Positions 1 through 64,000 of a stretch of 64,000 bases of DNA are shown here, one piece after another. The position numbers were made by a program, and so were the translations under genes. Under the pieces are notes generated by a model. The model had not been told where the DNA came from, searched no databases, and was given only the letters and a program-made list of their open reading frames with translations. Position 1 is the first letter of the stretch. Each line of letters begins with the position of its first letter. This stretch comes from a virus: IMG/VR virus record IMGVR_UViG_3300046005_000547, positions 1 through 64,000 of that record; one strand, written 5' to 3'.

Positions 1-345
1 TTCATTATGTGAATGGAAATCCTTTATATTAGATAATACAGTTGAAAATTTTAATGTTGCATTTCCTTTATTAGATTCATCTTGTAGATAATTATCAGAA
101 CCTTTAATTTTGAAATCAACTTCATAAGATGCAGATTTATTTGTATCAGTCAATTTATCTTCATCGATAAATTCTAACCCATCATCAGAAAATGATTTGT
201 TTTTAGTGAAAATCGTTTCATATTCAACATCATCAATCATATAGTAATAATGAAATTTATTCAATTCCTTCTTTGTTCCTATAATTTTTGCTGGTGTTGA
301 ATCCAACGATTCGTTTAATTCTCTCCATTCATTAAACGATAACAT
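1..345 (-). CDS. Putative packaged (capsid-targeted) protein, partial at the window edge
   Basis: An open frame of 115 codons runs off the left edge, so the C-terminus is missing. The start is set by GGAGG seven bases upstream of the ATG. The N-terminus MLSFNEWRELNES resembles the capsid-targeting sequence of T4 internal head proteins: a short hydrophobic and aromatic stretch ending in Glu, after which the gp21 protease cuts. The rest is polar and acidic. A section near the end (YEVDFKIKG, then FSTVLSNIKDF) resembles a repeated theme in uncharacterised myovirus proteins, but I do not recognise a function. Its start codon overlaps the stop of a 15-codon frame (TAATG), so translation is probably coupled. 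Confidence 0.7.
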   Translation of the reverse strand, partial: MLSFNEWRELNESLDSTPAKIIGTKKELNKFHYYYMIDDVEYETIFTKNKSFSDDGLEFIDEDKLTDTNKSASYEVDFKIKGSDNYLQDESNKGNATLKFSTVLSNIKDFHSHNE

Positions 346-392
346 TAGATAACCTCCGTGGAATCAATAACGCTCCATCCTTCTCTATTCAT
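345..392 (-). CDS. Possible 15-residue leader peptide
   Basis: A very short frame, MNREGWSVIDSTEVI, begins after a strong AGGAG site and ends in TAATG shared with the next start. It lies between the helicase gene and the partial gene at the left edge. It may only serve to couple translation. Confidence 0.3.
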   Translation of the reverse strand: MNREGWSVIDSTEVI

Positions 393-412
393 TTTATTCT
401 CCTCTAAACAAA

Positions 413-1795
413 TTATTTATGAATAATACAATTATGCGTAGCTCTACTACAAGCCACATAAAAACTTCTTAATGATTCTTCTTTGTTATGATTACAGAAA
501 ATGTCTTTGGCATGAACTATAACATTTGAATAAGTGGAACCCTGAGAACGATGAGAAGTAATACAATACACTTGTCGAATATCTGTAAAGTGTTTTTGTA
601 CAAGATAGAACAATTCCCAGTTGATTCCAAACATATTAGTTCTAGCACATGTTGACATAAATTCAGTCAACATCTTCAATTCATTCTTATCTGCTGGAAT
701 AACAAATGAATGTCTCGATTTGTCTGATAATTTACATGTAACTAGATATCTCCTGACAACATGTTTAGTAAATATCCATCCTTTGGATATTTGTCTCTGA
801 TTTGGTTCATATACAAATGGTTCGATTTCCTCTAAGGATACAATACTCGCTTCTGTTTCAGTTGGGCAGATAATCTTATCCCATCCTTCATACATGATTT
901 GATTCTTATTGAATTCGACAAATGTACTCACAGTATGCATCGGTTTAGAGAACGCAAAATGTTCACCAATTGCAAATGGTTTGTCCAAATTGGGATACCT
1001 AATCTTCTGTATAGTTTCATTGAACCAATCAACTGTCTTATTACGCCAAGCAATTACTCTAATTAAATCAGGATCTGAATCAAACTTTGGATCTGTAAAT
1101 GCATGGTAGATAATGTTCATCATTTCATGATTATCAACTTCATGAACTCCGATATCTCCAATTTCATTGGTCTTTGTTTCAACTGCAGGCATCTTGTATA
1201 CATTATTATCTAATTGATGCCTAATGGTTGTACACAAATCAAGAATCGGATTACCATGTTTCTGTCTGATGACTTCAGTTAGATAGATCTTATTGTCGAT
1301 ATTAAATGTAGGAGATTCAGTTTCATTCACTGGATTCAACTGATTGTTATCTCCCATGAATATAACTTTGGCATTAGATGAGAACATAACGCCTTTGTTA
1401 ATGTAATCAAACAATTCCGAATCAACCATGGACATCTCATCACAGACCACCAAATCAAATTTATCAAATGATGAATTACCACTTGGTGTCAATTTCTCCT
1501 CACCATTTCTATTGATTTTCATTGTCAAACCGAGTAGTGAATGTATCGTTTTACATTCAACATTTAGTCCTCGTTTGATTGACATATTCTTTAGAACTTT
1601 GGTTGCCTTATTAGTGGGAGAGGTAAAACAAATCTTTAATCCTTCTGGTAAATAGTCAAGGAACTCAACAATGACTGAACTTTTACCAGAACCCGCTGGT
1701 CCAATTAAACAAATGTAATCTTCACGCTTGTTACCAACAAACTCCACTAGATTACCGATTGCTCTATTCTGTTGTGATGTTAATACAATTTTCAT
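413..1795 (-). CDS. dda: Dda-like SF1 DNA helicase
   Basis: This 460-residue protein is a superfamily 1B helicase of the RecD/Dda type, expected to unwind DNA 5' to 3' at phage replication forks and during origin initiation. Visible motifs are Walker A GPAGSGKSS (residues 32-40), a TSPTNKA motif Ia, CDEMSMVD as Walker B (about 118-125), GDNNQL as motif III, and the C-terminal SHRSQGSTYSNV and YVACSRAT motifs V/VI. Its length is close to T4 Dda (439 residues). It lies directly downstream of the gene ending at 1797 and is probably co-transcribed with it. The assignment to the helicase family is secure. The Dda ortholog call rests on the phage context and length. Confidence 0.9.
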   Translation of the reverse strand: MKIVLTSQQNRAIGNLVEFVGNKREDYICLIGPAGSGKSSVIVEFLDYLPEGLKICFTSPTNKATKVLKNMSIKRGLNVECKTIHSLLGLTMKINRNGEEKLTPSGNSSFDKFDLVVCDEMSMVDSELFDYINKGVMFSSNAKVIFMGDNNQLNPVNETESPTFNIDNKIYLTEVIRQKHGNPILDLCTTIRHQLDNNVYKMPAVETKTNEIGDIGVHEVDNHEMMNIIYHAFTDPKFDSDPDLIRVIAWRNKTVDWFNETIQKIRYPNLDKPFAIGEHFAFSKPMHTVSTFVEFNKNQIMYEGWDKIICPTETEASIVSLEEIEPFVYEPNQRQISKGWIFTKHVVRRYLVTCKLSDKSRHSFVIPADKNELKMLTEFMSTCARTNMFGINWELFYLVQKHFTDIRQVYCITSHRSQGSTYSNVIVHAKDIFCNHNKEESLRSFYVACSRATHNCIIHK

Positions 1796-1796
1796 A

Positions 1797-2219
1797 TTAT
1801 GGTAAACTTACAAAAATATCGAATGTATATTCAGCAGATTCAACTATAATCTTCTGGGTTCCTAATTTTGCTATATGTTTACCTTTTGGTAAAATTGTTA
1901 TAATGAATAGATGTTTGTTCAATGAATTTGATATTTTCTTATCCACTTTAAAATCACAAACAATCCCGACTTGTTTGCTATTTGAATAGAATAAAAATGC
2001 CGCCGTTTTTTTATCTTTAAATTCATTTTCATGTAAAGACAACCATTCTATACCTTGATTCAATGTTTCTTTTATTTCATCGTCTGAAATATCTCTTTCA
2101 ATTTTTCGTTCGTTAGAATGTGATGTATTATAAACAAAAATTGTTCGTCTATTCATTGTTGATGTCAAAAATGCATTTCTTTCTGCAAGAAATTCTTTAA
2201 ATGTTTTAATAGAATTCAC
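1797..2219 (-). CDS. Capsid-targeting N-terminus with DUF4258/RelE-like body
   Basis: This 140-residue protein starts MNSIKTFKEFLAERN, very like the T4 internal-protein capsid-targeting sequence with a predicted gp21 cut after FLAE (residues 10-13). The body contains HSNERKIERDISDDEI followed by a Leu-x2-Gly-like stretch and a C-terminal hydrophobic strand. That pattern resembles the DUF4258 family, which has a RelE/ParE-type toxin fold. If both readings are right it is a toxin-like protein packaged in the capsid and injected with DNA. This is inference. It overlaps the upstream zinc-ribbon gene by 14 bases and abuts the helicase gene. Confidence 0.65.
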   Translation of the reverse strand: MNSIKTFKEFLAERNAFLTSTMNRRTIFVYNTSHSNERKIERDISDDEIKETLNQGIEWLSLHENEFKDKKTAAFLFYSNSKQVGIVCDFKVDKKISNSLNKHLFIITILPKGKHIAKLGTQKIIVESAEYTFDIFVSLP

Positions 2220-2430
2220 GTTTTTTAATTTCCTTCAATTTGATTTTAGTTAATTTGTAATCCTTTGATTCTACTATAATAGAATCAATTCCGCAATTAG
2301 GACAACTGTAATAATCATCATCAATTTCAACATCATTTGATGAGAATATAGAACAACAATAATAACATCCACATCTTTTGCTATTTTGTATTTCTTCTAA
2401 TGACAATTTATAATTTGGCATGGTTTTCAT
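2206..2430 (-). CDS. Small zinc-ribbon protein
   Basis: This 74-residue protein carries two Cys pairs, CGCYYCC near residue 20 and CPNCGIDSIIVES near residue 45, forming a likely zinc ribbon. The arrangement matches a small family of bacterial proteins of unknown role with KCGC-YC and CPYCGIDSVI motifs. It is the first gene of the unit that continues into the capsid-targeted protein and the helicase. No clear Shine-Dalgarno site is seen, and a second Met three codons in is an alternative start. Confidence 0.75.
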   Translation of the reverse strand: MKTMPNYKLSLEEIQNSKRCGCYYCCSIFSSNDVEIDDDYYSCPNCGIDSIIVESKDYKLTKIKLKEIKKREFY

Positions 2431-2483
2431 AATTTGATAAATTTATAATTTTTAAAGATGACATATAATAATACGTTTTAATA

Positions 2484-2882
2484 CTAAAATAAAGATATTT
2501 TATTTTTATGTTCTAACCATTTATTACGTAATTCCCATAATACAGTTGCCTGACAATTGTTTCCTTCCTTACCAAATATATCAGACAACCCTGAATACTT
2601 TGTTAATTCGTCCAGTAGATAAGGATTCTCCTTGATATATTCAATCCATAAACTTCTATACAATTTTGTACATTCATCCATATTGACAATCTTATGATGT
2701 TTCTGATAAGATTTACATTCCTTTGGTTCTAAACCTGTTACTCCATCATCAAACACTTTAGATGCTTGGTAAATGTTCTCAATTGTATTATGTCTTGATT
2801 TAATGTAAGCAAAGAACGCCGAGAATCGTTTATTTCCTTTGGATGAACATTCCAAGAAGGGGTCTTCTCCGTGTCTAACCAT
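2484..2882 (-). CDS. Conserved phage protein of unknown function
   Basis: This 132-residue soluble protein has no recognised catalytic motif. It holds blocks such as ECSSKGNKRFSAFFA, YQASKVFDDG and SGLSDIFGKEGNNCQA that I associate with a small protein family in prophages and phages of unknown role. Its start overlaps the end of the upstream HTH gene by eight bases, so the two are translationally linked. Confidence 0.7.
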   Translation of the reverse strand: MVRHGEDPFLECSSKGNKRFSAFFAYIKSRHNTIENIYQASKVFDDGVTGLEPKECKSYQKHHKIVNMDECTKLYRSLWIEYIKENPYLLDELTKYSGLSDIFGKEGNNCQATVLWELRNKWLEHKNKISLF

Positions 2883-3123
2883 GAATCATCCTTTGTCTAT
2901 ATTTGATTTCTCGATTAACCCAAAATTCAGCAGTTGAACCTAATACATGTTCTAATCTAACTGCCACATTGTATGTTATAGGAACTTCTCCTGATAACAA
3001 TAAACAAATAGAATCATACTGTATTTCCATCAATCTAGCAAACTCTTTATCGTCTATTCCTTTTTCATTGAGTAAATCTTTAATTGTATCTGATGGTGGA
3101 GAATTGTAATCTGGTGTAAACAT
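2875..3123 (-). CDS. HTH (XRE/HigA-like) regulator
   Basis: About 82 residues with an N-terminal region of HigA type (DTIKDLLNEKGIDDKEFARLM) and a helix-turn-helix ending in a FWVNREIKYR-like tail. It resembles HigA antitoxins and XRE regulators that bind DNA. I chose the second Met (MFTPDYN), because an earlier in-frame start would fall inside the terminator of the upstream gene. The downstream partner at 2484 is not an obvious HigB toxin, so a toxin-antitoxin pair is possible but not shown. Confidence 0.75.
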   Translation of the reverse strand: MFTPDYNSPPSDTIKDLLNEKGIDDKEFARLMEIQYDSICLLLSGEVPITYNVAVRLEHVLGSTAEFWVNREIKYRQRMIHG

Positions 3124-3137
3124 ATAAATCCTAAGCA

Positions 3138-3172
3138 AATAAAAACCGATATGAACTTAATCATATCGGTTT
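3138..3172 (-). terminator. Rho-independent terminator after nadV
   Basis: A 12-bp inverted repeat (AAACCGATATGA and its complement) is followed on the minus strand by TTTTTATTT. It lies six bases past the stop of nadV. Confidence 0.85.
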
Positions 3173-3177
3173 GGTAA

Positions 3178-4656
3178 TTATAATGATTTGTTGACGAGTT
3201 GTCTAATTTCAGCCAACGTTGTTTCCTTGACCAATTTTCCATCTTTGAATACAACTTCTAAACATCCATGTTTTTCTTGTTTTGCATCAACGTCGTCATT
3301 CAATGTATATTGTCCATTTTCATGAGATACCATCAACAATCCTTTGGCAGATTTTTTGGTTCCATCAGAATCCGTTTTTGGGTCTTTGAAAATTGGTTTA
3401 CCAACTCCATTAACCTTGACGTATGTGGACTTAAACGCAATTCCGAAACTATCTCTTGAGACCATTCCGTAAGTGTACGATCCTACTCCAAATACAATAT
3501 TGTTGGACGCAAATCCTTTTTCCATCAATTTTCGTAGGATAGTGTCCTGACGTTCTAATGTAATTGAATCACCATAGATTGCTCCGATATGTGGGTCTAA
3601 TTCTTTATATCCTTTTGAATTAATTGTACCACCGAATGTTTCCCATAAACATTCAATCAATCCTTTTTGTTCTGGAGATCTACCATTCAATACAGAATAT
3701 GTTCCGCAGATAATATCAACAGGATCCCCCGAATCTGGGCGGATTGTAAGTTTCCCGTTACGATTCATGATTGTATCTTTTAATGCGGGTAGATACTCCG
3801 TAACTAATTGCCAGAAGTCCCACGAATCGGAAACCATTGAGAAGATTCCATCTGGATAAACATCTTCAATTAAATGACGGATTGATTCCAATTCATTTTC
3901 AACTCCGTAAGAAGTCTGGGTACTATGTTCCGAGGCGGGAACCGAGCAACCAACCAATTCTTCATCGATGTTTGCTCCATAATAATCTTCAGCCAATTCA
4001 ATAGCTGGTAATGTATCAGTACCAACAGAACCCATTGCCAATACAGCAAACCCAGATACAGCAGCAGATTGTCTATTCTGCATACCTCTCATACTAAAAT
4101 CATGATTCTGAAATGGAACAAACGAATTATCATTACATGTTAATTCTGAATACTTCAAACTGGTTTTCTTGAATTCCATGTAACGTGTTGCCGAAGCGAT
4201 TCCAAGCCACATTTCACAACTCAATACAGTTTCAATGTAATTAGTCAACCAGAAGAACTCTGGGATATTATTGATTACAGTCAACAAAGGAACTTTAAAA
4301 GGAACAAACGAACCCTCTGGTAATGCTTTGATTGTGATTGGCAAATATCCCAAATCATGTAATACTCCGATATGCGATACATCAACATCAGAATTCAACA
4401 TTTTATCAACAAATCGTTTGTATCGTTTTACGACTTGGTCTCTTGGTTTAGAAAAGAATGATGTATTCCATTCATCAATTAGATATTCCTTTACAAAATG
4501 TTGTAATCCAACAAAATAAACACCTTTACAATCTTTGATTCCTGAATGTTTACCAGAACGAGCGGTGAAGTTTGAATAAACGACTTCCGTACCTTGGATG
4601 TATTGTTTGATGTGTCCTAATTTATAAGCATCTGTTTGTAATAATGCGTTGTTCAT
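3178..4656 (-). CDS. nadV: Nicotinamide phosphoribosyltransferase (NAMPT/NadV family)
   Basis: This 492-residue enzyme belongs to the NAMPT family, which joins nicotinamide to PRPP to give NMN in cytoplasmic NAD+ salvage. The sequence shows the N-terminal TDAYKLGH motif, FTARSGK, the catalytic-His segment EHSTQTSYG (His244), RPDSGDP (306-312), and the C-terminal SRDSFGIAFKSTYV. Length and motifs are those of full-length active members. A PRPP-synthetase-family gene lies three genes upstream in the same transcriptional direction, so substrate supply and use are linked. The same two folds make up the NARP1 pathway (Adps and Namat), which rebuilds NAD+ from ADP-ribose during infection, and sequence alone does not decide between the two. 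A strong terminator follows. Confidence 0.93.
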   Translation of the reverse strand: MNNALLQTDAYKLGHIKQYIQGTEVVYSNFTARSGKHSGIKDCKGVYFVGLQHFVKEYLIDEWNTSFFSKPRDQVVKRYKRFVDKMLNSDVDVSHIGVLHDLGYLPITIKALPEGSFVPFKVPLLTVINNIPEFFWLTNYIETVLSCEMWLGIASATRYMEFKKTSLKYSELTCNDNSFVPFQNHDFSMRGMQNRQSAAVSGFAVLAMGSVGTDTLPAIELAEDYYGANIDEELVGCSVPASEHSTQTSYGVENELESIRHLIEDVYPDGIFSMVSDSWDFWQLVTEYLPALKDTIMNRNGKLTIRPDSGDPVDIICGTYSVLNGRSPEQKGLIECLWETFGGTINSKGYKELDPHIGAIYGDSITLERQDTILRKLMEKGFASNNIVFGVGSYTYGMVSRDSFGIAFKSTYVKVNGVGKPIFKDPKTDSDGTKKSAKGLLMVSHENGQYTLNDDVDAKQEKHGCLEVVFKDGKLVKETTLAEIRQLVNKSL

Positions 4657-4667
4657 TTTACTGTTCC

Positions 4668-4910
4668 TTATTGTTGTGTTAAATTTGTTGAAACTTTGTA
4701 TTTTGGATTTACAATAGATTCTTTGATTCGATTGTATTCATCTAATGAAATTTGATTCGTTTTACCTTCTGATGTATGTAATGTAAAACTGTTACGAGAA
4801 ATCATATACACAATAATAGAAGGTTCTGACGAATCCTCGTCAAATTCAAATCCTTCAATTTTAGAATCTTTTAATACCAATGTTTTTGTTTTACAGTTAA
4901 ACGTTCTCAT
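4668..4910 (-). CDS. Hypothetical protein in the NAD cluster
   Basis: An 80-residue soluble protein, with predicted beta strands and an acidic middle (EFDEDSSEP), 11 bases upstream of nadV. I do not recognise it. Its position inside the HAD-nadV unit suggests co-expression with the NAD genes. Confidence 0.7.
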   Translation of the reverse strand: MRTFNCKTKTLVLKDSKIEGFEFDEDSSEPSIIVYMISRNSFTLHTSEGKTNQISLDEYNRIKESIVNPKYKVSTNLTQQ

Positions 4911-4929
4911 GATTTATTTCCTTTGTTTA

Positions 4930-5097
4930 TTAAAAATGTGTTTTAGATTTCGATAACAAATTAAGAATGTCTACGTTTTTAATGGTTTCAACGCCAAACA
5001 ACGGTTGATTTAATTCAACTTTCTTAATTGGTTCATTCTTATTATCGTCTATCTTTTTGTAATAGTCAAGACATTCTTTAAATGTTATTGTATCCAT
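4930..5097 (-). CDS. Small protein, 55 residues
   Basis: A 55-codon frame starts MDTITFKECLDYYKK after a good GAGGAAAG site and ends 19 bases before the next gene. It begins one base after the stop of the HAD gene, as expected in this tightly packed unit. The N-terminus has some likeness to a capsid-targeting sequence, but no clear gp21 cut site follows. Function unknown. Confidence 0.65.
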   Translation of the reverse strand: MDTITFKECLDYYKKIDDNKNEPIKKVELNQPLFGVETIKNVDILNLLSKSKTHF

Positions 5098-5098
5098 T

Positions 5099-5491
5099 TT
5101 ACTTTCCTCGAACTTTTAATACCAATGATTTACACATTTCAAAAGTATATGCTAAACCAGCTCGATCGTCAAGTAAAACATTGAAGAATGGTTTTCTTGT
5201 TTTAAACAAAGGAGATTCATTAACGTAATCGGGAACAATACCAATTGATTTACAATATTCAACAGCTTCCTGCAATTCATTCCCTTCTCTACATGTAAAC
5301 AGAATCAACTTACAATTAATTGATTTGAGATCATGTAACAATTTAACCATCTCAGGAAACGTATCCCCTAATCCATGTACATCATAAATTGTATTGTCGA
5401 AATCGAATCCAATGTATAATGAACCATGTTTTTTATATTCTTCCAATAATCGTTGGAACGCCGTTGTATCGCTTAAAAATCTATCTTGCAT
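5099..5491 (-). CDS. HAD-superfamily hydrolase
   Basis: A 130-residue haloacid-dehalogenase-fold protein. Motif I is DFDNTIYD with the nucleophile Asp, motif II lies in LILFTCREG, and the C-terminal LLDDRAGL supplies the acidic metal ligands. Such small phage HAD proteins are usually phosphatases acting on nucleotides or sugar phosphates; the substrate is unknown. I start it at the Met of MQDRF, which has GGAG six bases upstream. Earlier in-frame Mets lie in the remnant of the prs gene, which overlaps in another frame and probably once provided the upstream coupled stop codon. Confidence 0.85.
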   Translation of the reverse strand: MQDRFLSDTTAFQRLLEEYKKHGSLYIGFDFDNTIYDVHGLGDTFPEMVKLLHDLKSINCKLILFTCREGNELQEAVEYCKSIGIVPDYVNESPLFKTRKPFFNVLLDDRAGLAYTFEMCKSLVLKVRGK

Positions 5492-5492
5492 A

Positions 5493-5705
5493 TTATACTC
5501 CGAAAACATCATTAACAAATAAACGAGGATCTTCATTTTCATCATCATAGAACGAATTTGTTGTGATAATTAAATCAATACCATCATCAAACAATACATC
5601 TAATCCTTTTGAGAAGATTCCATGTGTTGCGTACAAATACACTTTACCAACATTACGTTGTTTCAACACTTTGACAATTTCTTGGAAGGTTCTACCACCG
5701 TCGTA
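5493..5705 (-). pseudogene. Remnant of the original 3' end of prs
   Basis: A reading frame of about 70 codons, closed by a stop at each end, begins YDGGRTFQEIVKVLKQ and matches the last quarter of the PRPP-synthetase-family protein encoded at 6688-7542. Shared blocks are GGRTF, QRNVGK, YLY-THGIF and IITTNSF. It has no start codon or ribosome site. It starts exactly inside the PRPP-binding loop (VDDICSGGRTF in the intact gene). I read it as the original C-terminal coding end of prs, cut off when the HNH gene and a different prs 3' end were inserted. It abuts the HAD gene, whose ribosome site lies within it. Confidence 0.85.
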
Positions 5706-5745
5706 TTAAATAATTTTATCATAATTTATATAAAAGGAAAAAGTA

Positions 5746-6687
5746 ATGGAAAATTTAAAAGATTTTTTATATCAACAATTATCATCCAAATCTAAAAATA
5801 ATTTTTACACTAAGCGATATATCAATTTCATGATTTCTAGAAACGATAAACCAAAAAATGTATATACGGAATTGCATCATATTTTACCAAAAGCGAAAAC
5901 TCAATTTCCAGAATATAAAAATCTTGTAAAATACCCTTGGAATGGGATCGAATTAACTGGACAAGAACATTTTATAGCACATTGGTTATTATGGAAATCG
6001 CAAGGCGGTTTTATGGCATACGCATTTATTGGTATGAGAAGGTGTAATGATTATCAAACTGATAGATATTTTAAAATTAATGGAAAATCGTACGAAAAAT
6101 TAAAAGAAGATGCATCTGCTGCGCAATCTAATAGAATAATTTTAGAATCCACCAGACAAAAGATTTCCATATCAAATAAATCTAGACCAAAAGGTGTGTG
6201 TCCTCATTGTAATATAGAAATGGATATTTCTAATTTAAAAAAATACCATTTAGATAATTGTAAAGTTTTTACTGGTAAATTGGTTCATGATATTAAACAA
6301 AATTTAGAAATAGGGAATTGTCCTCATTGTGGATTAGAAGGTAAAATGCAAGGATTATTGGCAACCCATTTTGACCATTGTCCAAAAATAAATAATTCTA
6401 GGAAAATAACTAAATTTTTTGATTGTCCTCATTGTAATAAAACTTTACCAGATACGCAAAATGTTAGAAATTTACATTTTGATAATTGTACTGTTTTCAC
6501 GGGTATTAAAAGAGAACCTAGTGATAAATTTAAAGCAGCAAATTCAAAAAGAGGTAAACCTGGGGTACCTAAACCAAAAATACAATGCCCTCATTGTAAT
6601 CATATAGGCACCCCAAAACGTATGTTACAAAATCATTTTGATAATTGCATTGCTAAAACAGATTCTAATTTAGATAATTTTATGTAA
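5746..6687 (+). CDS. HNH homing endonuclease with four zinc-finger-like repeats
   Basis: A 313-residue homing endonuclease on the strand opposite its neighbours. The HNH nuclease domain is N-terminal (ELHHILPKA near residue 45, then GIELTGQEHFIAHWLLWK). The rest contains four spaced modules of the form Cys-Pro-His-Cys followed by His and Asp-x-Cys (from about residue 152 to 300), which look like CCHC zinc fingers for DNA recognition. AAGGAAAAAG precedes the start. Its stop lies directly against the stop of prs, facing it. It shares its N-terminal fold and many residues with the HNH protein at 53,408. The insertion splits prs (see the remnant at 5493). Confidence 0.92.
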   Translation: MENLKDFLYQQLSSKSKNNFYTKRYINFMISRNDKPKNVYTELHHILPKAKTQFPEYKNLVKYPWNGIELTGQEHFIAHWLLWKSQGGFMAYAFIGMRRCNDYQTDRYFKINGKSYEKLKEDASAAQSNRIILESTRQKISISNKSRPKGVCPHCNIEMDISNLKKYHLDNCKVFTGKLVHDIKQNLEIGNCPHCGLEGKMQGLLATHFDHCPKINNSRKITKFFDCPHCNKTLPDTQNVRNLHFDNCTVFTGIKREPSDKFKAANSKRGKPGVPKPKIQCPHCNHIGTPKRMLQNHFDNCIAKTDSNLDNFM

Positions 6688-7542
6688 CTAATTAAAAATT
6701 TCAATAATATGCAATCTTTCATGGTTTGAATTTTCTATAAAAGAATTTGTCGTAATGATTTTACATATACCTGAATCTAAAATTGGAATGATTCCAATAT
6801 CAAAAATTCCATGAGTTACGTAAAGATATATTTTACCAACATTTCTTTGTGATAGAATTTTAGATATTTCGATAAAAGTTCTACCACCTGAACAGATGTC
6901 GTCTACAATCAATACGTCTTTACCATTGAAATCATCTCTATACACTTCTGTTCTGATGATATGACCGGACGAATCCCTTTCTTTATTTGCTTGGACAACA
7001 TCCAATGAAAGTTTAGATGCCAATTTGTAAATCTTTTTAGATGCACCAAAATCTGGCGATAATAACACTAGATTATCTAAATTGATTTTATCATCCAATT
7101 CATCAATACATTCAGAAGCAATTTGGTATTGTTCAATGTTGATAATGTTATCAAATAAAGCCAGAGATGTATCTGAATGTACATCAAATGTAACAATTCG
7201 ATTGTAATTTTGATTGTTGATTAAATCAGCAAACACTTTCAATGATAATGATTCGCCGTCGTCAGACACTTTATCTTGTCTAGCATACGGTAAATAAGGA
7301 GTGACCAATGTTAATGGTATCTTAGAACCATAATGTAATCTTAATGCGTTTGTTACCATCAACAATTCCATGATGTCATCAGATGATTTAAGTCTGGTCT
7401 GAATTTCAACTTCATATACATTTTTTGGAGTATTCTTCAATTGTACATGAACTTCTCCACCAGAGAATTTGAAGAAATTAACATCTTTCAATACTGCATT
7501 AGATGAATCATCTGTTAGAAAATTTAAACTTACGATACTCAT
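6688..7542 (-). CDS. prs: Ribose-phosphate pyrophosphokinase family protein (Prs-like), hybrid 3' end
   Basis: A 284-residue PRPP-synthetase-family enzyme. Visible signatures are the catalytic loop PYLPYARQDK (82-91), FDVHSDTSLALFDNI (about 119-133) and the PRPP-binding loop LIVDDICSGGRTF (211-223). The classical reaction makes PRPP from ribose 5-phosphate and ATP; the homologous phage enzyme Adps instead pyrophosphorylates ADP-ribose. With nadV downstream it belongs to a phage NAD+ module. The last about 65 codons are richer in A and T than the rest and closer in style to the adjacent HNH gene. A diverged second copy of the same end lies beyond that gene. I infer the present 3' end arrived together with the endonuclease. 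Confidence 0.9.
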   Translation of the reverse strand: MSIVSLNFLTDDSSNAVLKDVNFFKFSGGEVHVQLKNTPKNVYEVEIQTRLKSSDDIMELLMVTNALRLHYGSKIPLTLVTPYLPYARQDKVSDDGESLSLKVFADLINNQNYNRIVTFDVHSDTSLALFDNIINIEQYQIASECIDELDDKINLDNLVLLSPDFGASKKIYKLASKLSLDVVQANKERDSSGHIIRTEVYRDDFNGKDVLIVDDICSGGRTFIEISKILSQRNVGKIYLYVTHGIFDIGIIPILDSGICKIITTNSFIENSNHERLHIIEIFN

Positions 7543-7600
7543 ATATGTTCCTATAATGTAAAATTAAACAGCAAGGTAATTATAATGTAATTCTGTAAAA

Positions 7601-7637
7601 AGAAAATGGAATCTAAGACATAATCCTAGATTCCATT
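7601..7637 (-). terminator. Terminator after terD
   Basis: An 11-bp perfect stem (AATGGAATCTA) is followed on the minus strand by TTCTTTTTA. It separates the TerD operon from prs. Confidence 0.8.
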
Positions 7638-7641
7638 CATA

Positions 7642-8217
7642 TTAGATATAGATACCAAATTGATTAGCCAACGCTTTCAATCCACCAGAATATCCTTGAC
7701 CAACTGCTTTGAATTTCCATTCATTATTGTATCGATAAACTTCGCCAAAAATCATGGCAGTCTCAGACGACGCACCTTCCGTTAAATCATAACGTAAGAT
7801 TTCAACGCCAGTGTCTTGGTTAATCAATCGAATATACGCATTATTGACTTGACCGAAGTTCTGACGACGTTGTTCTGCTTCATGGATTGTAACAGTAATA
7901 CTAAATTTATCAACATCTTTATGTGCGAGATTCAATTTGATTACAATTTGTTCATCATCTCCGTCACCAGAACCCGTTAGATTATCGCCAAGATGTTCTG
8001 TTGAACCATCAACTGATTTCAATTGATTATAGAAGATAAAATCCGAGTCAGAACGCGTCTTACCATTTGTCAATAAGAAAGCCGACGCATCCAAATCAAA
8101 CGGAGCCCCATCAGTTGTTCTGGCATCCCAACCTAATCCAACAACGATATTGGTTAATGATGGATCGATTTTTGTTAAAGATAAGTTGTTACCTTTTGTT
8201 AATGTTAAAGATGTCAT
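7642..8217 (-). CDS. terD: TerD-family calcium-binding stress protein
   Basis: A 191-residue TerD-domain protein. The domain begins near residue 23 with VVGLGWDA and shows [11 protein letters not shown], a Ca2+-binding acidic loop [13 protein letters not shown], and the terminal [15 protein letters not shown] found across the family. TerD proteins belong to tellurite-resistance and stress clusters and are linked to phage inhibition and membrane surveillance. In a phage the role is unknown. It follows a second TerD gene by nine bases in the same operon, and a terminator ends the unit. Confidence 0.92.
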
Positions 8218-8226
8218 GATATATTC

Positions 8227-8901
8227 CTATAGATAAGATTTTGAAATTGTTGATACGATGTCGTTTAATGTTACATCGTTGGTTGAGTCACCGATTGCGT
8301 TGAATTTCCATTCATTGTTATGTTTATACAATTTACCAAGAATCATTGAAACTTTATTTTTAAATGTATCGTCTTTAGAGATGTTATAACCGGCAAGAAC
8401 GAAATCTACTCTAGACGGTGTTCCTTCATAGATTCTAATTGACGCAAAAGGAATGTCATTGAATTTTTGACCTCTGTAAGAATTCAATACAACAAAGATT
8501 TGGTCAACATCTGGTTTCAATTCGTTTAATTTAATTGAGATGATTTCATTATCTAATCCATCATCTCCGTTTGAATCACCAACTAAATCATCACCAGAAT
8601 GTGTAATTCCTTTACCTCTTAGATTACCAAAATAGATTAGTTCATCTTTCACTTTGTTTTTAAATGTAATACAACTTACATCTAAATCAACAGCTGTTCT
8701 TCCAATCATACCCCAATTCACGCCAACGCAGATATTGGTTAAAGATTTTCCATCTTTTTCTAATGTAATACGTTGTCCTTTAACCAATGTCAATTTTGGT
8801 TGAACTTGTTGTTTCTGTTTTTCCTGTAGAGCAGCTTTTGTTGCTTCAACAGATGTTTCAATGTTATCGATAACATTTCTAATTGTATTAAAAATACTCA
8901 T
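8227..8901 (-). CDS. TerD-family protein with N-terminal extension
   Basis: A 224-residue TerD protein paralogous to its downstream neighbour. An N-terminal stretch of about 35 residues (MSIFNTIRNVIDNIETS onward) precedes the domain. Domain hallmarks are VGVNWGM, VDLDVSCITF, the acidic loop GDDLVGDSNGDD, and YKHNNEWKFNAIGD. I start at MSIFNT because GGAG precedes it and earlier codons overlap the upstream gene. The duplicated arrangement suggests the two proteins may form a hetero-assembly; this is inference. Confidence 0.9.
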   Translation of the reverse strand: MSIFNTIRNVIDNIETSVEATKAALQEKQKQQVQPKLTLVKGQRITLEKDGKSLTNICVGVNWGMIGRTAVDLDVSCITFKNKVKDELIYFGNLRGKGITHSGDDLVGDSNGDDGLDNEIISIKLNELKPDVDQIFVVLNSYRGQKFNDIPFASIRIYEGTPSRVDFVLAGYNISKDDTFKNKVSMILGKLYKHNNEWKFNAIGDSTNDVTLNDIVSTISKSYL

Positions 8902-8918
8902 GTTCGGATTCTCCGGAT

Positions 8919-9218
8919 TTAAAATTTTGATAAAACAGACGTCATGTTGAATGTAAATTCGCATTCAGTATCATTCACAATACCGATTGACATCATTCTA
9001 GTTTTTGGTAGATAAGGTGAAACTTGTGTGTTCTTGAAAACAATCAAAGCATTTGTCCAATTACATCCATCTTCAGAAACTTCAAGTTTAACTGTGAATG
9101 ATTTGTTGACTGAAGAAGCTCTTTCAAGCAATTCTTTAATTGGATGAGCTTGATGTCTGTTGTCTTCTTTGATAATCATTTCAAGAACTTTGTTTTTGTT
9201 TAATTTTGATGCGTTCAT
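8919..9218 (-). CDS. Hypothetical protein upstream of the TerD pair
   Basis: A 99-residue protein starting after AAAGGTGG. A basic N-terminus (MNASKLNKNK) is followed by mixed strands and VSEDGCNWTNALIVF. I do not recognise it. It is the first gene of the TerD operon, driven by the promoter at 9285-9312 through a leader that is shared with the operon at 28.7 kb. Confidence 0.75.
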   Translation of the reverse strand: MNASKLNKNKVLEMIIKEDNRHQAHPIKELLERASSVNKSFTVKLEVSEDGCNWTNALIVFKNTQVSPYLPKTRMMSIGIVNDTECEFTFNMTSVLSKF

Positions 9219-9284
9219 TTTATACCACCTTTGTAATTGATTTAGATTGATTTAAGTTCATTGGATTCTTCCAACTTGAAATCT
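9219..9284 (-). promoter_or_regulatory. Early-operon 5' leader with hairpin
   Basis: The untranslated leader carries TTGGA-AGAA-TCCAA, a small hairpin close to the predicted 5' end, then AACTTAAATC and an AAAGGTGG ribosome site. The same leader, with few changes, precedes the gene at 28,422. It may stabilise the mRNA. Confidence 0.6.
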
Positions 9285-9312
9285 ATTATAATGATTTTTC
9301 TTATCATCGAAA
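9285..9312 (-). promoter_or_regulatory. Early-type promoter (TTTCGA-N16-TATAAT)
   Basis: On the minus strand TTTCGA is followed after 16 bases by TATAAT and AGATTTC. The same arrangement recurs before many operons in this window. It drives the TerD operon. Confidence 0.8.
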
Positions 9313-9342
9313 GAAAAATCTTATTAAATTTTAAACAAAAAG

Positions 9343-9371
9343 AAACCCCAATTCCTAAGAACTGAGGTTTT
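9343..9371 (-). terminator. Probable terminator, imperfect stem
   Basis: AAACC and GGTTT with an interrupted inner stem and a CTAA loop are followed on the minus strand by TTTCTTTTTG. It lies just past the stop at 9375. Confidence 0.5.
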
Positions 9372-9374
9372 TGA

Positions 9375-9545
9375 TTATTCTAATTTGAACTTGGTCAATA
9401 ATTGGACGAATTGTACATATTCATCATCTGTTAATTCACCAATTGCTTTATCCAATAGATACGTTGTACTGAAATAGAACAGATTGTTATCTTCATCATA
9501 AAATTCTAATTCGGATTTCATGTCATTGTATAATACTCTATTCAT
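9375..9545 (-). CDS. Small acidic hypothetical protein
   Basis: A 56-residue acidic protein (MNRVLYNDMKSELEF onward) in frame with a start overlapping the end of the upstream gene by eight bases. No family recognised. It is the last gene of the unit that starts near 12.85 kb. Confidence 0.65.
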   Translation of the reverse strand: MNRVLYNDMKSELEFYDEDNNLFYFSTTYLLDKAIGELTDDEYVQFVQLLTKFKLE

Positions 9546-9723
9546 TTTCGAACACCTCATGTATATAATGTAACATTATATAAGAATCGGTTATGTCTGC
9601 TCCATCAACTAGATAAATCGATTTGGATTCATCAATTCCATATACAGAAATCTCAGTTCCTTCCAATTCAACTACCACGGTATCATTCTTCTTGATAACA
9701 TCTAAACATACATCAACTTTCAT
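9538..9723 (-). CDS. Small hypothetical protein
   Basis: A 61-residue acidic protein with predicted beta strands (VVVELEGTEISVYGID). It overlaps both neighbours by a few bases, typical of a coupled early phage operon. No function recognised. Confidence 0.65.
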   Translation of the reverse strand: MKVDVCLDVIKKNDTVVVELEGTEISVYGIDESKSIYLVDGADITDSYIMLHYIHEVFENE

Positions 9724-9901
9724 TTCTTTTACCGTAATCTAAAATAGTGCATTCGCAAATATATAAATTGTATGAACAAATCAACAATGCTTCTTTAATC
9801 CGTTCCGGCGTCATCTTTTCAATAATCTTTGCCCTGTATAATGCATCATTATTACAACCCGTTAATATCAACAACGATAACAATAAAATAAATTTAATCA
9901 T
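9713..9901 (-). CDS. Small lipoprotein
   Basis: A 62-residue protein with a signal peptide, MIKFILLLSLLILTGCN, ending in the lipobox LTGC, so Cys16 should be lipidated after export. The mature part of about 46 residues has three more Cys residues. Small phage lipoproteins can be superinfection-exclusion factors or outer-membrane spanins; no Rz-like partner overlaps it, so neither role is established. Confidence 0.75.
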   Translation of the reverse strand: MIKFILLLSLLILTGCNNDALYRAKIIEKMTPERIKEALLICSYNLYICECTILDYGKRNES

Positions 9902-10283
9902 TAGATGTCCCCGTTATATTCGGAATGAAATTCATTAAATGTTGAAAATTGAAATGATATGGAGGTTTATCTTGATTTGGTGCGATATTTCCAATCAAAC
10001 AAGGATTGAATTTAATCGATGGATTTTCGGTAAGCATATTTCTAAATGAATCGCCAAATGTTGCGTTCAACGGAACAACATCGATATACAATCCATCATC
10101 TAATAATTTGGCATTGGTGACTCTACCAACAATTCTATCAATTCTGATTGAAACTGATGATTCATCATCATCGAATACAATGTATGTATCTCCATGTTCC
10201 TTTAAGATTACATGAATTTGTTCATGCATTTGTTGAATAATATCATCTGTTAATACGTATTGATTTGAAACTACTTTAAACAT
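9894..10283 (-). CDS. Hypothetical protein, paralog of its upstream neighbour
   Basis: A 129-residue soluble protein. It shares an alignable layout with the protein at 10,276: a YVLTDD-type start, an acidic D-E-S block, GRVT or GRIT, DGLY-D and a C-terminal P-N-TG motif. The two therefore come from a tandem duplication. Function unknown. Confidence 0.75.
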   Translation of the reverse strand: MFKVVSNQYVLTDDIIQQMHEQIHVILKEHGDTYIVFDDDESSVSIRIDRIVGRVTNAKLLDDGLYIDVVPLNATFGDSFRNMLTENPSIKFNPCLIGNIAPNQDKPPYHFNFQHLMNFIPNITGTSND

Positions 10284-10659
10284 TGTAATCCACCCCAGTT
10301 AAGTTAGGGCTTATACAGACAAATACTTTGTAATTGATTTCATATGGTCTTCCTGATGATTGATTTAGAATATCTCCCATCATCACTACATTAAAATCAA
10401 GAGTTTGTTTATTCATCAACTCTTGTAGAAATTTACCGGCATCATTTGTATTGAATGTAAAATCAAAATACAATCCATCTTCTCTATTTTCAATCCGAGT
10501 GATTCGACCACAAGCAGTATTACCGTAGATAAACGATTCATCAGAATCCCCGAAGATAACCAGAGCAGTCTCAGACTGGATATGTCGTTGGATATCTTTA
10601 GTCATTCTTGTTTTGGTGTCATCAGTTAAGATAAAATCATTTGATGTAATTGAATACAT
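10276..10659 (-). CDS. Hypothetical protein, tandem paralog
   Basis: A 127-residue protein beginning MYSITSNDFILTDDT, a start preceded by AAGGAAATAAA. It aligns with the protein at 9894 along its length (GRITRIENREDGLYFDF against GRVTNAKLLDDGLYIDV). It overlaps that gene by eight bases. Longer open frames upstream lie across the preceding gene and are not used. Confidence 0.75.
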   Translation of the reverse strand: MYSITSNDFILTDDTKTRMTKDIQRHIQSETALVIFGDSDESFIYGNTACGRITRIENREDGLYFDFTFNTNDAGKFLQELMNKQTLDFNVVMMGDILNQSSGRPYEINYKVFVCISPNLTGVDYNV

Positions 10660-10882
10660 TTTTATTTCCTTCAATATGTTGACATAGTTCATCCACCGTA
10701 GCGAATGTATCCCATTCTTCTGAATCGTCATTATAAACAGCCCAATATGATTCACCAACCCATGGCGATACAGACATAATGTTATTATCGAAATATGCTG
10801 TGCCAGAAGCAATATCATAATGGATAATGTCATCGTCAGTTGGGTGTTTTAAGATTTCAAGTAATGTTCTGTTATCTTTCAT
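10637..10882 (-). CDS. Hypothetical acidic protein
   Basis: An 81-residue acidic protein rich in aromatic residues (GESYWAVYNDDSEEWDTF). Its ends overlap both neighbours. No family recognised. Confidence 0.7.
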   Translation of the reverse strand: MKDNRTLLEILKHPTDDDIIHYDIASGTAYFDNNIMSVSPWVGESYWAVYNDDSEEWDTFATVDELCQHIEGNKNVFNYIK

Positions 10883-11423
10883 AATTTGTTACCTTATGGT
10901 CTGATTCAATAATCTCTAAAATTGAATCAACTGTTTTTGAAGAAACTATAATTGAATGAAACGATAACTCAGATTTCAATAACAAAGAATGAATATTGTC
11001 GTCAATCAACATTGCTTCTTCAACTGTTTGATTTCTACCATATTCTTGGAACCCATGATGTTCTAAATCTCGTTTCAAGAAGATTTCTGTATTATAAAAC
11101 AAATCATGTGCATCTTTAATCAATTCTTTCAGAATTGGCAAATCATAATCTTCTGAGATATAATTCAATTGCATCAACAATGGTGAATCTGTAATTACAT
11201 AATCGACTTGGTCTTTGAGTCTTCTGATTTTAGATAATTGTTTGGCAAAGACGTATTCTTGATTATTTTTAAGAATGTTATGACGTTTGTCGTAAGTCAA
11301 ATCTTTTGCGTATTCAGATACAAGTTCAACTTTGTATCCTTTTGATTTCATCCGATAGAATAGACCAGCAGCCGTAGTTGATTTACCTGTACCTGGACCA
11401 CCGTATAAATTAATTATTTTCAT
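10872..11423 (-). CDS. P-loop NTPase/kinase (AAA_28, NadR-like)
   Basis: A 183-residue P-loop protein with Walker A GGPGTGKST (residues 8-16), an ELVSEYAKDL segment after the second strand, DYVITDSPLL as the Walker B region, and a central helical lid. This layout fits the AAA_28 group, which includes the ribosylnicotinamide-kinase domain of NadR. A kinase acting on a nucleoside is likely. Nicotinamide riboside would fit the NAD genes elsewhere in this arm, but that is inference. Confidence 0.8.
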   Translation of the reverse strand: MKIINLYGGPGTGKSTTAAGLFYRMKSKGYKVELVSEYAKDLTYDKRHNILKNNQEYVFAKQLSKIRRLKDQVDYVITDSPLLMQLNYISEDYDLPILKELIKDAHDLFYNTEIFLKRDLEHHGFQEYGRNQTVEEAMLIDDNIHSLLLKSELSFHSIIVSSKTVDSILEIIESDHKVTNYER

Positions 11424-11625
11424 GAGTTTCGAATCCTTTTAAAAAATTGTCATCTGTATGTAATTTGAGATCACGTATATCTGCTTGGGATAATACACCT
11501 TCTTTATCAACAACAGCTAATTTTGCCATATTATTGACGACAAATACGTCAGATACAATTAAAACAATTTCTGGTTTATTGTATTTGCTTATGATGTATG
11601 TAGCAAATTTACCTTTTAAATTCAT
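11410..11625 (-). CDS. Small hypothetical protein
   Basis: A 71-residue protein, MNLKGKFATYIISKY onward, probably a small beta barrel by its strand pattern. GGTGG lies before the chosen Met. It overlaps the kinase gene by 14 bases. No function recognised. Confidence 0.65.
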   Translation of the reverse strand: MNLKGKFATYIISKYNKPEIVLIVSDVFVVNNMAKLAVVDKEGVLSQADIRDLKLHTDDNFLKGFETHENN

Positions 11626-11626
11626 T

Positions 11627-12025
11627 TTATCCACCATTCATTTCAATTTTATGTTTGATTTCAGAAATATCTAATTCAGGATGATGCCAGATTGTTCTGA
11701 ATGTAAATGTTGTATCGTCGAATCTTGATTGTAATAATGGAGTAATACTATCATAGCAAACATCACATCCAAGTTTCAATTCATTTTTATAGAATTCTCT
11801 TAGACAATTAAAATACATCTGTTTGAATAGAATATGTTTGTTTCCCATAATATCTTCGACACACCAGACAACACCACCGAATGGTAATCCATCTAATACA
11901 TTCCGAACAACTTGTTTATCCACGATTAAATCTGTATCAACAATGAATTTACCATTATCCATTCTGTTAAAGATTTCAGATAATCTAAATTTATCATCGC
12001 TTGTTCTAAAGTTCTCAATAATCAT
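11627..12025 (-). CDS. Hypothetical protein
   Basis: A 132-residue protein starting MIIENFRTSDDKF, its ATG overlapping the upstream stop as ATGA. It contains two Cys in LGCDVCYD, and a His pair in RTIWHHPEL near the end. No family recognised. Confidence 0.7.
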   Translation of the reverse strand: MIIENFRTSDDKFRLSEIFNRMDNGKFIVDTDLIVDKQVVRNVLDGLPFGGVVWCVEDIMGNKHILFKQMYFNCLREFYKNELKLGCDVCYDSITPLLQSRFDDTTFTFRTIWHHPELDISEIKHKIEMNGG

Positions 12026-12300
12026 AATTCCCATCCTTCTGTCAAAAAGAATTCTCGTTTTTCTTGTGCTGGATCGAATGAATCCAATTCATTGATATGA
12101 CAACTTGATGACCAAATTGTTAATCCTTGTTCTTCTTCAAACGCTTCGATAATGAATTTGTCGTTCCATGTATCAATTTTAACGCAAATATCATTATCTA
12201 ATACAATGTAATTCAGTTGATTGTTAAAATGTAATACAACTTCTTTGATTTGTTTGTTGAATCGTTTAAACAACATTTCTTTTGCTAATTCATGATTCAT
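12022..12300 (-). CDS. Hypothetical protein
   Basis: A 92-residue protein with predicted alternating helices and strands (VVLHFNNQLNYIVLDND). It sits two bases from the upstream gene and overlaps the downstream one by four. No function recognised. Confidence 0.7.
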   Translation of the reverse strand: MNHELAKEMLFKRFNKQIKEVVLHFNNQLNYIVLDNDICVKIDTWNDKFIIEAFEEEQGLTIWSSSCHINELDSFDPAQEKREFFLTEGWEL

Positions 12301-12301
12301 T

Positions 12302-12541
12302 TTAACCTCTCGCTAATTGTTTTGTTAATTTTTCAATCAATGTATCTATTCCATATCCATCAAATCCTGTGAACACAATGATACATGTATCGATTTCCAA
12401 TGAATAAAGATTACCAAATGATTCGTTTAATGACACCAATTTACGATGTTCAATAAACAATGAGACAATCTTTAATTCAGAATCCACGAAACTATCTTTA
12501 CAACGATACACTTGTTTTAATTGACCTTTAGAATCATACAT
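12302..12541 (-). CDS. Hypothetical protein
   Basis: A 79-residue protein beginning MYDSKGQLKQVYRC. I prefer this start because GGAGG stands seven bases upstream and the gene then follows its neighbour without overlap. A longer frame exists but would overlap that neighbour by 77 bases. No function recognised. Confidence 0.65.
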   Translation of the reverse strand: MYDSKGQLKQVYRCKDSFVDSELKIVSLFIEHRKLVSLNESFGNLYSLEIDTCIIVFTGFDGYGIDTLIEKLTKQLARG

Positions 12542-12554
12542 GACACAACCTCCA

Positions 12555-12851
12555 TTAAACCAATTCTGTGTAAATTTCAATTGTCTGAAATTCTTCATTG
12601 AAACTAATTTGGGTGTAAATTTCATCACCAAGATGTTTTACAATTTTACAGAAACTCAACAACAAATCTCCAGTTTCGTCATCTTCATCCATTTTGTATT
12701 TCATTTTTGAACATATTGATTCGATTCTTGTTTTAACATTTGTTTCAGGGAAGACGACTTTTAATTCTTCACCCAAATCAGATACAACAATGAATCCTGA
12801 TTTAACCAATTCTGGTAACAATTTTGATTTAACGTCAGTTGTGATGCTCAT
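12555..12851 (-). CDS. Hypothetical protein, first gene of an early operon
   Basis: A 98-residue acidic protein (DEDDETGDLLLSF). It is the first gene behind the promoter at 12,897, with a short leader of about 40 bases. No function recognised. Confidence 0.7.
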   Translation of the reverse strand: MSITTDVKSKLLPELVKSGFIVVSDLGEELKVVFPETNVKTRIESICSKMKYKMDEDDETGDLLLSFCKIVKHLGDEIYTQISFNEEFQTIEIYTELV

Positions 12852-12896
12852 GATACTCTCCTAAAATTTTAAATGGTAACTTCTTATCTGAAATCT

Positions 12897-12924
12897 ATTA
12901 TAATGTTTTTTAGATTCATCGAAA
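12897..12924 (-). promoter_or_regulatory. Early-type promoter
   Basis: TTTCGA, 16 bases, TATAAT on the minus strand, followed by AGATTTC. It precedes the operon 12,851 to 9,375. Confidence 0.8.
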
Positions 12925-12927
12925 GAA

Positions 12928-13113
12928 TTATTTTTGTATTTCTAATGAATCGTTTTCTTCAGGACATTGCTTACCGATAATCCTAAGACATTGTTGTTCC
13001 TTTATATAATGGATTTGTTGTCTCATTTTATCGTATATATCAACATAATAACTTGTTGATATTTCTGATGTTAATATCATTAACAATAATACGGTCAATT
13101 CTTTGTAATACAT
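12928..13113 (-). CDS. Small membrane or secreted protein
   Basis: A 61-residue protein with a hydrophobic N-terminal segment (ELTVLLLMILTSEISTS) that can be a signal peptide or anchor, then a charged part with two Cys. It lies between a terminator and the promoter at 12,897. It has no clear promoter of its own, so expression depends on readthrough. Confidence 0.55.
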   Translation of the reverse strand: MYYKELTVLLLMILTSEISTSYYVDIYDKMRQQIHYIKEQQCLRIIGKQCPEENDSLEIQK

Positions 13114-13130
13114 TTTCTTTACTCAAAAAG

Positions 13131-13163
13131 AAACCCGATAGAGATTTTCGCTCTATCGGGTTT
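13131..13163 (-). terminator. Strong terminator
   Basis: A 13-bp perfect stem AAACCCGATAGAG and its complement, with T-rich sequence on both sides. It could act in both directions. Confidence 0.85.
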
Positions 13164-13166
13164 TGT

Positions 13167-13580
13167 TTATTTTGGTTTGAATCCTTCTGTGAACCAGCCA
13201 ACATTCTTAAATTGTTTGTTGATTAGTTCTGCTTTGTAATTGTTTTCAAGTTTCAATGCTGAAGTATGAATAGAAACAAATTGTCTCAAAAATTCTTCAA
13301 ATTTAATTGAAGGAAAATCTTCATCTTCTTTTATCAAATTGAAGAATTCCACCGGTCTCGTGATATACTCTGTTATCTCAAAACGTTTGATTACAATAAT
13401 TTCAAAATAATCATATTCCTCGTTTCTGATTATTGAAATCAATTCAAGACCGTTTGATTTAAAGAAATCCATCCAAGCAATTATATCAGGATTATGTACA
13501 TGTTCAAATCTTTTAAATCGAGAACCATCAGAATTATAAACAGAATACCCAGTTTCTGATTGATATGCTTTCATTTTCAT
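13167..13580 (-). CDS. Hypothetical protein
   Basis: A 137-residue protein with GGAG ten bases before the start. Its N-terminus (AYQSETGYSVYNSDGSRF) is strand-rich and the C-terminal half is helical. It ends at a terminator. No function recognised. Confidence 0.7.
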   Translation of the reverse strand: MKMKAYQSETGYSVYNSDGSRFKRFEHVHNPDIIAWMDFFKSNGLELISIIRNEEYDYFEIIVIKRFEITEYITRPVEFFNLIKEDEDFPSIKFEEFLRQFVSIHTSALKLENNYKAELINKQFKNVGWFTEGFKPK

Positions 13581-13589
13581 GTTATACTC

Positions 13590-13982
13590 CTATAGTAAAT
13601 CAGCAAATAACAATGCGACACTTAGATACGAAAAACAAGATGAACGTTCTGAAACTTTCCATTCATCACCATCAAACAAATAATTGAATTGTTGTCCATT
13701 GGAAATCATGAATTGTTTGTAAGATTCAATTGAATCAAAATGATTTGGTTTGTTTAAGAACCATGAATCGCCCATATCTCTTGTTCTGAATTCAGATTCA
13801 TCAATAGTTTTACCTAATGATGAAAGATTACCTTTTGAAATCAATTCTTCAACAATTGTTTGATTGTCATAACGTTCAAACAAGATTTTACCATTTGTTG
13901 TTAAATCGCCATCCCAATGACAGAACACTTGCGAAATAGAACCATCTTGTAATTTAACAGAGATTGTAGAATTAGTTGCCAT
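13590..13982 (-). CDS. Hypothetical protein
   Basis: A 130-residue protein containing VFCHWDGDLTTNGKILFERY and a Trp-rich middle. Small proteins with a CHWDG start are common in phages and plasmids with no assigned role. It is the first gene after the promoter at 14,027. Confidence 0.75.
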   Translation of the reverse strand: MATNSTISVKLQDGSISQVFCHWDGDLTTNGKILFERYDNQTIVEELISKGNLSSLGKTIDESEFRTRDMGDSWFLNKPNHFDSIESYKQFMISNGQQFNYLFDGDEWKVSERSSCFSYLSVALLFADLL

Positions 13983-14026
13983 GATACACCACCCTTATAA
14001 AAGATTAAAATTTAATGTTGAAATCT

Positions 14027-14054
14027 ATTATAAGGGATTTTCGATGTTTCGAAA
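14027..14054 (-). promoter_or_regulatory. Early-type promoter
   Basis: TTTCGA, 16 bases, TATAAT on the minus strand, with the same AGATTTC extension as other sites. It precedes the gene at 13,590. Confidence 0.8.
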
Positions 14055-14063
14055 GATTTATTT

Positions 14064-14483
14064 TTAATTCATTCTTTCTGCGTATTGATGAATTCTAGTG
14101 TTAAATGAATTCACCGTTTCGGAACAATAAACAAGATAATCTGATTGTACAACAGCTAATCCACCTCTTGTATTGATTAAATCAACAACCGCAGATAAAC
14201 TTCTTAATTGGAATTCATCAAATCCATCAGGAACAATACATACAATCGTTTGTTTATTCATATGAACAGAATCAACCATTTCTGCGATTGAGAATACTCC
14301 AGTCATTTCCTTTGTAATACAATATAAATGAATATCACATAATTCTTTCTGTTGTTTTTCAATTTCTTGACATTCTGGCGTCCAGTCTTTTACAACAGGA
14401 TTAAAATAATCAATTCGTAATAATGGAATGAGTTCTTCTCTCCACGTTGTTTTGTTACATGTACCGCCTAAAAACACTTTCAT
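14064..14483 (-). CDS. Nucleoside 2-deoxyribosyltransferase-like protein
   Basis: A 139-residue protein of the nucleoside 2-deoxyribosyltransferase-like fold (PF15891 type). The start MKVFLGGTCNKTTWREEL, then YFNPVVKDW, and an acidic IAEMVDS stretch in the expected catalytic-Glu position support the call. Members cleave or swap nucleobases on deoxyribonucleosides; some phage and defence relatives act on modified bases or NAD-like substrates. The substrate here is unknown. A second member lies at 15,024, so this phage keeps two. Confidence 0.8.
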   Translation of the reverse strand: MKVFLGGTCNKTTWREELIPLLRIDYFNPVVKDWTPECQEIEKQQKELCDIHLYCITKEMTGVFSIAEMVDSVHMNKQTIVCIVPDGFDEFQLRSLSAVVDLINTRGGLAVVQSDYLVYCSETVNSFNTRIHQYAERMN

Positions 14484-15028
14484 GATTGTAATTCCTCTAA
14501 TTCTTTATTGATTTGTTTGATGCGTCGTTTTCTGTAAATTTCATCATTGACTTCCCAAGCAAATTTGGCATCAACGAATTGTTCCTTTAACCATTCAATA
14601 CTTTTTGGTGGTAATAACATTGGTTGAGTTTGATAGATTTCAATTCCAGATTTAACTACTTTAACAAATGGTCTAATCTTATCTTCATAAAACGCTTCAA
14701 GTTTTGGTGGTACAATTTCTGGTTGAGTGTATCCTTGTAATGTATATAATTCTTGTTTTAATTCCAAACATTTCAATTCTTTATATACATGAACATTATT
14801 GTTATACACTTTTAATGCTTTGTCTAATGATTCAATTAGAGTGTCAATTTTATCTGGTCGAATGTGATTTCTATTTGGACCATCATCAGACCACAATCTA
14901 GTGCGCGACTCAACTACAATATGTTCTCTTGTGGTATAAACGTACAATCCATGATTGGATACAAAGAACTCAATCAATCCTGTTTTAGAATCATCAGTTT
15001 GCTTCTTAAAGAAATTAAACAATCTATT
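14480..15028 (-). CDS. Hypothetical helical protein
   Basis: A 182-residue protein starting MNRLFNFFKKQ, with GGAGG eight bases upstream. It contains a strand-rich central part (GLYVYTTREHIVVESRTR) and a basic C-terminal coiled helix (YRKRRIKQINKELEELQ). It lies between two deoxyribosyltransferase-like genes and overlaps both by a few bases, so joint expression is clear. Function unknown. Confidence 0.7.
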   Translation of the reverse strand, partial: NRLFNFFKKQTDDSKTGLIEFFVSNHGLYVYTTREHIVVESRTRLWSDDGPNRNHIRPDKIDTLIESLDKALKVYNNNVHVYKELKCLELKQELYTLQGYTQPEIVPPKLEAFYEDKIRPFVKVVKSGIEIYQTQPMLLPPKSIEWLKEQFVDAKFAWEVNDEIYRKRRIKQINKELEELQS

Positions 15029-15482
15029 CATAATCAAATCCTCCACTAACAATTTCATTCACCATATCTTGTAAATTATCATGTACAACAACTTCTGGAC
15101 GAATCAATCCTAATTGGATGATAACATCGTTTCTACGTTGGTAATCAGGATGACATGTAACAAAGATTTGTTTATTTGAACCTGCATGGACTCCTAATTC
15201 ATACAATGTAATTGGACACATTGTCTCAGGAGCAAAATAGAATAATACTGCATCTGCTAAATGTAAATGGTTATATTCCCATTCAATTTGTTCTTTCGAC
15301 ATATCAGGATTAGATACATCAAAATTGGAACGTCTTGGATTCAATAGATCGACATCATAATCATCAAACAGTTGAATGATTTCAGATTGCCAATCAGAAC
15401 AATTTGTGATACCACCAGCAATAAAGATTGATGGAATTTCTTCAGATTTTGTGTAAATTGTTGGACATTGAAATTCTTTCAT
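15024..15482 (-). CDS. Nucleoside 2-deoxyribosyltransferase-like protein
   Basis: A 152-residue protein of the same superfamily as that at 14,064 but clearly diverged. Key segments are IFIAGGITNCSDWQSEII, LLNPRRSNFD, then ADAVLFYFAPETMCPITLYELG, where the Glu of LYELG matches the catalytic Glu of the family. The chosen Met has GGGGAAT before it. Possible roles are nucleoside salvage or removal of modified bases. Confidence 0.85.
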   Translation of the reverse strand: MKEFQCPTIYTKSEEIPSIFIAGGITNCSDWQSEIIQLFDDYDVDLLNPRRSNFDVSNPDMSKEQIEWEYNHLHLADAVLFYFAPETMCPITLYELGVHAGSNKQIFVTCHPDYQRRNDVIIQLGLIRPEVVVHDNLQDMVNEIVSGGFDYE

Positions 15483-15652
15483 TTTATTCCCCATATTGAT
15501 TTTAATTCTGAGATGACGTTATCTTGCCATTCGTTTGCGATAGATTCAGATAATGTTTTAATACCATTATTAACATATCTATTGTTTTCTCGTTCCACAT
15601 TTTTCCTGGATAATGATAGATTGTTGAATCTTTGTTGTTCTTTATTAATCAC
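15479..15652 (-). CDS. Small protein with a probable GTG start
   Basis: A 57-residue frame, helical and charged (RFNNLSLSRKNVEREN). I place the start at a GTG overlapping the stop of the upstream gene, because GGAGG stands eight bases before it. An ATG further upstream would lie deep inside that gene. Its end overlaps the next start by four bases. No function recognised. Confidence 0.55.
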   Translation of the reverse strand: MINKEQQRFNNLSLSRKNVERENNRYVNNGIKTLSESIANEWQDNVISELKSIWGIK

Positions 15653-16013
15653 AACTACATCCTCCAGAATCACAAGATGACGAACCACTTTCTGAACTAG
15701 ACGAGGATGAATCACATGATGTGGAACCACTATATGAATAATCGTTAGCTTTCAAATACTCGTCGGTTACAACAGAAAATTTTGATACATATTCATCATC
15801 GTTAGAACCACTTCCTCGTTTATCAACCGAAGAAACGATTGAACGTTTAGATGTATCGACTCTTCTGTCAACGGGTTCTTTCCTTACATTATCAATTTTA
15901 ACATATTGTCTTTGTAATTCAATATATTTTACCTTTAATTTACGATATTCCAAAGATAAATCGATTACCAATAATAAAACTACAACCCCAAAACAAAATA
16001 ATAAAATGTTCAT
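15645..16013 (-). CDS. Membrane-anchored protein with Ser/Cys-rich tail
   Basis: A 122-residue protein with an N-terminal transmembrane segment (ILLFCFGVVVLLLVIDLSL), a coiled region, and a low-complexity tail of Ser, Gly and Cys ending CDSGGCSCD. The tail resembles the Cys/Ser-rich C-termini annotated in some small bacterial membrane proteins. It overlaps the upstream gene as ATGA. Function unknown. Confidence 0.75.
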   Translation of the reverse strand: MNILLFCFGVVVLLLVIDLSLEYRKLKVKYIELQRQYVKIDNVRKEPVDRRVDTSKRSIVSSVDKRGSGSNDDEYVSKFSVVTDEYLKANDYSYSGSTSCDSSSSSSESGSSSCDSGGCSCD

Positions 16014-16159
16014 ACTTGTTCCTTTTTGTTAATGGTTTTTAAGAGTTCATCGATTTGTCTAGTAAATTCATCATTTTCTTTTTTAATTCTATTATTGGTT
16101 AGGACATAATCCCAAATTTCAAAAATTACCAATAGAATTAACAAAATAGTTGTTATCAT
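16010..16159 (-). CDS. Small single-pass membrane protein
   Basis: A 49-residue frame, MITTILLILLVIFEIWDYV followed by a charged helix. It starts after ATGGAGAAAT and ends with ATGA shared with the next gene, which strongly supports that it is translated. Confidence 0.7.
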   Translation of the reverse strand: MITTILLILLVIFEIWDYVLTNNRIKKENDEFTRQIDELLKTINKKEQV

Positions 16160-16178
16160 ATTTCTCCATATAAAAGAA

Positions 16179-16210
16179 ATCCTTGACTGCTATTTCTAAC
16201 AATCAAGGAT
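16179..16210 (-). terminator. Terminator
   Basis: ATCCTTGA and its complement form the stem, followed on the minus strand by TTTCTTTTA. It follows the gene that ends at 16,216. Confidence 0.75.
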
Positions 16211-16215
16211 CTGTA

Positions 16216-16431
16216 TTATGCGACCAATAATGGTGCGTCTTGTCCGATACAAACATCAATGGAATCCAACTTTGCTTGTAATCTTTCTTTTTGTTTCATG
16301 ATGATTTCATCGTCTTCTGAATCAACTGGCATGTAAATTTCACAACCTGATTTAGTGAACCCGCGAACAAATACACGTTTCCGATTATTTGGAACTGTAT
16401 CTAATACATCATTATATGATTCATCGTTCAT
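16216..16431 (-). CDS. Small acidic protein
   Basis: A 71-residue protein starting MNDESYNDVLDTVPN, ending DAPLLVA, with an acidic centre (DSEDDE). A longer frame begins inside the upstream gene and is less likely. No function recognised. Confidence 0.6.
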   Translation of the reverse strand: MNDESYNDVLDTVPNNRKRVFVRGFTKSGCEIYMPVDSEDDEIIMKQKERLQAKLDSIDVCIGQDAPLLVA

Positions 16432-16441
16432 CTGTAATCTC

Positions 16442-16633
16442 TTATTGAATTGGCAAACAGTATGTTTTAACATGGATGCTTGGATTGATGGGATCCTTCT
16501 TCATGTCATCAATGATAACTTTAGAACCGCGTTCGCAAGTCGCTAGATTTGACATTTCTATCTTAATGGTTTCTAATGCATCATGACCTCCACCAAATAC
16601 AGATAAAATTACAACTAAAACATAAGACATCAT
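16442..16633 (-). CDS. Small exported or membrane protein
   Basis: A 63-residue protein with a hydrophobic start (MMSYVLVVILSVFGGG) and two Cys in the remaining part, compatible with export and a disulfide. It overlaps the upstream stop as ATGA. Function unknown. Confidence 0.65.
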   Translation of the reverse strand: MMSYVLVVILSVFGGGHDALETIKIEMSNLATCERGSKVIIDDMKKDPINPSIHVKTYCLPIQ

Positions 16634-16800
16634 TTGATTACTCCAATATAATAATCTAATACAAAAATAGATAAACCAACAAACATATAACTGTTAAGAA
16701 ATACCCAAAGATCGTTTGGTCGTTGTTTGATAATGTTAATCAAATTAAACAACCAAGTAGACACAAGATAAAATACAACAAACGTATTCATCCAACTCAT
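16630..16800 (-). CDS. Small two-pass membrane protein
   Basis: A 56-residue frame with two hydrophobic segments (TFVVFYLVSTWLFNLI and SYMFVGLSIFVLDYYI). Start and stop overlap the neighbouring genes by four bases each, which supports coding. No function recognised. Confidence 0.7.
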   Translation of the reverse strand: MSWMNTFVVFYLVSTWLFNLINIIKQRPNDLWVFLNSYMFVGLSIFVLDYYIGVIK

Positions 16801-16982
16801 TCAGAACCTCTTAATGAATATAACCATGAAATTGCTTCATTCCAATTTTCATCAGCATCTTCTGAATATCCATTCAACCAATTGAAATAAGCCCGTTTCT
16901 CAATAAATTCTCTCATTCCAGGAATCATCAACAAATCATATACAACTGGTGATTGTTTCGTGTAAATCAATCCGTTTCTCAT
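16797..16982 (-). CDS. Small hypothetical protein
   Basis: A 61-residue protein rich in Trp and Tyr (YFNWLNGYSEDADENWNEA). It overlaps the upstream gene by four bases. No function recognised. Confidence 0.65.
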   Translation of the reverse strand: MRNGLIYTKQSPVVYDLLMIPGMREFIEKRAYFNWLNGYSEDADENWNEAISWLYSLRGSE

Positions 16983-17170
16983 TTTTCTTTACCTTTCAGA
17001 TATTCTTTCAATTCAGAACAAGACATATTTCTGATACGGAAGTATTCATCAACATTTTCACTCAATGAATGTTTATCAGCAAATGATAATTTTACATCAT
17101 ATAAAAACATTTGGAATCCAAGTTTAACTTTTTGTATTAGATACCAAAATAGAAATTTCACATCAACCAT
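16979..17170 (-). CDS. Small hypothetical protein
   Basis: A 63-residue protein starting MVDVKFLFWYLIQKVK after AAGGATTACA, with an aromatic amphipathic N-terminus and a charged C-terminus. It may touch the membrane. The longer frame lies across the upstream gene. Confidence 0.6.
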   Translation of the reverse strand: MVDVKFLFWYLIQKVKLGFQMFLYDVKLSFADKHSLSENVDEYFRIRNMSCSELKEYLKGKEK

Positions 17171-17187
17171 ATTGTAATCCTTAAAAT

Positions 17188-17541
17188 TTACCAAGAAATA
17201 ACCATAATTGGAACTCCAATTATGTCCATACAAAATGACACTTTAAATCTTAGTTCATTTAATGTTTCTTCTGCGATAATTCTCAATTCTCTAATATCAG
17301 AACCAGACATTCTACGAACATCAATATATGCAGAAACATCAGATTCAACTTTATAATCGCGAATTGAACCATCAATAGTAGGAGTCAAATACTTAATTTT
17401 AACGCATCTTGCCAATTTTTCATTATCTGATATATTTGCAAGTGATGTTGTAATAACATCGTGTTGATATTGTTTCATGTCATTAACGAATTTACCAACA
17501 AACTCATCAGATATCTTACTTAATTCTGTCGCATTTTTCAT
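17188..17541 (-). CDS. Hypothetical protein
   Basis: A 117-residue protein, first gene behind the promoter at 17,581. It has an acidic N-terminal half and a helical, hydrophobic end (MDIIGVPIMVISW). No function recognised. Confidence 0.7.
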   Translation of the reverse strand: MKNATELSKISDEFVGKFVNDMKQYQHDVITTSLANISDNEKLARCVKIKYLTPTIDGSIRDYKVESDVSAYIDVRRMSGSDIRELRIIAEETLNELRFKVSFCMDIIGVPIMVISW

Positions 17542-17580
17542 AATTTGTAACCTTTACATATAAAGTTGATAACAATTTCT

Positions 17581-17608
17581 ATTATACGCTTTTCAATTTT
17601 AAACGAAA
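17581..17608 (-). promoter_or_regulatory. Early-type promoter
   Basis: TTTCGT, 16 bases, TATAAT on the minus strand. It starts within the last codons of the upstream gene and drives the run of small genes from 17,541 down to about 16.2 kb. Confidence 0.75.
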
Positions 17609-17877
17609 GAGAATTCTAATGTATTTGTGGAACAATCTTTTTCAATATATTTCCCTCTTGTTTTATCCCATCCTTCGATACACATATGTCTAACATCCGA
17701 ATCTTGTTTTCTTGGGGATTTAAGATAGAACAATCGAATATCTTCATATCGTTTATGATATGTACAATAGACTTTCTTAGCAATTCTTCTACCAGTTGTT
17801 ATGTCGATAGTGTATAATTCTGATTTTGGAATTACATTTCTATGGACTCTTGGTGTATGTTGATTTCTTTTGTTCAT
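17599..17877 (-). CDS. Basic Cys-containing protein
   Basis: A 92-residue basic protein with five Cys and several His (KKVYCTYHKRYEDIRLFY, SDVRHMCIEGWD), which could bind zinc. The pattern recalls small phage proteins with an incomplete zinc finger. Function unknown. Confidence 0.65.
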   Translation of the reverse strand: MNKRNQHTPRVHRNVIPKSELYTIDITTGRRIAKKVYCTYHKRYEDIRLFYLKSPRKQDSDVRHMCIEGWDKTRGKYIEKDCSTNTLEFSFV

Positions 17878-17899
17878 CTTAAATCCTATTTGTTTAATA

Positions 17900-18148
17900 T
17901 CAGTTGATTTTCATCCAATCACATTTAAAATCAGGAGGAATTGGTTCCATAAAATAACATTCTATCTTGAATGTATGTCTTTCGAAATTATCATCTAAAC
18001 ATTTTATGACATTATCTTTCATACAAAATGTCCAAGTTCCGTTTTCAACATATCCTGTTATATAATCATCCTTGAATTCAACGGAACTTAAATAGAAATC
18101 ATAATATTCTTTGTTTCTATCATTATACCAGAATAGATAACTTGTCAT
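17900..18148 (-). CDS. Hypothetical protein
   Basis: An 82-residue strand-rich protein with many aromatic residues (TSYLFWYNDRNKEYYDFYL). It starts one base after the stop of the 47-codon gene upstream. No function recognised. Confidence 0.65.
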   Translation of the reverse strand: MTSYLFWYNDRNKEYYDFYLSSVEFKDDYITGYVENGTWTFCMKDNVIKCLDDNFERHTFKIECYFMEPIPPDFKCDWMKIN

Positions 18149-18149
18149 T

Positions 18150-18293
18150 TTATTTCTTGGATGTTTCTAATGTTAATTCCCAACACCAATTAGAGTTCCA
18201 ATCGTGTAATCTATTTGCATATTGTTTTGGTAAGAACATCATCAATGGATGAACAAATACATTATGTGTGAATTCTTTAATATACTGTTTCAT
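18150..18293 (-). CDS. Small protein, 47 residues
   Basis: A frame MKQYIKEFTHNVFVHPLMM onward with GAGGATAATAT before the start, filling the gap between two genes exactly. It is Trp-rich near the end (DWNSNWCWEL). No function recognised. Confidence 0.6.
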   Translation of the reverse strand: MKQYIKEFTHNVFVHPLMMFLPKQYANRLHDWNSNWCWELTLETSKK

Positions 18294-18296
18294 ATA

Positions 18297-18635
18297 TTAT
18301 CCTCTGATTGTTTTAAGAGCCCAGAATTCCGGATTAAACAATAATGTGAATATAGTGTCAATATTATCAAATCCAATAATGATAAAAATGAAAGACATAG
18401 TATACATAACAATCAATGCAATACTTTTAATAATTTCTTCATTATCAAAACATCCTTTGAATTTATTGGTTAAATAAATTGTTAATCCAATCCAACCGAT
18501 AATAATCCCATATTGAACAATAATTGAATATAATTCAACCTCCGATTGTTTGATGAGAACCGAATATAATTTATCAGACGCAACATTCAATTTAGAAGAC
18601 AATTCGTCAATTCTGTTTAAAATTTCATTTTCCAT
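18297..18635 (-). CDS. Membrane protein with N-terminal coiled helix
   Basis: A 112-residue protein. Residues 1-30 are a charged helix, followed by two or three transmembrane segments (YGIIIGWIGLTIYLTN, SIALIVMYTMSFIFIIIGF). Size and topology would fit a holin-like or phage inner-membrane protein, but no family is recognised. Confidence 0.7.
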   Translation of the reverse strand: MENEILNRIDELSSKLNVASDKLYSVLIKQSEVELYSIIVQYGIIIGWIGLTIYLTNKFKGCFDNEEIIKSIALIVMYTMSFIFIIIGFDNIDTIFTLLFNPEFWALKTIRG

Positions 18636-18644
18636 TTTAATTCC

Positions 18645-18830
18645 TTATTTTATATCTTTTAAAATTAATCGAACATGTGCTAATTCTTCATCTCTAGACC
18701 AAACTTGTTTATCAAAATCTGCTTCTTCAATACCTTGATGAATTTCAACATTTTTACTAATATAAGTTTTATCAATTATGTCAATAATATCAACTATTAT
18801 GTCATTAGATTTACTCAATTTACTCCACAA
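18645..18830 (-). CDS. Small hypothetical protein
   Basis: A 61-residue charged protein (DIIVDIIDIIDKTYI). It overlaps the end of the GNAT gene by 16 bases. No function recognised. Confidence 0.55.
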   Translation of the reverse strand: MWSKLSKSNDIIVDIIDIIDKTYISKNVEIHQGIEEADFDKQVWSRDEELAHVRLILKDIK

Positions 18831-19285
18831 AGCCTAGCTCCAAAATATTGAACTTCATCACCTAGAATAGTCATTTTAAGAGTTTTAACAAGATACAAAT
18901 ATAACGATTTGGCAATACCTTGACCTTGGAATTTTTCTTCAACTCTAACGTCATCTACGTTCCAAACATTATGTAAATCCATTATATCTGGGATTTTTCT
19001 TAATTCAATTGACCCAATAACAGCCAATTTTGTATCGCCATCATCTTTTCTTAATTTACCAATTGAAATAACTTTCTTATTGTTATCCCCCATTACAAAC
19101 ATTTCAAATGATTCGTTTTTAATTTCAAGATTATCTACAAATTTATATTTTAGAGATAACACTTTTGATGTAATAAATCCAAATGCTTTATTATCAACCC
19201 AATCGCCTTCTCCAGCAATTGCCATTTCATTCAATTTTTTATAATCATCAAGCGTTTCTTGAAATTCTTTAAAGGTAAGTAACAT
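18815..19285 (-). CDS. GNAT-type acetyltransferase with capsid-targeting-like N-terminus
   Basis: A 156-residue protein. Its start MLLTFKEFQETLDDYKKLNE resembles a T4 capsid-targeting sequence, ending in a possible gp21 cut after LNE. The body has GNAT features: strand beta4 WNVDDVRVEEKFQGQGIAKS, where QGQGIA is the acetyl-CoA pyrophosphate loop (Q/R-x-x-G-x-A type), followed by a helix. I chose the Met with GGAGAAAT upstream. If packaged, it would enter the host with the DNA and could modify host proteins early, as T4 ALT does by ADP-ribosylation. Function inferred. Confidence 0.75.
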   Translation of the reverse strand: MLLTFKEFQETLDDYKKLNEMAIAGEGDWVDNKAFGFITSKVLSLKYKFVDNLEIKNESFEMFVMGDNNKKVISIGKLRKDDGDTKLAVIGSIELRKIPDIMDLHNVWNVDDVRVEEKFQGQGIAKSLYLYLVKTLKMTILGDEVQYFGARLCGVN

Positions 19286-19318
19286 TTTATTTCTCCTATA
19301 AAATATGTTACAATTATA

Positions 19319-19354
19319 AGATAGAATCATCATAAAAGAAAGATGATTCTATCT
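19319..19354 (-). terminator. Hairpin after the RNA ligase gene
   Basis: A perfect 13-bp stem AGATAGAATCATC with a 10-base loop lies ten bases past the RNA ligase stop. The T-run is weak, so it may protect an mRNA end or be a processing site rather than a full terminator. Confidence 0.55.
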
Positions 19355-19363
19355 ATTCAATTC

Positions 19364-20656
19364 CTATTGTTCAGATTCAATATCAGATGTCCCAGTATCC
19401 AACAATTTGGTTTCATATTCCATGAACGCAAATGATTTCAACTTCAATGGAATACAATCATAAAGTTTTTCTTGTCGAATTACAACTCCTTCTGCGGGTT
19501 TACCTTTATTGTATTGACATTTTTTCTCTAAATTATAATCAGTCATCAAACGTTTCAATACATTTTCATTCCAATCTCTATCAACTGGAATGTCTGGGTA
19601 CAAATTTTTGGCAAATCCGTAGTAGAATTCAGGGACATATTTCAACCCAAATTTATTACAGAAATCTTTAATCTGTTGCCATGTATATTCTGTTACAACA
19701 CCATCAGCATTTGTATTAGTGATTCGATACAATCGGAATTCACAAGTGTTTAATTGACATCCGTAAATGTACCCAGGTTGAATTTCTTTACCAGAACCTG
19801 GAATGTATCCAACGATTTCACCATACAATGAAACTCCTTTAGGAATCAAATCTTTCAAATCATTGTTGACGTATCCCCAAACGTCGGTGCCATAGAATCC
19901 TCCGTTAACTTGTTCATTGATGTATTGGTTCTTAACGACCTTACGAGAACTATATACATTACCATATTCAGTTGTTCGTACATTCACTCCAATTTTCAAT
20001 AACAATTTTTCATACCATTTCAATGGAATGTTTGTAATCACATTAGAGAATACAGCTGAAGTTCCATGCCATTTATCGGTAATGTAAATCAAATCATCTG
20101 GTTTGATGTAATCGAAATACTTTTTGGCTTGAATTGAATCAACATGTAAATGGAATTGATTCTCAACCAATCTAGTGAATTTAGGGGCAGAACCTTGACG
20201 GCCTTGTTTATTTGTTTTAGATTCAACTTCTTTGACAATGTATTTACGGCAGATACGTTCTGCCCCCATGTAATCAAATTCAGTACCAACATCCAATGTT
20301 TTTAATTCAGAGTAATCCGAATGTAATTCATCTAATTGTATAAAGAACCCTTCTGACTTATTACCACGCAACTTGACTGCTCGAATACGCCCTGATTGTT
20401 CAAAGAATCCAGCTTTGTCAGGATTCAAATTCTTTGTTTTATCTCTATACAAAGAATGTTTCTGTAGGAATTGGTCACCTAATTGACATTCCAATGGAAA
20501 GAACAATCCTTTTGTTCCATGTTGTAAGTTTTTACCAACAATAACAGAATTACCATAAATGATGGCAGCCTGAAGATTATCTGCATTTTCAATTGGAATC
20601 AATTTGTTAATTTCAACAATAGATGCACAATAGTTAGGATTCACTGGAGCTTTCAT
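19364..20656 (-). CDS. RNA ligase with N-terminal OB-like domain (DraRnl/Rnl5 type)
   Basis: A 430-residue ATP-dependent RNA ligase. The nucleotidyltransferase core has motif I KWHGTSAVF (nucleophile Lys195), motif III LYGEIVGY, motif IV AEGVVIRQ and motif V LKLKSFAF. The first about 130 residues (IVEINKLIPIENADNLQ and VIVGKN) look like the N-terminal OB-fold of the Deinococcus RNA ligase group, not like T4 Rnl1 or Rnl2. It would seal nicks in RNA, for instance host tRNAs cut by anticodon nucleases. No polynucleotide kinase gene is seen in this window. Confidence 0.88.
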   Translation of the reverse strand: MKAPVNPNYCASIVEINKLIPIENADNLQAAIIYGNSVIVGKNLQHGTKGLFFPLECQLGDQFLQKHSLYRDKTKNLNPDKAGFFEQSGRIRAVKLRGNKSEGFFIQLDELHSDYSELKTLDVGTEFDYMGAERICRKYIVKEVESKTNKQGRQGSAPKFTRLVENQFHLHVDSIQAKKYFDYIKPDDLIYITDKWHGTSAVFSNVITNIPLKWYEKLLLKIGVNVRTTEYGNVYSSRKVVKNQYINEQVNGGFYGTDVWGYVNNDLKDLIPKGVSLYGEIVGYIPGSGKEIQPGYIYGCQLNTCEFRLYRITNTNADGVVTEYTWQQIKDFCNKFGLKYVPEFYYGFAKNLYPDIPVDRDWNENVLKRLMTDYNLEKKCQYNKGKPAEGVVIRQEKLYDCIPLKLKSFAFMEYETKLLDTGTSDIESEQ

Positions 20657-20672
20657 AATATAATTTCCTTTA

Positions 20673-21071
20673 TCAAATAATTTTCATTTGTTGAACTAAA
20701 TGAAGACACAACGTCATATAATCATCAACGATTTCTTTATCTTGTTGTTCGGATTCACCAAAATCGCATTCATTGATTCCTTGTAACGTATCACAAGCAG
20801 AACAACTACCATAATATGCTTTGGTTGTTAGATAAGAGTTAGGTTGGTATCCTTCTTCACCAATGACAAACAATTTGGTTCCTTGATAATCACCTTCATC
20901 AATTTCTGTAATACGTTCTGGATCCCATCTATCATTCTTATGAAGATTTGTATTCAATTCCTCAATTAGAATCTTAACGATTTCCGAATAATCATATACA
21001 TGATTGTTTAAAAATTTATCACGTAATGATTCTTCTGATTTATGGAATGCTTGTACAATTGAATCAATCAT
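20673..21071 (-). CDS. Hypothetical acidic protein
   Basis: A 132-residue acidic protein with a Cys pair (GSCSACDTLQGINE) that might bind a metal. Phages often carry small proteins with such a YYGSCSACDTLQ motif, with no known role. It is two bases from the upstream gene and 16 from the ligase. Confidence 0.75.
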   Translation of the reverse strand: MIDSIVQAFHKSEESLRDKFLNNHVYDYSEIVKILIEELNTNLHKNDRWDPERITEIDEGDYQGTKLFVIGEEGYQPNSYLTTKAYYGSCSACDTLQGINECDFGESEQQDKEIVDDYMTLCLHLVQQMKII

Positions 21072-21072
21072 C

Positions 21073-21396
21073 TTATACCCCTAAATGTTTACCAATAACT
21101 TCACAAACCCAACTTGGGTTATCTGTTTCTTCTGAGATATAAGTTCCAATTGTTTCAACAATTTCATTGAATGTTGAACCTTTCTTAACCATAAGACGAA
21201 CAGGTGATTTGTCCAAACGATTAAATGCGATATTCTTACCAACTTTCTTACGATAGACATCTTTGTTGTTAGATAATGCATATCCAAATCTGATTACATC
21301 AAACCCGTCTTCTTTTTCGATAAAACTTGCCATTGTTACGACATTTGTATATGCTTTAGATACATCGCCGAAATAATGATATTTTAAATTTGACAT
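21073..21396 (-). CDS. Hypothetical protein
   Basis: A 107-residue basic protein with mixed strands and helices (YHYFGDVSKAYTNVVTMA). No family recognised. It lies in the operon running from 23.1 kb to 19.4 kb. Confidence 0.7.
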   Translation of the reverse strand: MSNLKYHYFGDVSKAYTNVVTMASFIEKEDGFDVIRFGYALSNNKDVYRKKVGKNIAFNRLDKSPVRLMVKKGSTFNEIVETIGTYISEETDNPSWVCEVIGKHLGV

Positions 21397-21407
21397 TTTC
21401 GATATTC

Positions 21408-21653
21408 CTATTTTCTTGGTTTACGATAAGTTTTTGGAGATCTAATTGATTTTGTTTCTAATGATTCAATATCATCTTTTGCTTCTTTTAATTGTAATCT
21501 AAGTTTAACATCTTCTGATTTCAACATATTGTTTTCAGAAGTCAATCGTTCAATTTCATCTTGGTCTGAATTAAAGGTTTTATACCAAATTTGTAATAAA
21601 ATCCAATGTTCTAATAAGATACCAATAATAACTGTTAATACATAATAATTCAT
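21408..21653 (-). CDS. Membrane-anchored coiled-coil protein
   Basis: An 81-residue protein with an N-terminal transmembrane segment (VLTVIIGILLEHWILLQIWY), a heptad-rich coiled coil (EIERLTSENNMLKSE onward) and a basic tail. The topology recalls an i-spanin such as lambda Rz, but no overlapping lipoprotein partner is present. It overlaps the three-pass membrane protein gene by four bases. Confidence 0.7.
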   Translation of the reverse strand: MNYYVLTVIIGILLEHWILLQIWYKTFNSDQDEIERLTSENNMLKSEDVKLRLQLKEAKDDIESLETKSIRSPKTYRKPRK

Positions 21654-21943
21654 TTGTGTCTCCGTTTTGGTTTAATAAATTTAGATAGAAAAGTGTGTGC
21701 TGGTATTGATGTAACAGTTCCAACTACACCACCGATTAAAAATCCTAGATTGTCTGCCATCGTAGAATCATGCGCAACTTTGTATAAAAATAATTGACTT
21801 ATCCCAACCAATGTACTTGTACATAAAGATGGAATGTACAATTTTTGTCTCACGTATTGACTTTGCAAACCCAACAAGAATACAATGGAGAATGACGACA
21901 AGAACATCATACCAACAGATTCATAATTAACATTTTCAAACAT
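21650..21943 (-). CDS. Multi-pass membrane protein
   Basis: A 97-residue protein with three likely transmembrane helices (MMFLSSFSIVFLLGLQ; SLCTSTLVGISQLFLY; LGFLIGGVVGTVTSIPAH) and a basic C-terminus. I have seen this layout in small phage membrane proteins with a V-F-L-GLQSQ motif, role unknown. A holin function is possible only on size and topology. Confidence 0.7.
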   Translation of the reverse strand: MFENVNYESVGMMFLSSFSIVFLLGLQSQYVRQKLYIPSLCTSTLVGISQLFLYKVAHDSTMADNLGFLIGGVVGTVTSIPAHTFLSKFIKPKRRHK

Positions 21944-22469
21944 TCAACATCCTCGTATTATCATTAACAAACATACCAACGATATTCTGGTATATAGTCT
22001 TACTATTGGCAAACCTAGAAGGATAATTCTTAATCAACCAATATCGAACTTTAACATACATTCTTAACGCACTAACATTTTCAATGTCAACATGACCTTT
22101 CAATCTATTGCATTGAGAACACATAATTTGATAATTATCGATAGAATCTTCACCTCCATGATATTTTGGTTTGATATGGTCGATTGTCAATTCTTTACCA
22201 TTTGATGCGATTGGTCTCAATCCTGTTTTTTCATTGAAACTAATTGATTTTGCTTTAGAATCACAACATATGCATTTCAATGGAATTTTCTTGGTGTTCA
22301 ACAATGTAATCATAGCTGCCGTACTACGATTACGTTTTCCAGAAAGATAAATTCGTTTTGAATCAATATCATAAAAGTAAGAACGATTTTCTTTATCTCT
22401 ACGTTCCCCTGATGGATTGAGTTTAACATTTGATAAAAATTCATCAACTTGTATATATTTGTTTGACAT
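21936..22469 (-). CDS. HNH endonuclease, zinc-binding type
   Basis: A 177-residue HNH nuclease with two zinc-ligand pairs (CICC near residue 70 and CSQC near 125) framing ELTIDHIKPKYHGG and DNYQIMCSQCNRLKG. The DH and N-x8-H-like catalytic pattern is intact. Unlike the other HNH genes here it sits in the normal strand and operon, without DNA-binding repeats, so a nuclease role in DNA processing or host takeover is as likely as homing. Confidence 0.85.
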   Translation of the reverse strand: MSNKYIQVDEFLSNVKLNPSGERRDKENRSYFYDIDSKRIYLSGKRNRSTAAMITLLNTKKIPLKCICCDSKAKSISFNEKTGLRPIASNGKELTIDHIKPKYHGGEDSIDNYQIMCSQCNRLKGHVDIENVSALRMYVKVRYWLIKNYPSRFANSKTIYQNIVGMFVNDNTRMLNV

Positions 22470-22514
22470 CAGAACACTCCCTAAAATAAAAATTATAAAC
22501 TATTCAAATACAAA

Positions 22515-23108
22515 TTAAAAGGAATATTTTAATGTTTTTGGAACATCATAACTTTCAGTCGATTCATTGTATTTCAATGTAAATTTAGTTTTACCTTCTT
22601 TTACAATCAAATCAGAGAATCCAGATTTATCCATCTTACCAATATCGATTGAACGTTTAATTGTTGAATCTTCATCATTCAACTCCACACCAATATCAGA
22701 AGCAACTGGAATCAAGTCTTGACCTTTCATGATGTATAATGTTCTGTTTGTATAATTACCATTATTGATGTCAACACCAAATGCTATGTCATTTGAATTC
22801 AATTTATAATTGACCGTATCAATAGACAAGCCAAATGTATCTTTTAGTAATTTAATTTTATCCATGTTGACAATTGTTCCAGATTCATTTACAACTAGAA
22901 TATCTAAATCAATTTCAGTTGATGGGCCAGCGTCAGATGGAATCAAGAAGATCGTCAAGTCCTTCTGATTTGGCATCACTTTACATTGGATGAATTCCAA
23001 ATGAGAAGTTGGTTGTAGATAGTTATCCAACAACGGACTTTTACAAACAGCAACAGCAGAATTTGACATTAACAATAGAGCAGATACAAGCAATGTTTTC
23101 TTAAACAT
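22515..23108 (-). CDS. Secreted (periplasmic) protein
   Basis: A 197-residue protein with a classical signal peptide MFKKTLLVSALLLMSNSAVA and a predicted cut after AVA. The mature part of about 177 residues is strand-rich with no known motif. Phages rarely encode exported early proteins of this size; a role in the periplasm during infection is inferred from the signal alone. Confidence 0.75.
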   Translation of the reverse strand: MFKKTLLVSALLLMSNSAVAVCKSPLLDNYLQPTSHLEFIQCKVMPNQKDLTIFLIPSDAGPSTEIDLDILVVNESGTIVNMDKIKLLKDTFGLSIDTVNYKLNSNDIAFGVDINNGNYTNRTLYIMKGQDLIPVASDIGVELNDEDSTIKRSIDIGKMDKSGFSDLIVKEGKTKFTLKYNESTESYDVPKTLKYSF

Positions 23109-23118
23109 GATACGATTC

Positions 23119-23217
23119 CTATAACAATTCTTTAACGATTAAACCAACGAAAATAAACATTGGTACAACAACCCAACCAGCAAACAACATGAACGATAAA
23201 CTTTCTAATTTTTTCAT
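23119..23217 (-). CDS. 32-residue membrane peptide
   Basis: A short frame MKKLESLSFMLFAGWVVVPM onward with one transmembrane helix, located between the promoter at 23,265 and the secreted-protein gene. The ribosome site (AAAGAAA) is modest. Confidence 0.5.
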   Translation of the reverse strand: MKKLESLSFMLFAGWVVVPMFIFVGLIVKELL

Positions 23218-23264
23218 AAGAATTTCTTTGTTTTGGTAAGAGTGAATCCCTTAATTCAGAATCT

Positions 23265-23292
23265 ATTATAAAGATTTTATCGTTCATCGAAA
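23265..23292 (-). promoter_or_regulatory. Early-type promoter
   Basis: TTTCGA, 16 bases, TATAAT on the minus strand, with AGATTC after it. It drives the operon from 23,217 to the RNA ligase. Confidence 0.8.
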
Positions 23293-23301
23293 GATTTATT
23301 T

Positions 23302-23925
23302 TTAGATTGATTTAAGATAGTTGATTCTATCTTTATTATCTACAATAGATTCAGTGTTAATAAATTCCAACGCCTCTTTTTCTTTCTTATATTGTTCTGT
23401 TCTTGATTTGAATACATTATCATAATTTGTTAATGTCTTCTTGAATTTAATCTTTGTCAATTCCAAATCATATTTTGCCATTGTACAACTATATGCATCT
23501 AATTTCAAATTTATGTTATTCATAGTTTGCTGTTGTTTCAACATGTTATGTACATAATTGAATTTAGAGATAACATCATTCAATACATTGATGATTTCTG
23601 TAACAGATTTGTATTCATAATTGGCAATTTCATATTTGAAACAATTATCATCAAACATTGCCTGAGTAAGGGTTCCGTCTTCTAATTCCTGAAACCATTC
23701 TTCTAAGATAGACGAATTGTATGTAGTCAACGTAAGTTTCTTCTGTTCATATTCTTTCAAATCGTGTTTAGCTTGAATCAATTTGTTTGCGTTAGATAAC
23801 ATCAATTTATCGATTTCTTCATTGTTCAACTCTTCAAGGATGTCAGGATTTTCCTCTAAGAAATCTAATGTGATATTTTTGATTTTACGTTTGGTTGATT
23901 TACCGAAAATTTTAAAAATGTTCAT
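23302..23925 (-). CDS. Helical coiled-coil protein
   Basis: A 207-residue protein that is almost wholly helical, with long heptad stretches (ANKLIQAKHDLKEYEQKKL). No enzyme motif. It overlaps its upstream partner membrane protein by four bases, so the two may work together. Confidence 0.7.
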   Translation of the reverse strand: MNIFKIFGKSTKRKIKNITLDFLEENPDILEELNNEEIDKLMLSNANKLIQAKHDLKEYEQKKLTLTTYNSSILEEWFQELEDGTLTQAMFDDNCFKYEIANYEYKSVTEIINVLNDVISKFNYVHNMLKQQQTMNNINLKLDAYSCTMAKYDLELTKIKFKKTLTNYDNVFKSRTEQYKKEKEALEFINTESIVDNKDRINYLKSI

Positions 23926-24419
23926 TGTTTTATCTCTCTAATTTTGTCATTAAAATGATTGTTTATTTCTCCAAATATCATTGGTAATCCGCATGATGAT
24001 ATAATACCAGAACAACAGATTAACAACCAAATTGGTACATCATTAGGATGTTCTGAATTAAAAACTTCGATATAGAAGAACCTAAAAGATCCAGCAAATA
24101 ATATCACATACCAGAATATCTTCCAGAATACTTTCTTATACCCTAGGATCTTCTTCTTTTTGTTCACATTAACCGATAATCTGTTGTACAAATCTTCTCT
24201 GAGTTTCTTATACAACAAATCATTAGTTGATGTTTCTGAACCATCATTTATTGCATACAATTTACCTTCATATTTCAATGTCTTATATTCAAATCCATGT
24301 TTGAATACTCTATCGTTATATTCAGATAATGTTTTTGATAACAGAATTTCTTCAGGATCTCTATATACAATTTGTTTATTCTGTAAAATTGTGTCGAAAA
24401 TAATTATATCTTCAAACAT
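23922..24419 (-). CDS. Two-pass membrane protein
   Basis: A 165-residue protein starting MFEDIIIFDTI after GGAGG. The N-terminal 90 residues are soluble and charged; two transmembrane segments follow (VFWKIFWYVILFAGSFRFFY and PIWLLICCSGIISSCGLPMI). Function unknown. Confidence 0.7.
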   Translation of the reverse strand: MFEDIIIFDTILQNKQIVYRDPEEILLSKTLSEYNDRVFKHGFEYKTLKYEGKLYAINDGSETSTNDLLYKKLREDLYNRLSVNVNKKKKILGYKKVFWKIFWYVILFAGSFRFFYIEVFNSEHPNDVPIWLLICCSGIISSCGLPMIFGEINNHFNDKIREIKQ

Positions 24420-24467
24420 ATCACCCTCCATCTAAGAAAAACATATTATACATGTAAATCAATCTCT

Positions 24468-24848
24468 TTAAAAGGATTCCAGATTATTATTTTCCGATAT
24501 TCTTCTGCTTGCTATGTTATAATAAGTTTCATCTAATTCACAACCAATGAAATCCCTATTGGTATTCATACAAGCAATTGCCGTGGTTCCAGAACCCATA
24601 CAATTATCCAATATCAAATCACCTTCATCAGAATACGTCTTAATCAACCATTCAAATAAGGCAATAGGTTTCTGGGTAGGGTGTAAATTTGATTTCAACG
24701 TATCTCGTTTGAATTTCAACACTTGAGTCGGATACCTTGTTCCATTATCTTCATACGGTTTGACTTTCATCTTACCAGAATCAACCAATGTCCCTAATTT
24801 ACCATTTCTAACCCCATTAGATACCAACTTACCTTCATGTTTAATCAT
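24468..24848 (-). pseudogene. C-terminal half of a second DNA adenine methyltransferase
   Basis: A 126-residue frame that begins MIKHEGKLVSNG and carries only the C-terminal part of a beta-class N6-adenine methyltransferase: NLHPTQKP, then LDNCMGSGTTAIACM (AdoMet-binding motif I) and FIGCELDETYYNIA. The DPPY catalytic motif and first half are absent. It is a tandem relative of the gene just upstream and overlaps its original stop by eight bases. Either it is a decayed duplicate, or it works in trans with the N-terminal fragment upstream, which lacks exactly this part. Confidence 0.75.
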
Positions 24849-25613
24849 ACAATTCCAAGTTGCAATGAGAATCAATTCTGTCTAATGATTTTGTATACAT
24901 TTCAGAATCTAATTCGCATCCGATATAAATTCTATTGGTATTCATACAAGCGATGGCAGTTGAACCAGAACCCATAAATCCATCGAATACAACATCATTT
25001 TCGTTAGTGTATGTTTTAACAAGATATTCTAGTAAGGGTACGGGTTTCTGGTTGGATGGAATTGGGTCTTGGGGGATTCATTAGAGAATTTAAGAATGTT
25101 GGTGGGATAATTTGCTCCATCTTGTTCATATTCTGTTCCTACTTCATGTCCACCAGAATATGCAGATGTTGTCTTGACATAATTGATACGTTTCTTATTG
25201 AATTCAACAACACCTTGTGGATTGTATAACATTGGATTTGTTGAATTACGACGTATCGCTCCTTTAGAGAATACTGATATGTTTTCGGTTTCACGTAATG
25301 GCATTCCTTTGGCGTGAACAAATCCATTCTTCCTTGATTTGTGCCAAAGGAAATTATACTTGAAATCAGATAAATTAGAACAAATCAATCTGCTGGTAAA
25401 AGGATCCGTTCCGAATAATACAATAGATCCGTTTGGTTTCAATACTCTAAACCATTCAATCCAAAGTTCATCTATCTTTGACATTAGATCCCATTCCCAT
25501 TTACATGCTGTTGTATTATAAGGTGGATCTTGTAAAATCAATTGTACAGAATCATCTGGTAATGTTTTAAGATATTCTATACAATCAATGTTGTAAATTT
25601 TATTCAATTCCAT
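24841..25613 (-). pseudogene. DNA adenine methyltransferase, frameshifted
   Basis: The first 194 codons hold a beta-class N6-adenine methyltransferase N-terminus with the catalytic motif LQDPPYNT (about residues 30-37) and a target-recognition region. The frame then ends early at PYPY (stop near 25,029). One missing C near 25,050 explains this: in the other frame the protein continues QKPVPLLEYLVKTYTNEN, then DGFMGSGSTAIACM, and stops at 24,841. The sequence beyond the break is well preserved, so the lesion is recent, a sequencing error, or a frameshift site. The enzyme would methylate phage DNA against host restriction. Confidence 0.8.
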
Positions 25614-25632
25614 ACTATCCTCAAAATGAAAA

Positions 25633-25662
25633 AGTCTGATGACAATTTAATGCCATCAGACT
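25633..25662 (-). terminator. Terminator after gene 43
   Basis: AGTCTGATG and its complement form a 9-bp stem, followed on the minus strand by TTTTTCATTTT. Confidence 0.85.
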
Positions 25663-25674
25663 ACATATTAATCG

Positions 25675-28266
25675 TTATCCGAAGAACTCATCCAAATTTG
25701 ATTTTGCTTCAGTGTTCCATCCCAAAGGTTCAATCATATTCTTCATCTTAGACAAAAATGCCTTCTCAAACTGTAAATCATAATCAACAAATCTATCCAA
25801 ACCAAATTCCTTTGGAATATCATCAACAAACGCAATCACATTTTCCTTCAACGGATTTGGTGTCTTCAGATACGTAAATTTAATCTTATCACCATTCTTA
25901 ATCAATTGATGCGTCTTCTCCAATCCATGTTTCTTAATCATCTGATTGTACATGATTGAACCTCTAACGTGAATAGGTGTTCCTGATGCGTATCCACTTG
26001 GAGTCACAAATTTATCAATATCAGATACACCAGATGGATTAGCAATTTCTGGTATAGACATATTCATGAATTGAGTTTTAATTCCCTCAACATATGAATG
26101 AATATCTGATTCTTCCTTGTAGAATAAAATTGGTAATGATTCCTTCAATAATGATCTAATCAATTTTGGTGTTGATGATTTAACTAGGTCTAATCCCATG
26201 ACCTTCAATTTTGGTTTCTCGTATCTAACTCCCTCTGATTCCCATACGTTAATCGCGTAACGTTTCTTCGAAATCCACACACCTACGTCAAAAATGCACT
26301 CGAGTTTCATCGACATCTTGTTTTCGTATGCGTGCATATAATCAGTCATATTATCGAATGATTTCTTAATAACATTTTGTAACACTTTTGTACAGAATTC
26401 ATTTAAGAAATCAGTAGTTTCCTGAATAGATTTATCAGAATATCCTGCCATCTCAACAAGTTTTATCAATTCAATGTAAATACTATCCGTATCACTATAT
26501 GCAACATAATCAACATTAGATGTTTTTAATGATTTATTCAAAAATGCATTAACATCATTGGCAACCCATTGGATAGCAAGCCGTCCACCTGACGTAATAC
26601 TCTCAGCCATTCTAACATCGAAGTATCTAAAGTATGGCGAACCCAGCGATCCGTACGCCGAATTTAATAAAATTTTTAATGCCATTTGGAAAATATACAA
26701 TCTTGAAATCTCTTTTTCAAGATGTTTCTTCATTTTTTCATCAGTAGCAGATTCATATTCTTTTTCTAATGAAATTTGTTGTTTCTTTTTAGTAGATCTA
26801 TCAACATACATGTTATCCATTAACACAGAGAAGAAACATTTTACATCTTTACGATAACACCAACCATTAGCGGCAATCGATAATCCATTATCAGGTAATT
26901 CTTTTTTAGCTAACAAATAATCAACATCAATGTCTAATTTTGTTGAAGTTAATGTTTCAACACCTACATTATAATGTTGAATTAAATGAGGATACAAAGA
27001 TGCCAAATCGAACGATACACCCCATTTATATCTTCCAGGTTTGGGTTGTTTAACATACGCACCATCAAATTGTTCCGTTTTACCTCCATATGTTTGAAAT
27101 GGAGTGACTACAGAACGTTCTTCTTTAAGATAATTATGGATGATTGCATCCCAAGTATGAATAGGAGAAAATACATCTTCATAATTGATTCTGGCGTAAT
27201 ACGCGATGAACACTTGTAAAGAAATCATATTGAGTTTCTCTTCAAGTTGAATAATCAAATCTGCGTCGATGATGTTATAATCAGTGAATTTGTTCCAGCA
27301 TTTTTGTTTCAGTTCCGAATTTAGATTTATCCATTCTTCAGAAATATCTGGATGGAGATTACGTTCATACGCTAATTGTTGAAGTTCGTTACCATTTTTA
27401 TCTGGTTTTGGTTCTCCAGTGACAAAATCATTAAATGTTAAGAATTCATCATGATTCAATTTAGCATGACCAAGAACTTTCTCTGCGATGGCATCTAATT
27501 TATAGGATTCTTCGGAACCATATGAATACTTTTTGTATAGAGCAAGATAATCTAATTGAGAGATACCAAATATATTAACAGTGCATCTATCTGGTTGTTT
27601 GTTGTCAATTTTTACTTTGACTACACCCCATGGAGATAATTGACTGGTTGTTTTTTCACCGAGGACAGCAACCATTCTATGATAGATGTACGGGATATCG
27701 AAGAAGTCTGTGTTCCAACCAGTGATTATGTCAGGAATGTTTTCCTTCCAGAACGATAAGAATTCTCTGAATAGATGTTCTTCATTATCGCATTGATGAT
27801 AGATTACATTTTGGTCTGATGTATATGATTTACAACCCCAAGTATGTTTCTGTTTGGATTGCATATCGACAATTGTAATTAGGACAACTTCTTCGACAGG
27901 ATTGAACCAGTTGGGGAAGCCGTGGACTACAGATGTCTCTGCATCTAACGCATAGATTTTAACTTTCTCAAAATCATAACTTGTTACAATTGAATTTTCA
28001 TATCGTTCAGAAAGGAATTGGTCACACCATGAAGTATATCCATATAATTTTACACCAGAAATTCCTTTATATTGTTCAATGAATTCTTTACAGTCTTTGA
28101 TGGTTCCAGGTTTGATTTCATGTACAGGAATATCATCTAATGTCTTCCATTTTGTTGATTGATTTTTACCAGTCATGAATAATGTTGGTTGAAATTCAAT
28201 GATTTCTTTACCTTCTGGAGTTCTTAGATAGACATTATTTCCTGATACATAAGCATTTGTGTACAT
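25675..28266 (-). CDS. 43: DNA polymerase (gp43)
   Basis: A family B replicative polymerase of 863 residues, near T4 gp43 (898). The N-terminal 3'-5' exonuclease has ALDAETSVV (Exo I), GWNTDFFDIPY (Exo II) and a YNIIDADLI Exo III. Polymerase motifs are FDLASLYPHLIQHYN (motif A), KILLNSAYGSLGSPYF (motif B) and YSDTDSIYI (motif C). KKRYAINVW follows in the thumb. I chose the Met of MYTNAYVSG with AAGGAAAAAT upstream. An open extension of 34 codons exists but lies in the leader. It works with gp45, gp44 and gp62 encoded at 34.7-37.0 kb. Confidence 0.97.
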   Translation of the reverse strand: MYTNAYVSGNNVYLRTPEGKEIIEFQPTLFMTGKNQSTKWKTLDDIPVHEIKPGTIKDCKEFIEQYKGISGVKLYGYTSWCDQFLSERYENSIVTSYDFEKVKIYALDAETSVVHGFPNWFNPVEEVVLITIVDMQSKQKHTWGCKSYTSDQNVIYHQCDNEEHLFREFLSFWKENIPDIITGWNTDFFDIPYIYHRMVAVLGEKTTSQLSPWGVVKVKIDNKQPDRCTVNIFGISQLDYLALYKKYSYGSEESYKLDAIAEKVLGHAKLNHDEFLTFNDFVTGEPKPDKNGNELQQLAYERNLHPDISEEWINLNSELKQKCWNKFTDYNIIDADLIIQLEEKLNMISLQVFIAYYARINYEDVFSPIHTWDAIIHNYLKEERSVVTPFQTYGGKTEQFDGAYVKQPKPGRYKWGVSFDLASLYPHLIQHYNVGVETLTSTKLDIDVDYLLAKKELPDNGLSIAANGWCYRKDVKCFFSVLMDNMYVDRSTKKKQQISLEKEYESATDEKMKKHLEKEISRLYIFQMALKILLNSAYGSLGSPYFRYFDVRMAESITSGGRLAIQWVANDVNAFLNKSLKTSNVDYVAYSDTDSIYIELIKLVEMAGYSDKSIQETTDFLNEFCTKVLQNVIKKSFDNMTDYMHAYENKMSMKLECIFDVGVWISKKRYAINVWESEGVRYEKPKLKVMGLDLVKSSTPKLIRSLLKESLPILFYKEESDIHSYVEGIKTQFMNMSIPEIANPSGVSDIDKFVTPSGYASGTPIHVRGSIMYNQMIKKHGLEKTHQLIKNGDKIKFTYLKTPNPLKENVIAFVDDIPKEFGLDRFVDYDLQFEKAFLSKMKNMIEPLGWNTEAKSNLDEFFG

Positions 28267-28375
28267 AATTTTTCCTTTCAAAATAAGAATTGAATCCAGA
28301 CCATCCTTATTGTCATTGTTTCCTTGTCGACGGCAATTCTTTAACCGTTTAACATTTTCGTCGTCCAATAAAAAA
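28267..28375 (-). promoter_or_regulatory. Gene 43 leader
   Basis: A leader of about 110 bases lies between a terminator and the gene 43 start. It contains complementary CGACG and CGTCG segments about 30 bases apart. In T4 gp43 represses its own translation through a leader hairpin; a similar operator is possible here but unproven. Confidence 0.3.
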
Positions 28376-28401
28376 GCGAGATATTTTAATTAATATCTCG
28401 C
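28376..28401 (-). terminator. Terminator upstream of gene 43
   Basis: A perfect 10-bp stem GCGAGATATT, then TTTTTTATT on the minus strand. It ends the short gene at 28,422. Confidence 0.9.
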
Positions 28402-28421
28402 TTCAATTTATTTGTTGGATG

Positions 28422-28667
28422 TTATTTCTTTGTGAATGTCATCCAGTATTTACCTAGTTTCCAATCGTACATTTCTTCAAAAATGTATAAATCTTTGAAT
28501 TTCAAATCCATTGCTCTTATCATTTCATCTCTGTATAAAGAAGTTACAATAGGAAATGTCACACCTTTTTCTTCAAATTTAATGTAACTTTCTTCAACAG
28601 TCTTTTTAAATTTATCTGCTTCAGATACAACTGGAGTTGAAGATTTGTAATTTGTATATTTTCTCAT
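28422..28667 (-). CDS. Hypothetical protein, single-gene early unit
   Basis: An 81-residue basic protein (MRKYTNYKSSTPVVSEADKF). It stands alone between the promoter at 28,734 and a strong terminator, and uses the same leader as the TerD operon, so high early expression is likely. No function recognised. Confidence 0.75.
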   Translation of the reverse strand: MRKYTNYKSSTPVVSEADKFKKTVEESYIKFEEKGVTFPIVTSLYRDEMIRAMDLKFKDLYIFEEMYDWKLGKYWMTFTKK

Positions 28668-28733
28668 TGTATACCAACCTTTATAATAATTTGTTTGATT
28701 TAAAGTTCATTGGATTGTTCCAACTTGAAATCT
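28668..28733 (-). promoter_or_regulatory. Early 5' leader with hairpin, copy 2
   Basis: Contains TTGGA-ACAA-TCCAA followed by TGAACTTTAAATC and AAAGGTTGG. It is a near copy of the leader at 9219-9284, though the genes that follow are unrelated. Confidence 0.6.
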
Positions 28734-28761
28734 ATTATAAAGGGTTTTTAAAACATCGAAA
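28734..28761 (-). promoter_or_regulatory. Early-type promoter
   Basis: TTTCGA, 16 bases, TATAAT on the minus strand, with AGATTTC downstream. It drives the gene at 28,422. Confidence 0.8.
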
Positions 28762-28769
28762 GAAAAATC

Positions 28770-29237
28770 TTATTCCCAAAGATAAGCTCGATACTTAATC
28801 AATTGACATAACATTTGAGTGTCCGTGTCAAAGATTTGTTTCTCAAGTAAATCAATACGTTTAGAATGTTCATCCCCATATGATACATATTTGCCATACA
28901 ACTCTGATATTTCAATTTCCAATTTTGGTCTATCAACGTTCCACCATACATAACATTCCTTTATGAATCTAATGACATTTCGATGATTCTCAGAATAATC
29001 CCAATCAGTTGTACCATGGAAGATTATTTCTTCATAGAAATCAGTGACTAATTGGAAACATGAATGTAACAATAACGTATCCGTGTCATGATATTGTATA
29101 TTCAATGTAGAAGGTTTGACCGACCAGTATTTGAAATAATTTGGATGACATCTATACAATACCCAATACTTGAAATCTCTTATATCGGATTTGATATTGT
29201 ATAAAATGCCATTAAACCAGTCTATTACATTTTCCAT
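28770..29237 (-). CDS. Hypothetical protein
   Basis: A 155-residue protein starting MENVIDWFNGILY, rich in Trp, Tyr and His. The start is fixed by a TAATG overlap with the 46-codon gene upstream. The pattern is all-helical with no known motif. An in-frame extension upstream overlaps that small gene. Confidence 0.65.
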   Translation of the reverse strand: MENVIDWFNGILYNIKSDIRDFKYWVLYRCHPNYFKYWSVKPSTLNIQYHDTDTLLLHSCFQLVTDFYEEIIFHGTTDWDYSENHRNVIRFIKECYVWWNVDRPKLEIEISELYGKYVSYGDEHSKRIDLLEKQIFDTDTQMLCQLIKYRAYLWE

Positions 29238-29377
29238 TAGATAACGAGTAATGACAACGGTGACGCAATTACAGTTGCCAATAAATGTTTTACTCTTAAT
29301 CTCAATTCCCATTTTAGTTCATCTTTGAAATCATATACATTCAAATCAAAGAGTGAACGATTTAATAACTCTTTCAT
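29237..29377 (-). CDS. Small protein, 46 residues
   Basis: MKELLNRSLFDLNVYDFKDE onward, with a hydrophobic C-terminus (ATVIASPLSLLVI). GGAG precedes the ATG and the stop is shared as TAATG with the next gene. Confidence 0.6.
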   Translation of the reverse strand: MKELLNRSLFDLNVYDFKDELKWELRLRVKHLLATVIASPLSLLVI

Positions 29378-29378
29378 C

Positions 29379-29954
29379 TTATACTCCAGCTAGAATTTGA
29401 ACCATATCGTAACAAACATCGGCGACGGGATCGTGCTTAATTACTTTATTGATATTGAAATCAGGACATTTTGATACATCAATGTTACAATATCCTCTTT
29501 CGGTTGTATAGAAACAATCTAACAACGTACGAACATCTCGATAATTATAATATGGCACTAATTTGTCTTCACCAATTGATTTACATAGACTATCCATACA
29601 CATTTGGTCTAACGATCCTCTTGTGAAAATGGTCATCTTATTATAATTAGGAATCTTAGACAACCATTGTTTAATCAATTTGATACCATCCTTTGCGGAT
29701 ACATCATTTGTTGATGGTAATAAAGATCGTTGTCTGGCAAAATCGCATTGACCATTCCACCAATTTAATGTATCCTTATCGGTTGTTCTATTGTATAGTT
29801 GGATCTGTTCTTTTGCGTCAAATTTAACAAAGATACTTCTGTCCACTAATCCTTGATAAGATAATGGTTGTGTTGAATCATAAAACGTAAGAGCAGCCGA
29901 TAATACAACAGCAGTTGATTCTGTTCCAGTTGTTTCAATATCAAGACATAACAT
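29379..29954 (-). CDS. dexA: DexA-like 3'-5' exonuclease
   Basis: A 191-residue DnaQ-fold exonuclease. MLCLDIETTG gives the first metal-binding Asp and Glu, TRGSLDQMCM the second motif, and KHDPVADVCYD the third with its His and Asp. This order and the YYNYRDVRTLLD segment match T4 DexA-type exonucleases (Rv2179c-like group). The enzyme degrades DNA or RNA 3' ends, perhaps host DNA. Its start directly follows the upstream gene with a one-base overlap. Confidence 0.85.
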   Translation of the reverse strand: MLCLDIETTGTESTAVVLSAALTFYDSTQPLSYQGLVDRSIFVKFDAKEQIQLYNRTTDKDTLNWWNGQCDFARQRSLLPSTNDVSAKDGIKLIKQWLSKIPNYNKMTIFTRGSLDQMCMDSLCKSIGEDKLVPYYNYRDVRTLLDCFYTTERGYCNIDVSKCPDFNINKVIKHDPVADVCYDMVQILAGV

Positions 29955-30229
29955 TAGTCGATATCCTTCAAATTGTTAAATTTGTCATGTAATTCCAATA
30001 CAGAATCTAATACATTTAAAATTGAATGTTCCATATTGACGTCATATTTTAATGACAATTCACCGACATTGATTGTATTACTTTTTTCATTCAATTGGAT
30101 TGAGATTTGTAATTTATCAGAGTTTCTGTATCCAATAAGAATAAAGTTACCTGTTATTGAATCATTTTTAACGTCAAATGTATATGAGTCTTGTAAATCT
30201 TTAAATTGTTGTGTATAAAATGTAGTCAT
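29954..30229 (-). CDS. Hypothetical protein
   Basis: A 91-residue protein starting MTTFYTQQFKDLQ. It begins one base after the preceding stop. Mostly strands, then a terminal helix. No function recognised. Confidence 0.65.
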   Translation of the reverse strand: MTTFYTQQFKDLQDSYTFDVKNDSITGNFILIGYRNSDKLQISIQLNEKSNTINVGELSLKYDVNMEHSILNVLDSVLELHDKFNNLKDID

Positions 30230-30230
30230 G

Positions 30231-30695
30231 TTATTTCTTTGCCATTGTTTTAGCTGCGTGTAAAAGTTCAATACATAATGTTTGGTATGTAATGTCGTAA
30301 TCATTCACTTGTAATTTGCTTGGAGTCACAAGAATCATATAGACTCGTTGAGACCATTTCAACGATGCTTTGATTGCTTTACCATTTTCGATATTGTCTT
30401 TGTAATCAGCAACTTCAAAATGATAGAATGGTAATAGTTCATCTTGATTAATGATACCATCAACAATGTTTGCTACATCATTGTTTGCTTTGATTGTTTC
30501 TGGATTGACACGTACAACATACCATCGTTTATCTACATTTACAACAACATCGCCAATATACGCTTCTACGACTTCATTATAACCGTCGATGAATTGAATT
30601 TTGTCATCATATTTGACTTGATTTAAACCCGATAATGTAATTCTAACTTTATCGATGTTTTGTTTGGCAATTCTAATTGTTTCAATTTCGTTCAT
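30231..30695 (-). CDS. Hypothetical protein
   Basis: A 154-residue protein with a strand-rich N-terminal half (NVDKRWYVVRVNPETIK) and a helical end (TLCIELLHAAKTMAKK). No function recognised. It overlaps the upstream gene by 14 bases. Confidence 0.7.
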   Translation of the reverse strand: MNEIETIRIAKQNIDKVRITLSGLNQVKYDDKIQFIDGYNEVVEAYIGDVVVNVDKRWYVVRVNPETIKANNDVANIVDGIINQDELLPFYHFEVADYKDNIENGKAIKASLKWSQRVYMILVTPSKLQVNDYDITYQTLCIELLHAAKTMAKK

Positions 30696-30933
30696 AATTT
30701 TCTCTCGTCATTTGTTTACCACATTTACATCTAATATGTTCTTTCCCATATATAAGACCGACAGATTCATACGAATGAACATGAGTTTCTACGTCGGCAT
30801 TATTTGCTTTAAAACAATCGTCATGGAAACAAAAATCGTTACCATTACAATTTGTCACAATACCCCATTTCACTCTATGATTTAACCCAGAAGGACACAT
30901 AGGATAAATGTAATCAATAATCTTCTTAAACAT
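30682..30933 (-). CDS. Cys/His-rich small protein
   Basis: An 83-residue protein with six Cys and six His (YPMCPSGLNH, DFCFHDDCF, IRCKCGKQM). Two zinc sites are plausible. GGGGATGATA precedes the start. Function unknown. Confidence 0.7.
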   Translation of the reverse strand: MFKKIIDYIYPMCPSGLNHRVKWGIVTNCNGNDFCFHDDCFKANNADVETHVHSYESVGLIYGKEHIRCKCGKQMTRENYERN

Positions 30934-31369
30934 TATCATCCCCTAACAATTTACTGATGAACGATTTGATAAATGATTTTTGTTCAACAATAATTTCTTG
31001 TTCATATTCTTCCAGTGTTATTTCATCATTATCAATTGGTTTTAAAATATCAGAGATAATCCCAGATATCTCGTCGGATACATTTTCTTTATCATACAAT
31101 TCCAACAATTTTGTCTCAACTTCAGATTCAATCATTTTAATTTCAAATGTATCAGAATATCCTTCTTTTTCAATTACATATCCAAATGATACATGTATGG
31201 TATTGTTTTTGACTTCATAAATTAAATGTTCAATCATATTATCAACATGTAAAATATGGTCTTCAAATATATTTTCATTGACAAATTTATATTGAAGATT
31301 ATTAACAGAATTAACAATATCAATAAATGTTTGTTTGATTGAAGGTAACATTTTCTTATTGTTTGACAT
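30926..31369 (-). CDS. Hypothetical acidic protein
   Basis: A 147-residue acidic protein starting MSNNKKMLPSIKQ after AAGGAGAAAT. Acidic stretch NDEITLEEYEQE near the C-terminus. No function recognised. Confidence 0.7.
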   Translation of the reverse strand: MSNNKKMLPSIKQTFIDIVNSVNNLQYKFVNENIFEDHILHVDNMIEHLIYEVKNNTIHVSFGYVIEKEGYSDTFEIKMIESEVETKLLELYDKENVSDEISGIISDILKPIDNDEITLEEYEQEIIVEQKSFIKSFISKLLGDDNV

Positions 31370-31712
31370 ATTTCTCCTTTCCAATATCAAAGAATATAAT
31401 TTTACTGAATAAATCAGAAACAGTCAATCTTTCCATAAATCCTAAGAAGACATCCGTTTCTCCGTCAATTTCAAAATCATCCAATTTGTTATAATAAATG
31501 TCATTCTTGGTTATAATATGTTCAAGAAACGATTTACCATATAATGATTGTACGTATGTTTTCAATTCGCCAACTGTTGACTCATCATCATAAATTGATA
31601 ATCCAATTTCATTGGTTTGATACATAGGGTATCTTCTATTGATGAGTAGAGTTTTACATTTCAAATTTGGATTGATGTATGTCAGGCAATAGACTAATTC
31701 ACTTAATGTCAT
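31356..31712 (-). CDS. Hypothetical protein, first gene of the 31.7-kb operon
   Basis: A 118-residue protein (MTLSELVYCLTYINPNLKCK) with GGAG upstream. It is the first gene behind the promoter at 31,737; the unit runs down to the gene at 28,770. No function recognised. Confidence 0.75.
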   Translation of the reverse strand: MTLSELVYCLTYINPNLKCKTLLINRRYPMYQTNEIGLSIYDDESTVGELKTYVQSLYGKSFLEHIITKNDIYYNKLDDFEIDGETDVFLGFMERLTVSDLFSKIIFFDIGKEKYVKQ

Positions 31713-31736
31713 ATGAACTCCTTTAATAAAAATTCT

Positions 31737-31764
31737 ATTATACTCTTATTTACATCTTTAGAAA
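31737..31764 (-). promoter_or_regulatory. Early-type promoter
   Basis: TTTCTA, 16 bases, TATAAT on the minus strand, then AGAATT. Drives the operon starting at 31,712. Confidence 0.75.
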
Positions 31765-31858
31765 GAACTTTCTATTTTCTACATTAAATCAATACATTAA
31801 GAGTTTTTCTCAATTTCTAAGAATTCTACCCACATAAACCTCCATCAAAAAATATATT

Positions 31859-31936
31859 TTTATAACTTATTGTTTTTATTGATAAAAATTATATTATCAA
31901 ACAAAAATAAATCCTGTAAAAACAATAAGTTATAAA
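31859..31936. repeat. Nested AT-rich inverted repeat
   Basis: A perfect 20-bp inverted repeat (TTTATAACTTATTGTTTTTA at 31,859-31,878, complement at 31,917-31,936) encloses a second 7-bp pair (TTGATAA at 31,879, TTATCAA at 31,894). The 78-base structure lies in a 470-base gene-free gap (31,713-32,181) and could extrude as a cruciform. Confidence 0.85.
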
Positions 31937-31955
31937 TTCAGTATAAAATTTACAA

Positions 31956-31990
31956 GAAAAATGCCTCAAACTTTTTGGTAAGAGGCATTT
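31956..31990 (-). terminator. Terminator closing the 41.5-32.2 kb leftward block
   Basis: AAATGCCTC and its complement form a 9-bp stem, followed on the minus strand by TTTCTTG. It ends transcription of the Hsp20 block. Confidence 0.75.
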
Positions 31991-32031
31991 AGAGTAGTTG
32001 CTGCGATATATCCACACGAACATTACAGAAT

Positions 32032-32059
32032 ATTCGATTCATATTCAAATTGATATAAT
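32032..32059 (+). promoter_or_regulatory. Possible rightward promoter in the intergenic gap
   Basis: ATTCGA, 16 bases, TATAAT on the plus strand. The match to the early consensus is good, but no rightward gene follows; it would make the structured RNA at 32,066-32,180. Confidence 0.45.
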
Positions 32060-32065
32060 GTCTGT

Positions 32066-32180
32066 ACAAAATCAATTATCACTTCAGCAATTTGTATAGC
32101 GGGAGAACGATTAAACAATGGGCAAGTCTACTAAATTTCATAGTGGAGCAAAAGTTTAATCGTTCACAAGACCACTAAAT
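32066..32180 (+). ncRNA. Candidate structured RNA
   Basis: A perfect 12-bp stem, GAACGATTAAAC (32,105) with its complement at 32,154-32,165, encloses an inner hairpin CTACTA/TAGTGG. A promoter-like site lies just upstream on the plus strand. On the minus strand the same sequence would form a 3' UTR structure after the gene at 32,182. I cannot tell which strand is active. Confidence 0.4.
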
Positions 32181-32181
32181 T

Positions 32182-32481
32182 TTATACAATAATCTTTTGA
32201 GGTTGAATCAATTCGATTAAAGGTTCATCAAACGATCTATTATATTCATCAGCTAATTGTTTGACTGGAGTGGATCTAAACGATAATGATGATTTCAATA
32301 ATTCAATCGTATCTTCTTCAGCATACGGTAATAAAGGCGATAATGATACACCTTGTTGTTCACCATTGCTTGTGACCATAATGAGTACGGGATTTTTAAC
32401 AAAGTAGGAGTCTGTCGATTCTGAAATAACGGTTGCCATTAATTCATCACCATTCACCGTTTTGAACGCTTTAACTGTCAT
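32182..32481 (-). CDS. Conserved myovirus protein (LSm-like)
   Basis: A 99-residue protein (MTVKAFKTVNGDELMATV). The order of blocks, a GDEL turn, KNPVLIMV, SLSPLLPYAEEDTIEL and a final EYNRSF, matches a short protein common in T4-like cyanophages that is sometimes described as LSm/Hfq-like. It follows hsp20 by 16 bases and is co-transcribed. Role unknown. Confidence 0.75.
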   Translation of the reverse strand: MTVKAFKTVNGDELMATVISESTDSYFVKNPVLIMVTSNGEQQGVSLSPLLPYAEEDTIELLKSSLSFRSTPVKQLADEYNRSFDEPLIELIQPQKIIV

Positions 32482-32497
32482 AATATATTCTCAATTG

Positions 32498-32902
32498 TTA
32501 TTCTGTTAGAAATTGTTTAGTTTTGGTTGACCCAATTTCAATCTTCTTTGGTTTCATTTCATCTGGGATAACTTTTTCAAGTAAGATACTTAAAATGCCA
32601 TTTTCCATTTCAGCCGAAACGACTTTGATGTATTCATGTAATTTGAATTGTCGTTTAAATGATTTGTTTGAAATACCTTTGAAGAAGTATGTTTGTTCAT
32701 CTTTTTCTGCTTGGAACGAAATTGATAATTGATTTTTAGAAAACTCAATATCAATATCTTCCTTAGGAATACCAGCCAAAGCAATTTCAATCATTGTTTT
32801 ATCTTCATCAATTTTTTTCAAATTGAAATGAGGGTATTGATTGTTTTGGTTGTTCAAGATTTCATGGAACAAAAATAATTGGTCGAATTTTGTTGGTAAC
32901 AT
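32498..32902 (-). CDS. hsp20: Small heat-shock protein Hsp20 (IbpA-like)
   Basis: A 134-residue alpha-crystallin-type chaperone. The domain runs from about residue 22 to 115, with IEIALAGIPKEDIDIEF, NQLSISFQAEK, FKRQFKLHEYIKVVSAEMENG and the conserved NGILSILLEK strand. Such proteins hold unfolding proteins and are known in T4-like cyanophages. The ribosome site lies inside a short hairpin (see next entry), as in RNA thermometers of bacterial small heat-shock genes. The upstream leader of about 175 bases is unusually long for this genome. Confidence 0.92.
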   Translation of the reverse strand: MLPTKFDQLFLFHEILNNQNNQYPHFNLKKIDEDKTMIEIALAGIPKEDIDIEFSKNQLSISFQAEKDEQTYFFKGISNKSFKRQFKLHEYIKVVSAEMENGILSILLEKVIPDEMKPKKIEIGSTKTKQFLTE

Positions 32903-32906
32903 GTTG

Positions 32907-32924
32907 AATTTCTCCTTAGAAATT
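32907..32924 (-). promoter_or_regulatory. Shine-Dalgarno hairpin, candidate RNA thermometer
   Basis: On the minus strand AATTTCT-AAGG-AGAAATT forms a 7-bp hairpin whose loop and 3' arm hold the AAGGAG ribosome site, four bases before the hsp20 ATG. Weak A-U pairs of this kind can melt on heating. Confidence 0.55.
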
Positions 32925-33077
32925 AAGCAAGAATGTTGCGTTTAGAGTTGTTCTACAACGCGTGTTAAAATGATTCTGGTCACTGTTCCAGAGACTTCTT
33001 ATAGTAAAGTCAGATAATCCCAAGGATTCACTCTCTAGATCCCTCTAGAAGATTCATCCTTGATTTTATTTAGTCAT
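32925..33077 (-). promoter_or_regulatory. hsp20 5' leader
   Basis: About 150 untranslated bases precede the hairpin. They include paired elements (AAGGAT and ATCCTT near 33,020-33,060, and CTAGAGGGATCTAG near 33,040), suggesting a folded leader. No confident promoter is seen. Confidence 0.4.
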
Positions 33078-33245
33078 TTAAACCAATTCCGAATCATTGG
33101 CAGATTCAACTGGTTTATCTTTAATTTGAGGAATTCCTTGTTGTCTAATATTGGTAATCAATTCATGAACTTCTTCAAATGGTCGTTTTGCCAATGCATC
33201 TAACACTTGATTCACTTGGTCTAATTCTAGTTCTAATTTAATCAT
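33078..33245 (-). CDS. Small protein, 55 residues
   Basis: MIKLELELDQVNQVLDALAK onward, helical and acidic. Small proteins with this VNxVLxALAxxPFxEV pattern are widespread in T4-like phages as conserved hypotheticals. AGGATAGAAT precedes the ATG. Confidence 0.7.
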   Translation of the reverse strand: MIKLELELDQVNQVLDALAKRPFEEVHELITNIRQQGIPQIKDKPVESANDSELV

Positions 33246-33248
33246 ATT

Positions 33249-33743
33249 CTATCCTAATTCAATAATCATACTATGTTGAAATAATCTTAATTCTCTATAC
33301 ATCATTTCTTTGATGTTCTTGTCCATAAACGAGGAATCATCAATAAAGATTTTATCGAATTTACATCCTCTCAATCTATCTCTAATGACTTCTTCTGAAG
33401 TGAACACTCTTTTGATTCCATTATATAGGAAATTTCGTATAGTTGGATTATTGACGATAATAACATCTTTTTCTGTAATCAACTCTTTGATGATAGAAGT
33501 CTTAAATGTGCATCTACCAATATCCAATTTCAATACGTTATTACCACAAACTGGTAATCTAGAATCAATTGAATTTTCACTTCTTTTAATGAATTTCTCT
33601 TTCAATGAAATTGCTTGTTTCACTAAGTTCAAACTCAACAGATATAGATCTTCAGATTCTTGTGGTCTTTCTGTATTCAATTTTTCAAATAACAGATAAT
33701 CAGGGCCTTTTGATGTATCCAATTCAATTGTAATTTTAGCCAT
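33249..33743 (-). CDS. Hypothetical protein
   Basis: A 164-residue protein starting MAKITIELDTSKGPDY. The second half contains VIIVNNPTIRNFLYNG and FDKIFIDDSSFMDKN, a strand ending in DD that recalls a Walker-B-like or Rossmann element. No P-loop is seen. The start overlaps the endolysin stop by eight bases. Confidence 0.65.
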   Translation of the reverse strand: MAKITIELDTSKGPDYLLFEKLNTERPQESEDLYLLSLNLVKQAISLKEKFIKRSENSIDSRLPVCGNNVLKLDIGRCTFKTSIIKELITEKDVIIVNNPTIRNFLYNGIKRVFTSEEVIRDRLRGCKFDKIFIDDSSFMDKNIKEMMYRELRLFQHSMIIELG

Positions 33744-34206
33744 TACATTCACCACCACATTGTTTATAAAATGCCAATAATGTTTTCATTGGAACTGTAT
33801 GTTGTCCGTACCTAGATTTACCCGTTTTTGGATCTGGGAAACTCGCCCAGATATTACAACATTTACCGATAGCAGTTTGGAAATCGCCGTTCTCAATATC
33901 TTGAATTGCCTTACGTTCTTTGATTTGCTGGATGGCAATTTTGTCTTGAGAATCAGGGCTGAAATCCAACAATCCTAATTGTCTACGGTAAGCGTCGTAA
34001 TACTTACTCAACAACTGGTAACGACCTGCTGCAGTCGAAGATAATGTTGGATTCAATTTAATCAATTTTCTTGGATGGTCTGCATAAGATTTGAATTGAC
34101 TACCACCAACAATTGTATTGTACCCTTTGTTTGGATATCTATCAGTTCCTTCAGAATGACTGATTGTATCCAGAAACGCTTTCATATTTTTACTAATTTC
34201 ACTCAT
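33736..34206 (-). CDS. Endolysin, lambda R-type transglycosylase
   Basis: A 156-residue lytic transglycosylase closely like lambda R. The catalytic Glu19 sits in HSEGTD at the same position as in lambda. GYNTIVGG, YADHPRKL, AGRYQLLSKYYDAYR, FSPDSQD and CCNIWASFP are family hallmarks. It cuts the glycan strands of peptidoglycan at the end of infection. There is no signal peptide, so a holin must let it out; no convincing holin is adjacent. Its place among replication genes, not next to lysis partners, is unusual. Confidence 0.95.
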   Translation of the reverse strand: MSEISKNMKAFLDTISHSEGTDRYPNKGYNTIVGGSQFKSYADHPRKLIKLNPTLSSTAAGRYQLLSKYYDAYRRQLGLLDFSPDSQDKIAIQQIKERKAIQDIENGDFQTAIGKCCNIWASFPDPKTGKSRYGQHTVPMKTLLAFYKQCGGECNG

Positions 34207-34215
34207 GATATAATG

Positions 34216-34623
34216 TTATCTCCGAAGATTGTTACCTAATGTATATTTTTGAGTCAATTTCCATTCAGACTTTTCTTTATGGGATAAAATCTTAATGTGA
34301 CTGATATTACATAAATCCGTTTTTACTTCAGGAATTTTAATCAATTCCCATTCTTCCAATAATCTCGCTATTGTATTACGTCGTTTAATATCATCATATT
34401 CAATATCTGTTCTTCTACCATCAAGATAAAATAATTCCTTGAAATGTACAATATAATACAATCCTTGTTTATGTAAAATATGACATGATTGAAATAATTC
34501 TTTTGTTTTTCTGGAAGCAATACCAATTCTGGTGAGTGTTTCTTTACATTTCAAAAAAGAATCATCGTCAATCAGTTCAATCCGTAACATGTCCTTTCTT
34601 GAATATCTATATTCATTATCCAT
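34216..34623 (-). CDS. regA: RegA translational repressor
   Basis: A 135-residue protein aligning with T4 RegA (122). Shared blocks include LKCKETLTRIGIAS, LFQSCHILHKQGLYYIVHFKE, LDGRRTDI and WKLTQKYTLGNNL. RegA binds the start region of early phage mRNAs and stops their translation. A short N-terminal extension (MDNEYRYSRKD) precedes the usual start. The place next to gene 62 is the T4 order (43-regA-62-44-45). Confidence 0.95.
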   Translation of the reverse strand: MDNEYRYSRKDMLRIELIDDDSFLKCKETLTRIGIASRKTKELFQSCHILHKQGLYYIVHFKELFYLDGRRTDIEYDDIKRRNTIARLLEEWELIKIPEVKTDLCNISHIKILSHKEKSEWKLTQKYTLGNNLRR

Positions 34624-34664
34624 TGTAATCCCTCAAATTTGATTTATATCAAATTATTTAAAGA

Positions 34665-35054
34665 TTACTTTGTTTTACCACCAGTGTACATCTTCTGACG
34701 AATTACATCTAATTGTTCTTTTGTTAAAATGGATAAAGCAATTTCAGCTTTTTTATGATTGAATCCATAATACTCTTGAATCAATTTAATATCATCTGTT
34801 GATTCAGATTTTTTTGACCATTTTGAAAAACGTTTCTTCTTCTTAATTGAATTTAACAAGAAATCATTTATCATCTTCTTTGACAATTCTGGCTTACCAT
34901 TCATCTCATTGGCTTGTAGGACAGTATCAGTGTAATATGATAATCCTCTTAATATCATGAATGTTGGAAATGCTTTTATAGATTCATCATCAACCAATAG
35001 ATCTTGTTTTGTATTATTGATTGCATCTAAGAATTCAAATAATCCTGTTGACAT
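34665..35054 (-). CDS. 62: Clamp loader small subunit (gp62)
   Basis: A 129-residue protein, much shorter than T4 gp62 (187) but like the short form in T4-like cyanophages: FLDAINNTKQDLL, ANEMN-KPEL, NDFLLNSIKKKKRFSKW and IQEYYGFN. With gp44 it loads the gp45 clamp. It lies between regA and the membrane protein and gp44 genes as expected. Confidence 0.9.
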   Translation of the reverse strand: MSTGLFEFLDAINNTKQDLLVDDESIKAFPTFMILRGLSYYTDTVLQANEMNGKPELSKKMINDFLLNSIKKKKRFSKWSKKSESTDDIKLIQEYYGFNHKKAEIALSILTKEQLDVIRQKMYTGGKTK

Positions 35055-35062
35055 ATAATTCC

Positions 35063-35308
35063 TTATGCATAATAGATTACATGGTCGTTATATTCTGTTT
35101 CAATTTTATCAACCAATTCATCAACATTTGATGCGTCTGCCAAGAATTTTGTTGAACGAATTTCATACGCAAAGAATCGTTCATCCTCAAATTCAATCAC
35201 AACAAACAATTCCTTCTCTGGTTCTTTCTCTTGTTTGGTGTAAGATCCGTTGTAATATCCAAACATGTATGCTGATATAATCCAGCAGATAAAACTAATC
35301 AATTCCAT
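35063..35308 (-). CDS. Small membrane protein between 62 and 44
   Basis: An 81-residue protein with an N-terminal transmembrane segment (LISFICWIISAYMFGYYNG) and a soluble C-terminus. It breaks the usual 62-44 adjacency. No function recognised. Confidence 0.7.
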   Translation of the reverse strand: MELISFICWIISAYMFGYYNGSYTKQEKEPEKELFVVIEFEDERFFAYEIRSTKFLADASNVDELVDKIETEYNDHVIYYA

Positions 35309-35316
35309 GTTTTTCC

Positions 35317-36267
35317 TTATTTAAATACACAACTAGACATAATCTCAACCATTGATGCCATGATATTCAATTCAGCATCAGCAACAAATGCTGCTTTATG
35401 TTGATAATCAGCTAGAATGAGAATCAATTGCGGTATTGATTGTGGTTCAAAATACATTGATGAGTTCTCATAGAAATCTCTGAACAAGGCAACAGAATCT
35501 GTATCATTTGTTCCAACCCATTTTCTTACTTCAGTGAAATTCTTTGCTTTCAGGAATGCAACTAATTCTTTATAGGAATCAGCAGATTGATTGATAAGAA
35601 TTCCTGTATCAATTTTACCAGAAACAGAGTAACGTTGTAATTCATTTAGAATCTTTCTAAAATCAGGAAAATGTTTGGTTACAACTTCGGCGACTACTTT
35701 AGGATCAAATTCAATTTGTTCCTGTTTAAGAATTTCAGTAGTTCGTTTGAAGAATTTGGCGGCTAATGCTTGTTTTTCATCTTTATCAACCACATAATCA
35801 ACATTGACTAATCTGCTGTGTAATGGAGCAGATAATTTTGATTTTGTATTACATGTTAAGATGAATCTACAATTTGATGAGAATGTTTCAATCTGAGCAC
35901 GTAATGCATTTTGGAATGCCGAAGTTGTGGCATCAGATTCGTCTAAGATGATAATCTTTTTACCGTCACCGAACGACACTGTTGACGCAAACTGTTCAAT
36001 TTTGACTCTAAGAGTTTCAATACCATTTTCAAGACTACTGTTAATGAATAATACATCAGCGTCTAATTCATTACATAAAGCCCAAGCAGCGGTGGTCTTA
36101 CCAGAACCTTGTATTCCACTTAGAAGTAAATTTGGAATCTCACCCTTGGACACAATATCCTTAAACATTGATTTCATTTTTTCTGGTAATATACATTCAT
36201 CAATTTTTGACGGTCTGTATTTCTGACTCCATAAAAATTCATCTTCATTTGTAGTTAATTCACTCAT
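35317..36267 (-). CDS. 44: Clamp loader large subunit (gp44)
   Basis: A 316-residue AAA+ ATPase, as T4 gp44 (319). Walker A GIQGSGKTT (51-59), Walker B IIILDESD (105-112), sensor 1 ILTCNTKSKL and the SRC-like arginine-finger region SAPLHSRLV are present. Four gp44 with one gp62 place the clamp at primer ends. Confidence 0.96.
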   Translation of the reverse strand: MSELTTNEDEFLWSQKYRPSKIDECILPEKMKSMFKDIVSKGEIPNLLLSGIQGSGKTTAAWALCNELDADVLFINSSLENGIETLRVKIEQFASTVSFGDGKKIIILDESDATTSAFQNALRAQIETFSSNCRFILTCNTKSKLSAPLHSRLVNVDYVVDKDEKQALAAKFFKRTTEILKQEQIEFDPKVVAEVVTKHFPDFRKILNELQRYSVSGKIDTGILINQSADSYKELVAFLKAKNFTEVRKWVGTNDTDSVALFRDFYENSSMYFEPQSIPQLILILADYQHKAAFVADAELNIMASMVEIMSSCVFK

Positions 36268-36292
36268 TCACTTTCCTCATAACAAAAATAAT

Positions 36293-36317
36293 GGAGAACA
36301 ACTTATCATTGTTCTCC
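36293..36317 (-). terminator. Hairpin between genes 45 and 44
   Basis: GGAGAACAA and its complement form a 9-bp stem, then ATTATTTTTG on the minus strand. Because gene 44 follows, it may attenuate rather than stop transcription, giving more clamp than loader. Confidence 0.7.
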
Positions 36318-36362
36318 TTTGTATCTTACTCGATAGATTAACTATCTATCATAACTCCTTGA

Positions 36363-37019
36363 TTAAAACTGAGAATCAGACTCAACTGCTAGGAAGTAAT
36401 TCACTGGTCTAGTTGTATGTTGGAACTTCGAGATTTTTTTGCTTGAGATTGAAACATTGTAATCACCAGAAATCAATTTCAACAATTCAACTTTAAGATT
36501 CACTGTAAATGTTTTATCAGTTTCGCCAATTTCAGTTGAATATGAATTGGCAGATGACAATTTCTTATTACCAATAACCAATGTGATTGTTGAACCGTCA
36601 CCAACGAATGAGATGTCAGCAACTTTCAACACAGAAGCAGTTTTATGGATTACGTCAATTTGACTTGCTGGTAGATGGAATTCAATTTCTGGTTCTGGGA
36701 ATTTGATTTCTTTGGTTGGGAATGATAATACATTTTCTTCAGCAGAATAGTATTTGATGCTGTTTTTGCCTTCTTTGATATGTACGAATTTTTCATTGAA
36801 TTCTAATTCAGGATCGCTGAATAATGATAAAGCCCCAAGGAATTCATTTACATCATAGATACCAAATTGTACAGGAAATTCTTCTACAACAGAAGCATCA
36901 GACATAATGTTTTTTGCTGTTGAGATAGTAGATAATGTACCACCAGCTTTGATTAACAAATTGCTGTTGATTGATGCGTAGTTTTTTAAGATTGCTTTTG
37001 TTTCTGTAGATAATTTCAT
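36363..37019 (-). CDS. 45: Sliding clamp (gp45)
   Basis: A 218-residue processivity clamp, like T4 gp45 (228). MKLSTETKAILKNYASINSN at the start, FGIYDVNEFLGALSLF, and a C-terminal TRPVNYFLAVESD-type strand fit the family. It encircles DNA as a trimer, holds gp43, and in T4 also activates late transcription. Confidence 0.95.
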   Translation of the reverse strand: MKLSTETKAILKNYASINSNLLIKAGGTLSTISTAKNIMSDASVVEEFPVQFGIYDVNEFLGALSLFSDPELEFNEKFVHIKEGKNSIKYYSAEENVLSFPTKEIKFPEPEIEFHLPASQIDVIHKTASVLKVADISFVGDGSTITLVIGNKKLSSANSYSTEIGETDKTFTVNLKVELLKLISGDYNVSISSKKISKFQHTTRPVNYFLAVESDSQF

Positions 37020-37078
37020 TTTGTATTTCCAATAATAAAGTTCAAAGTTGATGTATAATATAAATCAAGAGTAATTTG

Positions 37079-37151
37079 TGGGACTACTTGGATTCAAACC
37101 AAGAATTGCTTCGCTTATGAGGCGAGTCCTTTTTCATTAAGGTATAGTCCC
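37079..37151 (-). tRNA. tRNA-Met (anticodon CAT)
   Basis: A 73-base cloverleaf on the minus strand. The acceptor stem GGGACTA/TAGTCCC is perfect, the D stem is CCTT/AAGG, the anticodon loop CTCATAA gives CAT, and the T arm is CTTGG-TTTGAAT-CCAAG. CCA is not encoded. The anticodon stem ends in one mismatch. It could also be an Ile2 tRNA if C34 is modified to lysidine. The pairing continues about 12 bases beyond the acceptor stem on both sides. Confidence 0.9.
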
Positions 37152-37202
37152 ACAAATTACTCTCAAAATTATATATAACATCTATAATAAAGTCAAATTA
37201 AA

Positions 37203-37217
37203 CATTTTTGAAGAGAA
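37203..37217 (+). repeat. Direct repeat, left copy
   Basis: CATTTTTGAAGAGAA here and at 38,183-38,197 on either side of the HNH gene; the bases after it are also similar (AAACTCTT, then an AT-rich tail). Confidence 0.6.
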
Positions 37218-37281
37218 TGTTCATAAACTCTTTACAATTATATATAATTGTAATTTTAAATCAATTCTTTTTAATAAAAAT

Positions 37282-38082
37282 ATGTTAAACATAAAACAAT
37301 TGTTCGCGCAATATGGTGTAATAGTGAAAGAATCAAAATATCTTAAAATATATGAATCTTTAATGAATTCTCCTCCTGATACAGAAGGATATACCGAAAC
37401 GCATCATATAATACCAAAATGTATTTCTAACGATAACAAAAAATCTAATTTAATTGAAATTTCAGGAAGAAAACATTTTATATGTCATTACTTGTTATGT
37501 AAAATACTTGAAAAAGATACAAAATTTTGGTATAAATTAAATCACGCATTTATTAGATTTGGTTCGAATAATCTAAGTGGTAGATATTATAATTCTAGAT
37601 TATATGAATCTAAACGTAAAAATTTCTCTTCGGTTATGTCAAAATGTCAATCCGGTGAATTAAATTCACAATACGGTAAAATATGGATTTGTCATCCATA
37701 TTCAATTAAACCAACCATAATTTCACCAAATATGTTTGATGAATACTATAATCAAGGATGGTTATTAGGTAGGACAATAAAACATCCAAAAATTAAAAAA
37801 ATTTCTAAACGCGAAATGGAAAATTATGTAGATCCATATAAAGAAAGAGCATTAAAAACAATTTCTTTATTTTTATCTGGTGAATTTTATTCGATAAAAG
37901 AATTTGTAGAAACATCCAATGACAACACTTTAACAGTAAGCAATTTATCTGTACTATGGAGTTCAAAATTTCCTGATTATAAATCGTTCGCAAAATCAAA
38001 TATGGGTGTTAGGAAATCTTCAAAATATTGTAGAGAGTTCCTAAATCATTTAATTGACGACAAATTTATAGAATTAAATTAA
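37282..38082 (+). CDS. HNH homing endonuclease
   Basis: A 266-residue HNH homing endonuclease on the strand opposite its neighbours. The nuclease core is near residues 40-75 (TETHHIIPKCISNDNKKSN and GRKHFICHYLL). A recognition module KIWICHPYSIKPTI ending in YYNQGWLLGRT follows, then a basic helical C-terminus. No clear ribosome site is seen. Similar 15-bp sequences flank the gene, and it lies between gene 45 and its neighbour, a gap between conserved genes typical of homing insertions. Confidence 0.88.
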   Translation: MLNIKQLFAQYGVIVKESKYLKIYESLMNSPPDTEGYTETHHIIPKCISNDNKKSNLIEISGRKHFICHYLLCKILEKDTKFWYKLNHAFIRFGSNNLSGRYYNSRLYESKRKNFSSVMSKCQSGELNSQYGKIWICHPYSIKPTIISPNMFDEYYNQGWLLGRTIKHPKIKKISKREMENYVDPYKERALKTISLFLSGEFYSIKEFVETSNDNTLTVSNLSVLWSSKFPDYKSFAKSNMGVRKSSKYCREFLNHLIDDKFIELN

Positions 38083-38182
38083 AAATATCAAATTGGATGT
38101 CAGTAATATCTCAACTCATCGCTGCATTTAAAATGAGGTTCATCACTATATACCGCACAATCCATTTGATAAATTTAAAATT

Positions 38183-38197
38183 CATTTTTGAAGAGAA
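38183..38197 (+). repeat. Direct repeat, right copy
   Basis: Second copy of CATTTTTGAAGAGAA; see the left copy at 37,203. About 100 bases (38,083-38,182) between the HNH stop and this repeat hold no gene. Confidence 0.6.
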
Positions 38198-38240
38198 CGA
38201 ATCAAACTCTTATGTTATTATATATTAAAATTTAAGAAGG

Positions 38241-38579
38241 TCAAATCTTATTTTTAACATATGGTAATTCATTCAGGAACATCAGACAACATACAGCATG
38301 AGCTAGATGAGATAGTCCTGTTTCAGAATCTGTTAATTCCCCGCGTTTCCAAGCCCACATATGACGTTGTGCTGCGTCAAAGTAACGATTCTCTCCGTCT
38401 TCAACATACATCCAATTATTTTCTGAATATTTCTGAGACCCAAATGTAAGTACCTTAACGACTTCATCTAATGAAATTGGAGGTAACAATCCATATTTGT
38501 TTTTACCAACATCAAACTTTCTACCAATTTCAGGGACATCTTGTTTAACATCATTCTTCATTTCATTGGATTGTTCCAC
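38241..38579 (-). CDS. dATP/dGTP diphosphohydrolase-like protein (DUF5664)
   Basis: A protein of about 112 residues with KFDVGKNKYGLLPP, VVKVLTFGSQKYSENNW, RYFDAAQRHMWAWKRGE and TGLSHLAHAVCCLMFL, the signature of the DUF5664 family, which is linked to hydrolysis of dATP and dGTP. It would shape the nucleotide pool for phage replication. The start is probably a GTG with GGAG seven bases upstream, overlapping the previous gene by 17 bases. Confidence 0.82.
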   Translation of the reverse strand: MEQSNEMKNDVKQDVPEIGRKFDVGKNKYGLLPPISLDEVVKVLTFGSQKYSENNWMYVEDGENRYFDAAQRHMWAWKRGELTDSETGLSHLAHAVCCLMFLNELPYVKNKI

Positions 38580-38856
38580 ATTTTGCTCCTTTAACAATAG
38601 AGATATCCCCTGTTAATACATTTTGATATGCCATACCATATTCAACAAATTTATCCGATTCCATCTGAGATAATTTAGTGTCAGTTTGTTTGTCTAACAT
38701 CGGTTTAAAGTAATCGGATACATTTTGTTGCGTTGAGTCATCATAATTGAATTGAATGCTTCCAACTGTATATTCTTCTTTAATTACAACAGGAGTCGTT
38801 TGATAATTGTTCGATTCATCAAACGAACGTAATTTGTTGATTGTAGTCTGATTCAT
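38563..38856 (-). CDS. Hypothetical protein
   Basis: A 97-residue polar protein (MNQTTINKLRSFDESNNYQT). It overlaps the start of the diphosphohydrolase. No function recognised. Confidence 0.7.
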   Translation of the reverse strand: MNQTTINKLRSFDESNNYQTTPVVIKEEYTVGSIQFNYDDSTQQNVSDYFKPMLDKQTDTKLSQMESDKFVEYGMAYQNVLTGDISIVKGAKCGTIQ

Positions 38857-38859
38857 TTT

Positions 38860-39048
38860 CTATCCTTCTGTTGGTCCATGGTAAATAGAGATTCTAATTT
38901 TATCGCCGTAGCTGATTCTTCTCATGTAGTATCGTTTTACCCGTTTCATATCAATTCTGACTTTCTTTTTAGAATGTCTTGGTTTTCTGATTGGGTGGAT
39001 ACCAAATACAAATTCTAACATTGGGTGTTGTAATACATTTGCCGACAT
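38860..39048 (-). CDS. Small basic protein
   Basis: A 62-residue very basic protein (IRKPRHSKKKVRIDMKRVKR), able to bind nucleic acid. Three bases from its neighbour. No function recognised. Confidence 0.65.
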   Translation of the reverse strand: MSANVLQHPMLEFVFGIHPIRKPRHSKKKVRIDMKRVKRYYMRRISYGDKIRISIYHGPTEG

Positions 39049-39061
39049 TTTGATTCCTCTC

Positions 39062-39691
39062 TTAATTTAATAACAATGATACCATTCGAATTGTTAAAAC
39101 AAGTTTATTACCATATTTTCTTTCATAACCAACAGAACCGTTTTCCATCAACTTTTTATGAACATTTGTTGGAATATCGTCTAATCCTGTATGTTCACGA
39201 AACTCAATTAAAGATGGTTCGTCGGCAAAGAGTTTTACAACAGGATTATTATACCATCCTTCTATAGTTACACAATATACATAAGAAGATGTTTCTGGTT
39301 TTGATAATTCCTTTTGATATTGTTTTAAAATATCAACGACATCTGATACGTCTTCATTTCTAACGATTAGTTCTGAATTAACACCAACTATTTCAATATC
39401 ACATTTAGATTTGTATACATTGAAATCTTTATATGTTTCGAACTTAGTTATTTGTTCATTTTTCTTTTGGTAGAAATCATATTTGAATGTTCCTGAACCT
39501 AATGTTCCGATCCAATCATAATTAGATATAGACTCTTCAACATTTTCAATCAATTCTGAGGTTGAACCGATATACATTATTTTGTTTGAAATGATATTGC
39601 GAGCAAATGCTTCATATCCATTTTTCTGGAACACTTCAGGATCTTGATTCTTTTTAAAGATGTCAAATAATTGTTCTATTTCAGATTTCAT
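39062..39691 (-). CDS. Hypothetical protein
   Basis: A 209-residue protein. MKSEIEQLFDIFKKNQD is helical and the later half strand-rich (YVYCVTIEGWYNNPVVKLF). It follows the promoter-like site at 39,728. No function recognised. Confidence 0.7.
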   Translation of the reverse strand: MKSEIEQLFDIFKKNQDPEVFQKNGYEAFARNIISNKIMYIGSTSELIENVEESISNYDWIGTLGSGTFKYDFYQKKNEQITKFETYKDFNVYKSKCDIEIVGVNSELIVRNEDVSDVVDILKQYQKELSKPETSSYVYCVTIEGWYNNPVVKLFADEPSLIEFREHTGLDDIPTNVHKKLMENGSVGYERKYGNKLVLTIRMVSLLLN

Positions 39692-39727
39692 GTAATTCCT
39701 CTTTCAGTTAATTTAAACAACAAATCT

Positions 39728-39756
39728 ATTCTACTACATTTTAGTTCGAAAGTAAA
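39728..39756 (-). promoter_or_regulatory. Promoter, sigma-70-like
   Basis: TTTACT, 17 bases, TAGAAT on the minus strand, with the TTTCGA hexamer partly overlapping and AGATTTG after it. It precedes the gene at 39,062. Confidence 0.5.
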
Positions 39757-39806
39757 GTCTTTATTTTAATCTTACCCAAGCCTTACTTGATGTGTAATCA
39801 TGGAAC

Positions 39807-39908
39807 CTAATGAACAAATTTATTTTGTAAAATGATAATGTCGTGAATTAGAGCCCAGATTAGATTCTGTTTGTAATTTACACAATAAACGTTAGGATCT
39901 TTCTTCAT
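39807..39908 (-). CDS. Possible 33-residue protein
   Basis: MKKDPNVYCVNYKQNLIWAL onward. The start overlaps the upstream stop as ATGA, which suggests coupling, but there is no other support. Confidence 0.4.
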   Translation of the reverse strand: MKKDPNVYCVNYKQNLIWALIHDIIILQNKFVH

Positions 39909-40294
39909 AACAATCCTTTAATTTCATCGAAGAAGGTGTTAAAATGAATCTTTGGTATTGTTACCCCATTTCCATCAGATTCATTTAATATAAAGATATT
40001 GTCATCATAATCCGATAATTGGAATGATTCATTTAATGTTCTCATTTCAACATATTTACCAACTCTGTAAATCATTACATGTTGAACATCGTTTTGTTGG
40101 AACTTATCTATAAATTTGAATTCGGAATCTAATGTTAAAACAACAATATGTAGTGAATCTTCATATTCAAAGAAAGAACCAATTTGGTCAGAATCATCTA
40201 ACACTAATCCGACGGTAGAGTTTTCAACATATTCTAACGTAAATCCAGATTTGTTGAATTCTTTAATTGATACAACAATTTTATCACAAGACAT
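39905..40294 (-). CDS. Hypothetical protein
   Basis: A 129-residue strand-rich acidic protein (VEYVENSTVGLVLDDSDQI is typical of it in tone). No function recognised. It overlaps the upstream small membrane protein gene by 11 bases. Confidence 0.7.
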   Translation of the reverse strand: MSCDKIVVSIKEFNKSGFTLEYVENSTVGLVLDDSDQIGSFFEYEDSLHIVVLTLDSEFKFIDKFQQNDVQHVMIYRVGKYVEMRTLNESFQLSDYDDNIFILNESDGNGVTIPKIHFNTFFDEIKGLL

Positions 40295-40451
40295 CGTGTT
40301 TCCCTTGTAAGAAATTGGACGAAGACATTAATACGCATCCAAACATTATCGCATAAGATTGCCAATGTAAAAATGGTTGTTCATAAATTATCATTAATGT
40401 AACAATCACTAACGATAATCCAAACATCTCAATCGATTTATATATTTTCAT
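40284..40451 (-). CDS. Small two-pass membrane protein
   Basis: A 55-residue frame (MKIYKSIEMFGLSLVIVTLM onward) with two hydrophobic segments. Its start is shared with the upstream stop as ATGA, and the end overlaps the next gene, so it fills the gap exactly. Confidence 0.7.
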   Translation of the reverse strand: MKIYKSIEMFGLSLVIVTLMIIYEQPFLHWQSYAIMFGCVLMSSSNFLQGKHDVL

Positions 40452-40657
40452 AACTTATCTCTTATGTCAAGTAACCAATTTCGCAATTTTTTATCTTTGT
40501 TGGTTATATGTTTGAGTAGGATACCATCAGCAATTTGTTCATGTATATACCAGAACGGATACGTAATGAAATATGTTATACCACCAAATAATGCCAACGG
40601 AGAAATTGTAATTGCGTAGATAACCCAATAGATTAAATGTAAAATTCTATTCTTCAT
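40448..40657 (-). CDS. Small membrane protein
   Basis: A 69-residue protein starting MKNRILHLIYWVIYAITISP with two hydrophobic stretches and a charged tail. The ATG shares bases with the previous gene's end. Such proteins recur in T4-like genomes as unknown. Confidence 0.65.
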   Translation of the reverse strand: MKNRILHLIYWVIYAITISPLALFGGITYFITYPFWYIHEQIADGILLKHITNKDKKLRNWLLDIRDKL

Positions 40658-40902
40658 TATTGTTCCCAATATCCGATTTCATTTAAGATTAAAAATCGTT
40701 TAATTTCAACACTATGTCCAGGCGTTACTATAACGTAAAAGTTTGTTTCTTCGCCAGAATCATCCTCTTCTACTCCAACTCTGAACGATAACGTATCATT
40801 GAGATACAAATCCATTTTCTTATCACCAGAAGGTTCTTCTTTTGTTACAACATATCTGACACCAGGAATCTTTAATGTTTGTTCTTTGTTAAAACGTAAC
40901 AT
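40657..40902 (-). CDS. Hypothetical protein
   Basis: An 81-residue protein starting MLRFNKEQTLKIPGVRY, strand-rich and acidic in the middle (EEDDSGEETNFYVIV). GAAG precedes the chosen start. No function recognised. Confidence 0.65.
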   Translation of the reverse strand: MLRFNKEQTLKIPGVRYVVTKEEPSGDKKMDLYLNDTLSFRVGVEEDDSGEETNFYVIVTPGHSVEIKRFLILNEIGYWEQ

Positions 40903-40903
40903 G

Positions 40904-41320
40904 TTAATCTTCATAAGATTCTCTGTAAATTACGACAATATCACCAGATTCCATCAATTGTACAACTTTCTGGACATTTTCTTCATGCATCTCATCAGCT
41001 TGATTATCCATGTCATCCCGTAATTCCGATTTAGATAATCCTCTGTTACAATTCAAGTAGATTTCTTTGGTTACATCTGTTTCAATATATCCATTTTCTT
41101 CGACAGCAAAGAATGTCATTGTTTCGTATACTCTATCGCATCCAATTTCAAGTAATGTTTCTGTTGAATTTCCATTTGAATCTAAACGAACCATATTACC
41201 AACAGAACTCACTACAACTTGATATGTTCCATCTGAGATAAGAGTGTTACGACGATACAAACATCTATCTGCGCAGATAAAATGACCAGCCCATCCGCGT
41301 TCTTTAATTGTAATACCCAT
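40904..41320 (-). CDS. Hypothetical protein
   Basis: A 138-residue protein beginning MGITIKERGWAGHFICAD. The N-terminal pattern GWAGHFICADRCLYRRNTLI is one I recognise from many phage genomes as a conserved protein without function. A helical acidic end follows (DNQADEMHEENVQK). Confidence 0.78.
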   Translation of the reverse strand: MGITIKERGWAGHFICADRCLYRRNTLISDGTYQVVVSSVGNMVRLDSNGNSTETLLEIGCDRVYETMTFFAVEENGYIETDVTKEIYLNCNRGLSKSELRDDMDNQADEMHEENVQKVVQLMESGDIVVIYRESYED

Positions 41321-41524
41321 TTATTTCTCCTCGACACATTTAATGTAATTGAATGATTTTTGTAATTTGATTGGAACATTTTTATTGTAATCAGATAATG
41401 ATTTATTCGCTCTGATGATTTCCTTCTTACATTCAGGAACAGTCTTAAATGTTTTATCATTATTAAATGTAACAATTTGTTGATTGAATACATTTATGAT
41501 TAAGAATATCAATTTGATTTTCAT
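41321..41524 (-). CDS. Small exported protein
   Basis: A 67-residue protein with a weak signal peptide (MKIKLIFLIINVF) and two Cys, one base from the next gene. It is the first gene of the leftward arm behind promoters at 41,552 and 41,677. Function unknown. Confidence 0.6.
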   Translation of the reverse strand: MKIKLIFLIINVFNQQIVTFNNDKTFKTVPECKKEIIRANKSLSDYNKNVPIKLQKSFNYIKCVEEK

Positions 41525-41551
41525 ATAAACCTCGCTTGTTAAGTTGAAAGT

Positions 41552-41580
41552 ATTATAAATGTTAAAATGTATCTTAGAAA
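41552..41580 (-). promoter_or_regulatory. Early-type promoter
   Basis: TTTCTA, 17 bases, TATAAT on the minus strand, 28 bases before the first leftward gene. Confidence 0.7.
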
Positions 41581-41676
41581 GATAAACATAATAATTAAAG
41601 TCGAGGAAGACACTATAAGAATATAAAGAAAACTTAATTGAATCTATAGAACTAACTCAAACCGTCGACATAGTCT

Positions 41677-41705
41677 AGTATACTGTCTTTTTATCGATTT
41701 CGAAA
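41677..41705 (-). promoter_or_regulatory. Array promoter P1
   Basis: TTTCGA, 17 bases, TATACT on the minus strand. No terminator follows before the first leftward gene, so this copy drives the early arm. Confidence 0.75.
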
Positions 41706-41950
41706 GGAGTTTCTAGATGGATGTAATTTACACATTCGATGTCCTTAAGACTCTTTCGATACGTGATTATAATTGATTCGATGTTGTCGTTTAAAATGAC
41801 CGTCCATATTTGGATTTTAAGGTGTATTAAATGTATCCTGTAGAGTTGATTGGTGTATATTGGAAACGTTCCATTAAGGTGGATTATTGGACAAATAATG
41901 GATGTTAACGAATCAACATAGACTATTATAATATGAAATTGAATCTAATA

Positions 41951-42132
41951 AAAATCCTGATGGAATGGTTGGTTCTCATCAGGATTTGGAAGCAGAGATT
42001 TTAATGTTGAATTATTGTATAGAATATACTCGATAAAGACAATAATATGTTCTTGTAGTAATATATTAATGTCTATAAAGAATCTAAAAGAATATTAGAA
42101 AAGCAATAGATACACTAACTGAAACGTCGACA
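41951..42132 (-). ncRNA. Array small RNA 1
   Basis: Promoter P2 (TTTCGA at 42,162-42,167, N17, TATACT at 42,139-42,144) and a terminator at 41,949-41,987 (stem AATCCTGAT) bound a transcript of about 180 bases. The 5' part GACTATGTCGACGTTTCAG and the inner ATATTACTACAAG and AATCTCTGC blocks are shared with the other copies. Confidence 0.6.
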
Positions 42133-42430
42133 TAGTCTAGTATACTGTCTTTTCTAGGATTTCGAAAGGAGTTTCTAATCGTTGATGTTTACATACTCGA
42201 TGTTAAAGATTATCGAATGTCATCTTAAGACTCTTTCGATACATGATGTTTACAGTTTCGATGTAATCGTTAAATCCTGCCCAATTATTTGTTGATTTAA
42301 GAACGATTCATTGTATCTTGTAGACTTGATTGGCATAATACAGAAAAATTCCACTAGAGTCCATTAACGAGCAAATAATGGATGTTAATGATTCGTCCAA
42401 CAATATCAATTCTTAAAATTTCAAACAATA

Positions 42431-42592
42431 AAAATCCCGACAGAATTTGTTCATTCTTATCGGGATCTGATACGCAGAGATTATATGTTGTTTAATTGTA
42501 TAGAATATTACTATAATAATTCGATAAAGAGTCTTGAAGTAATATAATAAAATCTAAAAGTGTTATTAAAGGTAATAACTGAAACGTCGACA
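42431..42592 (-). ncRNA. Array small RNA 2
   Basis: Promoter P3 differs: TTGACT (42,622-42,627), N17, TATAGT (42,599-42,604), a better sigma-70 match. The terminator is at 42,429-42,467 with stem ATCCCGA. Length about 162 bases; shared blocks ATATTACTTCAAG and AATCTCTGCG. Confidence 0.6.
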
Positions 42593-42890
42593 TAGTCTAC
42601 TATAACGATATTTCCTCGAAAAGTCAAGAAGTATTTTTATGTTGATATTTACATACTCGATGCCTTAGATTATCCTTCGATGTTCTTGTATGTCTTTCAA
42701 TACATGATTATAGTTGATTCGATGTTATCATTAAATCCTACATGGAAATTTGCCAATATAAGACGAGTTAAATGTATCCTGTAAGTTGATTGACATAATA
42801 CAGGAATATTCCACTAGGATGGATTAACGAGCAAATAATGGACATTAACAATTCAACATAGAACCAATATATTGTAAATTTTATCTAATA

Positions 42891-43071
42891 AAAATCCCGA
42901 AAGAACTTTTGATTCAATCGGGATCTGACGCGCAGAGATTTTAATGTTGAATAATTACTCGATAAAGACATATTAATACTCTTGTAGTAATATAATAAAG
43001 TCTATAAAGAGTCTTGAAGTAATATAGAAAAATACTAAAAACCATTAATAACTCTACCTGAAACATCGACA
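42891..43071 (-). ncRNA. Array small RNA 3
   Basis: Promoter P4 (TTTCGA at 43,101, N17, TATACT at 43,078-43,083) and terminator at 42,889-42,925 (stem ATCCCGA). Length about 181 bases; contains ATATTACTACAAG and AATCTCTGCG. Confidence 0.6.
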
Positions 43072-43360
43072 TAGTCTAGTATACTGTCTTTTTATCGATT
43101 TCGAAAGGATTAACTTTACCCTGTAATATACATACTCGATATCCTTTTCATCTTTAAGACTCTTTCGATACATGATTATTACTCATTCGATGTTAACAAT
43201 TATTATAGACATCCATATTTGGATTTTAAGATGGGTTATATTGTTGACATAGAGTTGATTGTTATAACATGAAAAGATTCCATTAAGATGGATTAACGAG
43301 CAAATAATGGATGATATAGAAGTAATATACAATTACAAAATCTGTAAATTTTATCTAATA

Positions 43361-43531
43361 AAAATCCCGACAGAATTGTTCATTCTTATCGGGATCTGAG
43401 ACTCAGAGATTTTATGTTCTTTAATTGTATAGAATATTGATATATTAATGCATATAAAGAACCTTGTAGTAATATAGAAGACAATAAAAGAAAACCTAAA
43501 AACAATAGATACATTAACTGAAACGTCGACA
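43361..43531 (-). ncRNA. Array small RNA 4
   Basis: Promoter P5 (TTTCGA at 43,561, N17, TATACT at 43,538-43,543) and terminator at 43,359-43,396 (stem ATCCCGA). Length about 171 bases; contains ATATTACTACAAG and AATCTCTGAG. Confidence 0.6.
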
Positions 43532-43834
43532 TAGTCTAGTATATCCGAGTTTTATCGATTTCGAAAGGATTATCTTTACCCTGTAATAATCAAACTCGAT
43601 GTTTAAGATTATCGAATGTCATCTTTAAGACTCTTTCGATACATGATTATAGTTGATTCGATGTTAACATTTAATCCTACATGGAAATTTGCCAATATAA
43701 GATGGATTCAGAATATCCTGTAGAGTTGATTGATGTATATCATTAAAATCATTTTAACTTGGATTAACATTCAAATTTACATCATAAATAATCTTATTGT
43801 ATACATTAAATCATAGACTACATGAACACTTTGA

Positions 43835-43845
43835 TTTAATAAATA
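43835..43845 (+). promoter_or_regulatory. Late-type promoter box before gene 18
   Basis: TTTAATAAATA lies 46 bases before the gene 18 start. Similar boxes precede genes 19 and 22. It resembles the T4 late promoter TATAAATA. Confidence 0.6.
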
Positions 43846-43890
43846 ATAATAAAGAACAAATATATCTCATACACAATAAGGAATTCCTAT

Positions 43891-46107
43891 ATGTCATACC
43901 AAATTTCACCTGGAATCGTGTCTAACGAAATCGATAATGCTATCGTAACAGTAGCCGTGAAATCTCCAGCTGCCGCTTTTGCTGGCGTCTATAGATGGGG
44001 TCCTGTTATGGAACCAACTACCATCAATTCAGAAAAAGCATTGTTGGAACAATTCTTCAAACCAAACAACGTAGATAACGTAACACGAGATTTCCATACG
44101 GCATCGAATTTCTTATCATATTCTGATAATTTATTAAATGTTCGATTAGATACTCTTGGTAACAGAAACGCAGTTGCTCGTCCTTTAATTACAACGAATG
44201 ATTCAATTAAATTCACTGTAACAGGTGGAACTGAAAAAACATTTACCGTTACAACACAAACAACCATTGCTGAAATCGTCACCGAAATTAATGCAGATGT
44301 TGTTTTGAATTTATTGGTACAAGCCAAAGAATTCAAAGGTAAATTAATCTTAACATCAGTTGACACAGCAAAATCTGTTATTGGTAGTTATTTCAGTGGT
44401 GCTACTTTAGTTACCGCCGGCGTAACGACTCCTGTTAATGGTCCAACTGCTGGTTTCGTTACCATCTTACCTGGATCTTCAATTAAAGTCAACAACGATG
44501 ACGCTTACGAAACAAGTTACATCAATGGTGAAGCAAACATCGGCGAATTCATTGCCAAATATCCTGGAACAATTGGTAACTCTATCGGTGTTATCGTTTT
44601 AGATAACAATACATTCGATTACAGTACATTAACTGGTTCGATTACTTCAATTGTAAGTTCTAAAGTTGTCACTGGTTCTGATACTTTATTCACAAAAGAA
44701 TTAGTTCCAGGATCTATTGTTAAATCATCTGCTGGTTCTGTAATTGGCACTGTATCTTCTGTTGAATCTGATACATCATTGACTTTGACCTTGGAAACAC
44801 AAACTCCAGTTTCCGCTATGACAAATGCAAGAGTATCGATTGCTGAAGAATATTCTGCTCTATTCAAAAAACCTTCTACAACTCTTTATGCTAAATCAAG
44901 AAACGTTACCAACGCTCTTGATGAAATTCATATCTTGGTTATCGATAAAGAAGGTACAATCACAGGTGTTCCAGGTTCTATCTTAGAAAAATACTCTTAT
45001 CTTTCTAAAGCAGCTGACGCAAGAAAAGAAGACGGCACTTCTGCTTATTACAAATCTGTAATCAACGCAAGTTCTGATTATATCCGTTGGACAGACCACC
45101 CAACTTCTTTAGGTTCTACTGGATATATCTGGGGTTCTAGATTAGAAGATATGCCCGCTGATTCTTCGTTCAAAACATTAGTTCGTCCGCTCAACATTCA
45201 ATTTGTTGGTGGTAAAGATGATTTTGAAGTTCTTGAAGCAAACATCTTAGATGCATATGCTTTATTGAAAAACAAAGAACAATTCAAATTCAAATTCTTA
45301 ATTACGGGTAAAGCGACTTCTGTTGTAGCAAAATATGCTATCCAAAGTGTCGCTGAATTCAGAAGAAACTGTGTTGCATTTATCTCCCCAATTGATGCCA
45401 TCACAGATGAAATCATTATTGGTAATACTTCTTCTGCTGTAACTAAAATCATTGAATTTAGAGATACATTACCATCAAGTTCATGGGGTGTATTAGATTC
45501 AGGATACAAATACCAATACGATCGTTTCAATGATAAATTCATCTGGGTTCCATTGAATGGTGATATTGCTGGTTTAGCTGCTAGAGTAAATGAACCTTGG
45601 GATTCTCCTGCCGGTTTCTCTAAAGGTCAAATCAAAAATGTTGTGAAATTAGCTGTTAATCCAAACAAAGCCGATAGAGACGCATTATATCCAAGTGGTA
45701 TCAATCCAGTTGTTTCTTTCAAAGGTCAAGGCACTATTCTATATGGTGATAAAACATTATTAGATAAACCTTCAACATTTGATAGAATCGGTACAAGAAT
45801 GTTATTCATCTTCTTAGAAGAATCTATTGAAAAAACAGCTCAATATACATTGTTTGAAATGAATGATGAATTTACAAGAACTCAATTCCGTAATGCGGTA
45901 GAACCTTTCTTGAAAGACATCAAAGGTCGTCGAGGCGTTTATGATTTTAAAGTGATTTGTGATTCTACGAATAACACTGCTGGTGTAGTTGAAACAAATA
46001 ACTTCGTAAGTGATATTATGATTAAACCACAATATAGCATCTCATTTATCACCCTCAACTTTATTGCCACTCGTCAATCTGCGTCATTCTCGACAACTGG
46101 TGCATAA
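43891..46107 (+). CDS. 18: Tail sheath protein (gp18)
   Basis: A 738-residue contractile tail sheath subunit, longer than T4 gp18 (659). The N-terminus SYQISPGIVSNEIDNAIVTV with SPAAAFAGVYRWGP, and the C-terminal region FTRTQFRNAVEPFLKDIKGR and ISFITLNFIATR, are typical of T4-like sheath proteins. The middle, from about residue 95 to 330, is more variable and probably forms the outer domain. It polymerises around the gp19 tube and contracts on infection. AAGGAATT precedes the start. It is the first rightward late gene. Confidence 0.96.
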   Translation: MSYQISPGIVSNEIDNAIVTVAVKSPAAAFAGVYRWGPVMEPTTINSEKALLEQFFKPNNVDNVTRDFHTASNFLSYSDNLLNVRLDTLGNRNAVARPLITTNDSIKFTVTGGTEKTFTVTTQTTIAEIVTEINADVVLNLLVQAKEFKGKLILTSVDTAKSVIGSYFSGATLVTAGVTTPVNGPTAGFVTILPGSSIKVNNDDAYETSYINGEANIGEFIAKYPGTIGNSIGVIVLDNNTFDYSTLTGSITSIVSSKVVTGSDTLFTKELVPGSIVKSSAGSVIGTVSSVESDTSLTLTLETQTPVSAMTNARVSIAEEYSALFKKPSTTLYAKSRNVTNALDEIHILVIDKEGTITGVPGSILEKYSYLSKAADARKEDGTSAYYKSVINASSDYIRWTDHPTSLGSTGYIWGSRLEDMPADSSFKTLVRPLNIQFVGGKDDFEVLEANILDAYALLKNKEQFKFKFLITGKATSVVAKYAIQSVAEFRRNCVAFISPIDAITDEIIIGNTSSAVTKIIEFRDTLPSSSWGVLDSGYKYQYDRFNDKFIWVPLNGDIAGLAARVNEPWDSPAGFSKGQIKNVVKLAVNPNKADRDALYPSGINPVVSFKGQGTILYGDKTLLDKPSTFDRIGTRMLFIFLEESIEKTAQYTLFEMNDEFTRTQFRNAVEPFLKDIKGRRGVYDFKVICDSTNNTAGVVETNNFVSDIMIKPQYSISFITLNFIATRQSASFSTTGA

Positions 46108-46123
46108 TTTACAATTATGACAA

Positions 46124-46161
46124 GGAGAATCTTGGGAACAATAATACGTTCTCAAGATCTC
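46124..46161 (+). terminator. Hairpin between genes 18 and 19
   Basis: AGAATCTTGGGAAC pairs with GTTCTCAAGATCTCT with one or two mismatches. No T-run follows, so it may mark mRNA processing or weaken readthrough. Confidence 0.5.
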
Positions 46162-46171
46162 TGTAATCTTA

Positions 46172-46182
46172 TGTAATAAATA
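46172..46182 (+). promoter_or_regulatory. Late-type promoter box before gene 19
   Basis: TGTAATAAATA, 25 bases before the gene 19 start. Confidence 0.6.
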
Positions 46183-46206
46183 AAATAAAACAAATAAGGA
46201 ACAATA

Positions 46207-46839
46207 ATGGCTAACACTATTGAAAATTTCAAATCGCAATTAAAACGCGGTGGTGCCAGAGCAAACCAATATCGTGTTGGTATTACAGCAAACACTGCTG
46301 CTGCGGATTCAACTATTGTACCAACTGGATTTGATACCACTGGTAATTTACTTTTATGTAAAGCGTCTTCAATCCCATCTTATACAATTGCTCCAGTTGA
46401 AGCAAAGTATAGAGGTAAGACTGTTTATTTCGCTGGTGAAAAATCATTCACTCCATGGACATTAACATTCTATAACAATAATGCATTTGAATTACGCGGA
46501 TTGTTTGAGAATTGGTCTTATACGATTGCTGAAAACGATTCAATCGGTGGTGAATTAACGCATTCGGCTTATTCTGCTATGTTACATGTAGACCAAATGG
46601 ATCGTAACGGTGGTTTGTTAAGAACATATACATTCCATAATGCATTTCCGACTAATGTTGGCGAAATTGCCTTGGGATACGACAACGAAAATGCTATCGA
46701 AGAATTTGATGTGGAATTCACATACGATTATTTTGTTGACATGGATAACAAAAATTCAAGTAAAGTAACTAAAACGAAAGACAATACAATTCATTCTCCT
46801 TCTGAAGGATTTGAAAATTCAGCATCTACTGAAGGTTAA
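46207..46839 (+). CDS. 19: Tail tube protein (gp19)
   Basis: A 210-residue tail tube subunit (T4 gp19: 163). The start MANTIENFKSQLKRGGARANQYRV, here quoted in part, and the blocks CKASSIPSYTIAPVEAKYRG, FYNNNAFELRGLFENW and FPTNVGEIALGYDNEN are those of T4-like tubes. The last about 40 residues are an added polar tail. It forms stacked hexamer rings through which DNA passes. AAGGAAC precedes the start. Confidence 0.94.
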   Translation: MANTIENFKSQLKRGGARANQYRVGITANTAAADSTIVPTGFDTTGNLLLCKASSIPSYTIAPVEAKYRGKTVYFAGEKSFTPWTLTFYNNNAFELRGLFENWSYTIAENDSIGGELTHSAYSAMLHVDQMDRNGGLLRTYTFHNAFPTNVGEIALGYDNENAIEEFDVEFTYDYFVDMDNKNSSKVTKTKDNTIHSPSEGFENSASTEG

Positions 46840-46841
46840 TT

Positions 46842-49727
46842 ATGGATATTTTCGGAATTTCTATTAAAAAGAAATCCGATAAAATGAAGAGGGTGGATTC
46901 ATTTATTCCACCTTCTAATGATGATGGTTCTATTGTATCAACTTCTTCATTTTACGGATTATCATTAGATTTAGATGGAGCTGTAAAAGATGAAAATGAA
47001 TTAATTAGAAGATATAGACAAGCCGCAGAATATCCTGATTGTTCTAATGCCGTAGAGGAAATCGTTAATGAAGCAATTTCCGTTTCGTCTGATGATGCTC
47101 CTGTTACATTAAATCTTAATCATATCGAATCTTTATCTGAAAATGTAAAGAAAGCTATGGCAAAGGAATTCAGCATTATCTTGGATCTATTTGATTTTCA
47201 AGATAAAGGATACGATACATTCAGACAATGGTATATTGACGGTAAGGTTTATTTCCATGCCGTAGTTGACACTGAATCTCCAAAAAAAGGTATCCAGGAA
47301 TTAAGATATGTGGATCCAAGGAAGATTAGAAAAATCAAGGAAATGGTTGTTGAAAAGGATTCCCATGGTAACGATATTAAAAAGTCGGGTGAAACGTATT
47401 ACTTGTTTAATGATTCTGGTATCAATGCTGCAGCCAAATCTGGTGTTAAACTATCTTTAGAATCTGTTTTCTGCGCTACGTCTGGTATCGTTGATTATAA
47501 CACAGGAATGATTAGAAGCCATTTACATAATTCCATCAAAATTATCAATTCATTAAAATATACAGAAGAATCGCTGGTAATCTATAGAGTATCTAGAGCA
47601 CCTGAACGTAGAGTATTTTACATCGATGTAGGTAATTTAAATAAAGCTAAGGCAGACCAATATATCCAAGATACAATGGCTCGGTTTAGAAATAAATTAG
47701 TTTTCAACAGCACAACTGGTGAAATTAATGATAATAAACAGAACCAATCAATGATGGAAGACTATTGGTTACCTCGTAGAGATAATTCAAAAACAACTGA
47801 AATCACTACGTTACCAGGCGGATGTCTATCAATGGACACTAAAGTTTCATTATTAGATGGTAGAGAAATTACAATTTCTGAAATTGAACAAGAAATGAAA
47901 ACTGGTAAAGAACTTTGGGTTTATTCTTGCGATGAATTTACTGGTCAAATAAAACCTGGATTGATTACTTGGGCTGGAACGACGCAGAAATCTGCTAAAG
48001 TTATGAAAATAACATTAGATAATGGTGAATCTTTAATTTGTACACCAGACCATAAATTTCCAATTTATGGTAAAGGATTTGTTGAAGCGAAAGATTTAAT
48101 GATTGATGAATCGATGATACCATTATATCGGAAACACGAACAAATATCAAAAGCAAAAAAACGAGGATATGAACAATTTTTCGATAATCATAAAAAAGAA
48201 TGGGTATTCACTCATAGAATGGTTTGTGATGAATTGAAAGATAAGAAGATTTTCGATTATGTATATGATGAAGAATACAAAGATAGAACTAAAAATGTAA
48301 GACATCATATTGATTGTAATAGATTCAATAATAATCCAAACAATTTATGTTTTATGTCTTGGGATGACCATGCTAAACTTCATTCAGATTTATCGTTTAG
48401 TGAAGAAGCATACATGCTCGGAACTAGAGCTGCGGCGGAAAAACTTCGTATAATGAAAATTGAAGATCCAGATGCATATAAAAAACGTTCTGATGAAATT
48501 GGATTAAGAACCATGGAATGGCATGCTTCATTGAATGAAACGGAAAAACAAGAATTTATTGAATCTTTAAAAAAAGGTAATACTGAATATTGGGAAAATA
48601 TTTCTGAAGATTTGAGGGAACATAGAGCTAATGTATCTAGAACAAATGCATATTTGGGTATGTTATCGACTCAACACAAGTTACAAACAGATCCAATTTT
48701 TTATGAATTTTTTTGCGAACAAAATCGTAAATCTTGGGATGATGAACGTAGATTAAAATCCGCAAATATTACCAAAATAATTAGTACAGAACGATGGTTG
48801 TTGAGAGGTGACGAATTAAGAAAAAAACACAAAGAAAATCAAAAACTAGAAATTGATAATTTTATTTTCAAGAAAATAGTGGATTTAATCGCAAATAAAT
48901 CAACGTATAAAATTACATTAGAAGATGTAGTCAATTCATTAAATAATAATGAAGAATGCGTGTCTAGATTGATTGAATTGAACCAACATAAACATATTCC
49001 CAATTATGATGTGTTGGAAGGATTCACTAACAATAATGTTTCTAGATGTGTTAAAGATTATGGATATAAACATTGGATGGATTTTAGACAGAAATTCAAA
49101 TATCACAATCACAGAATTATTGATATTGAATATCTAGATGAAGAAATTGAAGTTGGTACATTAACTATCGACGGAGACGAATTATATCATAATCATCATA
49201 CATTTGCTTTGACTTGTGGAATTTTCACTAAAAATTCGAATTTGTCCGACATATCGGATGTAACTTACTTCCAGAATAAATTGTTTAGATCTCTTCATGT
49301 GCCTATTACAAGATTGATTCCTGAACAATCATTTTCTATTGGTAGAGCAGGTGAAATCACCAGAGATGAAATTAAATTCTCTAAATTCATCACTAGATTA
49401 CGTTCTAAATTTTCAAAAATCTTCATGGAAGCATTGAGATTACAATGTGTTCTGAAAGGAATTATATCTTATGAAGATTTCTCTACGATAGAAAAACAAA
49501 TTAGATTCAACTTTCATGATGATAATCATTTTGCTGAATTATCTGAATCTGAAGTCCTACAAAATAGATTAGCTACATTACAACTTGTTGATACATACGT
49601 TGGTAAATACTTCGATACAAATTGGGTCAAGAAAAATATATTGAAACAATCTGATGAAGAAATTCAAGAAATCCAAGAACGGATGGACGAAGAAAAACCA
49701 CTTATGGAACCAACCGAAGAAGAATAA
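46842..49727 (+). CDS. 20: Portal protein (gp20) interrupted by an intein
   Basis: A 961-codon gene whose exteins (residues 1-327 and 799-961, together 490) match T4 gp20 (524): YRQAAEYPDCSNAVEEIVNEA, DFQDKGYDTFRQWYIDG and VSRAPERRVFYIDVGNL at the front, and LSDISDVTYFQNKLFRSL and RLRSKFSKIFMEALRLQ at the back. The dodecameric portal sits at the capsid vertex and nucleates head assembly and packaging. The intein occupies a conserved site just before the SNLSDISDV block; precise removal restores GG-SNLSD. Its activity is needed for a working head. Confidence 0.94.
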   Translation: MDIFGISIKKKSDKMKRVDSFIPPSNDDGSIVSTSSFYGLSLDLDGAVKDENELIRRYRQAAEYPDCSNAVEEIVNEAISVSSDDAPVTLNLNHIESLSENVKKAMAKEFSIILDLFDFQDKGYDTFRQWYIDGKVYFHAVVDTESPKKGIQELRYVDPRKIRKIKEMVVEKDSHGNDIKKSGETYYLFNDSGINAAAKSGVKLSLESVFCATSGIVDYNTGMIRSHLHNSIKIINSLKYTEESLVIYRVSRAPERRVFYIDVGNLNKAKADQYIQDTMARFRNKLVFNSTTGEINDNKQNQSMMEDYWLPRRDNSKTTEITTLPGGCLSMDTKVSLLDGREITISEIEQEMKTGKELWVYSCDEFTGQIKPGLITWAGTTQKSAKVMKITLDNGESLICTPDHKFPIYGKGFVEAKDLMIDESMIPLYRKHEQISKAKKRGYEQFFDNHKKEWVFTHRMVCDELKDKKIFDYVYDEEYKDRTKNVRHHIDCNRFNNNPNNLCFMSWDDHAKLHSDLSFSEEAYMLGTRAAAEKLRIMKIEDPDAYKKRSDEIGLRTMEWHASLNETEKQEFIESLKKGNTEYWENISEDLREHRANVSRTNAYLGMLSTQHKLQTDPIFYEFFCEQNRKSWDDERRLKSANITKIISTERWLLRGDELRKKHKENQKLEIDNFIFKKIVDLIANKSTYKITLEDVVNSLNNNEECVSRLIELNQHKHIPNYDVLEGFTNNNVSRCVKDYGYKHWMDFRQKFKYHNHRIIDIEYLDEEIEVGTLTIDGDELYHNHHTFALTCGIFTKNSNLSDISDVTYFQNKLFRSLHVPITRLIPEQSFSIGRAGEITRDEIKFSKFITRLRSKFSKIFMEALRLQCVLKGIISYEDFSTIEKQIRFNFHDDNHFAELSESEVLQNRLATLQLVDTYVGKYFDTNWVKKNILKQSDEEIQEIQERMDEEKPLMEPTEEE
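47823..49235 (+). other. Intein with HNH endonuclease in gp20
   Basis: The 471-residue intein starts at Cys328 (CLSMDTKVSLLDG, block A), with block B GESLICTPDHKFPI (the TxxH motif). An HNH homing domain lies near residues 486-516 (RHHIDCNRFNNNPNNL and DDHAKLHSD). The end is HTFALTCGIFTKN followed by Ser799 of the extein. The usual penultimate His is Lys here, a variation seen in some inteins that still splice. The arrangement marks it as a mobile, homing-competent intein. Confidence 0.92.
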
Positions 49728-49740
49728 CACGGAGAAACAC

Positions 49741-49893
49741 ATGGAAAACGAATTATTAACTGCATTAGAAAATGGCGACGTTTTACAAATTCAAGAATCT
49801 TTTGATAAAATTATGTTAGACAAAGTTGGTCAACGCATGAATGAAAAAAAGAAAGAAATCGCCAAAACATTATTCAATAAAACAGAAGAATAA
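49741..49893 (+). CDS. 67: Prohead core protein (gp67-like)
   Basis: A 50-residue protein, MENELLTALENGDVLQIQES onward, aligning with the N-terminus of T4 gp67 (LIEAIKSNDLVAARKLF, then EKIAIARNFL). The acidic tail of T4 gp67 is reduced to TEE. It takes part in the head scaffold core. I start at the ATG after GGAGAAACAC; an earlier open frame overlaps gene 20. Confidence 0.8.
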   Translation: MENELLTALENGDVLQIQESFDKIMLDKVGQRMNEKKKEIAKTLFNKTEE

Positions 49894-49895
49894 AA

Positions 49896-50321
49896 ATGGC
49901 ATTCCAAAAACAAATAATCAAGATTTCGTCTAAGGAATGTTGGGTTAAAGTTTGGGGTACTGATGGAGATTCTGGAACTGTTCTATTATCGGAATTAAAA
50001 ACTGCGGATGAAGACATTGTTGGTACCCCAAGAGCAAATATCGCTGGGTATCAATACACTGGTGATAATACCACAACATTCTACATAACGAGAAATGGAA
50101 CTCAAATTGCCACATTTAGTTCTAGTACCATTTCTGTTATAGAAATGACTGGAGCAACTTGTCCACCAGACCCAGTTCAAAATGACCAAAATGTAACTAT
50201 AACAATTCTTGGTGGTAACGGGGAATTATTCCTTAGATTACGGAAACAAGAAGGTTATGTTTCAAAAATAGAAACATCTACATATGGTGCTTATGATAAC
50301 AAAACCGCAGTGGGTTCATAA
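49896..50321 (+). CDS. Unknown protein between 67 and 21
   Basis: A 141-residue, strand-rich protein (KECWVKVWGTDGDSGTVLL) that takes the place of T4 gene 68. It does not look like gp68. Its end overlaps the gene 21 start by one base, so it is probably a head or core protein of this phage group. Confidence 0.7.
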   Translation: MAFQKQIIKISSKECWVKVWGTDGDSGTVLLSELKTADEDIVGTPRANIAGYQYTGDNTTTFYITRNGTQIATFSSSTISVIEMTGATCPPDPVQNDQNVTITILGGNGELFLRLRKQEGYVSKIETSTYGAYDNKTAVGS

Positions 50322-50974
50322 TGAAACTAATCACAGAATTATCGGAATCCGTTACGTATATTACGGAATCAATCGGCACCAACGATAAAAAACAATACTT
50401 TATCGAAGGTTGTTTTTTACAAGCGGAAACTCCAAACAGAAATGGTCGAAATTATCCCAAACATGTAATGGAACGCGAAGTAAAAAACTTCCAAACATTA
50501 ATCAAAGAAAATCGTTCTACTGGTGAATTGGGACATCCTGATACATTAAACGTAATGCCTGAAAACATTTCTCATCTAATCACTGAATTGAAATTTGATG
50601 GTAACAATGTAATTGGTAAAGCTAAAATCCTAGAATCAATGCCAAAAGGATATATCGCCAAATGTCTATTAGATGAAGGTGTTAAAATTGGCGTTTCTTC
50701 AAGAGGTGTGGGTTCTTTATCTCAACGTAAAGACGGTATCAATGAAGTCCAGGATGACTTCTATCTACGTACAATTGACATTGTATCAGAACCATCTGGC
50801 ATTGATTGCTGGGTTAATGGTATCATGGAAGGCGTTGAATGGGTTAATGTTAATGGCATTTTCACTCAAAAACAATTAGACGAATCAAAACGAATTATCA
50901 AAAAAACTTCATCTTCTGACCTACAAAAAGTTTGTCTTGAACAATTCCAACATTTTCTCAATTCTATCAAGTGA
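50321..50974 (+). CDS. 21: Prohead protease (gp21)
   Basis: A 217-residue assembly protease (T4 gp21: 212). The catalytic His72 lies in TGELGHP and the Ser in GVSSRG (126-127), with TIDIVSEPSG after them, the herpesvirus-type protease layout. It matures the head by cutting gp22, gp23, gp67 and internal proteins after Glu. Its own start MKLITELSES resembles a capsid-targeting sequence (T4 ALT begins MELITELFDE). Confidence 0.95.
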   Translation: MKLITELSESVTYITESIGTNDKKQYFIEGCFLQAETPNRNGRNYPKHVMEREVKNFQTLIKENRSTGELGHPDTLNVMPENISHLITELKFDGNNVIGKAKILESMPKGYIAKCLLDEGVKIGVSSRGVGSLSQRKDGINEVQDDFYLRTIDIVSEPSGIDCWVNGIMEGVEWVNVNGIFTQKQLDESKRIIKKTSSSDLQKVCLEQFQHFLNSIK

Positions 50975-50980
50975 AAATAA

Positions 50981-50991
50981 TTTAATAAATA
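50981..50991 (+). promoter_or_regulatory. Late-type promoter box before gene 22
   Basis: TTTAATAAATA, 31 bases before the gene 22 start. Confidence 0.6.
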
Positions 50992-51021
50992 ATTGAATAT
51001 GAATAAAGAATGGAGAATTTA

Positions 51022-51930
51022 ATGACCATCGAACAAAAATTACTAGAGTCGTTACAAAACGGCGAAGCAACGGGAAAAACTATTATGGAATCAATTAGCA
51101 GTTTATTCGAAGGTGAAGAATTTACCGACGACTTTAAAGCTAAAGCATCGGCGATCTTTGAATCTGCTGTTGTCAACAAAGCTAAATCTATGACCGATGA
51201 ATTAGAATCAATCTATGAATCTAAATATTCTGAATTAGAATCATCTTATGAAACTAAACATGAAGAATTAAGTTCAATCTATGAATCTAAATTTGATGAA
51301 TTAGAAACAACTTTCGAAACCAAATTCATTGATTTCCAACAAGTTAATGAAGCTGTATTCAACAAACAACATGAAGCATTATCTGAACAAATTGATGGAT
51401 ACTTAGATTATGCGTCTCAATCTTGGATTGATGCAAACAAAGTTGCTGTTGAATCAGGTTTGAAATCTGAAATTGTTGAAGGTTTCATTACCAACATGAA
51501 AGGTCTTTTTGAATCAAGTTACATCGATCTTCCATCTGCTCAATTAGATGTTGTCAAAGAATTAACTGAAGAAAATGAAACTCTCAAAGCTCAGTTAAAA
51601 GAAACTGTTGATTCTACAATCAAATACAAACGTGAAATTGAATCTACCAAACGTTCTGCTATCATTGAAGAATTCACTTCTGCATTAACATTAGTTGAAG
51701 CAGACAAATTCCGCGAATTGGCTTCTGAATTATCTTTCACGGATAATGACAAATTCCGCACAAAATTACATACAATCACTGAACACTACTTCAAGAAAGA
51801 TACCAAACCAACTGGCATCTCTCCTGTAACAGATACTCCTGTTTTAACTGAAGAATTTATCGTTACTCCAACAAGTTCAGATTCAAATGTCTCAGCATAT
51901 GTTGCTGCTCTTAGCCGTTACACAAACTAA
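51022..51930 (+). CDS. 22: Prohead scaffold protein (gp22)
   Basis: A 302-residue protein, acidic and largely coiled coil. A repeated 14-16 residue unit (ELESSYETKHEEL and ELSSIYESKFDEL) runs from about residue 60 to 110. The scaffold forms the prohead core and is then cut by gp21. I start at MTIEQKLLESL, with TGGAG just upstream; an ATG four codons earlier overlaps that site. T4 gp22 is 269 residues. Confidence 0.92.
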   Translation: MTIEQKLLESLQNGEATGKTIMESISSLFEGEEFTDDFKAKASAIFESAVVNKAKSMTDELESIYESKYSELESSYETKHEELSSIYESKFDELETTFETKFIDFQQVNEAVFNKQHEALSEQIDGYLDYASQSWIDANKVAVESGLKSEIVEGFITNMKGLFESSYIDLPSAQLDVVKELTEENETLKAQLKETVDSTIKYKREIESTKRSAIIEEFTSALTLVEADKFRELASELSFTDNDKFRTKLHTITEHYFKKDTKPTGISPVTDTPVLTEEFIVTPTSSDSNVSAYVAALSRYTN

Positions 51931-51957
51931 TACTATACCAAAAAGGAATTATACAAA

Positions 51958-53274
51958 ATGACTACTCGTTCAGAATTAATTAAAAAATGGGCTCCAATTT
52001 TAGAACATGAAGGTTCTCCTAAAATTGCTGATAAAACCCGTCGCGAAGTTACTGCCCAATTATTAGAAAACCAAGAAAAATTCTTACAAGAAGCTGCTCC
52101 AGCTAACGGCGGTGGTGCTGGTATTGGTTTAGGCGGCGCTGGTGCGGCAACAGGTGGTGTTGCCGGTTACGATCCTATTCTTATCAGTTTAGTTCGTCGT
52201 GCGATGCCACAATTGATTGCATATGACATCTGTGGTGTTCAACCAATGAACCAACCTACTGGTTTGATTTTCGCAATGAAATCGCGTTATGCTACTCAAA
52301 ATGGTGCCGAAGCGTTATACAATGAAGCAAACACAGAAGCTTCTGGTAAATTAAACGCATTGTTTGATGGTACAGCAACTCCTGTTAATGGTAACCAAAC
52401 TGGCACAAACCCATTCGCTGCTGGTTATAACACTGGTGTTGGTATGTCTACTGCAGATAAAGAAGCATTGGGTAGTGCTGGTGCGGACCCTTATGGTGAA
52501 ATGGCATTCAGCATCGAAAAAACTTCTGTTGTCGCTAAATCTCGCGCATTAAAGGCAGAATACACAAACGAATTGGCACAAGATTTACAAGCTGTTCATG
52601 GTTTAGATGCTGAAGCAGAATTGATTAACATTTTGTCAACTGAAATTCTTGCTGAACAAAACCGTGAAATCATCCGTACTGTTTATTTGTCTGCTATGCC
52701 TGGTGCTGTTAATGGCACGGCAGTTGCTGGTACATTCGATTTAGACGTTGACTCTAATGGTCGTTGGTCTGTTGAAAAATTCAAAGGTTTGTTATTCCAA
52801 ATTGAACGCGAAGCAAACGCTATCGGTCACATGACACGTCGCGGTCGCGGTAACTTCATCATCTGTTCTGCTGACGTTGCTAGTGCATTGTCAATGGCTG
52901 GTGCTTTAGATTATGCTCCTGCGTTAAACACAAATTTGAATGTTGATGACACAAGTACAACTTTTGCTGGTGTATTGAATGGTCGTTATAAAGTATTCAT
53001 CGATCCATATTCAAGCAACATGAGTGACCAGCAGTATTTAGTTGTAGGTTACAAAGGTCAAAGTCAGATGGATGGAGGTCTCTACTTTTGTCCTTATATT
53101 CCCCTCGAATTGCGCCGCGCTGTAGATCCGAGCACATTCCAACCAAAAATTGGCTTCACAACTCGTTATGGTTTGGTTGCTAATCCATTTGCCGCAACTA
53201 ACGTTGGCGACAATGGTTTGTATGCCGGTTCAAATTGCTACTTCCGGAAGCTGAAGGTTACAAATATTATGTAG
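51958..53274 (+). CDS. 23: Major capsid protein (gp23)
   Basis: A 438-residue precursor. The N-terminal delta region (MTTRSELIKKWAPILEHEG) should be cut by gp21, probably between Glu45 and Ala46 in FLQE-AAPANG. The mature HK97-fold shell protein has GYDPILISLVRRAMPQLIA, YDICGVQPMNQPTGLIFAM and FNEA-like stretches typical of gp23. It is shorter than T4 gp23 (521). Codon use is richer in G and C than neighbours, as expected for a very highly expressed gene. A strong terminator follows. Confidence 0.96.
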   Translation: MTTRSELIKKWAPILEHEGSPKIADKTRREVTAQLLENQEKFLQEAAPANGGGAGIGLGGAGAATGGVAGYDPILISLVRRAMPQLIAYDICGVQPMNQPTGLIFAMKSRYATQNGAEALYNEANTEASGKLNALFDGTATPVNGNQTGTNPFAAGYNTGVGMSTADKEALGSAGADPYGEMAFSIEKTSVVAKSRALKAEYTNELAQDLQAVHGLDAEAELINILSTEILAEQNREIIRTVYLSAMPGAVNGTAVAGTFDLDVDSNGRWSVEKFKGLLFQIEREANAIGHMTRRGRGNFIICSADVASALSMAGALDYAPALNTNLNVDDTSTTFAGVLNGRYKVFIDPYSSNMSDQQYLVVGYKGQSQMDGGLYFCPYIPLELRRAVDPSTFQPKIGFTTRYGLVANPFAATNVGDNGLYAGSNCYFRKLKVTNIM

Positions 53275-53309
53275 ACCTTTGATTTATAACAAGTTTTTAT
53301 AAATCATTC

Positions 53310-53345
53310 AAATCCCAAGCGATGAAAGTCGTCTTGGGATTTTTA
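53310..53345 (+). terminator. Terminator after gene 23
   Basis: AAATCCCAAG and its complement form the stem, followed by TTTTTATTG. Confidence 0.9.
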
Positions 53346-53350
53346 TTGTC

Positions 53351-53379
53351 TTTCGTTTTGTAATGATACGTAATATAAT
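53351..53379 (+). promoter_or_regulatory. Early-type promoter before the HNH gene
   Basis: TTTCGT, 17 bases, TATAAT on the plus strand, 29 bases before the endonuclease start. Confidence 0.65.
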
Positions 53380-53407
53380 ATAAAATTATTTTAAGAGGAG
53401 AATCAAA

Positions 53408-54667
53408 ATGGAAATTTTAGACTTGTTATTATCAAAATCGTGTAATGTACATTATGTAAAACGATATTACAAATTTATAAATTATTGCAAAGAACAAAAT
53501 AAAAATTTAATTGACGAATATACAGAAACACACCACATTTTACCAAAAGCAGAAGATTTGTTTCCGGAGTATGAAAATTTAAAAGAATATCCTTGGAATT
53601 ATATAGAATTGACATTTAAACAACATTTAATCGCTCATGTTATTTTATGGAAATCTTATAAAGGATCCCAATCAATGGCATTAGAATGTATGTTGGGTAA
53701 TTTTAATTCAGAAACAAATTCATTATTATCTCATAGAAAAATACCAACTAAAACTAAATTACAATTTTTAGATAAAGTTAAAAAAGACGCAAACCTTAGA
53801 AGAAGTGTAGTCCAACAAGGATATGCAACATATAAAGATTCATCCGATAACAAATACTTCTTACATTATTCGGATCCAAAGATACAAGAATTGAATTTGG
53901 TTGGTAATAATACTGGATTATTACATTCCGAAGACACAAAATTAAAAATGTCTGAATCTAAATTGAAATATAGAATGGTTGAATTATTTTTCTTAGATAA
54001 TTCAGTTAATGTTAGATTGATGTCGCCAGAATATGTTGAATACCTTAATCAAGGATGGGTTGTTGGATTAACAGGAGAAGATAGAACATATCGAGATGGA
54101 TTGAAATATGAAAAGGTTTCTGCTTCAATGGAAAATAGATATGCATATTTGTACCCTAATGGAGATTATTATGGTTATATTAACATAGACGATCCTGTGA
54201 TTAAAGAAATAGGATTGATACAGAAACCAAAGACTGATAAACAGATGGAACAATATGAATCTATTTCAAGGATGGGTGCAGAATACAACAAAAATAAATG
54301 TGCATATAATAATGGAGAAATTGAACGTAATTATACTCCAGGAACTGAACCAGAAGGATGGGTTAAAGGGGGATTGACTAGAAAACCGTATGAGATTGTT
54401 GTAACTCAAAATGGTTCAACTATGTGGAATGATGGTGTTAAAAATTATAGAATAAAAGATGGAGAATTCCCTAAAGAAGGGTGGATTCGAGGTATAATAA
54501 CTAAAAAACGAGATAAACCTGTACATAATAAAAATAAGGTAAAGATTGTAAATATCAAAGATAAAACAGATTATAGATTTATCGTTTTGGATGAACATTA
54601 TGAATTACCAGAAGGTTATAAATTTTGTAATAATAAAAATATCTCTAGATTAAAGAAAAGTATATAA
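53408..54667 (+). CDS. HNH homing endonuclease with DNA-recognition repeats
   Basis: A 419-residue homing endonuclease. The HNH core (ETHHILPKAEDLFPEYENL and YIELTFKQHLIAHVILWK, residues about 39-80) is close to that of the protein at 5746. Four or five modules follow, each ending in Gly-Trp-x-x-Gly or similar (VEYLNQGWVVGL, GTEPEGWVKGG, FPKEGWIRGII). They are known from phage homing enzymes as DNA-contact repeats. The C-terminus (YELPEGYKFCNN) is shared with the GIY-YIG protein that follows. AAGAGGAGAA precedes the start. It lies just after gene 23. Confidence 0.9.
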   Translation: MEILDLLLSKSCNVHYVKRYYKFINYCKEQNKNLIDEYTETHHILPKAEDLFPEYENLKEYPWNYIELTFKQHLIAHVILWKSYKGSQSMALECMLGNFNSETNSLLSHRKIPTKTKLQFLDKVKKDANLRRSVVQQGYATYKDSSDNKYFLHYSDPKIQELNLVGNNTGLLHSEDTKLKMSESKLKYRMVELFFLDNSVNVRLMSPEYVEYLNQGWVVGLTGEDRTYRDGLKYEKVSASMENRYAYLYPNGDYYGYINIDDPVIKEIGLIQKPKTDKQMEQYESISRMGAEYNKNKCAYNNGEIERNYTPGTEPEGWVKGGLTRKPYEIVVTQNGSTMWNDGVKNYRIKDGEFPKEGWIRGIITKKRDKPVHNKNKVKIVNIKDKTDYRFIVLDEHYELPEGYKFCNNKNISRLKKSI

Positions 54668-54686
54668 TATCATTTTATTAACAAAT

Positions 54687-55871
54687 ATGAGATTTTATAT
54701 TATGGAAAGTGAATTTACACCAAGAAGATTATACATTAAACAACATTCTGTTACTGGAATGAGATACTTTGGACAGACTGTATCTGAAGATATAGACAAA
54801 TACAAAGGTTCAGGAACGTATTGGGTTAGACATATTAAGAAACATGGAGTTGAACATGTAATCAACGAATGGATTTCAGAATGGTTCTATGAACCAGAAA
54901 CAATAAGTGATTTTGCTTTAGAATTTTCCGAACAATATGATATTGTAAATTCAAAAGAATGGGCTAATTTAATTCCAGAAGATGGTCTAGGTGGATGGGA
55001 TAGATTTAATGATATTAGAGGGAATTACGATGAAGATTTAGCATTTATTCGTATGAAAGAAAATGGAACATATGAAGGATGGTTGGAAAAGATAACAATC
55101 GCATCAACTGGAGAAAATAATCCAGCATATGGTACAAAATGGATATTCAATCCTGATATTCCAAATTCCAGCAAATTATTATATTCTGGAGAAGAATTAC
55201 CAGAAGGATATTTGTTTGGTATGGATTTCGAACGCAGACAAAAGATGGTTGAATCTAATGTTGGTAAAAATTTAGGTTCTAAATTATATTACAACCCAGA
55301 AACATTAGAAACAGTTAGAATACAATTAAATCAACAAATACCAGAAGGATATATTAATGGTATTGGTATGACGGAAGAACAAAGAACAGAATGGTCTGGA
55401 GATCGTTCTGGTGAAAATAATGGCAATTATGGAAAACATCCATATTATAATTATGAAACTGATGAAATAATGTATTTTGAATCGGACGAAACTGCTCAAG
55501 AAGGATTCACCAAAGGATTACCATCAACCCAATATAATAGTATTAGAGGAGAAAATAATCCAAAATATGGTAGTGATTGGTATTATCATCCCGTAACTAT
55601 GCATGAATTTTTAATGAATCTTAAAGATAAACATTTGTATCCTGAATACATTAAAGGTAGACCATCAAATTCATCGGATGAACGTAAAGCAAAATTAAAA
55701 GCAGCAAGAGCAAATTCTGCGATATCCTTTAAAGGACAAGCACAAATTGTTAACATAAACGATTCAAAAGATATAAAATGGTTTGACGTAGTTAATGAAT
55801 ATGAACTACCAGAAGGATATAAATTTAGAAATGAGAAAAATGCTTTGAAATTAAAGAAAAGAGATGTATAA
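54687..55871 (+). CDS. GIY-YIG-like (Seg-type) homing endonuclease
   Basis: A 394-residue protein whose N-terminus (RRLYIKQHSVTGMRYFGQT and KYKGSGTYWVRHIKKHG) is the degenerate GIY-YIG domain of phage Seg-type nucleases. Four modules follow, each like Y-Y-N-x-E-T and PEGY-x-x-G, then the same C-terminal YELPEGYKFRNEKN motif as the HNH protein upstream. No clear ribosome site is seen; a Met five codons later is an alternative start. Two nucleases of different class sharing one recognition region suggests exchange of catalytic heads. Confidence 0.87.
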   Translation: MRFYIMESEFTPRRLYIKQHSVTGMRYFGQTVSEDIDKYKGSGTYWVRHIKKHGVEHVINEWISEWFYEPETISDFALEFSEQYDIVNSKEWANLIPEDGLGGWDRFNDIRGNYDEDLAFIRMKENGTYEGWLEKITIASTGENNPAYGTKWIFNPDIPNSSKLLYSGEELPEGYLFGMDFERRQKMVESNVGKNLGSKLYYNPETLETVRIQLNQQIPEGYINGIGMTEEQRTEWSGDRSGENNGNYGKHPYYNYETDEIMYFESDETAQEGFTKGLPSTQYNSIRGENNPKYGSDWYYHPVTMHEFLMNLKDKHLYPEYIKGRPSNSSDERKAKLKAARANSAISFKGQAQIVNINDSKDIKWFDVVNEYELPEGYKFRNEKNALKLKKRDV

Positions 55872-55901
55872 TAGAATTTTTAAATTAACTGGAGAACAAA
55901 A

Positions 55902-56507
55902 ATGAAAGAAATTATTGAAGAATATCAACAAACTAAAGATTTTGAAAATGTGGTGTATAGAAACGGATTGAATTTGTTGGTCGTTTCTAAATTGTCCGAA
56001 TGTAAATATGAATTGAAATATCAAGGTAATCATAATGAAACTAAAATTATGATTTCATATGTTGATAAAGTGAATGCCGATAATGTTATTGGATACATCA
56101 GTAATTATTACGATGTATTTGAATATGAATCATTCGAAGAAGATGATAAAATTTATATTGTATTTTCTAAAAATGAAATGTACAGTTACGTTCAAGAACA
56201 TAAAAGATTAACAAACAATTATTGTCTGGATAAAGATCCTTCTGTGTTTGAAGGATACCCGTTGGTTTGTTATAGACTTTGTATGTATAATGATACCGAT
56301 ATTGTTATTGAAAATGTATCAAATAGTGAAAAACATAAATTCAATATGCCAAATTCTGATTTTTCTTCATATCAATTGTATGATTATGCAGAAGGATATT
56401 TGAAAGGAATGTCAAACAGTAATTTAGAAGTTACCAGATGTTTTTGTTTAGATGGGACGATGTATCTATTATGTTTTGATATTAACAATAAATTTTATAG
56501 TTCATAA
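55902..56507 (+). CDS. Hypothetical protein
   Basis: A 201-residue protein (MKEIIEEYQQTKDFENVVY), with TGGAG before the start. It contains repeated acidic and aromatic strands. A weak likeness of layout to the protein at 57,421 (both have a section near YNVTEYEVF or YYDVFEYESF) suggests a shared origin. No function recognised. Confidence 0.7.
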   Translation: MKEIIEEYQQTKDFENVVYRNGLNLLVVSKLSECKYELKYQGNHNETKIMISYVDKVNADNVIGYISNYYDVFEYESFEEDDKIYIVFSKNEMYSYVQEHKRLTNNYCLDKDPSVFEGYPLVCYRLCMYNDTDIVIENVSNSEKHKFNMPNSDFSSYQLYDYAEGYLKGMSNSNLEVTRCFCLDGTMYLLCFDINNKFYSS

Positions 56508-56541
56508 TAAATGGAATTTTACTACATACAGGAAATTGTAA

Positions 56542-57051
56542 ATGAATCATAAATGTATAGATTTCAAAAGAATAGACGACGACTTATTTTGCGTCGATTG
56601 TAAGAAACTTATAGACGTTCCAGTTAAAATTGAAGTTGGAAAATGTTATCAGAAATTTGGAACTGAAGATGTATACGAAGCAACTTCATCTAGTGTGGAA
56701 AATGGAGTTGAAAAATTCACACTCATTGGATTAAAGGATAGACATGTAACATTCTATAGGAATTTAGAACCAAGAGATTTGGTGACAAATAGACAATACA
56801 ATCAGATACCAGAATTTTTCAATAAGGAAGTGATTAAACCATTTTACGTTTCCAAGGTTGGTATCTATAAAACGGTTATCGGTGATACTGCGTTGATTAA
56901 ACAGATTGGTGACAAAGATTTATGTTATGGTAGATTGATTGGCGATACGCAAAATCGAAAATGGTATAGAACTGGGAAGGAATCATGTCCACCGGACACT
57001 AGAAATAACAGTTTGATTGAATTTATTGAAGAAGTTACGCTTTACAGTTGA
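56542..57051 (+). CDS. Hypothetical protein with N-terminal zinc-ribbon half
   Basis: A 169-residue protein starting MNHKCIDFKRIDDDLFCVDC; two His/Cys and CVDCKK could bind zinc. The rest is strand-rich. AGGAAATTG precedes the start. No function recognised. Confidence 0.7.
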   Translation: MNHKCIDFKRIDDDLFCVDCKKLIDVPVKIEVGKCYQKFGTEDVYEATSSSVENGVEKFTLIGLKDRHVTFYRNLEPRDLVTNRQYNQIPEFFNKEVIKPFYVSKVGIYKTVIGDTALIKQIGDKDLCYGRLIGDTQNRKWYRTGKESCPPDTRNNSLIEFIEEVTLYS

Positions 57052-57053
57052 GA

Positions 57054-57434
57054 ATGAATATGATTACAGCATTAGAAGCGTATAAATTGGGTAATACAAA
57101 GAAGCAGATGGAATCTGAACGAATCGATGGATTGGTTGAACAGATGATTACTCGTAAGATTGAACCGTTGGTTAGAAGTAAATCTGCGGACATGAAATGT
57201 GTATTTACATGGCAGCATTTTTCTGATTTTGTTGGTCAAGATGATTTATTTCATTGTTTCAATATATTGAAGGAAAGATTGTTAGGATACGGATACTCGG
57301 TTACCGTATCTGGTAACAGAACAGACCCATTAAAAACAGAGATGTTGGTTAAATGGGAAGAACCTAGAGAAATTGCCAAAGAATATAGTAATACAACAAT
57401 CTCTGAATATGGTAATAATTATGAAAAAGTCTAA
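57054..57434 (+). CDS. Hypothetical protein
   Basis: A 126-residue protein starting MNMITALEAYKLGNTKK. Its pattern (ERIDGLVEQMITRKIEPLV, then a folded C-terminus FNILKERLLGYGYSV) is seen in small phage proteins without known role. Starts two bases past the previous stop. Confidence 0.7.
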   Translation: MNMITALEAYKLGNTKKQMESERIDGLVEQMITRKIEPLVRSKSADMKCVFTWQHFSDFVGQDDLFHCFNILKERLLGYGYSVTVSGNRTDPLKTEMLVKWEEPREIAKEYSNTTISEYGNNYEKV

Positions 57435-58191
57435 GATTACATTAGAATCATTGGTTGAATCGTATAAATTATCTGGTGATGATTCGTTATTATTGGATAA
57501 TGCAGTTACAATAGTTGATGTTAATTGTTCTGGAGACGATATTTTATTGAATTTTGAAGATTACGAATCAACATGGATTAAACATGTTGATAAAATTGAT
57601 ATGGAAACGGATATCCAAGTAGTCATTAGATTTTTGCGTAAAGAATATAATGTAACCGAATATGAAGTGTTCAGAACAAAAGAAGATAAATTAAAATTGG
57701 TATTTGTTCGATATAAGATCGATTCAGATAATTGGAAAACTGAATTGGAAATTATTAAATTTTATCAAACTGGTGATGTTAAATCGTTTGATTTTGATGG
57801 TAAGAAAGTGTTTAGATTATACATCGATGAAATGGAGGATGAAGATTCTAAATACATTATGGATGCCATTGATATTGAAACCGACGAACCAATAATGGGA
57901 TTTTCATATTTGGAAGATAAGGAAACGATAGATTCCGAAGAAGGATTAGATTATCATTTGGGGTTTATTAAGGAAATCGTAAGAGAGGAAACAGGATTAG
58001 TTTGGCATAGAATATTTGATTATGAAGGATATATTCATGTAATGTTCTTGGATAATTTGAATGTTGTAAATTTATCTGATGAATGTATTGAAATTACAGA
58101 CGGTGAAGAACGGGTTATTATTCCCAAGCAGAATATCTTTTGGTTGATTAATCAGATAATGATTATGAGTGGATACGAAAGAGACGATTAA
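57421..58191 (+). CDS. Hypothetical acidic protein
   Basis: A 256-residue acidic protein starting MKKSKITLESLVESYKLSG. The frame upstream is open but overlaps the previous gene widely; this Met gives a 14-base overlap. It holds YNVTEYEVFRTKEDKLKLVF, similar in layout to a part of the protein at 55,902. No function recognised. Confidence 0.68.
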   Translation: MKKSKITLESLVESYKLSGDDSLLLDNAVTIVDVNCSGDDILLNFEDYESTWIKHVDKIDMETDIQVVIRFLRKEYNVTEYEVFRTKEDKLKLVFVRYKIDSDNWKTELEIIKFYQTGDVKSFDFDGKKVFRLYIDEMEDEDSKYIMDAIDIETDEPIMGFSYLEDKETIDSEEGLDYHLGFIKEIVREETGLVWHRIFDYEGYIHVMFLDNLNVVNLSDECIEITDGEERVIIPKQNIFWLINQIMIMSGYERDD

Positions 58192-58202
58192 ACATGGAAA
58201 AC

Positions 58203-58250
58203 TGCTTGATAGTGGAATGTTTATAATATATGTCAATCAACTCTACAGGA
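58203..58250 (+). promoter_or_regulatory. Possible middle-type promoter and shared element
   Basis: TGCTTGA, 12 bases, TATAAT matches the spacing of a T4 MotA-box middle promoter. The following 20 bases, TCAATCAACTCTACAGGATA, also occur (minus strand) in several units of the 41.7-43.8 kb array together with an upstream TAGTGGAAT. No motA gene is visible here. Confidence 0.45.
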
Positions 58251-58281
58251 TAACAAAAACAAACATTAATGGAGGATTAAA

Positions 58282-58494
58282 ATGAATTTTACAAAGGTGT
58301 ATTCAAAACAGAGAGGTATCCATCACATATCAGATGACGTTGATGGTTGGATCTTTTTGATTATCGAATCAAAAAGAGGTGGATTCAATTTGTTTTCCAG
58401 TGAAGGTGAACGGAGACAGAATCTAAGGAAAGTTGGGAATTTCAATGATATTGGATCTGCAAAACGATTTGCCATTAAAACAATAGGTGTCTAA
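58282..58494 (+). CDS. Small basic hypothetical protein
   Basis: A 70-residue basic protein (MNFTKVYSKQRGIHHISDDV) with GGAGG before the start. It heads the unit that follows the element at 58,203. No function recognised. Confidence 0.7.
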   Translation: MNFTKVYSKQRGIHHISDDVDGWIFLIIESKRGGFNLFSSEGERRQNLRKVGNFNDIGSAKRFAIKTIGV

Positions 58495-58709
58495 TGAATA
58501 ATAGAGTATATTTTACATTATTGAATGGAACAGAAACTTGGTTAGGGTGTAATGATATTATTGATGTAATATATGAAAACGATTTGTTGACTAGAATCGA
58601 GTATGAAGACCAAGGTGATTTATTTCCTTATGTAAGAATTAGTCATATAATTGTTATTGGCGGTAAAGAAGATATTCTAAAGAGGATTGAAAATGTTAGG
58701 CAAAAATGA
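58494..58709 (+). CDS. Small hypothetical protein
   Basis: A 71-residue protein, mostly strands (VYFTLLNGTETWLGC). Its start overlaps the previous stop. No function recognised. Confidence 0.65.
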   Translation: MNNRVYFTLLNGTETWLGCNDIIDVIYENDLLTRIEYEDQGDLFPYVRISHIIVIGGKEDILKRIENVRQK

Positions 58710-58755
58710 TATGGAATTTGTATTGATATTATTATTGTGTGCTAATGTAGGATGA
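58693..58755 (+). CDS. Possible 20-residue membrane peptide
   Basis: MLGKNDMEFVLILLLCANVG: hydrophobic, overlapping the previous gene and ending one base before the next ATG. This may simply be a coupling frame. Confidence 0.35.
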   Translation: MLGKNDMEFVLILLLCANVG

Positions 58756-58756
58756 T

Positions 58757-59161
58757 ATGTTTAAAATTAAAGTGATTGACCAAGAATTTGATATCAAAGA
58801 AGATGAGATAATCAATACATTGAGAGTTGATATTTCTGGATTGGAAGAAGAATACGATTATGTTTGTCTAGGATCCGGTCAGACAAGAAATAAAATATAT
58901 GAAGATGGGATTGATGAATTACATTTTGTCGCAGATGAAGATCCGTTTCATGTATTATATGATAATATGAAACAATATGATTTTGAAGTAGAAGAGTATG
59001 TATTTACGGAGATTCCTTATTATTATGCGTATCATACAGAAATGGGAATCAATGTAAAAGGGGATTACATAAAGAAGGATATAGAGAAATTCATTACCAA
59101 ACATTCTCCGTATCTAGAACTTGTTGTTGAACAAAGATTACAATCGTATAAGAAGGTGTAA
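58757..59161 (+). CDS. Hypothetical acidic protein
   Basis: A 134-residue protein very rich in Asp, Glu and Tyr (EVEEYVFTEIPYYYAYHTE). GTAGGATG precedes the start. No function recognised. Confidence 0.68.
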   Translation: MFKIKVIDQEFDIKEDEIINTLRVDISGLEEEYDYVCLGSGQTRNKIYEDGIDELHFVADEDPFHVLYDNMKQYDFEVEEYVFTEIPYYYAYHTEMGINVKGDYIKKDIEKFITKHSPYLELVVEQRLQSYKKV

Positions 59162-59162
59162 A

Positions 59163-59486
59163 ATGTATAGAAATCATGTTGCGTTAAATCCTCTGTTGAA
59201 AAAATCTCATGTACATACAGAGAAAGAAGAATCTGTTGATGATATGATAGAAGAAGGTATTGATGAATACTATGATATGTATCAGGAGTATCTTGAATAC
59301 CATAAAGATGGAAATGAAAGAATGATTTGTGGTAGAATCATGAGAATCAATCCGACATCGTTTGAACCTCCTGAATTATTTTTAGTAAATTTAAATTTCA
59401 AAACAGAAAAAGATATAATTGATTATTGTTCAGATTTAAATCTAACTAGACCAAATTATTATCATTATTGGGAAACAACTCAATGA
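59163..59486 (+). CDS. Hypothetical acidic protein
   Basis: A 107-residue protein starting MYRNHVALNPLLKKSHVH, with AGAAGGTGT upstream. An acidic helix (EESVDDMIEEGIDEYYDMY) follows. No function recognised. Confidence 0.65.
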   Translation: MYRNHVALNPLLKKSHVHTEKEESVDDMIEEGIDEYYDMYQEYLEYHKDGNERMICGRIMRINPTSFEPPELFLVNLNFKTEKDIIDYCSDLNLTRPNYYHYWETTQ

Positions 59487-59722
59487 AAAAGATAATTCAT
59501 ATCAATCAACATGTAATTAAAAATAACACTAAGACAGGAGAAAGAGACCCTGTTATTACATGTAAAACATATAAAGAAAACGTATACGGACGTCGCGTTA
59601 AATTTACAAATGGTGAAGTTGTTTATTCTCCTGACAAACCATTATCATGCGGTGCTAAAGTTTGGATTGAAACCGAAGATGTTATCAACATATTAACTGA
59701 AGAAGGATGGAAAGAATTATGA
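59483..59722 (+). CDS. Small hypothetical protein
   Basis: A 79-residue basic, strand-rich protein starting MKKIIHINQHVIKNN. The ATG is shared with the previous stop as ATGA. Small phage proteins of the kind KKIIHVNQHKIRSNxK are common and unassigned. Confidence 0.72.
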   Translation: MKKIIHINQHVIKNNTKTGERDPVITCKTYKENVYGRRVKFTNGEVVYSPDKPLSCGAKVWIETEDVINILTEEGWKEL

Positions 59723-59994
59723 TTGAAATTGGTTCAAATTTATTGACATTAATGAATCATCTAGTGTCTGCTTCTATATACATTATTGTTATTCGATACG
59801 TTTATTTGTTCTTGGTATATTGTATAGATAATAATGTTAAAATCGTCAACATTGATATACCAGAATTAAAGATACCAAAGATTGACGAATTTGGATTACA
59901 AAAAGTTGAATCTGCACCGAAGACGCCTAAGGTTAAACCGGTTAAGAAAGAATCAATTATTGCTGGATATGAAAACGGAGTTGAAACCATTTAA
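59719..59994 (+). CDS. Small membrane-anchored protein
   Basis: A 91-residue protein starting MIEIGSNLLTLMNH, sharing ATGA with the upstream stop. One transmembrane helix (ASIYIIVIRYVYLFLVYCI) is followed by a Lys/Pro-rich cytoplasmic tail. Function unknown. Confidence 0.65.
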   Translation: MIEIGSNLLTLMNHLVSASIYIIVIRYVYLFLVYCIDNNVKIVNIDIPELKIPKIDEFGLQKVESAPKTPKVKPVKKESIIAGYENGVETI

Positions 59995-60027
59995 ATAATC
60001 TCATACAATAACATATTATGAGATTAT
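59995..60027 (+). promoter_or_regulatory. Hairpin covering the start of the 60,029 gene
   Basis: A perfect 11-bp stem, ATAATCTCATA and TATGAGATTAT, ends one base before the ATG. The only Shine-Dalgarno-like bases (GAG) are inside the 3' arm. A TTTAAATAATC box overlaps the 5' arm. Confidence 0.6.
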
Positions 60028-60028
60028 C

Positions 60029-60544
60029 ATGGCATTATTACCAACACCAACATTACATAATGTAAATCCTTTGGCATCTAACGGATTCCAATTTACAATC
60101 AATAAGATACCAGAGATTAGTTACTTTTCAACAAATGTAAATTTACCAGATATTTCATTACCAGCAATTGAAGCTTCCAATTCATTTTCAAAAATTTATG
60201 AAACTGGAGATACGTTAGATTATTCAGATTTCACTGTAAATTTTATTGTTGATGAAGATCTAGGTAATTATCTAGCAATTTATAAATGGATGGTTGGATT
60301 AGGATTTCCTGAGAATTACACTCAATTTAATAATGTACAATTAGACGATCCGTTGAATGAATCTTCTGATGGTGCTTTACATATTCTTTCATCATCTAAT
60401 AACATAATTAGAACCATTTTATTTCATGACATGAGACCAGTGTTCCTAGGTGGATGGGAAATGAATACAACATCAACTGACGTAGAATACATAACTTGTT
60501 CCGCAACATTTAGATACCATATTTTTACATTTGATAACATTTAG
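60029..60544 (+). CDS. Tail-tube-fold structural protein
   Basis: A 171-residue protein of the T4-like tube fold: NPLASNGFQFTINKIPEISY at the start, a typical NLPDISLPAIEA, then TLDYSDFTVNFIVDEDLGNY and a final TDVEYITCSATFRYHIF. Proteins with this layout are structural in T4-like phages of environmental bacteria, perhaps at the tube-baseplate junction. It is not the main tube (46,207), with which it shares only the fold. The hairpin before the start suggests late-only translation. Confidence 0.78.
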   Translation: MALLPTPTLHNVNPLASNGFQFTINKIPEISYFSTNVNLPDISLPAIEASNSFSKIYETGDTLDYSDFTVNFIVDEDLGNYLAIYKWMVGLGFPENYTQFNNVQLDDPLNESSDGALHILSSSNNIIRTILFHDMRPVFLGGWEMNTTSTDVEYITCSATFRYHIFTFDNI

Positions 60545-60550
60545 GAATAG

Positions 60551-60988
60551 ATGAATATACAAGAAATTCAAGATATGTGGGATTCTGATTCCGAATTAGA
60601 TTCATCCAAACTTGGTGATGAATCATTGAAGACTCCTAAATTACATGCCAAATATGTTAGGATTTTAATTGATTCTAAAATGAAATTGATTAAATTGAAA
60701 ACAGATTATTCTGTTATGCGTCAATTAAAGTTTCGTTATTATCGAGGGGAATTAACCAGACAGGAACTCCAAGACAATAATTTAGAACAATGGGGTTATG
60801 CAAAACCCATTAAATCTGAGATGGATGAACATCTGAAGGGTGACAAAGATCTTGCTCAGATAGAAGCAAGAATTGAATACATGAACATAATGGTTGGCCT
60901 AGTTGAATCAATCATGAATGCAATCAAATCAAGACAATGGGATATCCGTAACAGCATAGACCATATGAAATTCATGGCAGGGGGATAA
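60551..60988 (+). CDS. uvsY: Recombination mediator UvsY
   Basis: A 145-residue protein aligning with T4 UvsY (137), most clearly at the C-terminus: MNAIKSRQWDIRNSIDHMKF against ALDAIKSRGFAIKHIQDMRA of T4. A Leu-rich helix and a KSEMDEHLKGDKDLAQIEAR stretch precede it. UvsY helps the UvsX recombinase replace gp32 on single-stranded DNA. No uvsX lies in this window. The start follows the previous stop by six bases. Confidence 0.9.
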   Translation: MNIQEIQDMWDSDSELDSSKLGDESLKTPKLHAKYVRILIDSKMKLIKLKTDYSVMRQLKFRYYRGELTRQELQDNNLEQWGYAKPIKSEMDEHLKGDKDLAQIEARIEYMNIMVGLVESIMNAIKSRQWDIRNSIDHMKFMAGG

Positions 60989-60989
60989 C

Positions 60990-61358
60990 ATGTTATCATT
61001 TTTAGAGTATTGGAAATTGATTGAGGGTGTTGATTTATCAATTCAATCGTTAAAGATGTCGTTAGAAAATCTTGGAGTTGCTGTCAATATATTCCAAAAG
61101 AATAACATCATTGAATTAACAAAAATTGTTGTTCCAAAAGAATCAAGAAATCAAGGTCTTGGTTCTAAAGCAATGAAACGTATAGTTGATTATGCAGATA
61201 ATTCCAAACAATTAATTGTATTGACTCCATCGGATGAGTTCGGCGGCAATGTCAACAAATTGATTAAATTTTATAAGAAGTTCGATTTTGTTGAAAACAA
61301 AGGTAAGAACAAAGACTTTGAAATCTCTGAATCAATGTACAGATTTCCAAAGAAATAA
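60990..61358 (+). CDS. Small GNAT acetyltransferase with capsid-targeting-like N-terminus
   Basis: A 122-residue protein. MLSFLEYWKLIEG resembles a capsid-targeting sequence with a possible gp21 cut after KLIE. The rest has a GNAT core: strand IIELTKIVVPKES, then the acetyl-CoA loop RNQGLGSKAM, then LIVLTPSDEFGG and a terminal YKKFDFVENKGKN, which is the usual last GNAT strand. The domain is short but complete from motif D to B. It may be injected and acetylate a host target. It begins one base after uvsY. Confidence 0.78.
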   Translation: MLSFLEYWKLIEGVDLSIQSLKMSLENLGVAVNIFQKNNIIELTKIVVPKESRNQGLGSKAMKRIVDYADNSKQLIVLTPSDEFGGNVNKLIKFYKKFDFVENKGKNKDFEISESMYRFPKK

Positions 61359-61360
61359 CA

Positions 61361-61398
61361 AAAATCCCATTAGATGTAAAATTCTAATGGGATTTTTA
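61361..61398 (+). terminator. Terminator
   Basis: A 14-bp stem AAAATCCCATTAGA and complement, then TTATTG; T-rich on both sides so possibly bidirectional. Confidence 0.88.
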
Positions 61399-61415
61399 TT
61401 GGATAAAGAAAAGTC

Positions 61416-61443
61416 TTTCGATGTTTGACAAAATCGTTATAAT
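61416..61443 (+). promoter_or_regulatory. Early-type promoter
   Basis: TTTCGA, 16 bases, TATAAT on the plus strand, then AGAATC. It drives 61,477 and the genes after it. Confidence 0.8.
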
Positions 61444-61476
61444 AGAATCATCAATAACATTTTAGAGGTAAACAAA

Positions 61477-61764
61477 ATGAAATCATTACAATTTTTCTCA
61501 GGTCATGATTCCTTTGGTAGACAAGTTCATGTATCTCAAGGCGAAAATCAATCATGGTATTACAGAATGTATGGATTTAATGGTTTCGGTAAAGGGTGGA
61601 GTAAATGGGAAATGTTAAAAGATTTCATCCCAACATTCAAAACAAAGATTGTCAATGTATATGATTCTTCGGAAACAGAAATTGAATATGGTGAATTATT
61701 GGAATGGGGATTTACATCTTTACATAAAATTGAAGATGTTAAAGTTAGACTACCAAATAACTAA
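61477..61764 (+). CDS. Hypothetical protein
   Basis: A 95-residue protein starting MKSLQFFSGHDSFGRQVH after AGAGG. It contains an aromatic, Gly-rich stretch (WYYRMYGFNGFGKGWSKW). No function recognised. First gene behind the promoter at 61,416. Confidence 0.75.
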   Translation: MKSLQFFSGHDSFGRQVHVSQGENQSWYYRMYGFNGFGKGWSKWEMLKDFIPTFKTKIVNVYDSSETEIEYGELLEWGFTSLHKIEDVKVRLPNN

Positions 61765-61773
61765 GGAACAAAA

Positions 61774-62019
61774 ATGAAGAAAGAACCCATTTTAATTTAC
61801 ATGATTTACGTTTCGTCTGTTGATGGTATTACAAACATTGCATCATTTTATAAGTTTCTGACATTCGAAGATCTAAGGGGAAATATCAGTTCGAAATATA
61901 TCACTGACGAAATTCTTAAATGTTTTGTTAACAATAATGGATACGCTAAATTCATGAATTGTGGAATAGAACAAAAATTAAAGATAGATAGAATGTTTTT
62001 AAATGACAATAGATTATAA
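61774..62019 (+). CDS. Hypothetical protein
   Basis: An 81-residue protein (MKKEPILIYMIYVSSVDGI) after AAGGAAC. No function recognised. It lies between the previous gene and the CoaE-HD-CoaD gene in one unit. Confidence 0.7.
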   Translation: MKKEPILIYMIYVSSVDGITNIASFYKFLTFEDLRGNISSKYITDEILKCFVNNNGYAKFMNCGIEQKLKIDRMFLNDNRL

Positions 62020-62036
62020 ATTTAAAGAGAGAATAA

Positions 62037-63575
62037 ATGATTATCGGAATTACAGGACCTGTCGCATCAGGCAAATCAAAAGCGATTCAGATGTTGAAAT
62101 CAAGAAATGATACTACAATATCAGCAACATATCACGATTTAGATGAATATTGTAAATCATTTAATGTTGACAAAGTATCGTTCTTCCAGAAACATTTTAA
62201 TGTAGATACTATGTCAAAAGAAAGAATCATTAAAGAAGTGTTTTCAGACATGAAATTGTACAATGAATATTGTCAATTATTTGAAGAAGATTTAATTGAT
62301 TTGTTGAATCAATTTACAAATGGTATCCATATAGTGGAAGCATCTGCGTTGTTTTCATATCCGAATCTCATTAAGAAATTCGATAAGATTATCTGTATAG
62401 ATCCAAAATCAAATCATAAAGAAAACAAATCAAAACGTAAGATTGATACAACAATTTTTGACGACATCTATTGGAGAAATTATACATGTAATTCTTTGAA
62501 GAATGATTTGAATGACATAAGATTGGAAACGGGAACGTTAATGGAATTACGTTCAAAAATTGAACAAGCAATTATTTCCATTGTCGATGAAGAATCGTGT
62601 ATCAATGAATTGTTCAATACAATAAATCGGTGGGAAACATTTAAAGATTTATCTCATGGATATTCAACTAATCCGTATCATAATCTTGACCATACTCGTT
62701 CTGTATTAACGGATTTGTACTATCAAGATAATTACACAAGAACATTAGGCGAATTGACATTGTATCATGATTTCCAATACGATCCAAAATTGATTTGTAA
62801 TGAAGATTTAGCTTCCAATTTCATCAAGTATCATTCGGATTTAATTCATGAAGATGTAGACATCGATCTTCTATGTCGTTTAATAAGATCGACTGATTAT
62901 AAAGTTATTGACCCAAAGATTTCCAACTTCTTCCTTTCGGATATCTCTCATTGGATTAGAACAGATGAAGAAATCATCGAAGTTGAACAATTAATGTTTA
63001 AAGAGTATCAACATATTGATTGGGTTGATTACAGAGCAGGAAGAATTAAAATTTTAAATGGATTGATAGATAAGATAATTTCAACATATCCTACAACAAT
63101 TTCGTGTTCTTATATCAGAGGAATTGAATTATCAATTTCATGGTTGAATACATTTAATCCAAAAATTGGTTGGTTCTGTGGTTCATTTAATCCATTTACA
63201 ATTGGTCATATGGATGTATTAACTAAAGCAGAACGATTATTCGATAAGGTTGTTCTTGTACAAGGAGTGAATCCAAACAAAGATTCAAGTCAATTTAATC
63301 TGAATTCAACTAAAACATTGGTGAAATATGAACAACATTTAGATGTTAAATGTATTCCTGATTTGATTCAATCTGTTGGGTATCAACCAATTTTGATTAG
63401 AGGGATTAGAAATGTACAAGATTACAATGAATCAAGCGAATGGCATCAACAAATTAAAGAGTTTGTGTATGTTGATATGGTTCTGATTGATTCAGATTTA
63501 AGACATATTAGTTCATCGTTTGTCAGAGGAGCTGGTAAATTAAATTTGGACACCAAACGATTTATTGTAAAATAA
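62037..63575 (+). CDS. Fused CoaE-like kinase, HD domain and CoaD-like adenylyltransferase
   Basis: A 512-residue protein with three domains. Residues 1-190 resemble dephospho-CoA kinase: P-loop GITGPVASGKS (4-14), the DLDEY switch (34-38), HFNVD, and an EASALFSYP strand like the CoaE VPLL region. Residues about 195-360 hold an HD-type metal phosphohydrolase: YHNLDHTRSVL (214-224) and YHDFQYDP (243-250). Residues 377-512 match phosphopantetheine adenylyltransferase: GSFNPFTIGHMDVLTKA with the TxGH motif, LIRGIRNVQDY (453-463) and ISSSFVRG (491-498). Together the outer domains would carry out the last two steps of coenzyme A synthesis, as human CoA synthase does in the opposite order. The HD domain's substrate is unknown. 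Confidence 0.88.
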   Translation: MIIGITGPVASGKSKAIQMLKSRNDTTISATYHDLDEYCKSFNVDKVSFFQKHFNVDTMSKERIIKEVFSDMKLYNEYCQLFEEDLIDLLNQFTNGIHIVEASALFSYPNLIKKFDKIICIDPKSNHKENKSKRKIDTTIFDDIYWRNYTCNSLKNDLNDIRLETGTLMELRSKIEQAIISIVDEESCINELFNTINRWETFKDLSHGYSTNPYHNLDHTRSVLTDLYYQDNYTRTLGELTLYHDFQYDPKLICNEDLASNFIKYHSDLIHEDVDIDLLCRLIRSTDYKVIDPKISNFFLSDISHWIRTDEEIIEVEQLMFKEYQHIDWVDYRAGRIKILNGLIDKIISTYPTTISCSYIRGIELSISWLNTFNPKIGWFCGSFNPFTIGHMDVLTKAERLFDKVVLVQGVNPNKDSSQFNLNSTKTLVKYEQHLDVKCIPDLIQSVGYQPILIRGIRNVQDYNESSEWHQQIKEFVYVDMVLIDSDLRHISSSFVRGAGKLNLDTKRFIVK

Positions 63576-63578
63576 TTC

Positions 63579-63606
63579 TTTCGATATTCATGAATTGAAA
63601 TATAAT
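63579..63606 (+). promoter_or_regulatory. Early-type promoter
   Basis: TTTCGA, 16 bases, TATAAT on the plus strand, then AGAAC. It drives the gene at 63,640. Confidence 0.8.
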
Positions 63607-63639
63607 AGAACATATTATTTTTAATTGGAGGAATTTAAA

Positions 63640-63966
63640 ATGTCATTCTCAAATCCGTTGTTTGATAAATATACAGCAATCTACACCGTAGATAAAAGTA
63701 AGAAACATGATAGAGTTACCATCAGACATATTGAACAAGATGTTTACGAAGCAGTTATCATCATTGCTGGAGTTCAACAATCATCGACAAGAAGATTACC
63801 AGCATTAAAATTGTATCTATCTGAACAATTAATGACTATCTCTGATGCAATTAGTGGTAAAGAATCAAGTCTTGAATCATTGAAATCAAGATTGAAACTC
63901 CGTAAAGGAACAGATATTTTATTTGGAAAAACATATGAGACAACAAATTTTACAACAACTTGTTGA
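63640..63966 (+). CDS. Hypothetical protein
   Basis: A 108-residue basic protein starting MSFSNPLFDKYTAIYTVDK; GGAGG eight bases before it decides the start. No function recognised. The C-terminus overlaps the next start by 32 bases. Confidence 0.72.
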   Translation: MSFSNPLFDKYTAIYTVDKSKKHDRVTIRHIEQDVYEAVIIIAGVQQSSTRRLPALKLYLSEQLMTISDAISGKESSLESLKSRLKLRKGTDILFGKTYETTNFTTTC

Positions 63967-64000
63967 TTATTTTGGATACGAAGAAGAACCAGATGAATCT
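63935..64000 (+). CDS. Start of a gene cut by the window edge
   Basis: An open frame MRQQILQQLVDYFGYEEEPD runs off the right edge, with GGAAAAAC before its ATG. Too short to identify. Confidence 0.5.
   Translation, partial: MRQQILQQLVDYFGYEEEPDES

Follow-up and report, generated by a model that had tools for sequence, protein, structure and literature searches.

An HNH homing endonuclease gene and a substitute prs 3' end at one viral locus: a putative end-replacing homing element

The prs locus and its two 3' ends

The analysed stretch of DNA (the window) comprises positions 1 to 64,000 of the IMG/VR virus record IMGVR_UViG_3300046005_000547. The whole record has 234,735 bases and encodes T4-type replication proteins, including a sliding clamp that matches the clamps of T4-like phages at up to 49%. 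At the locus described here lies a prs gene with a complete frame of 284 amino acids (7542-6688, minus strand), in which the Pfam PRPP-synthetase domains were matched. It is followed on the opposite strand by an HNH endonuclease gene, the stop of which directly adjoins the prs stop, and on the far side of this gene by a second prs 3' end (Table 1). This architecture is observed directly and was also present in a second IMG/VR contig carrying an identical stretch of 10.85 kb that covers the locus (100%).

Table 1. Features of the prs locus in the window, in the direction of prs transcription
Feature	Position	Strand	Match or composition
Native prs 5' part, PRPP-synthetase-like, codons 1-217 up to ...VDDIC	6892..7542	-	71.0% nt to L004, 642 columns
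Present (substitute) prs 3' end, first codon TCA (Ser), DICSGG	6688..6891	-	57.4% nt to L004; GC3 11.8%
HNH, MobE-like homing endonuclease gene, 313 aa	5746..6687	+	phrog_655 E 4.9e-34
Leader between remnant and HNH start, within the 1189-base insert (5703-6891)	5703..5745	+	no L004 match
Remnant: native prs 3' end, open frame from Asp-Gly-Gly	5493..5702	-	72.1% nt, 68% aa to L004 3' end

The second 3' end, called the remnant in the following, reads (Y)DGGRTFQEIVKVLKQRNVGKVYLYATHGIFSKGLDVLFDDGIDLIITTNSFYDDENEDPRLFVNDVFGV* when translated. No stop interrupts its frame, a start codon of its own is missing ahead of the loop, and its first residues are the Asp-Gly-Gly of the PRPP loop. Both prs C-termini of the window agree in 61% of amino acids over 57 residues (tblastx E 2e-20) and the two 3' ends in 72% of nucleotides over 86 bases (E 6e-7 for the whole record of 234,735 bases), so that the second C-terminus is not a chance match. 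The two loop positions enclose 1189 bases. A reading made earlier without any database search (the sequence-only reading) had already proposed a full prs C-terminus beside the HNH gene, a diverged and startless second copy beginning in the PRPP loop, and a breakpoint near 6,890. All three were recovered, with the present 3' end starting at 6891.

The HNH protein matches the MobE-like profile phrog_655 over residues 8-267, and the residues H44, H45, P48, N66, H75 and H79 are invariant in 19 members. Its N-terminal domain was predicted with a pLDDT of about 90-97, and its C-terminus carries four CPHC...H...C repeats that weakly resemble a zinc-finger array (E 0.01). No match was obtained when solved structures were searched by sequence with the HNH family. 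Judging from sequence, it is an ordinary enzyme of the MobE-like HNH type.

An intron or intein reading of the insert was rejected, as the prs frame is complete without splicing, the HNH gene lies on the opposite strand and no Rfam intron, group I introns included, was matched between 5000 and 8000 of the window up to E 1. A split-gene insertion of the Aeh1 nrdA/mobE kind was rejected for prs as well: the gene is complete with its 284 amino acids, and the fold predicted for the hybrid protein is that of a PRPP synthetase throughout (pLDDT 89.8), with PRPP synthetases as best PDB matches. This is in line with the sequence-only reading, in which the arrangement was set apart from a plain intergenic homing gene or an intron.

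Which of the two ends is native could be addressed with a related virus (record G001, 249,362 bases), in which prs is uninterrupted (locus L004) and the neighbourhood is the same as in the window. A HAD-like gene follows directly after prs in L004, and the same gene follows directly after the remnant in the window, so that the remnant adjoins the start of the next gene just as the prs end does in L004. The match of the remnant to L004 starts at GACGGTGG (position 5702, minus strand). L004 is closer to the remnant than to the present end (Table 1). Of the positions that discriminate between the two copies of the window, 46 in L004 carry the base of the remnant and 16 that of the present end (p=1.8e-4). 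If the upstream part of prs is joined to the remnant, an open frame of 286 amino acids results, with an identity to L004 of 68.2% as compared to 65.6% for the present prs. GC3 falls from 25.8% in the upstream prs to 11.8% in the present end; the remnant has 22.9% and the HNH gene 15.9%. In the trees, the N-terminal part of the window prs grouped with L004 (support 100/98), and the grouping of the remnant as native was supported moderately (82/55) for the window alone. Resting on the L004 sites, the joined frame and GC3, sequence comparison identifies the remnant as the native prs end and the present end as an arrival from elsewhere. The proposal that an insertion at the loop brought the endonuclease together with a substitute prs end, leaving the old end behind, is thereby supported by L004 and by composition, which shifts at the junction. 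It would have been refuted by relatives carrying the present 3' end rather than the remnant, and none was seen.

Two further observations concern the surroundings of the locus. A NAMPT-like nadV gene (window 3178-4656) forms a PRPP-synthetase/NAMPT pair with prs (6688-7542). In phages, look-alike pairs of this type can be NARP1 (Adps/Namat) anti-defence enzymes (PMC12774641); as the pair is related to this anti-defence pathway, homing could reshape anti-defence genes. At 9246-9339 of the window, a stretch of about 40-90 bases matches at least seven further scattered places of G001 with 78-90% identity and represents a dispersed repeat.

Recurrence at the PRPP loop and at other target genes

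A second prs case (L049/L050), consisting of two contigs from different metagenomes, was located by a survey of HNH relatives in IMG/VR. In L050, an intact prs is followed by an HNH gene on the opposite strand that overlaps the prs stop, by a remnant C-terminus and then by nadV. Compared to the window, the prs proteins are 44% and the HNH proteins 49% identical, and both remnants start at the same Asp-Gly-Gly codon. An uninterrupted relative of L050 (L154) grouped with the L050 remnant (100/78) and with the L050 N-terminal part (99/96), whereas the present end grouped with another phage, L152 (99/91). Discriminating DNA sites favoured the remnant over the present end by 36 to 16 (p=0.008). In both prs cases GC3 of the present end is shifted toward that of the HNH gene.

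The codon at which the remnants start is exactly the one that is altered in the loop. Among 80 viral prs loci, 62 encode VDDICDGG, and the Asp is conserved in at least 90% in an alignment of 31 sequences. VDDICSGG was found in only four of the 80 loci, representing three phages: the window virus (L003), L050's prs (L160/L162) and L152. At the level of DNA, the loop codon is GAT or GAC in 68 loci, TCA in three and TCG in one; TCA is present in both element-bearing prs genes and TCG in L152. The simplest reading, inferred without cutting data, is that the Ser codon protects the present prs from the enzyme. Since L152 has the Ser loop without an adjoining HNH gene, Ser is not tied to the element; L152 might represent a lineage of the donor type or one that once carried the element. 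In this part of L152 (4965-6714), the Ser-loop prs and the HAD-like gene are separated by a macro-domain-like gene.

The recurrence is established not only for the same prs codon but also for other genes. A P-loop kinase gene (L115) has the same layout of complete gene, HNH gene and remnant. Compared to ten uninterrupted relatives, the remnant is 83-88%, the N-terminal part 66-77% and the present C-terminal part 47-52% identical, and the joined frame reaches 84.5% to a relative as opposed to 63.2% for the present gene. Mirror forms, in which the 5' end is concerned, were found as well. In G001, an orphan 5' part of nadV is followed by an HNH gene and then by a complete nadV with a foreign first part. 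At 124 sites the uninterrupted nadV of the window has the same base as the orphan, as compared to 24 sites for the complete copy (p=1.9e-17). The foreign segment extends far past the site, to about nt 1270, and only in the last 200 bases does the complete copy return to 83% identity. In a gyrase-B-type gene (L080), the orphan 5' end stops just before the conserved ATP-binding N-box; in comparison with an uninterrupted relative (L245), it is 67% identical, while the present 5' end is 50% identical.

Direct duplications of gene ends flanked eight of 62 distinct HNH loci but only one of 238 other genes from the same loci (p=1.7e-5). Both flanks had to be present, with a duplication within 800 bases at E<1e-5, and several control matches at locus edges, an indexing artefact, had been removed by hand before counting. 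As the survey was seeded from relatives of the window HNH protein and included the prompting cases, it is silent on other nuclease families. Four loci (L056, L090, L071 and L113) show flanking duplications of 17-31 amino acids or 23-51 bases and count in the survey only, because they were not compared with uninterrupted relatives.

Several candidates did not qualify. A MobE-like HNH gene in G001 (242368-243615, L038/L070) splits a DNA polymerase gene that is uninterrupted in the window virus near 26730; as an end-replacement case (G001 242824) it was rejected, since the split lacks a replacement end and fits the split-gene kind of homing endonuclease gene. G000 202341 is flanked by two genuine paralogues that are present in both genomes and was rejected, and at G001 187205 no flanking duplication was found. 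Another MobE-like HNH gene of the window (53408-54667) shares a short C-terminal domain, VNI.D....F.V..EYELPEGYKFRN.KN...LKK, with a neighbour that reads as a GIY-YIG homing gene (54687-55871). This suggests domain swapping between two nuclease families, and the match at 54599-54658 was rejected as a further case because it is this common domain. Upstream of the sliding-clamp gene, different HNH genes are present in the window (37282-38082) and in G001 (L026, 5156-6355). The latter, upstream of gp45, has direct repeats of 94% identity that cover the clamp gene start and the end of its neighbour.

In deposited phages, the arrangement was not encountered. Flanks of 20 GenBank phage loci with related HNH genes showed only matches of 15-30 bases at chance level, and no phage with two prs C-termini was found at E 1e-3 (875 records, 875 places). 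Many of these 20 loci are intergenic insertions beside gp46. Where related HNH genes lie beside gp46, the two stops are close or overlapping.

Proposed mechanism and other possible histories

It is considered quite probable that the 1189-base insert is a homing element made up of the HNH endonuclease gene and a replacement 3' end of its target, although cutting, resistance, use of a homology arm and mobility are inferred. According to this proposal, the HNH enzyme would cleave a prs gene without insert at the codon of the PRPP loop (TGT|GAY GGN GG), and repair templated by a co-infecting carrier phage would copy in the whole unit. On the upstream side, recombination would proceed via the common prs 5' sequence, and on the downstream side via the 3' remnant of the carrier's prs. 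The recipient prs would then end in the 3' half of the element, with the loop codon changed from GAY to TCA (DICDGG to DICSGG), and its own old 3' half would come to lie beyond the HNH gene, where it may serve as homology arm. Because the imported 3' half has a changed loop codon, prs would stay whole and no longer be a target. The homing gene could thus reside inside prs without breaking it, since it brings a replacement for the part that is cut off. By analogy to WHO elements of yeasts (see below), the remnant probably functions as a homology arm and is more than debris. That the element is mobile at present and homes in mixed infections remains an inference. Several findings weigh against the proposal: tree support for a native remnant is moderate for the window alone, the 20 GenBank loci lack flanking duplications and no deposited phage with two prs C-termini was found, L152 has a Ser loop but no adjoining HNH gene, and the two present prs ends are not sisters.

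A history without any moving unit has to be considered, even if it is rated unlikely. The locus might result from a one-off faulty repair involving a free-standing HNH gene located next to the prs of a donor, with homology on one side and end joining or microhomology on the other. Free-standing phage homing genes are usually located beside their target and co-convert the flanks (PMC2988022), the present end of the window prs and that of the L050 prs are not nearest neighbours in the tree, and the foreign nadV segment of G001 reaches far beyond its site; all of this would be in line with such an event. It would, however, hardly account for a codon-exact identical break in two phages with prs proteins of such low identity, nor for the homologous HNH genes that adjoin or overlap the prs stop in each of them.

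Very improbable is a history in which nothing foreign was acquired and widely staggered nicks duplicated the prs 3' end, with the copies drifting apart afterwards. In that case the non-coding copy is expected to diverge; instead, the remnant is native and open and the coding copy is the outlier, and at both prs loci its GC3 approaches the value of the HNH gene. In favour of this history, single-strand nicking is described for HNH enzymes of this kind (PMC2988022), and the G001 HNH gene ahead of gp45 lies between nearly identical direct repeats. An ordinary partial duplication or recombination of prs with an HNH gene between the copies by coincidence, conceivable in view of the frequent recombination of phage genomes, can practically be dismissed given the recurrence at prs (twice at the same codon), nadV, the kinase and the gyrase-type gene and the enrichment in the survey.

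The homing element with a replacement end is therefore the preferred reading of the prs insert. The wider proposal is held with modest confidence only, being just somewhat favoured: a recurrent phage class of MobE-like HNH elements that invade conserved coding motifs and leave the gene intact through the import of re-coded, cut-resistant 3' or 5' ends, the native end being displaced and reused as homology arm in the next round.

Comparison with known systems

Free-standing homing genes of phages are thought to persist in intergenic positions, as passengers of introns or inteins, or by breaking a gene in two. The window nuclease is of the same kind as the free-standing MobE-type homing endonucleases of T4-like phages (phrog_655 profile). 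For T4-type phages, a review describes homing genes that are intergenic or split their target (Aeh1 nrdA, T4 gene 60/mobA) and does not mention a replacement end (PMC2988022). Nor are replacement ends mentioned in the passages considered from a survey of phage homing genes (PMC10448857). No phage precedent for the replacement of an end was found in the literature, limited to open-licence papers, and the arrangement appears to be new for phages and, as far as found, previously known only from fungi.

The closest likeness is to the WHO elements of the yeasts Torulaspora and Lachancea, the unit of which consists of a nuclease gene and a resistant 3' end (Coughlan et al. 2020, PMC7282813). In the model for these elements, the target is cut and repaired from a carrier, the resistant end replaces the target 3' end at each homing and the old end is displaced as second homology arm (PMC7282813). 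In both systems, an endonuclease gene lies beside a complete target with a replaced 3' end, and the old end is found beyond the nuclease gene. The window locus meets this architecture, and the trait of a native-end fragment with another end on the complete gene is met in the window, L050 and L115. Resistance by allelic sequence change would be a further likeness, and the exchange of Asp for Ser is consistent with a WHO-like cleavage of the sensitive allele only, for which no cutting data exist. WHO nucleases also carry zinc fingers; the HNH repeats of the window bear a weak likeness to zinc-finger arrays. WHO nucleases are, however, derived from inteins and their target is the nuclear yeast gene FBA1, traits that are not met by the window locus, whereas the phage nuclease is HNH/MobE-like and several phage genes are targeted in both 3' and 5' forms. 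In addition, the HNH gene and its target are oriented in opposite directions at the prs loci and in L115. The window element thus resembles WHO elements in the way it works without belonging to them, since its nuclease is HNH/MobE-like and its target is prs.

Gene hybrids with mobile open reading frames in fungal mitochondria, i.e., atp6 of Allomyces and atp6, atp9, cox2 and nad3 of Glomus (PMC3630166), are similar in that a foreign C-terminus is fused to the resident gene together with an endonuclease open reading frame, the native C-terminus is displaced downstream, and the native end is nearer to relatives than the present one. They differ in their LAGLIDADG or GIY-YIG nucleases and in residing in organelle genomes.

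An element that replaces what it destroys could enter essential active-site codons without splicing machinery. If the proposal is true, it would offer phages a way of generating mosaic genes whose breakpoints fall on catalytic motifs, and the solution known from yeast WHO elements and fungal mitochondria would have arisen again with an unrelated nuclease.

Follow-up and report, generated by a model that had tools for sequence, protein, structure and literature searches.

Promoter early stem-loops (PeSLs), for which PMC4503421 cites Arbiol 2010 and Comeau 2014, are composite motifs scattered over the genomes of T4-like phages; each pairs an early promoter with a terminator stem-loop, and they reportedly mediate shuffling. 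For the T4-related Campylobacter group II phages CP21, CP220 and CPt10, PMC4546147 describes large modules split by related repeat regions of 1-2.9 kb, which are mostly extragenic and some of which contain genes; relatives differ by module inversions, some repeat units stand alone at other places, and the units are mostly 72-86 bp long with the core AAACTTAAAGCAA. A preliminary description of the locus studied here had named no described equivalent; both of these systems are in fact close to it.

The stretch analysed (the window) comprises bases 1-64,000 of IMGVR_UViG_3300046005_000547 (G0), a T4-type phage of 234,735 bp. Its T4-type genes include those for the tail sheath (gp18, at 43,891), tail tube, portal, capsid and DNA polymerase. 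An identical 127-base sequence opens and closes the G0 contig, which is therefore probably complete. We compared it with a single related genome, IMGVR_UViG_3300046008_000242 (G1; 249,362 bp), which has a gp18 tail sheath of 90% identity. Because they are the window's own phage again, loci L001-L006, L022 and L024 did not enter the independent counts. A DNA search of the array against cultured phages gave no match.

Several coding features were recorded in passing. The portal ORF (window 46,842-49,727) encodes 961 aa with an intein-like insert, gp17 (G0 74,002-75,981) is 659 aa long, against 541 aa in G1, and matches intein splicing weakly, and a DNA methyltransferase shows up as two adjacent ORFs (window 24,468-25,613). 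Rfam matches to permuted and betaproteobacterial tmRNA occur in viral contigs L175 (2,963-3,377, minus strand) and L178 (6,019-6,338, plus strand).

The array in the window

The array spans 41,600-43,850 and contains five units of ~470 bp with five minus-strand promoters and four terminators. We describe it with three profiles: P (promoter block), T (terminator block) and S (the stretch from a terminator to the next promoter). Its features, listed along the minus strand from the tail sheath gene on, are as follows.

43891..46107, plus strand: tail sheath gp18, start of the 29.7-kb block inverted in G1
43624..43776, minus strand: partial S element at the array's upstream end (profile)
43535..43566, minus strand: promoter 1, TTTCGA-N17-TATACTAGA; predicted start near 43,531; profile match 43512-43601
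43360..43532, minus strand: predicted terminated RNA 1, 173 nt, terminator at its 3′ end (folding and alignment)
43153..43351, minus strand: S element between terminator 1 and promoter 2, core CAATCAACTCTA (profile)
43075..43106, minus strand: promoter 2, TTTCGA-N17-TATACTAGA (motif search)
42890..43072, minus strand: predicted terminated RNA 2, 183 nt
42693..42881, minus strand: S element (profile)
42599..42627, minus strand: promoter 3, TTGACT-N17-TATAGT, the sole promoter of this array with a sigma-70 -35 hexamer
42430..42593, minus strand: predicted terminated RNA 3, 164 nt
42224..42421, minus strand: S element (profile)
42136..42167, minus strand: promoter 4, TTTCGA-N17-TATACTAGA (motif search)
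41950..42133, minus strand: predicted terminated RNA 4, 184 nt
41743..41925, minus strand: S element (profile)
41674..41705, minus strand: promoter 5, without terminator; 147-nt leader to the 67-aa gene
41321..41524, minus strand: 67-aa gene fed by promoter 5 (ORF)

Spacing from promoter to promoter is 460, 479, 460 and 462 bp, no ORF of at least 50 aa lies inside the array, and the region, at 2,366 bp, is by far the largest noncoding stretch of the window, the runner-up being 469 bp. The preliminary description had proposed five gene-less units of 460-480 bp, four promoter-terminator pairs and a fifth promoter that lacks a terminator and feeds genes; all three proposals hold, with four predicted RNAs of 164-184 nt where they had been placed and promoter 5 leading through its leader into the 67-aa ORF. 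It had also pointed to shared inner motifs, and these (ATATTACTWCAAG and AATCTCTG) are not kept in G1. The G1 orthologue of the 67-aa gene (66 aa, 49% identity) also stands at an array end. TCGA occurs 15.6 times per kb in the array (41,600-43,780) versus 2.6 in the remaining window, a roughly 6-fold enrichment.

Examination of the promoters shows TTTCGA-N17-TATACT on the minus strand at 43,566, 43,106, 42,167 and 41,705, and TTGACT-N17-TATAGT at 42,627. All 24 copies of the 13-mer TAGACTATGTCGA in G0 lie within arrays and are exact, and G0 has no copy of it with one mismatch. TTTCGA-N16/17-TATNNTAGA has 40 occurrences in G0 and 37 in G1, whereas its reversed control has none in either genome. 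Array copies have a spacer of 17 and -10 hexamers such as TATACT, TATAGT and TATGAT, with a minority carrying TTGAC or TTGCC at -35; TTTCGA promoters outside arrays have a spacer of 16 and TATAAT, and all four inspected precede genes. Many unrelated viral contigs, along with three Clostridium contigs, also have the start region downstream of TTGAC-N17/18; in Clostridium, TTGAC-N17/18-TATNNTAGACTATG lies upstream of what look like tRNA genes. This wide occurrence supports promoter function and weakens the idea, which we considered, that the invariant 13-mer is a special operator. We regard the array promoters as credible. A canonical sigma-70 -35 is present in only one of the five promoters in the window array, the TTTCGA box not being one, and we infer that TTTCGA may be a binding box for a phage activator. 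A leaderless peptide starting at ATGTCGA was rejected: the frames differ, and most G1 copies stop after four codons.

The promoters outside arrays form a second class, TTTCGA-N16-TATAATAGA, with 21 copies in G0; four that were inspected have a common leader like TTCAAGTTGGAAGAATCCAATGAACTT ahead of the gene. Those in the window are at 9,282-9,312, 12,894-12,924, 14,024-14,054, 23,262-23,292, 28,731-28,761 (minus strand) and 61,416-61,446 (plus strand). One copy, at locus L118 (G1 10,558, minus strand), has its promoter start element inverted where it stands, ATCGACATAGTCTAT replacing ATAGACTATGTCGAT. In several T4-like viral contigs, TTTGAC-N17/18-TATAATAGACTATGTCGA lies immediately behind a tail-tube-like gene (L133 4,424-4,463, minus strand, and similar contigs among L128-L153) and points antisense into that gene.

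Arrays and predicted transcripts in two genomes

Arrays make up 5.2% of the genome. G0 has 24 P at seven arrays, on both strands, with 15 promoter-terminator pairs; G1 has 25 P and 16 pairs at eight loci. The arrays of G0 are these.

41.6-43.8k: 5 P, 4 T
72.5-73.9k: 2 P
103.9-106.0k: 5 P, 4 T
140.2-141.8k: 4 P, 3 T
162-163.3k: 2 P
196.3-196.9k: 2 P, 1 T
228.7-230.3k: 4 P, 3 T

The order S, P, leader, T is repeated along an array, and the last P, usually without a T, opens an operon; in most cases a P without a T has a leader of 90-210 nt to a gene. Orthologous array-end genes in G0 and G1 encode 67 and 66 aa, 166 and 164 aa, and 64 and 63 aa. Other arrangements occur: terminal promoters aim into the 3′ end of gp17 (G0 73,855+, G1 40,559+), the G1 unit at 43,721+ stands alone between opposite-strand genes and feeds no gene, and a terminator intervenes between the G1 promoter at 11,787- and the HNH gene behind it. 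HNH genes lie beside or inside arrays at G0 72,942-73,583 and G1 10,810-11,481. In the first 200 kb of Ochrobactrum phage OC (MT028491.1), no array was found beside gp18, the related repeats there being only three single intergenic ones of ~160 bp with hairpins (20,633; 110,324; 183,624).

Terminator hairpins fold well in all 31 copies from the two phages (z -2.8 to -7.6). Several unrelated stem sequences are flanked by constant ends, which implies that the hairpin is kept and not its letters; a simple terminator scan missed the array terminators, probably because of its loop limit. The bodies of the 31 RNAs fold like dinucleotide shuffles (z near 0). The terminator stem, three of whose six pairs show two-sided changes, was the sole structure found by RNAalifold, and runs on each phage separately gave nothing convincing in the RNA body. 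Identity between G0 and G1 follows the same division: 0.70 for both promoter (shuffled 0.48) and terminator (shuffled 0.43), and a much lower 0.59 for the body (shuffled 0.50). The bodies hold many exact short segments common to copies in differing combinations, a pattern that recombination among copies would produce; stretches in common include TTT.AGTTA near the 5′ end and ATAAAATC before the terminator. An Rfam search of the 64-kb window returned tRNA matches only, leaving the array RNAs without a match. This conservation pattern weakens the preliminary reading of the transcripts as a small-RNA family. The reading does withstand the check that the preliminary description had set, conservation of the promoter-terminator pairs in related phages, since G1 has 16 pairs; the bodies are unstructured and poorly conserved, and covariation is confined to the terminator.

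S elements are 0.56 identical between G0 and G1 over their whole length (shuffles 0.43-0.50). As structured RNA they were rejected, since most of the copies folded were near shuffle level, although a few were strong. Their reverse complement as an opposite-facing promoter was likewise dropped, because the solitary copy at 58,203 would face against its neighbouring gene. Solitary S elements without an array promoter lie at window 58,203-58,271 (plus strand) and at G0 143.1k, 197.3k, 224.9k and 233.3k, and a G1 copy at 113,195 resembles a perfect hairpin with a long stem and TCAATCAACTCTACAGG as its loop.

Arrays and block order

G0 and G1 share eight blocks, defined from about 100 sampled genes; block ends were located from array flanks and block interiors were sampled.

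a: ends at the 67-aa gene
b: gp18 to a 435-aa gene and an HNH gene
c: gp17 to a 317-aa gene
d: ligase to 116 aa
e: gene near 145k to 161 aa
f: RecQ-like to 166 aa
g: 101 aa to 64 aa
h: from a 933-aa gene

The order is a b c d e f g h in G0 and a -b c -e -f -d g h in G1. Within blocks, the order of the ~100 genes is collinear except for three single-gene displacements, which may be paralogues. All six joints at which block order or orientation changes are at arrays, and the seventh array (g-h) is unchanged, with four promoters in both phages. Under a uniform model with arrays at 5.2% of the genome, the chance of six of six breaks falling in arrays is ~2e-8, a rough figure since the block ends came from array flanks. 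At every rejoined end an array's downstream side meets an array's upstream side and transcription polarity is kept, as in-register recombination between arrays requires.

The window array illustrates one such joint. G0 43,891-73,583 corresponds to G1 39,747-10,813 in inverted orientation (29.7 kb), and the outer sides are collinear. In G1, the array beside gp18 sits between gp17 and gp18, its last promoter aiming into the gp17 3′ end. In T4, gp17 adjoins gp18, so G1 probably has the older arrangement at this place. The position of the window array at an "early/late divide", which the preliminary description had stressed, is thus incidental, a junction left by the inversion.

Explanations and known systems

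We think that the arrays are probably PeSL-like promoter-terminator cassettes, tandemly amplified, that serve the operons at array ends and act as recombination joints. The unit would be a cassette of S element, promoter, ~130 nt leader and intrinsic terminator, which would terminate the transcript of the upstream block (insulation) and give the downstream operon a promoter. Through tandem repetition, only the last promoter in most arrays would read into genes, and the upstream promoters would yield short terminated transcripts; the internal promoter-terminator units may be tandem duplicates and the short RNAs mostly by-products. Copies of the array, direct and inverted, would be long homologous targets at which recombination could invert or transpose whole blocks, and any exchange would leave each rejoined operon with a promoter and a terminator. 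HNH genes near arrays may help to start such exchanges. That the promoters fire, that the terminators work and that homologous recombination made the breaks is presumed here from the DNA itself.

Not every array serves an operon, and the gp17-facing promoters, the G1 unit at 43,721+ and the terminator ahead of the HNH gene in G1 count against the cassette explanation. Where units feed nothing, their intact promoter and terminator may mean that the short transcripts, or transcription itself, matter; gene conversion could be another reason for their retention. We give a small chance to the idea that the short transcripts, 15-16 per genome, are themselves what the arrays are for. Identical promoters would then make, in bulk, unstructured RNAs whose ends are fixed and which form a recombining library; these would act as decoys for a host protein or defence sensor, the same DNA being the genome joint. 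It is unlikely, on the evidence of the bodies, that the transcripts are instead a family of phage small RNAs, 15-16 in each genome, whose ends are fixed and whose cores vary and that act on host or phage RNAs or titrate a protein: folding signal, covariation and Rfam matches are all lacking, identity between the phages barely exceeds that of shuffles, and the bodies resemble reshuffled short segments. Such RNAs would fit the retention of gene-less pairs in both phages (31 in total), the short stretches in common (TTT.AGTTA and ATAAAATC) and the solitary G1 unit.

Regulation by attenuation or antitermination would have the upstream promoters also serve the operon, with the terminators overridden later in infection by a phage factor through a leader element. 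The partly conserved 5′ leader element and the G1 promoter that reaches its HNH gene only via a terminator are in keeping with this, but the gene is already fed by the last promoter with no terminator between, the leader elements have no conserved RNA structure and no factor was identified, which makes it highly improbable. We would be most surprised if the arrays were replication origins, at which tandem promoters lay short RNA primers at several dispersed sites: most of the loci are at operon starts, and neither an initiator site nor an unwinding element was identified, against which stand several dispersed, AT-rich, promoter-bearing noncoding loci and the TCGA enrichment in the window array, such as protein-binding repeats would show.

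If the cassette-and-joint explanation is right, promoter-terminator repeats would be standard joints between large blocks of T4-type genomes in two natural relatives, and a concrete case of such genomes reordering without loss of expression. It would connect PeSLs with module-separating repeat regions, which have been described separately, and it cautions that gene-less tandem promoter-terminator units need not be small-RNA genes.

The predicted array transcripts resemble phage small regulatory RNAs (review PMC12197685) in that they are short and each has a promoter and an intrinsic terminator of its own, pairs that are conserved in G1; unlike those RNAs, they come from 15-16 copies per genome and have unstructured, poorly conserved bodies and no identified target. 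With the Campylobacter group II phages, G0 and G1 share long extragenic repeat regions that divide a T4-related genome into modules, and the inversion of modules between relatives. The repeats themselves differ: the G0 unit is 460-480 bp against 72-86 bp, the core AAACTTAAAGCAA is absent from the 64-kb window at up to one mismatch, and the unit in G0 and G1 carries a promoter and usually a terminator, whereas a term search of PMC4546147 gave no mention of promoters. PeSLs, as described in PMC4503421, are matched by a promoter and terminator stem-loop in intergenic DNA of a T4-like phage, by dispersed intergenic loci (seven in G0, eight in G1) and by arrays that are sites of shuffling (six of six block breakpoints). 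Unlike PeSLs in that description, the cassettes of G0 and G1 are 460-480 bp, stand in tandem up to five times, are mostly gene-less between promoter and terminator, include a third conserved element (S), and mark joints that move whole blocks of roughly 15-40 kb. The arrays of G0 and G1 combine features of PeSLs and of the Campylobacter group II repeat regions.
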